A stretch of DNA of 41,851 nt from an uncultured SAR86 cluster bacterium (lineage in GTDB: Bacteria > Pseudomonadota > Gammaproteobacteria > Magnimaribacterales > Magnimaribacteraceae): positions 1 to 41,851 of the forward strand of contig CABXQE010000009.1 in the NCBI GenBank assembly GCA_902514295.1, written 5' to 3'. The notes under the pieces were generated by a model that ran no database searches, was not told where the DNA came from, and saw only the letters and a list, made by a program, of their open reading frames with translations. This document shows positions 1 through 41,851 of the stretch, piece by piece; the first letter of the stretch is position 1; each line of letters starts with the position of its first letter. The position numbers and the translations under genes were made by a program.

Positions 1-767
1 GGCTTGATCAAGAAGGGATGGAATGGGGCATACTGACAACTGAAGAAGTTATAAATCTTGAACCAGCATTTAAAAATAACAAAAACACCGACAAAATTTT
101 AGGTGGAATTTATACCAAATCTGATGCAAGCGGAGATATTCATAAGTTCTGCGCCAATCTTGAACAGGTACTTGTAGATAAATATTCTGCTAATTTTCAA
201 CTAAGTACAACAGTTGAGCAAATAAGTAGGCAAAAAAACCAACTGGTTCTAACCATGAGAGTGGAAGACGAGATGATAGATGACTCCTTTGATAATGCTG
301 TAATTTGTGCAGGTGTAAACACCCAAAAATTTGCCAATGCTCTGGGTGATAAAATGAATGTATATCCAGTTAAAGGGTATAGCGTAACTATTGACCTTAA
401 AGATGAAATCTCAAAAGAATGCGCACCTACTGTATCTTTGATTGATCAACCTGTAAAAATTGTTGCAAGTAGACTTGGTGATAGATTTAGAGTTGCGGGT
501 ACTGCTGAACTGGCAGGACTAAACACTGATATTAGACAAGATAGAATTAGACCGTTGTTAAATTGGATTGAAAAATATTTTCCAAAAGTAAGTACAGAGA
601 CATACACGCCTTGGGCAGGATTAAGACCAATGACGCCAAATATGATGCCTATTACTAGAGAAAGTAAAATGAAAGGGATTTTTTACCACACTGGTCACGG
701 TCATTTAGGCTGGACCTTAAGTGCACAAACAGCAAAAATAGTAGCTGATAAAATTGATTCTATTTAG
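1..767 (+). CDS. D-amino-acid dehydrogenase DadA-like FAD oxidoreductase, C-terminal part
   Basis: The reading frame is open to the left edge, so the N-terminal FAD-binding part lies outside the window; only about 254 residues are visible. These match the C-terminal half of DAO/DadA-type flavoproteins: a substrate domain followed by the FAD-closing segment with WAGLRPMTPNMMPIT and, near the end, HTGHGHLGWTLS. Such enzymes oxidise D-amino acids (or other secondary amines) and pass electrons to the respiratory chain. The family is clear; the exact substrate is not, since DadA, glycine-oxidase-like and opine-oxidase-like proteins share these motifs. It ends 3 bases before the convergent acyltransferase gene. 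Confidence 0.8.
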   Translation, partial: LDQEGMEWGILTTEEVINLEPAFKNNKNTDKILGGIYTKSDASGDIHKFCANLEQVLVDKYSANFQLSTTVEQISRQKNQLVLTMRVEDEMIDDSFDNAVICAGVNTQKFANALGDKMNVYPVKGYSVTIDLKDEISKECAPTVSLIDQPVKIVASRLGDRFRVAGTAELAGLNTDIRQDRIRPLLNWIEKYFPKVSTETYTPWAGLRPMTPNMMPITRESKMKGIFYHTGHGHLGWTLSAQTAKIVADKIDSI

Positions 768-770
768 TTG

Positions 771-1547
771 TTAGTGAATGTCTTTCCTAAAAAAAACACT
801 CTTTAAATATCCTAAGAAACTATTATTTTTTAAGGTGTATAAATCTATTTGATCGTATAAATCTTCTAACCCTAAAGGGTCTTTAAATAGTTCAATTCGA
901 GTCAATCCTTCAATTGAAGAGTCTAGTTCTTTAATTATCTTAGCTGGATTTCCACCAACAACTACGTTGTCGGGTACGTCTTTAACAACCACAGCACCGG
1001 CAGCAACTATACTATTTTCTCCAATAGTTACGCCCTTCCCAACAATAGCGCTATCCCCTATCCAAACGTTATCTTTAAGCACTATTGGGGATGTCTTGCC
1101 TACAGGAGTAGCTCTATCATAAATACCATGCCAGTCTGCATCAGAAACATACGAGCTATTAGCAAACATACACCCCTTACCGATAGTTATTTTAGAAGCA
1201 GAAGCAATCCTGACTCCTGGTGTTAACAAGCAATAATCATCTATTATTATTTCTCCATCATGATCGCCTAAATTCCAAGTTGTAAGGTGTATGTAATTAT
1301 CTGGGGAAGCTACCATAGTTGGGTAGTCACCTATACTGATTTTTTTCCCAAAAATATCCAGGTACTTAGACCCCATAATATTTGGTCCTTTGCCAAAAGA
1401 TTCAAACTGGGGCGCAATAAATTTCTTAATATAAAAATCATTGTATTTTGATAATATTTTCTTAAGCCAATAAGGTCTGTTGTCTTGTCTGATAGCTAGC
1501 CTCGTTTCTTTTGCTACATGATATGATACGCACCTTCTATGGAACAA
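771..1547 (-). CDS. Left-handed beta-helix (hexapeptide repeat) acyltransferase
   Basis: The C-terminal half carries hexapeptide repeats (for example IVLKDNVWIGDSAIVGKGVTIGENSIVAAGAVVVKDVP), followed by the usual GGNPAKII closing motif of LbH acetyltransferases such as WcaF, NodL and Vat. It should transfer an acetyl or other acyl group from a CoA donor, probably to a sugar or surface polymer; the acceptor cannot be read. The longest frame begins with TTG at 1547, overlapping the divergent MATE start by 9 bases and without a convincing ribosome site. The N-terminal residues around RPYWLKKILSKY look like family sequence, so the true start should lie upstream of them, but no good ATG is available. 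Function at family level only. Confidence 0.8.
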   Translation of the reverse strand: MFHRRCVSYHVAKETRLAIRQDNRPYWLKKILSKYNDFYIKKFIAPQFESFGKGPNIMGSKYLDIFGKKISIGDYPTMVASPDNYIHLTTWNLGDHDGEIIIDDYCLLTPGVRIASASKITIGKGCMFANSSYVSDADWHGIYDRATPVGKTSPIVLKDNVWIGDSAIVGKGVTIGENSIVAAGAVVVKDVPDNVVVGGNPAKIIKELDSSIEGLTRIELFKDPLGLEDLYDQIDLYTLKNNSFLGYLKSVFFRKDIH

Positions 1548-2933
1548 CCCTTAAATAAATCTAAGAGTTTATTCTCTGATAAAGCCCGAATCGAAGCGCA
1601 TAGTTTTTTTAAGCTAGCTGCTCCTATGTTTTTAACTCAACTAGCCTTGCAATTGATTCAAGTTAATTCGGTAATCCAATCTGGAAATTACTCTACCGAC
1701 GTTCAGGCAGGAATTATGTTAGCTGGAAATTTATGGTTTCCGATTATGGTCGGCATCGGAGGAGTCTTATTCTTTGTAACTCCAATGGTGGCTCAGCTTT
1801 TTGGGGCAAAGAAGGTAGATGAGATTGGCCCTCTTGTGAGACAAGCCGTATGGTTATCAATACCTATTGTCTTGATAGGTATGTTTATTTTGTCACAAGC
1901 TTCTTGGATACTAGGGGTGGCCAGAGTCGATCCTGAAATTATTAAATATTCAGAGGAATACTTAAGTTTCTTCGTCTTTGCGCTGCCTGCAATACTCTTA
2001 AGCCAGCCATTAAGATCTTTGTGTGAAGGTACGACTAGACCTCTTCCTATTACGTTCTTAAACATATTGATGTTACTTATTGCCATAATTGGTAATTACA
2101 CTTTTATTTATGGGAACTTTGGCTTTCCTGAAATGGGCGCAAGAGGTGCAGGTTTATCTGCAGTTATTGGGACTTGGACTTCATTTACTCTTTTAGTACT
2201 TTATTTAAAATTTAAAGATGAATATAAACCTACGCAGCTATTTTCTAAATTTGATCTTCCAAATACTGCAACGTTGAAAGAGATTCTTAGAGGAGGTATA
2301 CCTGTTGGATTAGGAAACTTTATTGAACTTAGCATGTTTAGTGGAGCTGGAATAATACTAGGACGATTCGGAAGTGAAGTAATAGCATCTAATGGTATAG
2401 CACTAACGATTGGAGGACTTTTCTTTATGGTTCCTCTTGCTGTTGGAAACGCCGCTGCAGTTAGAGTGGGTAATAATGTTGGAGCAAATGAATTAATTGC
2501 CGCTAAATATAGTTCTTATTTCGCACTTAGGTTGGCAGTTATATGCGCAATTATTGCCAGCATACTAATAGTTACCTTCGCAGAATCTTTGGCAGGCATT
2601 CTCAATAACAATCCTAAAGTTATTTCCTTAGCAGTAACCTTACTGTTTTTCGCTGCTTTCTTTCAAATTGCTGACGGCTTGGCTATGGGTGGTATCGGTG
2701 CTTTAAGAGGGTATAAGGATACGTTTGGACCCATGAAAATAATGGCACTTTCTTATTGGGGAATAGGCTTACCTGTAGGGATTATCTTATCCACAACGAA
2801 CTTAATCGTTGAACCAATGCAAGCCGTTGGCATGTGGATAGGTATTTGTTTAGGACTGTTGGTAGCAGCTACTTTGATGGTTCTTAGGGTTAAAGAAACT
2901 TCTAATCGTTTTATTAATGAACAGCAAAGTTAA
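1539..2933 (+). CDS. MATE family multidrug/sodium antiporter (NorM-like)
   Basis: A 464-residue, very hydrophobic inner-membrane protein with the two-fold arrangement typical of the MATE family (usually about 450-480 residues, 12 transmembrane helices). Seen: the N-terminal bundle start FFKLAAPMFLTQLALQLIQ, and in the second half GGIPVGLGNFIE and ADGLAMGGIGALRGYKDT, the latter being the classic helix 10 region of NorM proteins. It should export cationic compounds using a sodium or proton gradient. The ATG at 1539 gives a normal N-terminus. The stop lies inside the following tusA gene (17-base overlap), so the two are likely translated from one message. Confidence 0.9.
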   Translation: MEQPLNKSKSLFSDKARIEAHSFFKLAAPMFLTQLALQLIQVNSVIQSGNYSTDVQAGIMLAGNLWFPIMVGIGGVLFFVTPMVAQLFGAKKVDEIGPLVRQAVWLSIPIVLIGMFILSQASWILGVARVDPEIIKYSEEYLSFFVFALPAILLSQPLRSLCEGTTRPLPITFLNILMLLIAIIGNYTFIYGNFGFPEMGARGAGLSAVIGTWTSFTLLVLYLKFKDEYKPTQLFSKFDLPNTATLKEILRGGIPVGLGNFIELSMFSGAGIILGRFGSEVIASNGIALTIGGLFFMVPLAVGNAAAVRVGNNVGANELIAAKYSSYFALRLAVICAIIASILIVTFAESLAGILNNNPKVISLAVTLLFFAAFFQIADGLAMGGIGALRGYKDTFGPMKIMALSYWGIGLPVGIILSTTNLIVEPMQAVGMWIGICLGLLVAATLMVLRVKETSNRFINEQQS

Positions 2934-3159
2934 TGCAAAAGGCCTGAAGTGCCCCGAACCTATCATGATGCTTCATAAGGCAATAAGAGAATCTCAACAT
3001 GGTGATAAGATAGAAATCTTTGCAACTGACCCTAGTACAGAGAGAGATATTGATAAATTTTGTGAGTTTTTAGGACACAAATTATTAAAAAAAGAAATTG
3101 AACAAGATAACTTCTATTACCTTGTTGAGAAGCAAGATAAGAATATAATAGAAACCTAA
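2917..3159 (+). CDS. tusA: TusA family sulfurtransferase
   Basis: An 80-residue SirA/TusA-fold protein. The sulfur-carrying cysteine is C12 in the signature CPEP, and the following MMLHKAIRESQHGDKIEIFATDPSTERDIDKFCEF matches TusA closely, including the conserved D-P-(A/S)-(S/T)-x-R-D-I loop. In E. coli TusA takes persulfide sulfur from IscS and hands it to TusD for tRNA 2-thiouridine; an iscS gene lies in this window at 21433-22647, but no tusBCDE genes do. The start overlaps the MATE gene by 17 bases. Length is normal for the family (about 80 residues). Confidence 0.9.
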   Translation: MNSKVNAKGLKCPEPIMMLHKAIRESQHGDKIEIFATDPSTERDIDKFCEFLGHKLLKKEIEQDNFYYLVEKQDKNIIET

Positions 3160-3170
3160 TAGGAGACAAA

Positions 3171-4196
3171 ATGACTACTTATATTAATCAACAGTGGCTA
3201 TTGGATAAGAGACCTACAGGCATGCCTGAAGATGAGTGTTGGAAACTTAACGAACATGAGGTTCCTGAACTCGAAGAAGGAGAACTTCTAATTAAGGTTC
3301 TTTATCTATCAATTGACCCATACATGAGAGGAAGAATGAATGATGGCGAGTCTTATGCAGATCCTGCTGCGTTAGGTGAACCTATGACTGGTGAAAGTGT
3401 AGGTGTTGTCGTTGAAAGTAAATCAAACAAGTATATTGTAGGTGAGTATCTCTGTGTTCATCAAGGCTGGCAAACCTACATAGTGGCTAGTGATGAGAAC
3501 CCTGCATTATTTAAAGCAGATCCCTCTATTGTTCCGTTATCAACTTATTTAGGAACAGTCGGAATGCCTGGAAGAACAGCTTATTTCGGTCTTTTAAGAG
3601 TGGGCTTACCTAAATCAGGAGAAACTATTGTAGTTTCAGCCGCTTCAGGTGCCGTTGGTACTGTTGTTGGACAAATGGGTAAAATTTTAGGTTGTAAGGT
3701 CGTTGGTGTTGCAGGTGGAGAAAAAAAATGTTCGTACGTAAAAAATGAACTAGGTTTTGATGACTGCATAGATTATAAGGCTGGGAATCTGGAGGAAGAT
3801 TTAACAGCTGCATGTCCTGATGGAATTGATATCTACTTTGAAAACGTAGGAGGTCCAGTTAGTAAAGCTGTGGCTAAACTACTAAATCCTGGTGCAAGAG
3901 TACCTATTTGCGGGTTTATCTCTGCTTATAATTCGGAAGATATGACTAAAGAAGAAACACCTTTCCATGTTTTTGGAGCTCTTGATCCTGTGCCTGAGCA
4001 TAGATTCTTTGTTGTCACTGAGTGGTTTAAAGAATGGAGAGAAGCCACTGATGAGCTTTGTAACTGGATTGCTGAAGGCAAAATTAAATACGAAGAAACA
4101 GTTACTGAAGGTTTTGAGAATGCCCCTCAGGGCTTAAGAGATGTTCTGGGTGGTAAGAACTTTGGGAAACAAGTAATTAAGATTGCAGACGAGTAA
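3171..4196 (+). CDS. Zinc-independent NADPH-dependent medium-chain reductase (CurA/LTB4-dehydrogenase-like)
   Basis: A 341-residue medium-chain dehydrogenase/reductase of the leukotriene B4 12-hydroxydehydrogenase / curcumin reductase branch. The N-terminal GroES-like domain has LSIDPYMRGRM, the branch signature, with no zinc ligands. The Rossmann domain starts near residue 150 with VVSAASGAVG (AASGAVG at 157-163) for NADPH. Expected reaction: NADPH reduction of the double bond of alpha,beta-unsaturated ketones or aldehydes, often detoxification; the natural substrate is unknown. A clear Shine-Dalgarno (TAGGAGA) precedes the ATG. It follows tusA after 11 bases, and its stop is one base from the convergent crotonase stop. 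Confidence 0.9.
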   Translation: MTTYINQQWLLDKRPTGMPEDECWKLNEHEVPELEEGELLIKVLYLSIDPYMRGRMNDGESYADPAALGEPMTGESVGVVVESKSNKYIVGEYLCVHQGWQTYIVASDENPALFKADPSIVPLSTYLGTVGMPGRTAYFGLLRVGLPKSGETIVVSAASGAVGTVVGQMGKILGCKVVGVAGGEKKCSYVKNELGFDDCIDYKAGNLEEDLTAACPDGIDIYFENVGGPVSKAVAKLLNPGARVPICGFISAYNSEDMTKEETPFHVFGALDPVPEHRFFVVTEWFKEWREATDELCNWIAEGKIKYEETVTEGFENAPQGLRDVLGGKNFGKQVIKIADE

Positions 4197-4197
4197 A

Positions 4198-5043
4198 CTA
4201 ATTCCCTTCCCATTTAAATTCAGTTCTCTCTTCAATATCTTTTTCTGTATCAAGCATTGAGCGCATAGCTTTTGCTGCGTCATTAGATCGCATAGTCACG
4301 TCAAAAGCTTCTTGTTCCATTAGAAGTCCCTCTTCTAAAGTTTTATCTAAACCTTGATGAATAATTTTTTTTACTTGTCTAAGGGCTATGGGCGCTCGCG
4401 AAGCTAAATCTGAACAATAGTCCATAAGTTCTTGACGAAAGCTTTCATGAGATACCAACTTATTTATTAAACCTACTTTAAAAGCTTCTTGAGGGCTTAA
4501 TAACCTTGCATGAAGTATTAAATCCAAAGCTCTTGAAGATCCTATAAGTCGAGCCAATCTTTGAGTCCCTCCTCCCCCCGGCAATATTCCTACAGAAGTT
4601 TCTGGTAAACCTATAGCGTATGGACCTTCTGACATTATTCTTAGATCACACCCCAAAGAAAATTCACACCCTCCACCTGCAGTATTACCATTAATTCCTG
4701 CAACGACTATAGCTTCTATATCTCTTAAACGAAGAAGCATTTTATGAAAGTGATGGAGTTCTTTAGGAGGGCTGTATTCTGAACCAACCTCTTTAGCTTC
4801 AGAAATATTCTTTTCCGCAGATTCGGCTAATTCACCTACTTCATAATGCTTAATAAAAACATCTTCTCCCTCTCCGGTGAAAGCAAGCACCCTCAGATCT
4901 TTCTTCTTTTCCATTTGATCTAGAAAATCATGAACTTCCATCAAACTTTTAGAAGTAAAGGTATGCGTGGGAGGGTTAGATAAAATACAAATAACCACAT
5001 GGCCGTGGTCTTCAACTTTTAAATGTTCGTATTCTTTTACCAT
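4198..5043 (-). CDS. Enoyl-CoA hydratase/isomerase (crotonase) family protein
   Basis: A 281-residue crotonase. The oxyanion-hole and catalytic segments are intact: [16 protein letters not shown] places one catalytic glutamate at E127, and [19 protein letters not shown] places the second at E148, matching E144 and E164 of rat enoyl-CoA hydratase. It can therefore be a true hydratase of 2-enoyl-CoA rather than an inactive homologue. Residues 60-100 hold a longer, charged insertion in the loop that shapes the acyl pocket, so the preferred chain is not predictable. The start overlaps sucD by 7 bases, making this the last gene of a sucC-sucD-crotonase unit. Confidence 0.88.
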
Positions 5044-5909
5044 GCCGTTATTTCAGCTACTCCCTTGCCTATGTCGGCAGGACTTTTAACTGTATAAACT
5101 CCAGCTGCCTCCAGAGCTTTAAATTTATCTTCAGCTGTTCCTTTCCCCCCGGCAATTATGGCACCTGCATGTCCCATTCTTTTTCCAGCTGGAGCAGTTA
5201 CACCAGCTATATAAGAAACCACGGGCTTACTTACATTTGATTTAATGAACTCAGCTGCAGCCTCTTCAGCCGTTCCTCCTATTTCTCCAACCATAACAAT
5301 TGCTTCTGTTTGAGGGTCATTCTGAAATAAATCTAATATATCTATAAAGCTTGATCCAGGTACTGGATCTCCTCCGATTCCTACACAACTAGTTTGCCCA
5401 AAGCCTAAATCTGTTGTTTGTTTAACAGCCTCATAAGTAAGGGTACCTGATCTAGATATAACTCCAACTTTACCAGGAAGATGAATATCTCCAGGCATGA
5501 TACCCATCTTGCATTCACCTGGAGTAATAATTCCAGGGCAATTTGGTCCAATGAGCCTTACTCCAAGATTGTCACACCTAACTTTTACTTCAAGCATATC
5601 AATTGTAGGTATACCTTCTGTAATACATATAATTAAAGATATCCCTGATTCTGCAGCTTCAAGTATTGAGGCCTTACAAAAACGAGCCGGGACAAAAATG
5701 ATGCTAGCCGTAGCACCTGTTTGATCCACTGCTTCTTTAACTGAATTAAAAACAGGTAAATCTAAATGTGTTTGCCCTCCCTTACCTGGAGTTACACCTC
5801 CCACTAATTGAGTGCCGTAATCTATGCACTGAACACAATGTTGGGTTGCTTGACCTCCAGTAAAGCCCTGACAAATTACTTTCGTATCTTTATTAATTAA
5901 AATACTCAA
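5037..5909 (-). CDS. sucD: Succinyl-CoA synthetase alpha subunit
   Basis: A 290-residue protein, the usual length. It forms succinyl-CoA synthetase with SucC, converting succinyl-CoA, ADP (or GDP) and phosphate to succinate, ATP (GTP) and CoA in the TCA cycle. Seen: the CoA-binding N-terminal Rossmann domain ([12 protein letters not shown]), the [18 protein letters not shown] loop, and the phosphohistidine H247 in [10 protein letters not shown]. The start overlaps the sucC stop by 4 bases (ATGA), implying coupled translation. Confidence 0.97.
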
Positions 5910-7078
5910 CTTATCTCTCCATTGGATGCTTTAACTGCCAGTTCAGCAGCTTCTTGTAAATTCGAAGCTGGGATAATATTTAAATCACATTCATCCAAAG
6001 TCTTAAGGCCTACTTCCGCGTTATTGCCTTCAAGCCTTACAACCACGGGAACCGAAACTCCCATTACCGTAAGGGCTTCAACAATACCATCGGCTATTAC
6101 ATCGCAACGAACAATGCCTCCGAAGATATTAATTAGGACGGTGTTAACATTTTTGTCAGATAAAATAATTTTAAAAGCTTCCGCAACTCTTTTTGCGTCA
6201 GCTGTACCACCAACATCAAGAAAATTAGCAGGCTCTCCTCCATGTAGCTTGATAATATCCATAGTACCCATAGCTAAACCAGCACCATTCACCATGCACC
6301 CAATATTTCCATCTAGAGCAACGTAACTTAGATCCCATTCAGCGGCTTTTGATTCCCTTTCATCTTCTTGAGAAGCATCACGCATTTCATTGAGAGCTTC
6401 TTGCCTGTAAAGAGCATTAGAATCTATATTTATTTTGGCGTCTAAGCAAAGCAAGTCGCCGGAACTGGTAATTACTAGAGGATTAACCTCTAATAAAGCT
6501 AGATCTTTTTCTAAAAAGAGCTTAACCATTCCTTTGTAAATACTTCTAAATTGAGAACTTTGTGATTCATTGAGATCTAAAAGTTTAGACAATTTATCAG
6601 CATCCTCGTCATTAGTTCCTTCAATAGGATCTACTTCTACCTTAAATATTTTTTCTGGTGTCTCTTCAGCTACTTCCTCAATATTCACTCCACCTTCAGT
6701 AGAAGCCATTACAACAAGCCTTTGGGAAGCTCTGTCAATAACGGCTCCCAGATAGAGTTCATTGTCTATATCAGTACAAGTTTCAACTAAGATCTGATTC
6801 ACAGGTTGGCCATTTTCGTCAGTTTGAAAAGTTACTAAGTTAGTTCCAATCCATTTATTAGCAAAATCTCTTACTTGCTCAATTTGATCAACTACCTCTA
6901 CTCCACCTGCCTTTCCTCTACCTCCAGCATGAACTTGTGCTTTAACAACCCATTTTGAAGTACCTAAAGAGAGAGCAGCCTTCTCTGCACCGTCTGCTGA
7001 AGAGGCAGCAACCCCTTCTGAAACAGCTATGCCGTAATCTCTGAATAATTGTTTTGCTTGGTATTCATGAAGATTCAT
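5906..7078 (-). CDS. sucC: Succinyl-CoA synthetase beta subunit
   Basis: A 390-residue ATP-grasp protein (E. coli SucC has 388). It begins [17 protein letters not shown], the standard SucC start, with the ATP-grasp lysine region [17 protein letters not shown] and the C-terminal nucleotide/CoA domain with [16 protein letters not shown]. It binds the nucleotide and, with SucD, closes the substrate-level phosphorylation step of the TCA cycle. The ribosome site AGGA lies 9 bases upstream of the ATG. An 80-base spacer separates it from sdhB; in E. coli the sucA-sucB genes would stand here, and they are absent. Confidence 0.97.
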
Positions 7079-7158
7079 ATAATTTATCCTAAATTAAGAA
7101 GCCTATATTACGGAATTCAAGAATAAGATAAATACTTGAAATGATCTATCTGTATATT
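7079..7158 (-). other. sdhB-sucC spacer with a weak inverted repeat
   Basis: An 80-base AT-rich spacer. It holds inverted 6-base arms TTCAAG (7116-7121) and CTTGAA (7135-7140) separated by 13 bases. This could be a weak intercistronic hairpin or attenuator, or chance in AT-rich DNA. No T-run follows on the minus strand and no strong promoter is evident, so read-through from sdh into suc is plausible. Confidence 0.3.
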
Positions 7159-7899
7159 TTACTTTTCTCTGTTGATAAGTTTATTTCTAATATTTGAAAT
7201 AGCCTCTGTAGGATTTAATCCTTTAGGGCAAACAGATACGCAATTCATGATTCCGTGACACCTATAAAGACTGAATGAGTCTTCTAGAGCATCTAATCTT
7301 TCTTCAGTAGCCTCATCTCTAGAATCAGCTATGAAACGCCAAGATTGAAGTAAAGCAGCTGGACCTAAAAACTTATCAGGATTCCACCAAAAAGAAGGGC
7401 AAGAAGTAGAACAGCATCCACATAATATACACTCATAAAGGCCATCCAATTCCTCTCTTTCTTCTGGGCTTTGTGTTCTCTCAATTTCAGGGTTATCGCT
7501 ATTAGTTATCAGGTAAGGCTTTACCTTTTCTAGTTGATCAAAGAATTGTTTCATGTCCACAATCAAGTCTCTTACAACAGGCAAACCAGGCATAGGTCTT
7601 ATAGTAAGCTTGTTTCTTTTGACTACTTCTGACAGAGGTGTAACACAAGCTAAGCCATTTTTTCCATTTATATTCATTCCATCAGAACCGCATACACCTT
7701 CTCTACAAGATCTTCTATAAGACAAAGAAGGCTCCTGATCTTTGGCTAAATGTAGCGCATCTAAAACCATAATATCTTTATCAGTTGGCACCTCTATTAC
7801 AATGTCTTGCATGTACGGCTTCTCGTCAACGGATGGGTCGTAGCGATAAATACTCATCGTTAGTGATTTTAGCTGTTCAACTGGAATAGTTTGGCTCAT
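7159..7899 (-). CDS. sdhB: Succinate dehydrogenase iron-sulfur subunit
   Basis: A 246-residue SdhB (E. coli 238) carrying electrons from FAD to quinone in complex II. All three Fe-S clusters have their cysteines: the [2Fe-2S] set in SCREGVCGSDG and NGLACVTP, the [4Fe-4S] set in CILCGCCSTSCPSFWW, and the [3Fe-4S] set in CHGIMNCVSVCPKGLNP. Its ATG overlaps the sdhA stop by one base (TAATG) with an AGGAG ribosome site inside the end of sdhA. Last gene of sdhCDAB. Confidence 0.97.
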   Translation of the reverse strand: MSQTIPVEQLKSLTMSIYRYDPSVDEKPYMQDIVIEVPTDKDIMVLDALHLAKDQEPSLSYRRSCREGVCGSDGMNINGKNGLACVTPLSEVVKRNKLTIRPMPGLPVVRDLIVDMKQFFDQLEKVKPYLITNSDNPEIERTQSPEEREELDGLYECILCGCCSTSCPSFWWNPDKFLGPAALLQSWRFIADSRDEATEERLDALEDSFSLYRCHGIMNCVSVCPKGLNPTEAISNIRNKLINREK

Positions 7900-9692
7900 T
7901 AATAACTCCTAACCGTTGGTTGGAACGCTTGTACAGTTTTAGGTCTGCAATTAACATCCCTTTTACTTACTTCTTTAGTTTCAGAGAAGTAAATTGAGTG
8001 CTTTAACCAATTATCATCATCCCTGTCAGGATAATCATCTCGCGAATGAGCGCCTCTACTTTCTTTTCTATTATTTGCAGTTATTGCGGTAGCCTCAGCC
8101 ACTTCAAATAAGTTTTGCATTTCTAATGCCTCTATCCTGGCTGTATTAAAGGTAGCCGATTTATCTTTCAGATGCATATTTTCAACTTCTCCTCTTACTT
8201 TAGATAAATCTTGTATCCCTTTTTCCATCAAATCTTTTGTTCTAAATACTCCAAAATTATTCTGCATGTTTTGTTGCATCCTTTCTTTTAAAACAGTTAC
8301 TTGTTCTCCTTCAGAAGAAGCGTTTAGTTTGTTAAGTCTTTCTAAAGCTTTATCTATGTCATCATGAGAAGCGTCTTTTAGATCTACTCCTTGCTTCATG
8401 GACTCTTCTATATAAATACCAGCCGCTCTTCCAAATACCACTAAATCTAATAAAGAATTACCTCCTAATCTATTGCCACCATGAACAGATACACACGCCA
8501 CTTCACCTGCCGCATACAAGCCTTCTATAACTTCATCCTTACCTTCTTTTACAGTAATAACCTGTCCATTGATGTTAGTTGGAATACCTCCCATCATATA
8601 ATGACAGGTAGGTACGACTGGAATGGGTTGCACAGCAGGATCAACGCCAGCAAATGTTTTAGATAATTCAGTTATGCCAGGAAGTCTTTTATGTACAACT
8701 TCTGGACCTAAATGATCTAATCTCAAGAAGATATGATCTGCATTCTGACCGCAGCCTCTTCCTTCAAGAATTTCTAATGCCATTGATCTAGCTACCACAT
8801 CCCTACTCGCTAAGTCTTTTGAATTAGGAGCATACCTTTCCATAAACCTCTCGCCGTCTTTATTTAATAAATATCCACCCTCTCCTCTGCAGCCTTCAGT
8901 AACTAGAGTTCCTGCACCATGAATACCAGTTGGATGGAATTGCCACATTTCAATATCTTGAACTGGTATGCCTGCCCTTAAAGCCATTCCTATACCATCG
9001 CCTGTATTAATGAGTGCGTTAGTTGTAGATGCATAAATTCTTCCGGCTCCTCCAGTAGCTAAAACCGTAGCTTTTGATTTAATGTAATAAATCTCTCCAG
9101 TCTCTATCTTAAAAGCTATGACCCCAACAACGGCACCGTCTGTATTTAAGACCATATCAACGGCTAACCATTCATTTAAAAAATTAGTTCCTGCCTTTAA
9201 ATTAGCCTGATAAAGAGTATGGAGTAAACTATGTCCAGTTCTATCCGCAGCTGCACAAGTTCTTGTTGCTTGACCTCCTTTTCCGTAATCCTTTGATTGC
9301 CCTCCAAATGGTCTTTGGTAGATCCTTCCCTCTTCTGTTCTAGAAAACGGTAAGCCCATGTGCTCAAGTTCAAATACAGCTTTCGGACCTTCACTACACA
9401 TGTACTCTATAGCTTCCTGGTCTCCAATATAGTCGGAGCCTTTTACGGTATCAAACATGTGCCATCTCCAATCGTCATCAGGATCATCACTTTGAATAGC
9501 ACAAGTAATACCTCCTTGAGCGGAAACAGTGTGAGATCTTGTAGGGAATACTTTAGATATAACAGCTGTGTTTAAGCCAGATTCAGCTAGCTGAAGAGAG
9601 GCTCTCATTCCAGCTCCACCGCCACCAACAATGATCCCATCAAACTCCATAACTGGGAGATCTTTAGCATTTATTATTTCATTTACTAACAT
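7899..9692 (-). CDS. sdhA: Succinate dehydrogenase flavoprotein subunit
   Basis: A 597-residue flavoprotein that oxidises succinate to fumarate. Residues 19-28 form the FAD dinucleotide fold ([10 protein letters not shown]). H54 in [12 protein letters not shown] is the covalent FAD attachment histidine (H45 in E. coli). The substrate site is present in [32 protein letters not shown] and [21 protein letters not shown]. The N-terminus is about nine residues longer than E. coli SdhA. It starts 4 bases after sdhD ends on the minus strand. Confidence 0.97.
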
Positions 9693-9696
9693 GTGT

Positions 9697-10044
9697 TTAC
9701 CAAATTATAAAAAAGGACCAGGTTAAAACCAGAGCAATTACTGCAGCAACAAATAGTCTAAAAGTTAAATAAACGTATTTACTAAAATGTCCAAAGAACT
9801 TAGGGGTTAAGTAATCTGTAGCGACAGCCCAAGTTCCTCTCCAAGTATGTATAGCAAATGATAGAAAGAAAGCAGAGGTTAAGATTTTATTGATTGGGTT
9901 TTGAAAAAAAGAAGACCACACTTTGTAATTAATTCCTTCAGTTGAAATAAAAAATGCTGCTAAGTAAATTGAATATATCAAAATCAGAACAGCACAGACT
10001 CTAATGATTATAAAATCTTTTGTACCTGCTCCTAATTTACTCAT
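9697..10044 (-). CDS. sdhD: Succinate dehydrogenase membrane anchor subunit D
   Basis: A 115-residue protein with three hydrophobic helices, one of the two membrane anchors of complex II. Residue H66 in [16 protein letters not shown] is the expected heme b ligand, and D77-Y78 corresponds to the quinone-site pair; the H-to-Y distance of 12 equals that of E. coli (H71, Y83). It overlaps sdhC by 4 bases (ATGA). Confidence 0.93.
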
Positions 10045-10454
10045 CTTAAAAACAAAACCTCACGTAAATTGAATATATCAACGAAGACAATTAATGAAAT
10101 AAAAAGTGTAAGGCCAAGAAATAGCCAAGTAAGTAGGCTTCCAGATTTTAGAGTTTCTCCTAACCCAAACACTTCTCCTAATAGTTTTTTTACCCCTATC
10201 AATAAATGATAAGTAAAACCCACAAACAGAAGAAAAATGATCAGTTTAAATAGGGTTATTTCTTGAAAAGAGTTTTGTAAATTAGAAAATCTTTCTTCAG
10301 ATTCCAAGGAAATGCTCAGTAGCCACACCAGCAATGGGAAGCAAATAAAGACAGCCAATCCTGAAATTCTATGCAAGAAAGAAGAAAGCCCAATAATTGG
10401 GAGGTTTATTGTAAGTAAATTTAGATTTACTGGTCGGTTATCTTTTTCTATCAC
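10041..10454 (-). CDS. sdhC: Succinate dehydrogenase cytochrome b556 subunit
   Basis: The mature-like sequence IEKDNRPVNLNLLTINLPIIGLSSFLHRISG aligns with the SdhC start of E. coli (RPVNLDL...SILHRVSG). I therefore place the start at GTG 10454 (137 residues) rather than at TTG 10529, which would add 25 unrelated residues and run through an apparent promoter. S24/S25 and R29 match the quinone-site residues, and H83 in TYHLLIGVK matches the heme ligand H84 of E. coli. Three transmembrane helices. First gene of sdhCDAB. Confidence 0.9.
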   Translation of the reverse strand: MIEKDNRPVNLNLLTINLPIIGLSSFLHRISGLAVFICFPLLVWLLSISLESEERFSNLQNSFQEITLFKLIIFLLFVGFTYHLLIGVKKLLGEVFGLGETLKSGSLLTWLFLGLTLFISLIVFVDIFNLREVLFLR

Positions 10455-10478
10455 TTTTCTTGTAGAAATTGCTTTTGT

Positions 10479-10499
10479 GAGTGCATTTAAAGCACACTC
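10479..10499 (-). promoter_or_regulatory. Inverted repeat at the sdhC transcription start (candidate operator)
   Basis: GAGTG...CACTC outer arms surround GTGC (10481-10484) and GCAC (10492-10495) on either side of a TTTAAA-type core. The element sits at the predicted +1 of the sdh promoter, a usual repressor position. No known binding protein is recognised. Confidence 0.4.
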
Positions 10500-10528
10500 A
10501 TTATAGTTTCTGAGATGATCAAATACCA
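10500..10528 (-). promoter_or_regulatory. Predicted sigma70 promoter of sdhCDAB
   Basis: On the minus strand TTGGTA (10523-10528) and TATAAT (10500-10505) are separated by 17 bases (10506-10522). The -10 is a perfect consensus. It lies 46 bases upstream of the GTG chosen for sdhC and just after the end of the upstream MFS gene, so the sdh operon appears to have its own promoter. Confidence 0.55.
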
Positions 10529-10535
10529 ATACCTT

Positions 10536-11777
10536 TTAATCGGTATTTACTGGGCTCAACTTAGGCAAGATAAATAAAATAACCAGAAATAAGGGCAAGA
10601 TAAATAAGAAAGGTAAATTAATGGAAATTGAATATAACAATCCACTTAAGAAAGGCCCTAAAGTAAAACCCAATCCAGGAGCTACCATTGCTAATCCGAC
10701 AGCTGCCCCTTGGTTGTTTGGATCAGCATTTAAAGAAGCTGATGCAGTGTACCCTGGCGAAGCAAGCCCCATGGCCAATCCCATAATAGCCATTCCAAAG
10801 TAGATGTAAGTGTAGGAAGGAGAAAAAACAATAATAAGACTACTAAGAACAAACAAAGGAATTGAATACTTTATTAACTCTAAAGGGGGTCCCTTAAATC
10901 TTTGAACGAAGGTTAATTGAGAAACGATGGCCATCAACGCCATGGTTCCAAGGAGTAGAGCCGTTGATCTGGCAGTCTCATCTAAAGTTAAAGAGAATCT
11001 ATCCTGGATATAGTAGGCGGTAACAGATTGCACTATTGCAAATGAAGTAAAAACTATTACACCTATGGAAATAAGCAATTTTAAATTCTTATCAAGTGCA
11101 GGTCTTTCTGAATTCAATTCATCTGAATCAGTGCTTTTCTTATTCGGTAAAAATAATAAAACAAAGAAAATAGCAATTATCATTAAAAATGACATTACGA
11201 TCAAAGGGGTTAATAAAGCAAACCCTTCAATCTTAGAATTAAAGATGTTAATTCCTATTATGGAGCCAACCAAGACAGGTCCTAAAATTGTTCCTATGTT
11301 ATTTGCTGCCCCAAATTTTCCCATGCCTGAAGACCTTTCTTCCAAGGAAGTAACATCGGCTACATAAGCACCAGTAGCTGGACGCGAAGCCGCCCCAACA
11401 GCTGAATTTATAATTCTAGAAACCAAGAGTATAAATAGAAGAAGAAAACCCGAAACATAGCCAATAAGACCTATCGAAGCAGAATATAAAAAGATTATAT
11501 TGGATAAAACATAACCTGTTAGCCCTACAAGTAAAACCGACTTTCTTCCTATCCTGTCACTAAGCCTTCCCCAAAAAGGAGTAAATATAATAAACATAGC
11601 AGCTGAAATAGAAACAACTGTATTAATTTCCATCTCAGAAAAACCAAATTCTCTACCGATTATAGGCATAGTTTGCCAATAGACTGACTGCCCCATACTG
11701 ACAAAAATTATTATCAGCATTAAGCTATATAAAATCTTAGAATCTTCCTGAAGAGCTTCCGTGCTTTTTAAATTCAT
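10536..11777 (-). CDS. MFS transporter, DHA1 (TetA-like) drug/metabolite exporter type
   Basis: A 413-residue, 12-helix major facilitator. Motif A between helices 2 and 3 is clear (GRLSDRIGRKS, about residues 69-79), and ARSTALLLGTMALMAI and LAMGLASPGYTASAS mark the second half. The family exports drugs or small metabolites by proton antiport; the substrate is unknown. The ATG overlaps the preceding oligopeptidase stop by 4 bases, so the two are co-translated. It could export dipeptides or handle products of the peptidase, but that is only suggested by position. Confidence 0.85.
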   Translation of the reverse strand: MNLKSTEALQEDSKILYSLMLIIIFVSMGQSVYWQTMPIIGREFGFSEMEINTVVSISAAMFIIFTPFWGRLSDRIGRKSVLLVGLTGYVLSNIIFLYSASIGLIGYVSGFLLLFILLVSRIINSAVGAASRPATGAYVADVTSLEERSSGMGKFGAANNIGTILGPVLVGSIIGINIFNSKIEGFALLTPLIVMSFLMIIAIFFVLLFLPNKKSTDSDELNSERPALDKNLKLLISIGVIVFTSFAIVQSVTAYYIQDRFSLTLDETARSTALLLGTMALMAIVSQLTFVQRFKGPPLELIKYSIPLFVLSSLIIVFSPSYTYIYFGMAIMGLAMGLASPGYTASASLNADPNNQGAAVGLAMVAPGLGFTLGPFLSGLLYSISINLPFLFILPLFLVILFILPKLSPVNTD

Positions 11778-13906
11778 AACTTATTATCCACTCTTATTAA
11801 AAAAGCATATTCCATTGCAACTTCTTTAAGACTCTCAAATCTGCCGCTAACGCCACCGTGACCCGCACTCATGTTTACTTTAAATAATATTGGGTTCTTG
11901 CTGGCTTTGTAATCTCTTAATTTAGCCACGTACTTTGCAGGCTCGAAATATTGAACCTGCGAATCCCACAAACCTGCCGTGACTAAAATACTTGGATATT
12001 CTAAATTTTCAATATTATCGTACGGAGAATATCTCATCATGTATTCAAACTCATCTTTGTTTTCAGGATTACCCCATTCATTATATTCCCCAGTAGTTAA
12101 GGGGATTGTAGGGTCCGACATAGTGGTAATAACATCGACGAAAGGAACATTTGAGATGATCCCTTTGTATAAGGTTGGTTGCATATTAACGACAGCGCCC
12201 ATTAAAAGACCTCCTGCACTTCCACCACCCGCAAAAACTCTACCTTTTTTCCCAAAACCTTCTTTTAGTAAACCCTTAGTAACGTCAATAAAATCGTAGA
12301 AGGTGTTTAATTTATTAAACATCTTTCCGTCTTCATACCAGGATCTTCCTAACTCTTGCCCACCTCTTATATGGGCAATAGCAAAAATATAGCCCCTATC
12401 TAATAGAGATAATCTAGTGGAACTAAAACCAGCATCAATTGAGTTCCCATATGAACCATAACCGTAAACAAATAGAGGGTTATTGTTCCTTTTAAATGTG
12501 GTTCTTTTATAAACTAAAGAAACTGGAATTAAAGTTCCGTCTCTTCCTTCAATAAATTTTCTCTCAACCTTGTAATCGCTTTTCGAAAATGGCCCTTTAA
12601 CTTCTGCTTGTTTAAGTAACCTCTTTCCCCCCGTCGAAAGCTTAGAGGAAAATAAACTATCTGGGGTTCGCAGACTTGAATAACCAAAATAAAACTTATC
12701 AGAATAGTATTCAGGGTTTGCTGCTAAATAAGCGCTATAAGCAGGATCGTTAAAATTAATATTTTTCTCAGCATTATCCTTCTTAGTGATAATTTTTAAT
12801 TTCCTTAATCCATTTTTTCTTTCCATAATTACCAAATGATCAGGAAATGCTAAGGCAGACTGTAAAAGAATATCTTCTCTATGAGGAATTAATTCATTCC
12901 ATTCGTCCTTGTACGAAGATTTTTTTAAATCAACTGCCATCAATCTAAAGTTCTTCGCCAGCCAATTCGTTTCTATTAAAAATCGATTATTTTCTGGATC
13001 ATGTTCAATTGAATAAAGATGATCAGACTCCCTTTTTAAGAAGATATAAGGAGATTCTTCTGGTGACTCTGAATCGATCAACCTAACTTCAGAGCTTGTA
13101 GTAGAAGAAATATTTACTTCAATAAATTGCATTGATCTGGAATTTCCAACTGAAAGGTAGAAAGTAGGATCTTTTTCTTCATAGACCAGAACATCTAGTG
13201 ATTGAGAGGACCCTATTTCATGTCTATAAAGTTTAAAAGGCAACAGAGTTTCTGGATCTCTTAACACGTAAAACAAATATCTTCCGTCAGAAGACCAAGC
13301 CATGTCACCCGAACTATTAGATAATCCATTTTCATACGTTTGACCGGTATTAAGATTCTTAAATTTAATATTGTATTCGCGCCTACCAGTAGTATCTTCC
13401 GCGTAAGCCATCAAATCTTCGTTAGGAGAAATGCTCCAATTAGCTAATTGGTAGAATTCACTACCTTCGGCCAATTCATTGACATCAATTAGAACAAACT
13501 CTTTAGCGTTCTTATTCTTTCTTCTTATATAAATGCCATGCTCATTACCTGGTTCATATCTTCTAAAATATTCGTAGGATTTAAGTCTAACGGGTACTGA
13601 ATCTTCCTTTTTGGGAATCCTGTCAGTAATTTCTTCAAATAATTTATCTCTTAGGTCCTCGCCAGAATCAAACCAGCCTTCAAGATATTTATTCTCAGAT
13701 TCTAAATGGGAAATTACTTCTGTATCTTTTCTAGTGTCATCTCTCATCCAATAATAGTTATCCACTCTCTTTACTCCATGAGCTTCAAAGGTAACAGGAA
13801 CTTTCTTTGGTGTTGGAACTTTGTTATTCAATATTTCTGCGTTTATCGGATTAAGTAACAAGATCAAGCTATAGATTAACAGAAATTTTAAATACCAATT
13901 AATCAT
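11774..13906 (-). CDS. ptrB: Oligopeptidase B-like S9 serine peptidase, predicted exported
   Basis: A 710-residue S9A prolyl-oligopeptidase-family enzyme: beta-propeller, then alpha/beta-hydrolase. The catalytic triad reads S563 (GGGSAGG), D648 (AGLWDSQV) and H683 (SAGHGG). Each is offset by exactly 31 from E. coli oligopeptidase B (S532, D617, H652), so the catalytic half aligns without gaps. Unlike the E. coli enzyme it begins with a hydrophobic Sec-type signal, MINWYLKFLLIYSLILLLNP followed by INA, with likely cleavage after that Ala, which places it in the periplasm. The family cuts short peptides after basic residues. It starts 4 bases downstream of der and overlaps the MFS gene. Confidence 0.9.
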   Translation of the reverse strand: MINWYLKFLLIYSLILLLNPINAEILNNKVPTPKKVPVTFEAHGVKRVDNYYWMRDDTRKDTEVISHLESENKYLEGWFDSGEDLRDKLFEEITDRIPKKEDSVPVRLKSYEYFRRYEPGNEHGIYIRRKNKNAKEFVLIDVNELAEGSEFYQLANWSISPNEDLMAYAEDTTGRREYNIKFKNLNTGQTYENGLSNSSGDMAWSSDGRYLFYVLRDPETLLPFKLYRHEIGSSQSLDVLVYEEKDPTFYLSVGNSRSMQFIEVNISSTTSSEVRLIDSESPEESPYIFLKRESDHLYSIEHDPENNRFLIETNWLAKNFRLMAVDLKKSSYKDEWNELIPHREDILLQSALAFPDHLVIMERKNGLRKLKIITKKDNAEKNINFNDPAYSAYLAANPEYYSDKFYFGYSSLRTPDSLFSSKLSTGGKRLLKQAEVKGPFSKSDYKVERKFIEGRDGTLIPVSLVYKRTTFKRNNNPLFVYGYGSYGNSIDAGFSSTRLSLLDRGYIFAIAHIRGGQELGRSWYEDGKMFNKLNTFYDFIDVTKGLLKEGFGKKGRVFAGGGSAGGLLMGAVVNMQPTLYKGIISNVPFVDVITTMSDPTIPLTTGEYNEWGNPENKDEFEYMMRYSPYDNIENLEYPSILVTAGLWDSQVQYFEPAKYVAKLRDYKASKNPILFKVNMSAGHGGVSGRFESLKEVAMEYAFLIRVDNKL

Positions 13907-13910
13907 GCTT

Positions 13911-15293
13911 TTATTTTTTCCTTCTCTTAACTATTCTTTTTCTCTTTTTTATTTGTCTATCTGTTAATTTATTGGGTTTATTTCTAAAAGGGTTGGACTG
14001 TTCTTTATACAGAATTGCAAGAGGTGTTTCTCCTAAACTTAATTTCTTTCTAAAGAAATTTTCTAGATATTTGGTATAAGAATCTTTTAATTCTTTTAAA
14101 TTATTCCCATGTATAACAATCTTAGGAGGGTTCTTGCCGCCAGCATGAGCGTATCTAAGCTTCGGTCTAAACCTTCCAGACATAGCAGGCTGCTGGTTGA
14201 ATACTGCTTCCTTAAGGACCTTATTTAAAACAGAAGTGTCCAGCTCCTTGACGCTTGTGTAATAAGCTTTCTCAGCCTTCCTTAAAAGTTTCTTTACTCC
14301 TGTTCCTTTTTTAGCAGAAATAAAATGAGGCTCTAGGTATTGTGCAAATCTAATCTTTCTGTTTATGTTATTTTCAAGTTCAATCTTTCTTTCTTCGTCT
14401 AAAATATCCAATTTGTTGGCAGCTATTACTACTGGCCTTCCTATCGTCAAGGTAAGACCAAGCAAATGCATATCTTGATCAACAATATTTTCAGATGAAT
14501 CCAGTAATAAAATTACTACATTGGCTTTTTTTATAGATTCAACTGATTTTGAAACAGAAAACTTCTCGGTCTCTTCTTTAATAGACCTCTTCCTCCTCAT
14601 TCCAGCAGTATCAATTAAGGTAATTTCTTTTGAATTAGTCCTCAAAGGTACTTCTATTGAATCTCTAGTTGTGCCTGATTCAGGTGACACCAGAACTCTT
14701 TCTTCACCTAGCAATTGATTAACCAAGGTAGATTTTCCTGCGTTTGGCCTTCCAATTATTGAAATTCTTAATGAATCTGAAGAAGCAGTGGATTCAATAA
14801 ATTCTTCAGAATCTTCAAAGTTATTCAATATTGTTCTAATGTCCGAAAGGCCCATATTATGTGCAGCAGAAACTTTTATAGATTCTGTAAAGCCAAGTTT
14901 GTCGAATTCACTTGAATAGTTCTCAATTTTATTATTATCAACTTTGTTAATTACGAGGGTTATTCTTTTATTTTGCTTTCTTAGCAAATCTGCAATAATT
15001 TCGTCTAAAGGCAAGAGACCTTCTATAGCATCAACGATAAAGAAAATACTATCTGCTTCTTCTATCGCATTCTTAGTTTGTTTCTTTATAGCTTCAGACA
15101 TATCACTGTCTTCCATACTTATCCCGCCAGTATCAATTAATACTAGAGATGAGTCTTTAACATTTCCGTATTTACGATCTCGCGTTAAACCAGAAAAATC
15201 AGCCACTATCGCTGACTTTGAACCTGTCAGAATATTAAACAAAGTAGACTTGCCTACATTAGGTCGACCTACAATTGCAATTACTGAAGACAT
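13911..15293 (-). CDS. der: Ribosome assembly GTPase Der (EngA)
   Basis: A 460-residue protein with the diagnostic tandem GTPase arrangement: G1 loops at 9-16 (GRPNVGKS) and 181-188 (GRPNAGKS), DTGG and DTAG switch motifs, NKVD at 116-119 and a second NKLD. A KH-like C-terminal domain and a very basic tail (KKRKRIVKRRKK) follow. It acts in 50S subunit maturation. It follows bamB, as in E. coli. A hairpin occupies the short bamB-der spacer and no Shine-Dalgarno is evident. Confidence 0.97.
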   Translation of the reverse strand: MSSVIAIVGRPNVGKSTLFNILTGSKSAIVADFSGLTRDRKYGNVKDSSLVLIDTGGISMEDSDMSEAIKKQTKNAIEEADSIFFIVDAIEGLLPLDEIIADLLRKQNKRITLVINKVDNNKIENYSSEFDKLGFTESIKVSAAHNMGLSDIRTILNNFEDSEEFIESTASSDSLRISIIGRPNAGKSTLVNQLLGEERVLVSPESGTTRDSIEVPLRTNSKEITLIDTAGMRRKRSIKEETEKFSVSKSVESIKKANVVILLLDSSENIVDQDMHLLGLTLTIGRPVVIAANKLDILDEERKIELENNINRKIRFAQYLEPHFISAKKGTGVKKLLRKAEKAYYTSVKELDTSVLNKVLKEAVFNQQPAMSGRFRPKLRYAHAGGKNPPKIVIHGNNLKELKDSYTKYLENFFRKKLSLGETPLAILYKEQSNPFRNKPNKLTDRQIKKRKRIVKRRKK

Positions 15294-15300
15294 CGATTAG

Positions 15301-15321
15301 AAACAATAACTTGTATTGTTT
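15301..15321 (-). other. Intercistronic hairpin between bamB and der
   Basis: Perfect 8-base arms AAACAATA (15301-15308) and TATTGTTT (15314-15321) around a 5-base loop, lying immediately after the bamB stop and 7 bases before the der ATG. The stem is AT-rich and no T-run follows on the minus strand, so a translational or processing role fits better than termination. Confidence 0.45.
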
Positions 15322-15322
15322 T

Positions 15323-16480
15323 TTAATTTAAAGAAAGCTTAAAGATCTTCCCTGATTCATCTACCGCTAGAAGGAAATTCCTTTCTGATGTTAATTCTAA
15401 GATTGGTTTTCTTGAGATCTTCTTCCTTCCTATAAAATCTCCATTTTTTGCATCCAAAAGATGAACGTAACCTTCTAAATCACCTACAGCGACAAGATTT
15501 CTAATAGAGACAGGCGAAGTAAGTTTTCTTAGTCTTAGATCATTTTGTTCCCAAAGGATAGCTCCGGTTGCTACTCCAAAGGCCTTCACAGTATCCTTTT
15601 CATCAACAGCCACAACTCTATTTCCATTTAAACTTAAGTCCTTGATAGTGGATATGTCTTCTTGCCAATCTGGTCTACCTTCCCTTAAATTTATTGCTGT
15701 TATATTTCCTTGGTAAGAAGCTGCTATTAAAAGGTCATTCGTTATTAAAGATTTCCCATCAATGTCTATAATTCTCTCTAACTCAGACTTTCCTTCGTTA
15801 ATGGTTACGGGTATTTCAAATCTAATAGCTCCAGAATCAGGATAAATCATTGCAATTTTTCCATTTGCAAATCCAGCAAATATAAATCCTTGTTCTAAAT
15901 ATGGCCTTGAGGTACCTCTTAAAGTTAGCTTAGGAAGAGTCGTCTGATGAAACCATTGTCTTTCACCCGATTTAAAATCATAACCAGCAATTCTTCCATC
16001 TCCTGTCTGAACAATTAACATATTGCCGTCAGTTACCGGGGCTGTGAGAACTTCACTTGAAGTCTGAGATCTCCAAAGTTCTTTCCCGTCTTTATAGTCT
16101 AGAGTAACTAAATTTCCATCTAAGGTTCCATACATAATAGTCTTAAAATTAACTGCTACACCGCCAGATACTATGTCATTTGTGCTTTTATACCATTCAG
16201 TCGTACCTGATTGTACGTCTAAGGAAGCCAGATAACCTTCGGAGCTAATAAAGTAAACTTTTCCATCGTATACAGCTGGAATTAATCTTCCAAAATTATT
16301 TTCGTTGCCAAAAGATTCAGACCAATCAGTATAAATATCTACTGACGGGCTGATAGTAAAAAGTTCAGCTGGGCCCTCTTCTTCGTCTTCACTTTCCCAA
16401 AATTTTAACCCGCCTAAGGCGGAACACCCGTTGAGGGCAATCGTAAAAATTAATAAAGGGAGTAATTTCAACTTATTCAA
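15323..16480 (-). CDS. bamB: Outer membrane assembly lipoprotein BamB
   Basis: A 385-residue lipoprotein (E. coli BamB 392). The signal peptide ends in the lipobox ALNGC, with the lipidated Cys near residue 19, followed by an eight-bladed PQQ-type beta-propeller with repeated blades such as GTLDGNLVTLDYKDGKELWRS. It is the BamB scaffold of the BAM complex that inserts beta-barrel proteins. Order yfgM-bamB-der matches E. coli. Its start overlaps yfgM by 8 bases. Confidence 0.93.
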   Translation of the reverse strand: MNKLKLLPLLIFTIALNGCSALGGLKFWESEDEEEGPAELFTISPSVDIYTDWSESFGNENNFGRLIPAVYDGKVYFISSEGYLASLDVQSGTTEWYKSTNDIVSGGVAVNFKTIMYGTLDGNLVTLDYKDGKELWRSQTSSEVLTAPVTDGNMLIVQTGDGRIAGYDFKSGERQWFHQTTLPKLTLRGTSRPYLEQGFIFAGFANGKIAMIYPDSGAIRFEIPVTINEGKSELERIIDIDGKSLITNDLLIAASYQGNITAINLREGRPDWQEDISTIKDLSLNGNRVVAVDEKDTVKAFGVATGAILWEQNDLRLRKLTSPVSIRNLVAVGDLEGYVHLLDAKNGDFIGRKKISRKPILELTSERNFLLAVDESGKIFKLSLN

Positions 16481-17111
16481 CTTTCTCTCCTTCTACGTCT
16501 GAAATTTTCATATTAATTAAAGCTCTACTTGTTTGACTTGGAGAATTCTGTAAAGCCCTCATATAGCTAATTCTAGCAAATTCATATTGACCCAATGCAT
16601 TCTCAGCATCTCCCTTTAATTCCAATAAAGATGCAGTTAAAACTTCGGAATTAGATAGAGTGTCTAATACGCTTTGGTATTCCTTTTTGGATATATAAAT
16701 CCTACATAGTCTTACCTTGGCAGCAGTAACTAGAGGATTAAATTCTTCTGATGAATCAGAATGCCTATCAATTACTATTTGCAACAGGTCTATAGCTCTG
16801 TCCTTTTCACCTTTCAAAAATTCTTTTTTTGCTTGATTCAATCGTACAAAATCTGAATATAAAGTTTCTGGGTAAGCATCTAAAAGTTCTTGCCCAGACG
16901 AAGGTATATCTTCATCTGACTCTAAATACTCCTGAAATAAGATCGAGGTCTTAAGATCACTTTCATTTCTGGATTCTTTTACATAGTCTCTTGCAACTAC
17001 GAAAACTACGAGGAGAACAAAAAATCCAATAATTAAATATTTAAATCTTTGCCAGATGGATAAAAGTATTTCTTGCTGTTCTTCTTGCGAAGCTGAAAAA
17101 AAGTTAGCCAT
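16473..17111 (-). CDS. yfgM: YfgM-like membrane-anchored TPR protein
   Basis: A 212-residue protein with a cytoplasmic N-terminus containing SQEEQQEILLSIWQRFKY, one transmembrane helix at about residues 27-45 (LIIGFFVLLVVFVVARDYV), and a periplasmic TPR-like domain. The N-terminal motif, size (E. coli 206) and position between hisS and bamB identify YfgM (RcsB/PpiD/SecYEG-associated ancillary translocon protein). The name rests on synteny as much as on sequence, since TPR regions diverge quickly. Confidence 0.88.
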   Translation of the reverse strand: MANFFSASQEEQQEILLSIWQRFKYLIIGFFVLLVVFVVARDYVKESRNESDLKTSILFQEYLESDEDIPSSGQELLDAYPETLYSDFVRLNQAKKEFLKGEKDRAIDLLQIVIDRHSDSSEEFNPLVTAAKVRLCRIYISKKEYQSVLDTLSNSEVLTASLLELKGDAENALGQYEFARISYMRALQNSPSQTSRALINMKISDVEGEKVE

Positions 17112-17119
17112 ATTTAATC

Positions 17120-18391
17120 CTATTTATAGGTTTTCTTAATTCTTTTCTCTAAATCTTCATATGAAAGAGTTTCTTGATCTGACTTAGATCTCAGACCTTT
17201 CATAGAGATAGTTTTATTTTTTAATTCATCGTCTCCCAAAATAAGAGCGAAAGAGGCACCTGATTTATCAGCCTTCTTAAACTGAGATCCTGCACCTTCT
17301 AAACCCATATTAATTTTTATGCCAAGTTTAGAAACATTTTCTCTTAGAGACTCAGAGTACATTATAGCTTTTTGAATGCTCTCTTTAGACAAACATACAA
17401 AAAATAAATCAATATTTTCATTTTCTAGAGACAAATCTAAAGTTTCATTTATTAAGAGAATCAACCTTTCCATGCCTATTGAAAAGCCTGTAGCCGGACA
17501 AGATTTTCCTCCCAATTCCTCAACTAAATTATCGTACCTTCCTCCACCACACACAGTATCTTGTGCCCCAAGCTGATCTGTTTTCCATTCATAAACTGTT
17601 TGATTGTAATAATCTAATCCCCTTACAAGCTTTTGGTTAACTGAAAATTCGATACCAGCGGTACCAAGCAGGAGAGTTAATTCATTAAATTCTTTCTCAG
17701 AATCTTTAGAAATAAATTCAGAGATATTAGGTGCACCTTTTAATAAACTTTGCACTGATTCAGATTTTGAATCTAATATTCTTAATGGATTTTCATCTAG
17801 TTTTCTTCTTGAATCTTCATCTAAATCTTTTTCAAAAGCCTTGAAATAAGCTTGTAAAGATTTTGCATAAGACTTACGTGTCTTTTCATCCCCTAAATTA
17901 TTTATCTCAAGATTGAGATTGCCTTCAATGCCAAGTTCCTTCCAGATTCTTGAAGAAAGGATTATCAATTCAGCATCAATCTCAGCTGACCTAATCCCAA
18001 ATACTTCAGCACTTGATTGTTGAAATTGTCTTGATCTTCCTTTTTGAGGTCTTTCGTACCTAAACATTGGACCTTGATACCAAAGCCTTGGAGAATCAAC
18101 CCTAATAAGATCATTGTCTATAGCTGCTCTAACGCAACCAGCAGTTCCTTCTGGTCGCAACGAAATACTATCTCCACCTTTATCTTCAAAGGTGTACATT
18201 TCCTTGGTAACTATATCAGCAGATTCATTAGATCTTGTAAATAGTTCAGTCTTTTCGACTATTGGAAATCTAATTTCTTCATACCCATAGGAATTAAAGA
18301 CTTTTTGGATAATCTCTTCAGCAAAATTCCACACCCTCACCTCTTCTGGGGGAAGATCATTCATTCCTCTGATTGTTGTAATCTTTGACAT
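17120..18391 (-). CDS. hisS: Histidyl-tRNA synthetase
   Basis: A 423-residue class II synthetase (E. coli 424). Motif 2 is in MFRYERPQKGRSRQFQQ, the histidine-A motif is in LVRGLDYYNQTVYEW, and CGGGRYDNL and GFSIGMERL (motif 3) follow, with an alpha/beta anticodon domain at the C-terminus. It charges tRNA-His. It begins 3 bases after ispG in the minus direction. Confidence 0.98.
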   Translation of the reverse strand: MSKITTIRGMNDLPPEEVRVWNFAEEIIQKVFNSYGYEEIRFPIVEKTELFTRSNESADIVTKEMYTFEDKGGDSISLRPEGTAGCVRAAIDNDLIRVDSPRLWYQGPMFRYERPQKGRSRQFQQSSAEVFGIRSAEIDAELIILSSRIWKELGIEGNLNLEINNLGDEKTRKSYAKSLQAYFKAFEKDLDEDSRRKLDENPLRILDSKSESVQSLLKGAPNISEFISKDSEKEFNELTLLLGTAGIEFSVNQKLVRGLDYYNQTVYEWKTDQLGAQDTVCGGGRYDNLVEELGGKSCPATGFSIGMERLILLINETLDLSLENENIDLFFVCLSKESIQKAIMYSESLRENVSKLGIKINMGLEGAGSQFKKADKSGASFALILGDDELKNKTISMKGLRSKSDQETLSYEDLEKRIKKTYK

Positions 18392-18394
18392 TAG

Positions 18395-19507
18395 TTAACT
18401 TTTTAAAATTACGTTATTTTCTTGTTCTTTAATTTTACCTATTTTATCTCTTATTAGACTCTCTAGGTGTTCCGCAAGTTCAGCACTATCTATTTTGTGG
18501 TCAGGCTTTCCATCAATATAAATTAAGTTCTTTGGAGATCCGCCAGTTACACCGATAGCTGTATGCTTGGATTCTCCTGGACCATTTACGTAACAACCAA
18601 TTACAGCTACGTCTAAGTCTTCTTTTATATCATCTAATCTAGACTCTAATTTATTCATAGTGCCTATCACATCAAAATTCATTCTTGAGCAACTAGGGCA
18701 AGCTATAAAATTTATACCCCTAGATCTTATTTTTAGACTTTTTAAGATGTCCCATCCTACTTTTACCTCATCGACTGGGTCTGAAGCTAGAGAAATCCTT
18801 ATTGTGTCGCCAATACCTTCTAAAAGAAGAGACCCTAGCCCCACAGAAGACTTAACAGTTCCAGATCTATACCCGCCTGCTTCAGTAATCCCTAAATGAA
18901 GTGGTTGATCAATAAGCTTTGATATTTTTCTATAACTTTCTATAGTCATGAATACATCTGAAGCTTTGATACTTAATTTAAAATCTTCAAAATCTAATTT
19001 TTTTAGAATATCTATATGATTTAAAGCTGATTCAACAAGCGCATCAGGTGTGGGTTCGCCATACTTAATTTGTAGTTTTCTTTCTAAAGATCCAGCATTA
19101 ACGCCTACTCTTATGGGGACACTATTATCTTTCGCAGCCGAAATAACTTCTTTTATTTTTTCTTCTTTACCAATATTCCCTGGATTAATTCTTATACAAT
19201 CAGCCTTACCTTTAATGGCTTCTAGGGCCATCATGTAGTCAAAATGTATATCAGCAACCAGAGGCAGACTTGTACTTTTTTTGATTTTTTTAAATGCATC
19301 AGCCGACTCTTGATCAGGTACAGAAACTCTTACAATATCCGCCCCGCTATCTTGTAATTGCTTAATTTGATTTAAAGTTGCCTTTACATCAGTAGTCAAA
19401 GTATTAGTCATGCTTTGCACTGAAATAGGGGCATCACCTCCTACGGCCACATTGCCAACCATAATTTGTCGAGATTTTCTCCTATTTATTTGGTTTTGGA
19501 AGTTCAC
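18395..19507 (-). CDS. ispG: 4-hydroxy-3-methylbut-2-enyl diphosphate synthase IspG
   Basis: The penultimate enzyme of the MEP isoprenoid pathway, a [4Fe-4S] protein reducing MEcPP to HMBPP. The cluster ligands are seen in FIACPSCSR and [10 protein letters not shown], with ADIHFDY and PGNIG in the TIM-barrel part. The longest frame begins at TTG 19525. I prefer GTG 19507, which gives [11 protein letters not shown] (close to the E. coli start), has AGAAG five bases upstream and gives 370 residues (E. coli 372). Conserved order with hisS. It depends on ferredoxin/flavodoxin electrons and on the Isc system nearby. Confidence 0.95.
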
Positions 19508-19537
19508 AATATCTTCTAATGGCAATTGATAAATGAA

Positions 19538-19556
19538 GTTTATCTACTAGATAAAC
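19538..19556 (-). promoter_or_regulatory. Perfect inverted repeat upstream of ispG
   Basis: Nine-base arms GTTTATCTA and TAGATAAAC around a single C. It lies in the ndk-ispG spacer, 30 bases before the GTG chosen for ispG. On the minus strand a possible extended -10 (TGGTAAAAT) stands just upstream, so it could be an operator or 5'-UTR hairpin. A related repeat stands upstream of dapA at 30806-30823. Confidence 0.45.
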
Positions 19557-19632
19557 CCTCTATATCAATTATTTTACCATTAAAATTAATTCTTTAATGT
19601 TAACTAGAAGAAAGAAATCTTTAAATCTAAAT

Positions 19633-20040
19633 TCAATCAGAAAAGAAATATTGAATTTCTCTTTCAGCAGACTGCTCAGAGTCAGAGCCATGTACGGCAT
19701 TTGCATCAATTGAATCAGCAAAGTCTGCTCTTAAGGTTCCTGGATCAGCTTCTTTAGGGTCTGTGTTTCCCATAACTTCTCTGTAGTTAGAAATTGCGTT
19801 ATCGCCTTCAAGAATCTGGACTTGAATAGGTCCAGAAGTCATAAAGGTTATTAGGTCTGGGAAAAAAGGCTTTCCTTTATGCTCTATATAAAAACCCTCA
19901 GCCTCTTCTTCAGTTAAATGTAATGATTTCTTAGAAAGAATTTTTAAACCTGCATCTTCAAGCCTTTCACAGATCTTTTCAGCAAAGCCCTTATAGATTG
20001 CATCTGGTTTAATGATTGAAAGTGTCTGTTCTAAAGCCAT
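19633..20040 (-). CDS. ndk: Nucleoside diphosphate kinase
   Basis: A 135-residue enzyme (usual length about 140) that equilibrates nucleoside di- and triphosphates. The phosphohistidine is H117 in NAVHGSDS, and the start [10 protein letters not shown] and tail [10 protein letters not shown] are typical. A Shine-Dalgarno AAGGA precedes the ATG. In E. coli rlmN, pilF and rodZ separate ndk from ispG; here only about 125 non-coding bases do. Confidence 0.97.
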
Positions 20041-20067
20041 AGTTTTCCTTGTTTTTAAAAAATGCGC

Positions 20068-20073
20068 ATTATA
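20068..20073 (-). promoter_or_regulatory. Candidate -10 element for ndk
   Basis: TATAAT on the minus strand in the 53-base iscX-ndk spacer, 27 bases upstream of the ndk ATG. No good -35 hexamer stands 16-18 bases upstream, so this is a tentative promoter. Confidence 0.4.
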
Positions 20074-20093
20074 CGTATAAAAATGTGCAATAG

Positions 20094-20288
20094 TTAGTCT
20101 ATCTCTTCAATCCAATTCATTTGAATGGATTCTAAAATTCTTTCATTACTCTTAGCGGGGTCATCATTAAAACCCTCTAAACTCAAGACTAAGTTATGCA
20201 GGTCAGTAAATAGAATGTATCGAGGGTTAACATCTGGATGCTTTTCATATAACTCTATTGCTATTTCATTTACATCCGTCCAAAGCAT
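20094..20288 (-). CDS. iscX: Fe-S cluster assembly protein IscX (YfhJ)
   Basis: A 64-residue acidic protein, the usual IscX size (66). The start [34 protein letters not shown] is the family pattern (W-x-D, then H-P-D-x-(D/N)-P), and it ends NWIEEID. IscX binds IscS and modulates iron delivery and desulfurase rate. It begins 1 base after the ferredoxin stop on the minus strand, as in E. coli. Confidence 0.95.
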
Positions 20289-20289
20289 A

Positions 20290-20628
20290 TTAATGTTCCT
20301 CCGAAACCATATTAATAGTATATTTTGGTAGTTCTATCTCTAACTCTTCACTTTCTACTACAACTTGACAACTAAGCCTAGATTCTGACTCTAAACCCCA
20401 TGCCTTATCGAGCATGTCTTCCTCTTCTTCACTTGCATAATCTAGTGAATTGAAACCTTTTCTAACAATCACATGGCAGGTTGTACAAGCGCAAGATAAT
20501 TCACAAGCGTGTTCTATCTTTACATCATTTTCTAAAAGAACCTCAGCTAAGGTTTGACCTGGGTTCGCTTCTAAAACTGCTCCATCCGGACAAAGCTCCT
20601 TATGAGGCTTTAGTTTGATTACAGTCAT
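20290..20628 (-). CDS. fdx: Isc-type [2Fe-2S] ferredoxin
   Basis: A 112-residue adrenodoxin-type ferredoxin. The cluster ligands C42, C48, C51 (CELSCACTTC) and C87 follow the CX5CX2C...C pattern, within HACELSCACTTCHVIV. It supplies electrons to the IscS/IscU assembly step. It follows iscA directly; the hscB and hscA genes that usually separate the two are absent. Confidence 0.97.
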   Translation of the reverse strand: MTVIKLKPHKELCPDGAVLEANPGQTLAEVLLENDVKIEHACELSCACTTCHVIVRKGFNSLDYASEEEEDMLDKAWGLESESRLSCQVVVESEELEIELPKYTINMVSEEH

Positions 20629-20639
20629 TTGGGGTAAGG

Positions 20640-21002
20640 CTATATGTCTACTTCGAAACTCTCACCGCAGCCACAAACTGCCTTTACATTAGGGTTTAAG
20701 AATTTTAGCCCTTGATTAGCTCCATCTACTGAGAAATCGATCTTCGTTCCTTTAAGAAACTTAAAAGAGTCTTTATCTATATATACTGAAACATCTTCAA
20801 ATGTAAAAATGAAGTCATCAGGACCTCTCTCGTTAACATAATCCAGTTCATAGGTATAACCAGAGCAGCCCGAAGCTTCAAGCACAGAAAATCTTATTCC
20901 TAAAGAGTCTTTATTACTAAGACTTTTAGACAAATGTATTACAGCTGGGTTAGAAAGCGTAAAGCTATTAGGGTCAAAGGATACTGCAGAAGAATTACTC
21001 AT
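20640..21002 (-). CDS. iscA: A-type Fe-S carrier protein IscA-like
   Basis: A 120-residue A-type carrier, slightly longer than E. coli IscA (107) through an N-terminal extension. The three cluster-binding cysteines are C46 (SGCSGYTYEL) and C110/C112 (CGCGESF). It accepts clusters from IscU and passes them to apoproteins, mainly [4Fe-4S] targets. The position after iscU supports IscA over ErpA or SufA, although sequence alone does not fully separate them. Confidence 0.93.
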   Translation of the reverse strand: MSNSSAVSFDPNSFTLSNPAVIHLSKSLSNKDSLGIRFSVLEASGCSGYTYELDYVNERGPDDFIFTFEDVSVYIDKDSFKFLKGTKIDFSVDGANQGLKFLNPNVKAVCGCGESFEVDI

Positions 21003-21006
21003 TATT

Positions 21007-21411
21007 TTATAACTTGGATTCGTAATCCTCTATCGCTTTATGAATACTATCTTCAGCTAGAACTGAGCAATGAATCTTGATAGGCGGTAAATCTAAAGCT
21101 TTAGCAATATCTTTATTTTTAATTTCTCTAGCTTCCTCAAGGGTCTTGCCTATAAGCATATCTACAAGTTCACTAGAGGAGGCAATTGCTGAGCCACATC
21201 CATAAGTTTTAAACTTAACATCGCTTATGACGTGATTGTTATTCATAGGTTCGCATTTTATTTGTAACCTCATTACATCACCACACGCAGGTGCGCCTAC
21301 CATGCCTGTACCAATATCAGAATCAGAAGGGTCCCACCTTCCAACACTATTTTTTTCAGGCTCATTTAAGGTGTTTTCAAATTTATCAATTACTTTTTTA
21401 CTATACGCCAT
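21007..21411 (-). CDS. iscU: Fe-S cluster scaffold IscU
   Basis: A 134-residue scaffold on which [2Fe-2S] clusters are built. The ligands C43 (APACGDV, with D45), C72 (TYGCGSA) and C115 (KIHCSVLAEDSI) are all present. LPPIK at 108-112 is the HscA chaperone-recognition motif (LPPVK in E. coli), kept although hscA is not in this operon. It has an insertion of about six residues near position 15-20 relative to E. coli. A GAGGG ribosome site precedes the ATG. Confidence 0.97.
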   Translation of the reverse strand: MAYSKKVIDKFENTLNEPEKNSVGRWDPSDSDIGTGMVGAPACGDVMRLQIKCEPMNNNHVISDVKFKTYGCGSAIASSSELVDMLIGKTLEEAREIKNKDIAKALDLPPIKIHCSVLAEDSIHKAIEDYESKL

Positions 21412-21432
21412 ATTTCCCTCTTATAAATTATG

Positions 21433-22647
21433 CTATGTTGCCATCCATTCTACTGAATCTAAATCCACGCCATCCTTATACATGTCCCATAAAGGAGAAA
21501 GTTTCCTTAATTTCTCAACAGAATCCCTAACTAACTTGATGGTATATTTTACTTCTTCTTCATTTGTGAAACGACCAATTCCAAACCTTATAGAGCTATG
21601 AGCTAACTCATCTTTTAGGCCCAAAGCTCTCAAAACATAAGAAGGCTCTAAACTAGCAGAGGTGCAAGCTGATCCTGAAGAGACCGCTATATCCTTTAAT
21701 GCCATTATTAAAGATTCTCCTTCAACATAGTTGAAACTCACATTTAAAAAACCGGCCGCTCTTAACTCTTCGTCTCCATTTAAATAAACTTCTTCCATGT
21801 CTTTTAAGCCATCCCATAACCTGTCTCTTAAAGATTGAATCCTTTGTTTATCAGACTCCATATCAGTTTTAGCAATTCTAAAAGCTTCGCCCATTCCAAC
21901 TATCTGGTGAGTAGCCAAAGTTCCAGACCTCATGCCTCTTTCATGCCCTCCTCCATGTATTTGGGCTTTCAACCTAACTCTAGGTTTTCTACCTGCATAA
22001 AGCGCCCCTATTCCTTTAGGGCCATAAGTTTTGTGGGCTGAAAAAGACATTAAGTCCACATTTAAAGAAGTTAGATCTATGGGAAGTTTTCCGGTACTTT
22101 GAGCAGCATCCACATGAAAAATAATACCCTTTTCTCTAGTTATATTTCCAATTGATTCTATATCGCAGATAACTCCTATTTCATTATTTAGGTGCATTAA
22201 AGAAACTAAAATAGTTTCACCTGTTATAGCATTTGAAACCATATTAGGGGTTATTATGCCTTTATTGTTCGGGTCTAAATAAGTTACTTCGAAGCCTTCA
22301 GTTTCTAGCTGCCTACAGCTATCCAATACTGCCTTATGCTCTATTTTAGAAGTAATGATGTGATTACCTTTAGACTTATTAAATCTTGCAGAACCTTTTA
22401 TAGCAAGATTATCAGATTCTGTAGCTCCTGAAGTCCAAACAATTTCTCTTGGATCACAATTAACTAAATCAGCTACATATTGTCTTGCTTGTTCCGTAGC
22501 CTCTTCAGCTTTCCACCCAAAAGCATGAGATCTAGATGCTGGATTACCAAAGTTCCCTTCCATAGATAAACAGTCTTTCATCTTTTCTACTACTCTTGGA
22601 TCTGCTGGAGTAGTTGAAGCGTAATCTAAGTAAATTGGTAATTTCAT
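21433..22647 (-). CDS. iscS: Cysteine desulfurase IscS
   Basis: A 404-residue PLP enzyme, identical in length to E. coli IscS. K206 in [12 protein letters not shown] binds PLP, and C328 in [13 protein letters not shown] carries the persulfide. The C-terminus [18 protein letters not shown] is the IscU-contact tail. It converts cysteine to alanine and delivers sulfur to IscU and to TusA-type carriers (a tusA lies at 2917-3159). Confidence 0.98.
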
Positions 22648-22653
22648 ATTCGT

Positions 22654-23103
22654 TTAACCAGTAGCTATTAAAAAATTATCTTTTTCTTTTGGATTTTCTC
22701 TTCTTGAATTCAAAACATCTTTAAGCGATTTTTCCATTAAAAAACTATTTATACTTTCATTTAATTCAGTCCACAAGTTATGTGCCACACATATAGAACC
22801 TGCATTACAGGTTCCTTCTCCTGAGCACTGTGTCGCATCCATTCTTCTTTCAACAGCAGTTATAATTTCTCCTATCATAATATCTTCGCTAGGCCTGGAC
22901 AGTTTAAAACCGCCCTTGGGTCCTCTAGAAGCTGTTAAAATATCAGCCTTTCTTAAGTGATTAAAAATCTGCTCAAGGTAGGAAGGTGGTATAGACTGCC
23001 TTTTAGCTACATCAGCTATTTTTAAAAATGAAGTATCTTTTTCATTTATAGCAAGGTCTAAGGCAGCAGTAACTGCGTATTTTCCTTTAGTAGTTAGATT
23101 CAT
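22654..23103 (-). CDS. iscR: Fe-S-sensing transcription regulator IscR
   Basis: A 149-residue Rrf2-family regulator. An N-terminal winged helix (MNLTTKGKYAVTAALDLA) is followed by the [2Fe-2S] ligands C93, C99, C105 and H108 in the IscR spacing (ATQCSGEGTCNAGSICVAHNLW). In E. coli holo-IscR represses the isc operon through type 1 sites and apo-IscR acts at type 2 sites. A type 1-like site overlaps the predicted promoter of this gene (23118-23142), so the same autorepression is expected. The ATG lies only 7 bases from the -10, suggesting a leaderless message. Confidence 0.97.
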   Translation of the reverse strand: MNLTTKGKYAVTAALDLAINEKDTSFLKIADVAKRQSIPPSYLEQIFNHLRKADILTASRGPKGGFKLSRPSEDIMIGEIITAVERRMDATQCSGEGTCNAGSICVAHNLWTELNESINSFLMEKSLKDVLNSRRENPKEKDNFLIATG

Positions 23104-23110
23104 TAAGTAA

Positions 23111-23138
23111 ATTATATATTCCTGACTAAATTTGTCAA
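23111..23138 (-). promoter_or_regulatory. Consensus sigma70 promoter of iscR
   Basis: On the minus strand TTGACA (23133-23138) and TATAAT (23111-23116) are both perfect consensus hexamers with a 16-base spacer. Only 7 bases (23104-23110) separate the -10 from the iscR ATG, so transcription should start at or within a base or two of the start codon. Confidence 0.85.
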
Positions 23139-23142
23139 GAAT
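23118..23142 (-). promoter_or_regulatory. IscR type 1 binding site
   Basis: A 25-base near-palindrome with arms ATTCCTGAC and GTCAAGAAT (one mismatch) around TAAATTT. Compared by eye with the E. coli type 1 consensus (as I recall it), 22 of 25 positions agree, including the GACT and GTC cores. It covers the spacer and -35 of the iscR promoter, the position for autorepression by holo-IscR. Confidence 0.8.
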
Positions 23143-23166
23143 ACTAAATATATAGCTTGAATGAAT

Positions 23167-23180
23167 AGGTACATGTACCT
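23167..23180. promoter_or_regulatory. 14-bp perfect palindrome, candidate operator
   Basis: AGGTACATGTACCT is its own reverse complement. It stands in the iscR/kor divergent spacer, 64 bases upstream of the iscR ATG and 113 bases before the kor-operon ATG. Its half-site GTACC recurs downstream at 23251, 23282 and 23313. The binding protein is unknown. Confidence 0.5.
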
Positions 23181-23192
23181 TTTTTGTTATAA

Positions 23193-23218
23193 AAAAATAT
23201 AAATATATTTATATTTTT
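23193..23218. repeat. 26-bp perfect AT-only palindrome
   Basis: Thirteen bases, AAAAATATAAATA, are followed exactly by their reverse complement. The element could extrude, bind an AT-hook, IHF or H-NS-like protein, or act as an UP-type element. Low complexity makes chance symmetry easier than in mixed sequence. Confidence 0.45.
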
Positions 23219-23250
23219 CTTAATAATACTAGCAAATAAGGTTTTTTTAT

Positions 23251-23317
23251 GTACCATATACAAATTGGGGATATGGATATAGTACCAAAATTATGAGCAA
23301 TATGGACACTAGGTACC
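23251..23317 (+). repeat. GTACC motifs at 31-bp spacing before the kor operon
   Basis: GTACC occurs at 23251-23255, 23282-23286 and 23313-23317, exactly 31 bases apart, close to three helical turns. The first two are non-coding; the third lies 20 bases inside the first gene. Another copy is in the palindrome at 23167-23180. Confidence 0.4.
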
Positions 23318-25305
23318 TTTTTAAAAGGTACAACACTTGGTGGGTTAAGTTAGCTGTACCTGAAGCTTTAAGAGAACAATTAGGTTACGACCTTAGAAGA
23401 TCTTTAAAAACTCATGACTTGAAAACTGCCCAAGACTTTAGATGGGAAGTTGTAGATCAGCTAAGGAAAAAGATAGAGAGAGCGAAAGGTCTAGAAGAAG
23501 ACCTAGGTATTATTCCTGAAGTTGAAGAATATGTACCTCCTACAGATACATCAGACCCCCAGTATTATCACAAAGTAGTTGATTGCCAACATGCGTGCCC
23601 TGCCCATACTCCTGTACCTGAATATATTAGACAAATAGCCCAAGGGAACTATAACGAAGCATACATGCTCAATTGGGAATCAAATGTCTTTCCTGGAATT
23701 TTAGGTAGAACTTGTGATCGTCCTTGTGAACCCGCTTGTAGAAGGACAAGAACTCATGAAAAAGCTGTAGCTATCTGTAGACTAAAAAGAGTTACCTATG
23801 ACTATAAAGACGATATAGCAAACCTTATACCTAAACCCGAAACAAGTAATGAGAAAAAAATTGCACTTATTGGAGGGGGGCCAGCATCTTTAACCGTAGC
23901 AAGAGATTTAGTAATGATGGGATATGAATGCACTCTCTTTGAAAGAGATGGAAAGGCTGGAGGCTTGATGAGAACAAATATCCCGTCTTTTAGGTTACCT
24001 GAAGAAGTATTAGATGAAGAAGTAAACCAAGTTTTAAATTTAGGTATTAAAACGGTATTTAACTCTGAAATTACCAGTATGACAAAGCTTTTAGAAGAAG
24101 ACTTCGATGCTATTTTTGTTGGAACAGGTGCACCAAAAGGAAGAGATATAAAAATTGAGGGAAGAGAAGAAGCGGAAAAGAATATTCACATCGGCATAGA
24201 TTGGCTTACAAGTATTGCGTTTGAACATACAAAATCAGTTGGGAAAAAAGTGATTGTATTAGGTGGAGGTAACACTGCTATGGATTGCTGCAGAACATCT
24301 ATAAGACTTGGTGCTGAAGAGGTAAAGGTTACTGTTAGAAGCCCTTTTGACCAGATGAAGGCTTCTGAATGGGAAATTGAAGATGCCATGGGTGAAGGTA
24401 TACCCATACACGACAATCATGTTCCAAAGAAATTTATTATTAGAGATGAGAAGCTGGCAGGAATGGAGTTTGAAAAAGTAGAAGCTGTATTTGACGAAAA
24501 TGGAAAAAGGTCTCTGGTTCCAACTGGAGAAGACCCTATTATCTTTGAATGCGATGATGTGTTAGTTGCTATAGGTCAAGATAATGCATTTGAATGGATA
24601 GAAAGAGATTGTGGGATAGAGTTTGGTGAATGGGATATGCCGATAGTTGATAAAGTTTCATTTCAATCAACGAATCCAAAAGTTTTCTTTGGAGGTGATG
24701 CCGCATGGGGACCAGAAAATATTATATGGGCTGCAGCGCATGGGCATCAGGCAGCTATTTCTATAGACAAATTCTGTAAAAATGAAGACTTGTATGAAAG
24801 ACCAGAGCCATCTACCACTCTGGTAAGTCAAAAAATGGGGGTCCATGAATGGTCTTATGATAATAACATCTCTCAGGCAACAAGATTTTTGGTTCCTCAT
24901 GCTGACCAAAAAGACTCTTTAAAAGACCTTAAGATGGAAGTTGAACTAGGTTTTGATGAAAAAATGGCGTTAGAGGAAGCTCAAAGGTGTTTAAATTGCG
25001 ATGTGCAAACCGTCTTTGCTGAAGATTTATGTATTGAGTGTGATGCTTGTGTTGATATATGCCCTACTGACTGCATTAACTTCATTGGAAACGACTCTGA
25101 AGAGAGCCTACGAAATAATCTTAGAATACCTGCTATAAATTTAAATCAAGAAATATTAGTCTCAGAAGAGTTAAAACAAACTTCTAGAGTTATGGTTAAA
25201 GACGAAGATGTTTGCCTCCATTGTGGTCTTTGTGCCGAGAGATGTCCTACAGGCGCATGGGATATGCAAAATTTTCTTTATGAAGAAGCAAAGGTTTACT
25301 CATGA
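23293..25305 (+). CDS. Fusion: recombinase-type DUF6538-like N-domain, GltD/NfnB-like FAD-NAD(P)H module and two [4Fe-4S] ferredoxin motifs
   Basis: A 670-residue multidomain protein. Residues 6-65 (YLFKRYNTWWVKLAVPEALREQLG, then RRSLKTHDLKTAQDFRWEVVDQL) read like the N-terminal DUF6538 module of tyrosine recombinases; no recombinase catalytic domain follows. Residues 90-175 are the GltD-type N-terminal Fe-S region (C98, C102, C141, C145, C149). GGGPAS at 194-199 binds FAD and GGGNTA at 324-329 binds NAD(P)H. Near the C-terminus are two ferredoxin motifs, C580/C583/C586/C590 and C641/C644/C647/C651. It overlaps korA by 4 bases, so it probably links NAD(P)H to ferredoxin-level electrons for KorAB. 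No Shine-Dalgarno is seen; ATG 23302 is a possible second start. Confidence 0.85.
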   Translation: MSNMDTRYLFKRYNTWWVKLAVPEALREQLGYDLRRSLKTHDLKTAQDFRWEVVDQLRKKIERAKGLEEDLGIIPEVEEYVPPTDTSDPQYYHKVVDCQHACPAHTPVPEYIRQIAQGNYNEAYMLNWESNVFPGILGRTCDRPCEPACRRTRTHEKAVAICRLKRVTYDYKDDIANLIPKPETSNEKKIALIGGGPASLTVARDLVMMGYECTLFERDGKAGGLMRTNIPSFRLPEEVLDEEVNQVLNLGIKTVFNSEITSMTKLLEEDFDAIFVGTGAPKGRDIKIEGREEAEKNIHIGIDWLTSIAFEHTKSVGKKVIVLGGGNTAMDCCRTSIRLGAEEVKVTVRSPFDQMKASEWEIEDAMGEGIPIHDNHVPKKFIIRDEKLAGMEFEKVEAVFDENGKRSLVPTGEDPIIFECDDVLVAIGQDNAFEWIERDCGIEFGEWDMPIVDKVSFQSTNPKVFFGGDAAWGPENIIWAAAHGHQAAISIDKFCKNEDLYERPEPSTTLVSQKMGVHEWSYDNNISQATRFLVPHADQKDSLKDLKMEVELGFDEKMALEEAQRCLNCDVQTVFAEDLCIECDACVDICPTDCINFIGNDSEESLRNNLRIPAINLNQEILVSEELKQTSRVMVKDEDVCLHCGLCAERCPTGAWDMQNFLYEEAKVYS

Positions 25306-27122
25306 GCAAGATATCTTCTATTAATGATTTTGTTATAAAGTTTGGTAACGTAAATGGATCAGGGTCGGCAAGTGCTAACCAGATGTTTGCAAAAGGGGTT
25401 TTTAGGTCAGGTATTCCTGTAAGTCCTAAAAATATATTTCCATCTAATATTCAAGGTTTACCTACATGGTTTGAGGTAAGAGTAAACGAGAAAGGCTACC
25501 TAGGAAGAAGAGAAGGAATTGATATAGCGGTTGCTATGAACCCTCAATCTTATGGGCAAGATGTTACTGAATTAAAGCAAGGTGGCTACTTAATTTATGA
25601 TTCTTCTTGGAAGCGAGACTTTGGAAGAGATGACATAAATATTCTAGAAATTCCTCTTACCAAGTTATGCGTCCAAGAATTTACTAACCCAAAGCAAAGG
25701 TTGTTATTTAAAAACCTTGGATACGTTGGTTTACTAGCATCAATTCTTGAAATGGACAAAGATATTTATATTTCTCTAATAGAAGAGCAATTTAAAGGTA
25801 AGGAAAAACTTATAGAACCGAACATAAAAGCTTTAGAAATAGGATATAAATATGCTGAAGAAAACTTTAAGGATTTGTGTGACATAAAAGTTAAGAAGTC
25901 TGATAAAACAGAAGGCTTAATATTAACAAGCGGCAATGATGCTGCAGGCTTAGGTTGTGTTTATGGTGGAGCAACAGTTTGCGCCTGGTATCCTATTACT
26001 CCATCAACCTCTTTAGCGGAGTCTTTTGAAAAATATAGTGAAAAATTTAGAGTTGAGATAGGGACTGATAAAAATAAATATGCTTTTATACAAGCAGAAG
26101 ATGAGCTAGCCGCAATGGGAATGACCATAGGAGCAAATTGGAATGGGGCCAGAGCTTTTACGGCTACTAGCGGACCTGGAGTGTCATTGATGAGTGAATT
26201 CATTGGCTTAGCCTACTTTGCGGAAGTTCCAGCAGTCTTATTTAATGTACAAAGAGGCGGTCCATCTACAGGCATGCCAACAAGAACTCAACAGTCAGAC
26301 ATTATTAGCTCTGCCTATGCTTCACATGGAGATACAAAACACATAATGCTAATTCCTTCGGATCCAAAAGAATGCTTTGACTTTGCGGTAGAGGCTTTTG
26401 ATCTAGCAGAAAGGTATCAGACCCCTGTGATAGTTCTTTTAGACTTAGACTTGGGGATGAATGATTGGTCTTCAAAAGAATTTGATTGGAATGATTTAAA
26501 TGAATACGATCGAGGAAAGGTTTTATCTAAAAAAGATTTAGATGGAATAGAAGAATTTGGTAGGTATCTAGATATTGATGGAGATGGTGTTCCTTATAGA
26601 ACATACCCAGGAACTCACCCTCAAAAAGGAGCATATTTCACAAGAGGAACTTCTCATGATGAATACGCAAGGTACACAGAAGATGGCGTTAAAAATGCTG
26701 AAATACTTACAAGATTAACTAAAAAATTTCAAACAGCTTCTTCTACAGTTCCACCTCCTATTTTTAATCAAGAAGAAAATACTAGCTCGATCGGTGTAAT
26801 CTATTTTGGAAGCACTGACTGTTCTATGCAAGAGGCCTTAGATAATCTACAGAACCAGAGTATTGACGTAGATGCTATGAGAATTAGATCCTTCCCTTTT
26901 AATCTAGAGGTTTGGGAATTTATAGAAGAGCATGATCTCTTATTCATAGTAGAACAAAATAGGGATGGACAAATGAGAACACTTTTAATGGCAGAAGGAG
27001 GAATTATTCCTGATAAATTAGTTTCAATTTTATGCTTTGATGGACAACCCATTACTGCTTCTTTTATAACAAACAAAATAAATGCGCACATTTCAGGTGC
27101 CCCTTCTGTGGCAGCTTCGTAA
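25302..27122 (+). CDS. korA: 2-oxoacid:acceptor oxidoreductase, fused gamma-alpha subunit (KorA type)
   Basis: A 606-residue subunit. Residues about 8-185 form the gamma domain (FGNVNGSGSASANQMFAKGVF) and residues from about 205 form the alpha domain, with CAWYPITPSTSLAESFEKY near 230, the pyrimidine-side TPP-binding region ATSGPGVSLMSEFIGLA, and GGPSTGMPTRTQQSD. The class decarboxylates a 2-oxoacid with CoA, reducing ferredoxin. Two-subunit KorAB enzymes of this architecture are usually 2-oxoglutarate:ferredoxin oxidoreductases, but a pyruvate or branched-chain substrate is not excluded by eye. Start ATGA overlaps the upstream flavoprotein stop. Confidence 0.92.
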   Translation: MSKISSINDFVIKFGNVNGSGSASANQMFAKGVFRSGIPVSPKNIFPSNIQGLPTWFEVRVNEKGYLGRREGIDIAVAMNPQSYGQDVTELKQGGYLIYDSSWKRDFGRDDINILEIPLTKLCVQEFTNPKQRLLFKNLGYVGLLASILEMDKDIYISLIEEQFKGKEKLIEPNIKALEIGYKYAEENFKDLCDIKVKKSDKTEGLILTSGNDAAGLGCVYGGATVCAWYPITPSTSLAESFEKYSEKFRVEIGTDKNKYAFIQAEDELAAMGMTIGANWNGARAFTATSGPGVSLMSEFIGLAYFAEVPAVLFNVQRGGPSTGMPTRTQQSDIISSAYASHGDTKHIMLIPSDPKECFDFAVEAFDLAERYQTPVIVLLDLDLGMNDWSSKEFDWNDLNEYDRGKVLSKKDLDGIEEFGRYLDIDGDGVPYRTYPGTHPQKGAYFTRGTSHDEYARYTEDGVKNAEILTRLTKKFQTASSTVPPPIFNQEENTSSIGVIYFGSTDCSMQEALDNLQNQSIDVDAMRIRSFPFNLEVWEFIEEHDLLFIVEQNRDGQMRTLLMAEGGIIPDKLVSILCFDGQPITASFITNKINAHISGAPSVAAS

Positions 27123-27130
27123 AGAAAAAA

Positions 27131-28186
27131 ATGACTTATATAGTAAAACCAAAGAACCATCATCCATTATTAGAGAAGAATGAATTAGGTCTCACTAGGA
27201 GAGATTACGAAGGAGCTGTTTCTACTTTGTGTGCAGGTTGTGGACATGATTCTATAAGTTCTGCAATAGTAGAGGCTTGTTTCCAGTTAAGCATAGAGTC
27301 CTACAAAGTAGCAAAATTATCAGGCATTGGATGCTCCTCTAAAGCACCTGCTTATTTTCTGAATCAATCGCATGGCTTCAATTCAGTGCATGGAAGAATG
27401 CCTTCGGTAGCCACGGGAGCAGCGATGGCTAATCATGAACTTCTTTATCTAGGTGTATCAGGAGATGGTGATAGTGCTTCAATAGGCATAGGTCAATTTA
27501 TTCATTGTGCTAGAAGACAACTGAATATGACTTATATTGTTGAAAACAATGGAACCTATGGCCTGACTAAAGGTCAATTTTCTGCAACTAACGACCTTGA
27601 ATCAAAGAGTAAATATGGTGATGACAACTTATTTCCGTCCATAGACCTGCCTTCAATGGCAATACAGTTAGGTGCTAGCTTCGTAGCTAGAAGTTTCTCG
27701 GGAGATAGAGATCAATTGGTCCCCTTGCTTAAAGCTGCTATTTCCCATAAAGGATTCTCCTTTCTTGACATAATCTCTCCTTGTGTGACCTTTAATAATC
27801 ACAATACATCCACAAAAAGCTATGACTACATTAGAGAGCATAATGATTCTCTTTCAAAACCTGATTTTGTTCCTTTGGGTAAAGAGATCACTACAAACTA
27901 CAATGAAGGCTCTTCAATAGAAGTTCCTTTGCATGATGGCTCTTTGTTGTCTTTAGAGAAATTGTCTGAAGACTATGACCCAAAAGATAAAATTACTGCT
28001 ATTAAAAATATCCAAGAATCCCAAAGAGACAACAAGGTCCTTACAGGACTATTGTATGTTGATCCTGAAGCTAAAGACCTTAAAGAAATACTTAATGTGT
28101 CTGATACTCCCTTGAATACAATGGGAACTGAAGATTTGTGCCCAGGTTCTGAAAAACTAACCGAAATAAACCTAAGTTTAAAGTAA
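27131..28186 (+). CDS. korB: 2-oxoacid:acceptor oxidoreductase beta subunit (KorB type)
   Basis: A 351-residue TPP-binding beta subunit. The TPP motif runs from GDGD (111-114) to ENNGTYGLTKGQ. Cysteines C34 and C37 (LCAGCGH), C68 (GIGCSSKAP) and C218 (ISPCVTFNNH) match the four ligands of the beta-subunit [4Fe-4S] cluster. HCARRQLNMTYIVENN resembles KGOR beta subunits. It starts 8 bases after korA with an AAAGA-like ribosome site. With KorA it makes acyl-CoA, CO2 and reduced ferredoxin from a 2-oxoacid, most likely 2-oxoglutarate. The stop lies 4 bases from convergent purC. Confidence 0.92.
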   Translation: MTYIVKPKNHHPLLEKNELGLTRRDYEGAVSTLCAGCGHDSISSAIVEACFQLSIESYKVAKLSGIGCSSKAPAYFLNQSHGFNSVHGRMPSVATGAAMANHELLYLGVSGDGDSASIGIGQFIHCARRQLNMTYIVENNGTYGLTKGQFSATNDLESKSKYGDDNLFPSIDLPSMAIQLGASFVARSFSGDRDQLVPLLKAAISHKGFSFLDIISPCVTFNNHNTSTKSYDYIREHNDSLSKPDFVPLGKEITTNYNEGSSIEVPLHDGSLLSLEKLSEDYDPKDKITAIKNIQESQRDNKVLTGLLYVDPEAKDLKEILNVSDTPLNTMGTEDLCPGSEKLTEINLSLK

Positions 28187-28190
28187 CTTT

Positions 28191-28907
28191 TTAAATTACA
28201 CCTAAGCGTTTTGCCATGACCTGGTAGGATTCAACAACATCTCCGAGACCTTGACGAAATCTATCTTTATCTAGCTTCTCTCTAGTTTCAACGTCCCAGA
28301 CCCTACAACCATCTGGAGTGAATTCATCGCCAAGCAGTAACTCACCTTTAAAGGATCCAAATTCTAGCTTGTAATCAACAAGTATCATCCCTGCATCAGA
28401 AAAAAGCTTTTTTAAAGCATCGTTAACTTGAAAAGTTTTCTCTTGCATCTGCTCAACTTGCTCTGAAGTAGCCCAGCCAAAAGAGTTTATATGATATTCA
28501 TTGATCATAGGATCGCCCAAATCATCGTCTTTATAGAAAAATTCAAAAGTAGGAGGGCTTAAATTTATCCCTTCTTCAAGACCCAATCTTTTACAGATAC
28601 TTCCAGCTGCAACATTTCTTACTACACACTCAACAGGTGCCATTTCAAGTTTCTTGACTAAACTGTCAGTCTCAGAAAGAAGTTCTTCGAAATGAGTAGG
28701 TATGCCCTCCTTTTCAAGATATTCCATGATAAAGGCATTAAATCTATTATTTATAGTCCCCTTGCCTTCTAAGCTTTCAATTTTTTTTCCATCAAAAGCA
28801 GAAGTATCATCCCTGTAGTGCATGACCAGATAGTCATCTTGGTTAGTAGAATATAAGGACTTAGCTTTACCAGTTGTTATTAACTCTCCTTTTTCTATAT
28901 TTTCCAT
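28191..28907 (-). CDS. purC: SAICAR synthetase
   Basis: A 238-residue enzyme of purine synthesis (E. coli 237) that joins CAIR and aspartate with ATP. Seen: GKAKSLYST near the start, [20 protein letters not shown], and the C-terminal [16 protein letters not shown]. The order dapA-bamC-purC is that of E. coli. It starts 6 bases after bamC. Confidence 0.97.
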
Positions 28908-28913
28908 AATTAT

Positions 28914-29897
28914 TTAAGATAATGATTGATTGATTTCCGAAAGAAGATCCCTTTCATATAATTTCGAGCCCTCCTCATCTGAAACTATTGTTACCATACA
29001 AGTATTTTCATCCACTTCTTTAATTATAACTTGATATTTCCCTCTAAAGGATTCACCTGAAAATAATCTCCTAACAAAACCTTTTTCTTCTTCTTGTTTA
29101 GAAAACTCTACAAAGAATATGCCTTGATCTCTATCTAAATCGTTAACCGTTATAAGTGCTTCCTTTAATGCCCTATCGACTGCCGCCCAAGATCTAGCGT
29201 ACTCTAAGTTAAGTTCAATAAAGCTATCTTTATTATCGTCTGATTGTTTAAGTACAGCCTTTTGACCATAATTTAAATTTAATGCTACTAACGATGTTCC
29301 TCCGGAAGATGGGGAAGAGGCAAAATAATCCAATACTTGCCTTAAAACTTTTGCTTCTAGATTATCTTCTCCTGAAACTCTAACCCAATCTCTATTTTGT
29401 TGTACTACATGAGATACAAAAACTTCTGAACTGGCTTGTCTAATCCCATGTTCAATTTTCATAATAAACTTAGAATTATTTCCTAAATTCTTAATAGTCT
29501 TACTTTCTATAATTCCAGTATTTGGATTGCTAAGTGACAAACCGTAGTTACTTGAAATCCAGAAATCTTTCATTACAGGCCAAGCGCTACTAGGCAAGGT
29601 CTCTACATAAACCCATCTCAATTCACCTAATTTATGCATTCTTACTTCATTGGACGTACCTGAAGAAAAAACTTGTTGGGGCATAGGTATTTCATATCCT
29701 GAGCCTATTTGTTCATTATTTTCAGTATTTATAGGGAAATAATCCACTATCGGTCTTGAAGATTGGTCTTCGGGCAAAACAATAGATTTAGTTTGCTTTT
29801 CCTTTAAATAATCATTCTTGTGATCTGTTAAGAAATAGCTGCAAGATGTAAGGAGCGTCAACACTAAGGTTGTTAGTAATGTTTTAATAATGGTCAT
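28914..29897 (-). CDS. bamC: Outer membrane assembly lipoprotein BamC
   Basis: A 327-residue lipoprotein (E. coli BamC 344). The signal MTIIKTLLTTLVLTLLTSC ends in a lipobox LTSC with Cys19. PVMKDFWISSNYGLSLSNPN and GIFFVEF mark the two helix-grip domains of the family. It is an accessory subunit of the BAM complex that binds BamD. Sequence is divergent, but position between dapA and purC supports the call. Confidence 0.9.
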   Translation of the reverse strand: MTIIKTLLTTLVLTLLTSCSYFLTDHKNDYLKEKQTKSIVLPEDQSSRPIVDYFPINTENNEQIGSGYEIPMPQQVFSSGTSNEVRMHKLGELRWVYVETLPSSAWPVMKDFWISSNYGLSLSNPNTGIIESKTIKNLGNNSKFIMKIEHGIRQASSEVFVSHVVQQNRDWVRVSGEDNLEAKVLRQVLDYFASSPSSGGTSLVALNLNYGQKAVLKQSDDNKDSFIELNLEYARSWAAVDRALKEALITVNDLDRDQGIFFVEFSKQEEEKGFVRRLFSGESFRGKYQVIIKEVDENTCMVTIVSDEEGSKLYERDLLSEINQSLS

Positions 29898-29899
29898 CT

Positions 29900-30796
29900 T
29901 TAATTCAATAGACTTAATTTTTTTAATATTAGTTCAGTTTTCTCATGAAATTTATTATTCAATTCTACCAACGGCAACCTTAAACCTCCTGGAATTCTGC
30001 CTAACCTATTAAGAATCCATTTTACAGGAATAGGGTTGGATTCAATGAATAAAATCTCATTAAGCTCTTCAAGTTCTAAGTCTAGTTTAGTTGCTATCTT
30101 GTTATCTCCAGATAGAGCCTGATTGCATATTTCTGCAATAAGTGACGGAACAACATTGGCTGTAACTGATATGGTTCCCGATCCTCCTTTTAGCATAAAT
30201 TTTGTTGCACTAGGATCATCCCCCGAATAAAGGATAAAATTATTTACTTTTAATTTAGTTAATTCAAATAGAGTTTCTTCTAATCTTCTTAGGTCCCCCG
30301 TTGCATCTTTTAATCCTACAACGTTATCATGAGGGGCCAATTTCATAACCGTTTCAGTAAGTAAATCACACCCTGTCCTCGAAGGAACATTATAAAGAAT
30401 CTGAGGTAAGTTCACTTCATCTGCAACATGGGAATAGTGTCTGTATAGGCCTTCTTGAGAAGGTCTATTGTAGTAAGGAGTAACTAGAAGAGCTGCATCC
30501 GCTCCTGCAGACTTTGCTGAATTAGTTAAATAGACAGCTTCTTTAGTTGAATTAGCTCCAGTACCAGCAATAATTTTGATTCTTCCGTCTGCAGTCTTTA
30601 CAGAATTTTCTATTACTTGGACATGCTCAGATACATCTAGAGTAGCTGATTCTCCTGTAGTACCAACAATGACGAGTCCCGAGCTACCAGAATTTATATG
30701 CCATTCAATCAGGTCCTTAAAGGCCTGCCAATCAATTGCCCCACTCTCATCCATCGGAGTAACTAAAGCAACAATTGATCCTCGTAAATTGAACAT
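29900..30796 (-). CDS. dapA: 4-hydroxy-tetrahydrodipicolinate synthase
   Basis: A 298-residue TIM-barrel enzyme (E. coli 292) condensing pyruvate and aspartate semialdehyde, the first committed step of lysine and diaminopimelate synthesis. The Schiff-base lysine is K163 (GLKDATGD), Y135 is in LYNVPSRTGCD, and T46-T47 lie in GTTGES. The ATG at 30796 gives the standard N-terminus (RGSIVALVTPM). It is the first gene of dapA-bamC-purC. Confidence 0.97.
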   Translation of the reverse strand: MFNLRGSIVALVTPMDESGAIDWQAFKDLIEWHINSGSSGLVIVGTTGESATLDVSEHVQVIENSVKTADGRIKIIAGTGANSTKEAVYLTNSAKSAGADAALLVTPYYNRPSQEGLYRHYSHVADEVNLPQILYNVPSRTGCDLLTETVMKLAPHDNVVGLKDATGDLRRLEETLFELTKLKVNNFILYSGDDPSATKFMLKGGSGTISVTANVVPSLIAEICNQALSGDNKIATKLDLELEELNEILFIESNPIPVKWILNRLGRIPGGLRLPLVELNNKFHEKTELILKKLSLLN

Positions 30797-30805
30797 TAAA
30801 TAATT

Positions 30806-30823
30806 CTTTATCTGATGATAAAC
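30806..30823. promoter_or_regulatory. Inverted repeat in the dapA/bcp divergent spacer
   Basis: Read on the minus strand, GTTTATC, four bases, then GATAAAG. The first arm equals the arm of the repeat upstream of ispG at 19538-19556. It stands in the 64-base spacer that must hold both promoters. Confidence 0.35.
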
Positions 30824-30845
30824 TTATTTTGTATTATAAATTGAT

Positions 30846-30860
30846 TGTATAGGAGGATAC
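30846..30860 (+). promoter_or_regulatory. Strong ribosome binding site of bcp
   Basis: AGGAGG precedes the ATG at 30861 by a few bases, one of the few full Shine-Dalgarno sequences in the window, suggesting high expression of this peroxiredoxin. Confidence 0.7.
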
Positions 30861-31328
30861 ATGCCAAAACCAAAAATAAATAACAAAGCACCCGTCTTTA
30901 AAGGGCCTTGTACTAGCAATAAAGAAGTAAATCTAGCAGAACTTAAAGGTCAAAATGTGGTTTTATACTTTTATCCGAAAGATAGCACTCCTGGCTGTAC
31001 CACAGAGGGACAAGATTTTAGAGATCTAAAAGGTCAATTTACAAAAGCCAATACTGTAATCTTTGGTTTATCTAGAGAGTCGATAAAATCTCATGAAAAT
31101 TTCAAAGCTAAGGAAAAATTTAACTTCGAGTTAATCTCTGACCCAGATGAGAAAATATGTAAACAGTACGATGTTATTAAAGAAAAAAGTATGTACGGAA
31201 AAAAATATATGGGAATAGAGAGAAGTACTTTCCTAATAGACTCTAAGGGGAAGCTAGTCCAAGAATGGAGAAAAGTTAAAGTGACTGGTCACGCAAAAGA
31301 GGTTCTTGAAGCGGCAAAAGAACTATGA
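30861..31328 (+). CDS. bcp: Thioredoxin-dependent peroxiredoxin Bcp/PrxQ
   Basis: A 155-residue AhpC/TSA-fold peroxiredoxin (E. coli Bcp 156). The peroxidatic cysteine is C46 in DSTPGCTTEG, with the family FYPKDSTPGCT loop. The usual resolving cysteine five residues later is missing (glutamine at 51); other cysteines are C17 and C100. It reduces hydroperoxides in the cytoplasm. It could work as a 1-Cys enzyme or use C100. The stop is 2 bases from convergent perM. Confidence 0.95.
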   Translation: MPKPKINNKAPVFKGPCTSNKEVNLAELKGQNVVLYFYPKDSTPGCTTEGQDFRDLKGQFTKANTVIFGLSRESIKSHENFKAKEKFNFELISDPDEKICKQYDVIKEKSMYGKKYMGIERSTFLIDSKGKLVQEWRKVKVTGHAKEVLEAAKEL

Positions 31329-31330
31329 TT

Positions 31331-32368
31331 TTAATCTTTTAATGGTTCAGGCCAAGAATTCATAATCGCCTTTATAAAAGTAGCTAGAGGTATTGCAAAG
31401 AAAAGTCCCCAGAATCCCCATATACCTCCAAAGAATAAGACCGCAATAATAATAACTACTGGATGAAGGTTGTTTCTGTTTGAAAATAACAAAGGTACTA
31501 GCACGTTCCCATCCAGCATCTGTATGACTAAATAAAGACCTAAAAGCCAATAGAAATTTTCTGTTAAGCCCCATTCATATAGTCCTATTAGAACAACCGG
31601 TATAGTTACGAGAATTGCACCAAAAATAGGAATAATTACCGATAATCCCACTAAAATAGCAATTAAAACAGCGTAAGGAAGGCCTAATGATGCAAATACA
31701 ATATAAGACGCTGTAGCCACTATAAGCATCTCTATAAATTTGCCTGTTACATAATTATATAATTGGCCGTTCATCTCAGTAAATACAGTTCTCATAAAAT
31801 CATTGTCTTTAGGTAAAACTACTGAAGCAAGAGGCAGAAGTTCTTCCTTATCTTTTAAAAAGAAAAACACCATCAAGGGAATCATAATTGCATATAAAAT
31901 AGCATTGAACATAAGACTAACTGTTCCAGCAAGTTGACCAAGAGCTGATGATAAAAGATTACTAATTTGGGAGCTCAGATTAGAAAAAATTAATTCAACG
32001 TCTGCTTCGGAGAAATTATTCATGTTTGATAACGTCTCTTGAAATGAAGCAACGATAGTAGGTAGATTTTGCAAAAGATTATTTATTTGGGCTCCTAATG
32101 AAGGGAGGGCAGTAAATAAACTCATATAAAAACTAAAAAAGATTAACAATGTTATTGAAATGGATATTCTTCTAGAGAAATTAAACGAAATTAAAGTCAC
32201 CATCAGGCCATTTAAAAGGAAAGCTATAACTAAACTGATGAATACTGGAAGAAGAACATTACCGAATAAAAGAATAAAAACAAACGAACTTGCTAATAAA
32301 ATAGCAAAATAAACAGATTCTTCATTTGAAAAGAATCTTTCAAAAAATTTGTTAAAAAAATCACTCAT
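31331..32368 (-). CDS. AI-2E family transporter (PerM-like)
   Basis: A 345-residue inner-membrane protein with about eight transmembrane helices: two near the N-terminus, an amphipathic middle (QETLSNMNNFSEADVEL), and the signature second half GLSVIIPIFGAILVTIP and NVLVPLLFSNRNNLHPVVII. The family includes PerM and YdiK, and TqsA; proposed roles are AI-2 export or ion transport, and most members are uncharacterised. In E. coli perM neighbours bepA, as here (divergent). Confidence 0.9.
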   Translation of the reverse strand: MSDFFNKFFERFFSNEESVYFAILLASSFVFILLFGNVLLPVFISLVIAFLLNGLMVTLISFNFSRRISISITLLIFFSFYMSLFTALPSLGAQINNLLQNLPTIVASFQETLSNMNNFSEADVELIFSNLSSQISNLLSSALGQLAGTVSLMFNAILYAIMIPLMVFFFLKDKEELLPLASVVLPKDNDFMRTVFTEMNGQLYNYVTGKFIEMLIVATASYIVFASLGLPYAVLIAILVGLSVIIPIFGAILVTIPVVLIGLYEWGLTENFYWLLGLYLVIQMLDGNVLVPLLFSNRNNLHPVVIIIAVLFFGGIWGFWGLFFAIPLATFIKAIMNSWPEPLKD

Positions 32369-32460
32369 TTATTATTCTTTTTTAAGGAACTCACTAAGCT
32401 CCTAAAAGTCTAAACAATTCATATAAATTACAGTAGTTTGATATTATATAAGAAAAGAGT
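32369..32460. promoter_or_regulatory. perM/bepA divergent promoter spacer
   Basis: Ninety-two AT-rich bases that must hold both promoters. On the plus strand TTCATA and TATTAT stand 18 bases apart shortly before bepA, a weak candidate promoter. No operator-like symmetry was noticed. Confidence 0.3.
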
Positions 32461-33903
32461 ATGAGTCGAATCAATATATCTATTTTCAGTTTCTTTTTTA
32501 CTGTTTTAATTCCATTAGAACTTAACTCAGAAGAAGAAAAATTACCTGTTCTGGGAGATGCTTCTTCTTCTGCTATTTCTATAGCCTCAGAATATAGCTT
32601 AGGCAGACTATATATGGCTCAACTCAGAAGAAGTATCCCCGAGTACGCGGATCCAGTTTCACAAGATTATGCAGAACACTTGGTGTATAGGTTGTCTGAA
32701 TATAGTGAGCTTAGAGATAGGCGTCTTGAAATAGCTCTAATAGATGAAAAATCTATAAATGCTTTTGCTGCACCAGGAGGGATCATAGGAATAAATGCTG
32801 GTCTAATATTCCATTCAAATACAGAAGGAGAATTGGCTTCAGTTTTATCCCATGAATTAGCTCACCTAAGTCAAAGACATTTTGCTAGAAGGATGCAAAG
32901 ACAAAAAGATAGGAGTCTAGCTAACTCTTTGATGATTCTTGCAAGCGTAGCCCTTGCTGGTGCTACCAGTAACCCGAATGCTATTCTTGCCGGACAACAA
33001 GCTATAACCCAACAATCGCTATCTTTCAGCAGAGGAGATGAACAAGAAGCCGACAGAATTGGATTCAAAAATCTTATTTCAGCTGGTTTTGATCCCTATA
33101 GCATGTCTTATATGTTTGAAAAATTACAATCCTTAAGTAGGCTTTCTGGTTCAAATGAGCTTGAATTCTTAAGATCTCATCCATTAACTAAAAAAAGAAT
33201 AAGTGATGCTCAATCAAGGGCAAGAGAATTTGAAGGTTCTAATTACAGAAATGCTATAGAGTATGAATTAGTGAAAGCTAGATCGGTGGTACATTTCGCT
33301 CAGCTTCCTCGGCAAGCCATTCGACAGTTTGATCAAAACCTGAGAAGAGCTAAATCTGATAAAGAAAGCATGATTGCTGAGTATGGACTTGCTTTAGCGC
33401 ATTCTAAAAATAACGATCATGAAGATGCTCTGCAATTTATGAGGAAAGCCTTAAATAAAGATAAAGAAAATTTACTCATTCAAATAGGGATATTAGAAGT
33501 TCATATAGCTGCTGCAAACTATTTTGAAGCGGAAGCTCTTGCAATTTCTTTGTTACAGCTAAATCCTAATAACTACCCTATTTCAATGCTTTATAACCGA
33601 ATTCTTATGAATAAGGGAGATTATGAGAAAGGTGAAGAAGTTTTGAGAATTTTAACTTTAAAAAGACCGAATGATCCTCAAACTTGGTATTGGTTAGCAG
33701 AAGTTCAAGGCCTTGATAAAAATATAATTGGATTACATCTATCAAGAGCAGAGTACTTCTATTTAACTGGGTCATACGAAACCTCTATAAAACATCTTAG
33801 AATGGCACTTGAACTGGTGGGAAATAATTTTCAATTAACAGAAACAATTCATAATAAGATAGAAAGATCTCACAAATCTATTGAAGCACTAAAATCAACT
33901 TAA
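32461..33903 (+). CDS. bepA: Periplasmic M48 metalloprotease/chaperone BepA
   Basis: A 480-residue protein (E. coli BepA 487). It has a Sec-type signal over about 22 residues, a gluzincin domain with HELAH at 131-135 and the third zinc ligand E196 (RGDEQEADRIG), and H240 in FLRSHPLTKKRI, the counterpart of the E. coli His-switch residue H246. A C-terminal TPR domain follows (roughly residues 270-475). It degrades stalled or misfolded LptD and BAM-bound proteins and helps outer membrane assembly, fitting bamB and bamC in the window. Its stop overlaps that of the convergent HIT gene. Confidence 0.95.
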   Translation: MSRINISIFSFFFTVLIPLELNSEEEKLPVLGDASSSAISIASEYSLGRLYMAQLRRSIPEYADPVSQDYAEHLVYRLSEYSELRDRRLEIALIDEKSINAFAAPGGIIGINAGLIFHSNTEGELASVLSHELAHLSQRHFARRMQRQKDRSLANSLMILASVALAGATSNPNAILAGQQAITQQSLSFSRGDEQEADRIGFKNLISAGFDPYSMSYMFEKLQSLSRLSGSNELEFLRSHPLTKKRISDAQSRAREFEGSNYRNAIEYELVKARSVVHFAQLPRQAIRQFDQNLRRAKSDKESMIAEYGLALAHSKNNDHEDALQFMRKALNKDKENLLIQIGILEVHIAAANYFEAEALAISLLQLNPNNYPISMLYNRILMNKGDYEKGEEVLRILTLKRPNDPQTWYWLAEVQGLDKNIIGLHLSRAEYFYLTGSYETSIKHLRMALELVGNNFQLTETIHNKIERSHKSIEALKST

Positions 33904-34241
33904 CCCGGAGGCCAATTAAACTCTCTTCCTGCAATAAGATGAATGTGTAAATGAAAAACAGTTTGTTGAGCTCCTGAACCATTATTAACTACAAGTCTAA
34001 AAGCATCTTCTACACCAAGGTCCCTAGCAACATTTCCAGCAACCAGCATAAGGTGGCCCAAAAGTTCTTTATCTCCTATTTCTGCATCTGCTACTTTTTC
34101 TATTTGTTTCTTAGGAATAATTAATATATGTATTGGAGCTACTGGATTGATGTCTTTAAAGGCCAAGCAATTATCATCTTCATAAACAATATCTGCAGGT
34201 ATCTCTCTATCGATAATTTTTTTAAATAATGTATCTGTCAT
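33900..34241 (-). CDS. hinT: HIT family nucleotide hydrolase (HinT-like)
   Basis: A 113-residue histidine triad protein. The start TLFKKIIDREIPADIVYEDD and the triad H97-H99-H101 (FHLHIHLIAGR) are typical of HinT, a purine nucleoside phosphoramidase. The C-terminus WPPG is the standard HinT end. Its TAA shares the TTAA of the convergent bepA stop (4-base overlap). Confidence 0.95.
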   Translation of the reverse strand: MTDTLFKKIIDREIPADIVYEDDNCLAFKDINPVAPIHILIIPKKQIEKVADAEIGDKELLGHLMLVAGNVARDLGVEDAFRLVVNNGSGAQQTVFHLHIHLIAGREFNWPPG

Positions 34242-34242
34242 T

Positions 34243-34512
34243 TTATAAATTCTTAGTGTCGTCGTAAGATATAACCTGTCCTGATTCAGATTCTACATCT
34301 TTTTCTAAGGTGACTTTATAACCATCAACGCTTGAGATTTCTTTCATTCCATCAATATGCATGGATCTTTCTCGGAATTCAGACAATTGATGGGCTTTAT
34401 TCTTTGCATCTTTTGCGTCCTCAGCAGCAACAAAATAGTTTAAATGAGTCTCATATAGACCTTCTCCTATGGATTTATCATAATACCCAACATGCACCAT
34501 AAATAACTTCAC
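34243..34512 (-). CDS. DUF1543 domain protein
   Basis: An 89-residue protein starting MKLFMVHVGYYDKSIGEGLYETHLNYFVA and holding MHIDGMKEISSVDGYKV; both segments match what I know of the DUF1543 family. The function is unknown. It ends one base from the HIT gene start, so the two are likely co-transcribed. No signal or membrane segment is seen, suggesting a cytosolic protein. Confidence 0.8.
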   Translation of the reverse strand: MKLFMVHVGYYDKSIGEGLYETHLNYFVAAEDAKDAKNKAHQLSEFRERSMHIDGMKEISSVDGYKVTLEKDVESESGQVISYDDTKNL

Positions 34513-34525
34513 GATACCCTCCTCT

Positions 34526-34876
34526 TTAATTCAGGTTAATTCCTAATATTCCCAATATATAGAAATATAACCAATAGACAATTGCTGTAACAGCAATTGA
34601 AAATATAACAGAAACATAAAACTCAATTTTCATATTAATGAATAATGGTAAGCAAATAAAGAATGTAAGAGAAGGCGGTATCATCATTAATATGTTGCCC
34701 GAAAGGTTCTTAATATTTTCTAGGTCTTGGGTTTCAAAATATATCCAGATTATTGCAAGCAAGGACGTCAATGGAATAGAAGCAACGATTCCAGCAATGA
34801 TTGTTGATCTTCTGGATATTTCAGAGACAACAACCACGATGAGTGCAGTTAATAATATCTTTAAACCAATATACAT
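34526..34876 (-). CDS. DUF3147-like small membrane protein
   Basis: A 116-residue protein with about four hydrophobic helices and the short conserved SRRSTIIAGIVASIPLTSLLAIIWIYFET segment of the DUF3147 family. The function is unknown; such proteins are predicted inner-membrane proteins. It is the first gene of a likely DUF3147-DUF1543-hinT unit on the minus strand. Confidence 0.75.
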   Translation of the reverse strand: MYIGLKILLTALIVVVVSEISRRSTIIAGIVASIPLTSLLAIIWIYFETQDLENIKNLSGNILMMIPPSLTFFICLPLFINMKIEFYVSVIFSIAVTAIVYWLYFYILGILGINLN

Positions 34877-34930
34877 AAAAAATTTATTTAATAATTAAAC
34901 AACAATCGTTAAGATAAAAGAAGAAATATT

Positions 34931-35494
34931 ATGCCCCCTAAAGAACCTTCTCTAAATATTCCGCATAACTTACTTCAAGAGGCTGTAGAAGATTTAGACC
35001 CAGTTAAGAATATAAAAGATTTAGCTGCAGCAGCAGCTGAGATACTTGCTGAATCTAACCTATCAACAAGCTGGGATGATATTGTCCTGATGCTTGATAG
35101 TGAAGATATTTCAGAAAGGCTAAGATTGGCTGCTCATTTAATCTTCCGAGCTAAGTTAATTTTAGAAGAGATAGAACGGAACCCGAGGTTAAGTAATATT
35201 GTTTACAACACTATGTTAATGATGGATGCTTTGGAGGTAGCAAATATTAAGGGTTATTTGCCAGAAGAAAAAAACCCTAACTTTAAAACGTTAGAATCAA
35301 AAACATCTTCAATTAGTTCTGCATTAAAAAAAGAAAAAATAGTCCATAAGATAAAAGAGCTATCAGCAGATAATCCAAACAAAGGTATAACTTGGCTAAG
35401 AAAGAAGGCTTCTCAGCTCTTGACTGAAGAAGGTCTAAAAGGATACAGCTATAGACAAATTATGCGAGATACGCGAGGACTAAAGATTAATTAA
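34931..35494 (+). CDS. Conserved-looking hypothetical protein, 187 residues
   Basis: I do not recognise this protein. Residues 10-110 are helical and acidic (NLLQEAVEDLDPVKNIKDLAAAAAEILAES, then WDDIVLMLDSEDISERLRLAAHLIFRAKLILEEIERN). Residues 130-187 are basic and also helical, ending EGLKGYSYRQIMRDTRGLKIN, which could be a small DNA- or RNA-binding tail with a helix-turn-helix look. There is no signal peptide and no membrane segment. It is the only plus-strand gene between minus-strand blocks at 33900-34876 and 35497-41851. Codon use is like its neighbours. Confidence 0.7.
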   Translation: MPPKEPSLNIPHNLLQEAVEDLDPVKNIKDLAAAAAEILAESNLSTSWDDIVLMLDSEDISERLRLAAHLIFRAKLILEEIERNPRLSNIVYNTMLMMDALEVANIKGYLPEEKNPNFKTLESKTSSISSALKKEKIVHKIKELSADNPNKGITWLRKKASQLLTEEGLKGYSYRQIMRDTRGLKIN

Positions 35495-35496
35495 CC

Positions 35497-35856
35497 TTAC
35501 TTCGAGATTAGCATCCCGAACCAAGTGCCAGCAAGGCAGGAAAAAACCGTTAACAATATATACGTAGAAGCTAACAATAAATTTCCTGAAGAAATTAAAT
35601 TAATTGTCTCTTTTGAAAAGGCTGAGAAAGTTGTAAAAGCTCCTAAAAATCCAACAAATAAAAGAGGGTTATATATATTCTCAAATTTAGGATCTAGGTA
35701 ATTAATCAGAAGACCTAGTACAAAGCAACCTATGAAATTTACTCCTAGGATTCCTATTGGAATATTAATTATGGTTATTTTATTAAGTGCTTCAGCCAGA
35801 TAATATCTAGACAAAGCTCCTAATGATCCACCTAAACATATCAATAGAATCTTCAT
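35497..35856 (-). CDS. crcB: Fluoride channel CrcB/Fluc
   Basis: A 119-residue, four-helix membrane protein. GGSLGALSRYYL at the start, GVNFIGCFVLG (with the pore Asn) and the phenylalanine-rich GFLGAFTTFSAFSKE are the Fluc signatures. It forms a dual-topology dimer that exports fluoride. Its ATG lies only 7 bases after the 3' CCA of the tRNA-Lys gene and has no Shine-Dalgarno, so it probably shares the tRNA transcript. No fluoride riboswitch is visible upstream. Confidence 0.95.
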   Translation of the reverse strand: MKILLICLGGSLGALSRYYLAEALNKITIINIPIGILGVNFIGCFVLGLLINYLDPKFENIYNPLLFVGFLGAFTTFSAFSKETINLISSGNLLLASTYILLTVFSCLAGTWFGMLISK

Positions 35857-35863
35857 TCAAAAG

Positions 35864-35939
35864 TGGTGGGCCGTCTGCGACTCGAACGCAGGACCAATTC
35901 GTTAAAAGCGAACTGCTCTACCGACTGAGCTAACGGCCC
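35864..35939 (-). tRNA. tRNA-Lys (anticodon UUU)
   Basis: A 76-base tRNA with encoded CCA. Acceptor GGGCCGT pairs with ACGGCCC, the D-arm reads GCTCAGTCGGTAGAGC, the seven-base anticodon loop is CTTTTAA with anticodon TTT, and the T-loop is TTCGAGT. All stems form. It stands between cpoB and crcB on the same strand. Confidence 0.97.
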
Positions 35940-35964
35940 GAAAAAAAAAGCGTATATTAATATT

Positions 35965-36651
35965 TTAATCAATTAAATTCGACTCTTCTGTGATTATTTT
36001 TATAGATTTTTTTGATAATTGAGCAGCTCCGGAATCAGGAAAAAGAGAAGCCACCTTTTCATAATAATTAGTTGCCTCAATAAGATCTGAATCTATTCTA
36101 TAAATTTCTCCAAGTTTATAAAGAGAATCTGCCGACCTTGCATGATCAGGGAATTGTTCAAATACTTTTGCATAACTTAATTTTGCATCTTCATATAGCT
36201 CTTGCGTTAAAAAAAGCTCACCAGACCAAAAGTAGGCATCAGGAGTATAAATCCCATCTGGGTAAGAAATAATCACCTCGGAAAAAATTTCTAATGCTTC
36301 TGCATAACGAGAAGCTTCAAAAAGTTCTAATGCATTTTTGTATAGAAGCTTTTCTTCTTGCTCATAGCTAATTGCAAGACCTTCTTCAGAACTCTCAGAG
36401 ACGATATTTTTTTCAATAGAAGATAATTCTAATATCCTAGAATCTAAATCTAGATATCTCTGCTGTTGTAGTTCTAAGGATCTCTCCACTAAGACAGAAT
36501 TCTCCTCCAACTGGCTTCTTAATTCAGCTATCTCTTTCTCTAATTCTGAAATTTTTTGATAAAGAAGTTCTACACCTTCATCTGTTTGATCTGAAAACAG
36601 ATTTAAAGGTAAAGCTAGAAAAAATATTAGAAACTTATATTTTATTTTCAA
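35965..36651 (-). CDS. cpoB: Cell division coordinator CpoB (YbgF)
   Basis: A 228-residue periplasmic protein. A signal peptide (KFLIFFLALPLNLFS) is followed by a trimerising coiled coil (roughly residues 25-85) and TPR repeats (about 105-225; YKNALELFEASRYAEALEIFSEVI). CpoB couples the Tol machine to peptidoglycan synthase PBP1B. It is the last protein gene of the tol-pal operon, the usual place; the tRNA-Lys gene follows after 25 bases. Confidence 0.93.
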   Translation of the reverse strand: MKIKYKFLIFFLALPLNLFSDQTDEGVELLYQKISELEKEIAELRSQLEENSVLVERSLELQQQRYLDLDSRILELSSIEKNIVSESSEEGLAISYEQEEKLLYKNALELFEASRYAEALEIFSEVIISYPDGIYTPDAYFWSGELFLTQELYEDAKLSYAKVFEQFPDHARSADSLYKLGEIYRIDSDLIEATNYYEKVASLFPDSGAAQLSKKSIKIITEESNLID

Positions 36652-36657
36652 AGCCTT

Positions 36658-37122
36658 TTAAAAGGTTTTAATTAAAGCCCTTCTATTTTGCGACCAAGAG
36701 TTTTCATTAGATCCAGATGCTGCAGGTTTTTCTTCACCATAACTAACTGTTGATATCTTTGAAGAAGAAACACCATTAATTACCAATAACTCCGCAACAG
36801 TTTTTGCTCTATTTTCACCTAGTGCTAGGTTATATTCCCTAGTACCTCTTTCATCACAGTGGCCTTCTATTCGTACGTTTAAACCTTCCTTGTTGATTAT
36901 CTTAGCTAAATTCCTTATTTTCGTTCTACCTTCTGAATTTACATCAGACTTGTCATAAGCAAAGTATAAAACGTTGTTTGAAGTTATTCCTTGATCTGAA
37001 TAAGCTCCAGATGCTGAAGCGGAAACAGCACTTGCATCAGATACTCTTTCATTCGAAATAGAACCGCAAGCTGCAATAAAGAAGGATAGAGAAATAAGTA
37101 AAGATTTTCTAATTAATGTCAT
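36658..37122 (-). CDS. pal: Peptidoglycan-associated lipoprotein Pal
   Basis: A 154-residue lipoprotein with lipobox IAAC and an OmpA-C domain: FAYDKSDVNSEG, RIEGHCDERGTREYNLALGENRA, and VSYGEEKPA, the peptidoglycan-binding signature. It anchors the outer membrane to peptidoglycan and is released by TolB. Length is slightly under E. coli Pal (173). Confidence 0.97.
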   Translation of the reverse strand: MTLIRKSLLISLSFFIAACGSISNERVSDASAVSASASGAYSDQGITSNNVLYFAYDKSDVNSEGRTKIRNLAKIINKEGLNVRIEGHCDERGTREYNLALGENRAKTVAELLVINGVSSSKISTVSYGEEKPAASGSNENSWSQNRRALIKTF

Positions 37123-37161
37123 TGTTTGCCTCCAAATTACTATTATACTTTTATTTCTCTA

Positions 37162-38454
37162 CTAATCTAATATAGGAGACCACGCTGGCTCTCGCACTTC
37201 CCCTCTTAAAGAAGGAAGAATAAATTTAGTTTTACCGTCTATAGTAATACCGGCTAAAATATCTTCATCTTTTCTCTTAGTAGCGTAAATAACTACGTTT
37301 CCGTTAGGAGAAATAGTTGGAGATTCATCTAAAAAGGTGTCGGTTAATATCCTGACCTTTCCTGATCTAATCTTCTGAGTTGCGATGTGAAAAACGCCAT
37401 CCCTTCTATGTACAAAAACTATGCTCTTTCCATCAGGTGAATATCTTGCCCTGGCATTGTAAGTACCTTCGAAAGTTAATCTCTTAACTCTTTTGCTTCT
37501 AACGTTTACCTGATAAATTTGAGGAGAACCTGATCTATTTGATGTAAAAAGTAATGACTTACCATCTGGAGACCAATCAGGTTCAGTGTCTATACCAAAA
37601 TGTTCAGTTATTTGACCCCAAATTTCTTTTTTCAGGTCATAAAGAAAGATATCTGGATTACCTTCCTTAGATAAAACTGCAGCTAATTTATCTCCCTTAG
37701 GAGACCAATTAGGAGAGCTATTTATACCCTTTTCTAACTTTATACCGGACCTTGTTCCAGTTGAAATAGTTTGAATAAAGATTCTAGAGGATCCCTCTTC
37801 AAAAGAAACGTAAGCCACCTTATCTCCTAAAGGAGACCAATTAGGAGACATTATTGGTTGGGGAGATGAGAAAAGAGAAACACCATTAAAACCATCAATG
37901 TCAGATATTCTAAGGTTAAAATTTTTATCATCCGCCGAAGGCTTATCAATATAGGCTAGTCTAGTAGAGAATATTCCTGGAATGCCTTGTATCTTTTTAT
38001 AGATCTTATCGCTCATTTTATGAGCTACTCTCCTGAGAGACTTGATTGAACCAGACATAATTGCTTTATGTATTACTCTTTCTCTAGCTATATCAAATAT
38101 AAAGTAAGATATCTTGAGTTCCCCTTCAATCTCAGATCTATTAGCATGCCCAACAACTAAATAATCTACGTTTAATAATCTCCAATCGCGATAAAAAACT
38201 TCCTCTTCGGTTGAGGGAAAGCTAAGCATGCCCTTAGGTGGCAAAACTTTAAATTCACCAAATGACTCTAGGTCTGTTTTTATGATTTCATGTAAATATT
38301 CTTCTTGAGGAAGTTCTAATTTCCAATCAATAGGAACCACCGCGATATTTATTGGGTCTTCAGCTCCGCCAGTAATCTCAATCCTTAACTGGGATAGGCT
38401 TGGTTGAGAAGATATAAATAAAAGAATTAAGAAAAGGCTCTTCAGAACATTCAT
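37162..38454 (-). CDS. tolB: Tol-Pal system protein TolB
   Basis: A 430-residue periplasmic protein identical in length to E. coli TolB. It has a signal peptide (to about SQPSLS), a small N-terminal alpha/beta domain (PINIAVVPIDW), and a six-bladed propeller with repeated blades S-P-x-W-S-P-x-G-x-x-(L/I)-x-(F/Y), for example EPDWSPDGKSLLFTSNR. It shuttles between Pal and TolA. Confidence 0.97.
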   Translation of the reverse strand: MNVLKSLFLILLFISSQPSLSQLRIEITGGAEDPINIAVVPIDWKLELPQEEYLHEIIKTDLESFGEFKVLPPKGMLSFPSTEEEVFYRDWRLLNVDYLVVGHANRSEIEGELKISYFIFDIARERVIHKAIMSGSIKSLRRVAHKMSDKIYKKIQGIPGIFSTRLAYIDKPSADDKNFNLRISDIDGFNGVSLFSSPQPIMSPNWSPLGDKVAYVSFEEGSSRIFIQTISTGTRSGIKLEKGINSSPNWSPKGDKLAAVLSKEGNPDIFLYDLKKEIWGQITEHFGIDTEPDWSPDGKSLLFTSNRSGSPQIYQVNVRSKRVKRLTFEGTYNARARYSPDGKSIVFVHRRDGVFHIATQKIRSGKVRILTDTFLDESPTISPNGNVVIYATKRKDEDILAGITIDGKTKFILPSLRGEVREPAWSPILD

Positions 38455-38461
38455 ATTCGAT

Positions 38462-39070
38462 TTACTGATTAGGATTAAAAACTAAAATAAATTGCCTAAA
38501 ATGTTTTTCAAATAAACTGGACGGCATATGTAATTCTTCAAAACTTCCTACTCTTGCAATAGCAGTTAATGTTGAATCATCAAAACTTTTTATCCCACTG
38601 CTTTTTATTACTTTTGTATTAATAATCTCTCCAGTTGGGACAAGAGTGATTCTTATTTCAGTTATTAGATCTCCAGTTACTGTACTAGGTTTTTTCCATT
38701 GCGACATTACCTGCCGCTTAATTATTGAAGAATATTTGCTTATCTCTGATTGAGAGAAGTTTACAACATCTCTATTAAAATTCTTTTCAGGGATTTGTGA
38801 ACTATTTGTGATTTCTTCAATAGCAATAGAAGGCTCAGAAATTACTATTTTTTCTTGTTTTTCTTGAAGGTTAGGTTTTATTTCATTAGGGATAGATATT
38901 CTCTTATTTTTTATTTGTTTTTTAGGTTGCTCATAAATTATATAAGCTGGGATTGGGTCAATTTCGTAAAGAGATAAAGACTCCATATCAATACTAAATA
39001 GATTTGAAAAGGATAGAATTAATCCTAAGTGAATAAAGCACGATAGACTGAAAGGGGCTAGGTAATTCAT
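38462..39070 (-). CDS. tolA: TolA, short-linker form
   Basis: A 202-residue TonB-like protein, far shorter than E. coli TolA (421). One N-terminal transmembrane helix (APFSLSCFIHLGLILSFSNLF) is followed by a short K/P/E/I-rich linker (about residues 45-105), not the long Ala/Lys helix of E. coli. The C-terminal domain (about 106-202) contains YSSIIKRQVMSQWKKPS and the TonB-like ITLVPTGEIINTKVIKSSGIKSFDDSTLTAI. It should transmit TolQR energy to TolB-Pal. Identity is set by position between tolR and tolB. Confidence 0.9.
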   Translation of the reverse strand: MNYLAPFSLSCFIHLGLILSFSNLFSIDMESLSLYEIDPIPAYIIYEQPKKQIKNKRISIPNEIKPNLQEKQEKIVISEPSIAIEEITNSSQIPEKNFNRDVVNFSQSEISKYSSIIKRQVMSQWKKPSTVTGDLITEIRITLVPTGEIINTKVIKSSGIKSFDDSTLTAIARVGSFEELHMPSSLFEKHFRQFILVFNPNQ

Positions 39071-39072
39071 CT

Positions 39073-39492
39073 CTAATTTGTAGGAGGCTTAGTAATTAGA
39101 CCTATATCTTGAGCTCCTGACCTTTGAAGTTCTGCCATTATTATCATTACTTTTTCATACTCCACTTTACCATCTCCCCTAATAACAACTTGAAGTGATG
39201 GGTCAGCATCTAATAATTTTGATACGTTTTGATTTAACTGCTCTAGGTCCAATTCCTGCCCATTAAGTGATTCAACCTCTAAAAAAACTGATCCATTATT
39301 TTTTATAGAAACAATAAGAGGTTCAGACTTTTTGACTGGTAATGGGTCTGCAGAAGCTTCTGGTAAATTGACCAAAACTCCTTGAACCATTAAAGGTGCA
39401 GCAATCATAAAGATTACCAACAACACCAACATAACATCTATATAAGGAACAACGTTGATATCAGATATCAGATTTCTCTTTCTCCTTCGCAT
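39073..39492 (-). CDS. tolR: Tol-Pal proton channel subunit TolR
   Basis: An ExbD/TolR protein of 139 residues from the ATG at 39492 (MRRRKRNLISDINVVPYIDV). The frame stays open further upstream into tolQ, but that extension has no family character and would overlap tolQ by over 100 bases. D19 in the transmembrane helix (YIDVMLVLLVIFMI) is the proton-carrying residue (D23 in E. coli). It starts one base after the tolQ stop. Confidence 0.95.
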   Translation of the reverse strand: MRRRKRNLISDINVVPYIDVMLVLLVIFMIAAPLMVQGVLVNLPEASADPLPVKKSEPLIVSIKNNGSVFLEVESLNGQELDLEQLNQNVSKLLDADPSLQVVIRGDGKVEYEKVMIIMAELQRSGAQDIGLITKPPTN

Positions 39493-39493
39493 A

Positions 39494-40165
39494 CTATTTT
39501 GTTGAATGGATTTCTCTATGTAGAACTGCTGAAAACTCCTCCATAAACCCTTCAAAATTTGAAAGCAAAGTATCTGAATCTGATATAAATTTATTGTATG
39601 CAACTAAAGCTGGTATAGCAGCAAATAAACCTATTGCTGTAGCTACAAGAGCTTCTGAAATACCTGGTGCAACTGCTGATAAAGTTGCCTGACTAGCCCC
39701 TGCCAGACCTCTAAAGGAATTCATAATTCCCCAGACAGTCCCAAATAAACCTACGTAAGGGCTAACAGAAGCAATTGTTGCTAAATAAGGTAGATTTTTT
39801 TCAAGTAAGACTTGTTCTCTGGAAAGAGTTACCCTCATATTTCTCAGCACACTTTCCATAACTACTTCAGGATCAAGTCTTTGTGAAGTTAGTCTCTTGA
39901 AGTCTAAATATCCAGCTTGAAATATACATTCAGCTCCAATAGCTTCATGTCCTTCTTCTTGGCTCTTCTCCAATAAAGATTCTACTCCAATATCAGACCA
40001 AAAATTTTCTTCAAAAACTAAGATTTCTTCTTTTGATTTATTTAAATAAACCCACCTTTCAAAGATTATCATCCAAGAAAAAATGGAGGCAGCTATTAGA
40101 ATAATAATAACAGCCTTAACTACGACGCTAGCGTTTAAAAATAATTCAATAATTGAAAGTTCCAT
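39494..40165 (-). CDS. tolQ: Tol-Pal proton channel subunit TolQ
   Basis: A 223-residue three-helix ExbB/TolQ protein (E. coli 230). Helix 1 is near residues 15-35 (VKAVIIILIAASIFSWMIIF), and the conserved pore helices are LATIASVSPYVGLFGTVWGIMNSF and GISEALVATAIGLFAAIPALVAYN. With TolR it converts proton flow into motion of TolA. It starts 7 bases after ybgC. Confidence 0.97.
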   Translation of the reverse strand: MELSIIELFLNASVVVKAVIIILIAASIFSWMIIFERWVYLNKSKEEILVFEENFWSDIGVESLLEKSQEEGHEAIGAECIFQAGYLDFKRLTSQRLDPEVVMESVLRNMRVTLSREQVLLEKNLPYLATIASVSPYVGLFGTVWGIMNSFRGLAGASQATLSAVAPGISEALVATAIGLFAAIPALVAYNKFISDSDTLLSNFEGFMEEFSAVLHREIHSTK

Positions 40166-40172
40166 AATTTGA

Positions 40173-40568
40173 TTAGATTAGTTTTTTCATACCCTTATGT
40201 AAATACTCTGGAAGAGAAGAAGGAGTAAATTTTTGAGAATCCAAACACCCACATTGGATTTTCGCTTGAGTTACAAGTGTTTCGCCAACAAAAACATCTT
40301 GTTTAAAATCAAAACTTACTTTACCAAGCTTAACAAGAGAGGTGGCTATTGAGAGCTCGTCATCAAGTCTTGCTGGTTTTAATAACTTCATTTCTACATT
40401 TCTTACTACGAAAATAAGACCCTCATTCATTAACTTCATTTGCCCGTATCCTGCTCCTCTAAGTGCCTCTGTTCTAGCTCTCTCAAAGAATCTTAAATAG
40501 TTTGCGTAATAAACTACGCCTTGAGCATCGGTATCTTCATAATAAACTCTGGTCTTAAAAGTATGCAT
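40173..40568 (-). CDS. ybgC: Acyl-CoA thioesterase YbgC
   Basis: A 131-residue hotdog-fold thioesterase (E. coli 134). YYEDTDAQGVVYYANYLRFFERARTEAL holds the catalytic aspartate D14 of the 4HBT/YbgC family. It hydrolyses acyl-CoAs and interacts with phospholipid synthesis; it is the standard first gene of the tol-pal operon. Its ATG overlaps the stop of the upstream nuclease gene by one base (TAATG). Confidence 0.95.
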   Translation of the reverse strand: MHTFKTRVYYEDTDAQGVVYYANYLRFFERARTEALRGAGYGQMKLMNEGLIFVVRNVEMKLLKPARLDDELSIATSLVKLGKVSFDFKQDVFVGETLVTQAKIQCGCLDSQKFTPSSLPEYLHKGMKKLI

Positions 40569-40984
40569 TAGTCTTCTAAATCATGATTCTCTATATCTTC
40601 TAAATATAACTCCTTTAGAAGAAAGATAAAATCATCCCACAAAAGATCTGCATTAAATGGTGAGTCAATATGCAAATCAGGGTTAATTGCGCCAATTGGA
40701 ACTCTAACCTTAATGGGTCTTCTATCAAATTTATACACTAGAGCGGGTATGCCTTTTTCCTTGGTAGCATCAAGAACTTGTTGCCACCAAGCTTCTAAAG
40801 GTTCGGCACCAGAACCATACCTTTTGCACTCTAGATACCATCTACCAATCATTAAGTCAGGAAGGTGTTTTTCTCTGGTTTGTTCAAGTATTCTTCTTAT
40901 GTTCTTTTTAAGACCTAAGTCATTGGTCAAAAGGTTTGCTACCTCTCTCTCAAAAGAAGCTCCTTTATTTCTAGAATTAGTCAT
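40568..40984 (-). CDS. PD-(D/E)XK nuclease, Holliday-junction-resolvase-like
   Basis: A 138-residue protein. The start SRNKGASFEREVANLLTNDLG and the core LPDLMIGRWYLECKRYG give the PD-(D/E)XK set E12/E14, D43, E52 and K54, with WWQQV nearby, as in Hjc/Hjr-type and phage resolvase-like nucleases. Its role is probably structure-specific DNA cleavage, but substrates are not provable by eye. It sits between yebC (3-base gap) and ybgC (1-base overlap), the slot that holds ruvC-ruvA-ruvB in most gammaproteobacteria; none of those three is present here. Confidence 0.8.
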   Translation of the reverse strand: MTNSRNKGASFEREVANLLTNDLGLKKNIRRILEQTREKHLPDLMIGRWYLECKRYGSGAEPLEAWWQQVLDATKEKGIPALVYKFDRRPIKVRVPIGAINPDLHIDSPFNADLLWDDFIFLLKELYLEDIENHDLED

Positions 40985-40987
40985 AAG

Positions 40988-41734
40988 TTAATCTAAATGC
41001 TCTAACATCTCATCGGAAAAATCTACATTTGATGTTACCGCTTGAGTGTCGTCTAAATCTTCTAAGGACTCCAATAATTTAAAAACTTTTAAAGAAGTAT
41101 CCAAATCAGCTTGGACCGTATTTTCTGGTATAAATGCTACCTCTGAGTCCTCAACAATTATTTCTTTATCCGCTAAAACTTTTTTTATATTCTCAAAATC
41201 TTCCGGACTAGAAGTGACACTGATAGAAGCATCTTCATTTACCTCCATATCCTCAGCACCCGCATCAATGGCTAATTCCATTACAAGATCCTCATTTTGT
41301 CCACTTTGAACTCTAATTAAACCTTTCTTCTCAAAGAGATAAGCAACAGACCCGTTGGTACCTAAATTTCCACCCGACTTAGTAAATGCATGTCTAACTT
41401 CTGCAACTGTCCTGTTGTTGTTATCAGTCATAGATTCAATCATGACTGCAATTCCGCCTGGTCCATATCCTTCAAAAGTTACTTCTTCAAGATTTTCACC
41501 CTCTAAACCACCTGCCCCCCTTTGGATTGCCCTTTCTATAGTATCCTTAGTCATATTGGCTGATAAGGCCTTATCTATTGCAGTCCTTAATCTGGGATTA
41601 TCTTCTGGTACCCCACCCCCTAATTTTGCAGCTACTGTAAGTTCCCTAATTAAGACAGAAAAAACTTTTCCTCTTTTAGCGTCTTGCCTTCCTTTTCTGT
41701 GCTTTATATTTGCCCATTTAGAATGACCTGCCAC
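40988..41734 (-). CDS. yebC: YebC/PmpR family protein
   Basis: A 248-residue protein (E. coli 246) with the invariant start AGHSKWANIKHRKGRQDAKRGKVFS and the central GGNLGTNGSVAYLFEKKG. The family includes DNA-binding regulators and, in some bacteria, a factor that relieves ribosome stalling at proline-rich sequences. The start codon is GTG at 41734, sharing its G with the aspS TAG (TAGTG), so translation is probably coupled. Confidence 0.95.
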   Translation of the reverse strand: MAGHSKWANIKHRKGRQDAKRGKVFSVLIRELTVAAKLGGGVPEDNPRLRTAIDKALSANMTKDTIERAIQRGAGGLEGENLEEVTFEGYGPGGIAVMIESMTDNNNRTVAEVRHAFTKSGGNLGTNGSVAYLFEKKGLIRVQSGQNEDLVMELAIDAGAEDMEVNEDASISVTSSPEDFENIKKVLADKEIIVEDSEVAFIPENTVQADLDTSLKVFKLLESLEDLDDTQAVTSNVDFSDEMLEHLD

Positions 41735-41851
41735 TATTTTTTCTCCTTCTCTAAACCATGAAATTTGATATGCAACTCATCGAGTTGTTCATTTGAAGCT
41801 TCTCCAGGAGCGTCGGTTAACAGACAAGATGCAGTTTGCGTTTTTGGAAAA
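41734..41851 (-). CDS. aspS: Aspartyl-tRNA synthetase, C-terminal end only
   Basis: The last 38 residues of a minus-strand frame entering from the right edge: [20 protein letters not shown], then [10 protein letters not shown] and a lysine-rich tail. This matches the C-terminal FPKT-x-x-A-x-x-x-(M/L)-T-x-AP segment of bacterial AspRS (FPKTTAAACLMTEAPS in E. coli). The aspS-yebC order agrees. Everything upstream of this lies outside the window. Confidence 0.88.

Follow-up and report, generated by a model that had tools for sequence, protein, structure and literature searches.

The isc locus of this uncultured SAR86 cluster bacterium raises the question of whether a regulator gene whose promoter lies almost on its start codon is read from an mRNA without a 5' leader, and whether that promoter is still controlled by the gene's own product. 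We analyzed the window, that is, the whole stretch of 41,851 nucleotides, from a genome of 1.23 Mb in 58 contigs (79% completeness), and compared it with relatives in the SAR86 order, whose families are labelled f1 (that of the window), f2, f3 and f4. Those close relatives that bear a name belong to the SAR86 cluster or to other uncultured marine Gammaproteobacteria. On the minus strand, TTGACA, a 16-nt spacer, TATAAT and TTACTTA run directly into the iscR ATG (23103-23101; Table 1). No other sigma-70 match of 12/12 occurs in the window, while 0.08 are expected per simulated window of equal dinucleotide content. The assignment of the start codon is secure, since the N-terminus of the protein (MNLTTKGKYAV) aligns with that of E. 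coli IscR (MRLTSKGRYAV) from residue 1, and the start has the same position in relatives. Purines (A23104 and A23103) follow the -10 box at 7 and 8 nt, a normal distance for initiation, and a 5' UTR of 0-1 nt is therefore predicted from the position of the promoter, where <5 nt is the criterion for a leaderless mRNA. No Shine-Dalgarno sequence was found upstream of the iscR ATG, the preceding bases being AATATATAATTTACTTA.

Table 1. Features of the isc locus and of the iscR promoter region, in window coordinates.
Feature	Position	Strand	Basis
fdx-like [2Fe-2S] ferredoxin gene	20290..20628	-	ORF, position, sequence read by eye
iscA-like gene	20640..21002	-	ORF, position, sequence read by eye
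iscU	21007..21411	-	ORF and homology across SAR86
iscS	21433..22647	-	ORF; 6 nt after iscR
iscR, 149 aa, Rrf2 family	22654..23103	-	Pfam Rrf2 (E 1.6e-34) and alignment
Predicted transcription start, at the ATG or one base before	23103..23104	-	Inferred from -10 distance and purines
-10 box TATAAT	23111..23116	-	
Type 1 IscR operator (predicted), ATTCTTGACAAATTTAGTCAGGAAT, 22/25	23118..23142	-	Consensus match and conservation in f1 and f3
-35 box TTGACA	23133..23138	-	Within the IscR operator

The near-palindrome overlying this promoter matches the type 1 IscR consensus ATASYYGACTRWWWYAGTCRRSTAT (25 bp, as printed in PMC3899308) at 22 of 25 positions and spans the entire -35 box together with 15 of the 16 spacer bases. 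It is the one match in the window, against 0.01 expected, and the only site in the whole genome with three or fewer mismatches; in each of three other SAR86 genomes a single type 1 match was likewise found at this threshold. A 25-bp consensus thus lies over the isc promoter beyond chance expectation. The first-pass annotation had described TTGACA-16-TATAAT 7 bases from the iscR ATG, with a type 1 site of 22/25 over the -35 box and spacer, and both descriptions were borne out, the former with an ATG that homology supports.

Comparison of this spacer among related genomes, which the same annotation had proposed as a check, demonstrated that both the short gap and the operator are kept in f1 and f3. 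In f1, a type 1 site of 20-22/25 covers the -35 box in all 26 upstream regions read, and the -10 box lies 6-10 nt ahead of the iscR start codon in 24 of them, the exceptions being L004 (31 nt) and L025 (26 nt). Operator and -10 box are conserved there amid variable surrounding sequence. Similarly, sites of 22-25/25, eight of them perfect, cover the -35 box in 51/51 upstream regions read in f3, where the -10-to-start gap is 6-7 nt in 45 loci and the start codon is often GTG; the six remaining loci all come from genus g13 and have gaps of 40-44 nt. The leaderless layout is accordingly predicted to extend over two SAR86 families. The f1 genome bin G017 contains two similar iscR-iscU loci (L006 and L027) on different contigs and is perhaps a mixed bin.

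The product of the window's iscR, the first gene of iscRSUA, has an Rrf2 domain and, by alignment, keeps Glu43 and the ligands Cys92, Cys98, Cys104 and His107 (E. coli numbers), residues that are conserved throughout f1 and f3 bar one alignment gap. In the interval from the iscA-like to the fdx-like gene (20290-21002), hscBA is absent. Seven SAR86 genomes (including G014, G015, G127, G135, G040 and G190) had no protein above the HscA cut-off and encode only one DnaK-like protein each, and the dedicated Isc chaperone seems to have been lost.

We consider it highly probable that the sigma-70 promoter produces a leaderless iscR-iscSUA-fdx mRNA that is autorepressed by IscR bound over the -35 box and spacer. 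Transcription would start at the iscR start codon or one base before it, and the 5'-terminal AUG (GUG in many relatives) would be translated without a Shine-Dalgarno sequence. The type 1 operator would be occupied by [2Fe-2S]-IscR, excluding RNA polymerase, while under scarcity of clusters IscR without its cluster would leave the operator and the isc operon would be induced. We infer the exact start site, the binding of IscR, the co-transcription of the operon and the leaderless translation, the last from the position of the promoter. Leaderlessness is not strictly required, as three SAR86 lineages (g13, L004 and L025) have a leader. Conservation of the cluster ligands and of Glu43 makes autorepression the likely function in SAR86, in line with the anatomy of the promoter and with the tested systems of E. 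coli and P. aeruginosa. The earlier proposal that autorepression has been retained as in E. coli thus gains support at the sequence level, with the operator placed over the -35 box in 26 f1 and 51 f3 loci.

The near-palindrome might instead reflect merely a strong promoter in AT-rich DNA, without any IscR operator. TTGAC is common to the -35 box and the type 1 consensus, which inflates the operator score, and the site carries 3 mismatches; however, only 0.01 matches are expected by chance, f1 also conserves the operator half (TC.GGAA) that lies beyond the -35 box, the full 25/25 is reached eight times in the sister family f3, and the ligands of IscR are intact, so that we regard this explanation as very improbable. 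A different possibility concerns the transcript rather than the operator, namely that iscR is expressed mainly from a leadered mRNA, derived from an upstream promoter in f1 and from purC read-through in f3, with the promoter at the start codon playing a minor part. A promoter-like site of 9/12 is indeed present at 23223-23196, and purC of f3, which shares the strand of iscR and whose end falls within the operator, could by read-through give a leadered iscR mRNA. Sites of 9/12 are, however, no commoner than in shuffled sequences, while two families have conserved both the 12/12 promoter and its spacing from the start codon, no Shine-Dalgarno sequence is available to serve a leadered mRNA, and read-through from the window's neighbor is excluded by its divergent orientation. 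A mainly leadered expression of iscR is thus unlikely.

Within the preferred reading of a leaderless, autorepressed iscR, selection may have acted on leaderless translation itself, making start codon, transcription start and operator a locked unit, in which case the near-5' AUG of E. coli would be a related device and no coincidence. If this were true, IscR synthesis would depend on cluster status and, in addition, on leaderless (70S-type) initiation, but we think such selection unlikely.

A clear type 1 site whose -35 position reads TTGA is present in 57 of the 80 other gammaproteobacterial loci used as outgroup, and in all 57 the distance from operator to start is 31-122 nt, as compared with 13-17 nt in leaderless SAR86. 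Since a leader is kept in all 57 loci as well as in P. aeruginosa (29 nt) and E. coli (~67 nt), the short distance is a derived state that arose within SAR86, and the loss of the iscR 5' leader that the first-pass annotation had postulated is supported at the sequence level. In the IscR tree, the leadered g13, L004 and L025 are nested in leaderless groups, which suggests that these three lineages regained a leader. At least five changes of leader state are required by this tree, in which many nodes are weakly supported, and its weak resolution leaves room for one loss of the leader in f1 and f3 as well as for two. The leader of g13 (L183, L189 and L243-L246) opens with a hairpin, for example CCCAATAAC-acaa-GTTATTGGG, with a folding energy of -15 kcal/mol and a z of -5.7 in L244 and weaker values in the others. 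SAR86 was also screened for a general shift to leaderless genes, an idea that was rejected, as 442 kb of the window's genome yielded only a small excess: with crude ORF calls, 14 boxes resembling the -10 element were found in the three positions 6-8 nt before starts versus ~2 per position elsewhere. An f3 genome gave a weaker excess, and Shine-Dalgarno motifs peaked 5-8 nt before starts in this screen, these results likewise being based on crude ORF calls.

Lambda cI and tetR are regulator genes read from a 5'-terminal start codon. In Cupriavidus, arsR and ohrR are leaderless and leaderless mRNAs are enriched for transcription genes (PMC7563307). The predicted SAR86 iscR mRNA would share the 5'-terminal start codon with these regulators; unlike them, it encodes a chromosomal Fe-S sensor, and two families of a single order have its layout conserved. 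A further parallel is provided by E. coli iscRSUA, in which a type 1 site also covers the -35 box and spacer, the promoter-proximal site again matching at 22/25. There, an AUG 2 nt from the 5' end of the iscR mRNA opens an 18-codon uORF, whose expression in lacZ fusions was double that of the leaderless cI control and whose AUG binds 70S ribosomes (PMC4965119). In contrast to SAR86, this uORF ends 8 nt before iscR, which has a leader of ~67 nt and a Shine-Dalgarno sequence of its own, and iscR and iscS are separated by 111 nt rather than by the 6 nt of the window. The start codon of SAR86 iscR occupies roughly the place of a working leaderless start in E. coli, a likeness from which we claim no descent. 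ATG was not enriched at the expected offset in the leaders of the 57 outgroup loci, and derivation of the SAR86 start from an E. coli-type uORF is therefore not supported. In P. aeruginosa, the placement of type 1 sites on the RNA polymerase site and autorepression by [2Fe-2S]-IscR resemble what is predicted for SAR86, whereas a 29-nt leader (its transcription start mapped by primer extension), a ribosome-binding site and two operator sites do not (PMC3899308). Leaderless SAR86 iscR would thus be a compact variant of the known IscR feedback circuit, of interest chiefly for its breadth: in much of an ocean order that is abundant and for the most part uncultured, a textbook feedback promoter would have lost its untranslated leader. 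Our literature search, of incomplete coverage, found no paper linking SAR86 to leaderless mRNA, and the sharp prediction made here can be tested in marine metatranscriptomes.

The fate of iscR differs among the families of the order. IscU is present in all four, while IscR matches were absent from the f2 genomes and limited in f4 to a single genome (G184), and the isc locus of f2 and f4 is without iscR. In those f4 genomes that were read, iscS comes directly after purC, and in f2 iscS neighbors a DUF6538-like segment or is joined to it. The sole f4 match precedes a sufB-like gene, has Ser in place of Cys98 and is preceded by a leader. The order therefore holds a series from leaderless autoregulated iscR through an apparently regained leader to an isc locus without the regulator, which constitutes a natural series for translation start and Fe-S control in streamlined gammaproteobacteria. 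Among the f2 loci (L235-L239), the DUF6538-like segment of L237 and L238 shares one open frame with iscS.

The gene upstream of iscR in f3 is purC, as judged from its C-terminal sequence, and its stop codon falls within the operator in 51/51 loci, e.g. AAA CTT GAC TAA (K-L-D-stop), such that in the leaderless f3 loci a coding end, the operator, the promoter and the start codon are packed into ~40 bp. Three divergent oxidoreductase genes form a block that separates purC from iscR in most of f1; L018 is without this block and has purC upstream of iscR. The leader was most likely lost as the purC-iscR junction became compact. In the window, the spacer from iscR to the divergent oxidoreductase gene contains a perfect palindrome, GGTACATGTACC (23168-23179), which occurs once in the genome even at one mismatch, and a second conserved block, TATGGTACA (23249-23255). 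Both are kept in most f1 genomes with the divergent gene and absent in L018, and they likely form the operator of a regulator of the divergent genes. The palindrome was rejected as a second IscR site, because it misfits the type 1 consensus and tracks the divergent gene. In genus g7 of f1 (L008, L009, L011, L012, L013 and L015), TAATGATAATCATTATCATTA, which resembles a near-perfect Fur box, is found ~96 nt before iscR, just upstream of the palindrome. At 23293-25305 of the window, a ferredoxin-type oxidoreductase bears a fused DUF6538 segment at its N-terminus, a segment known elsewhere from recombinase-like proteins.
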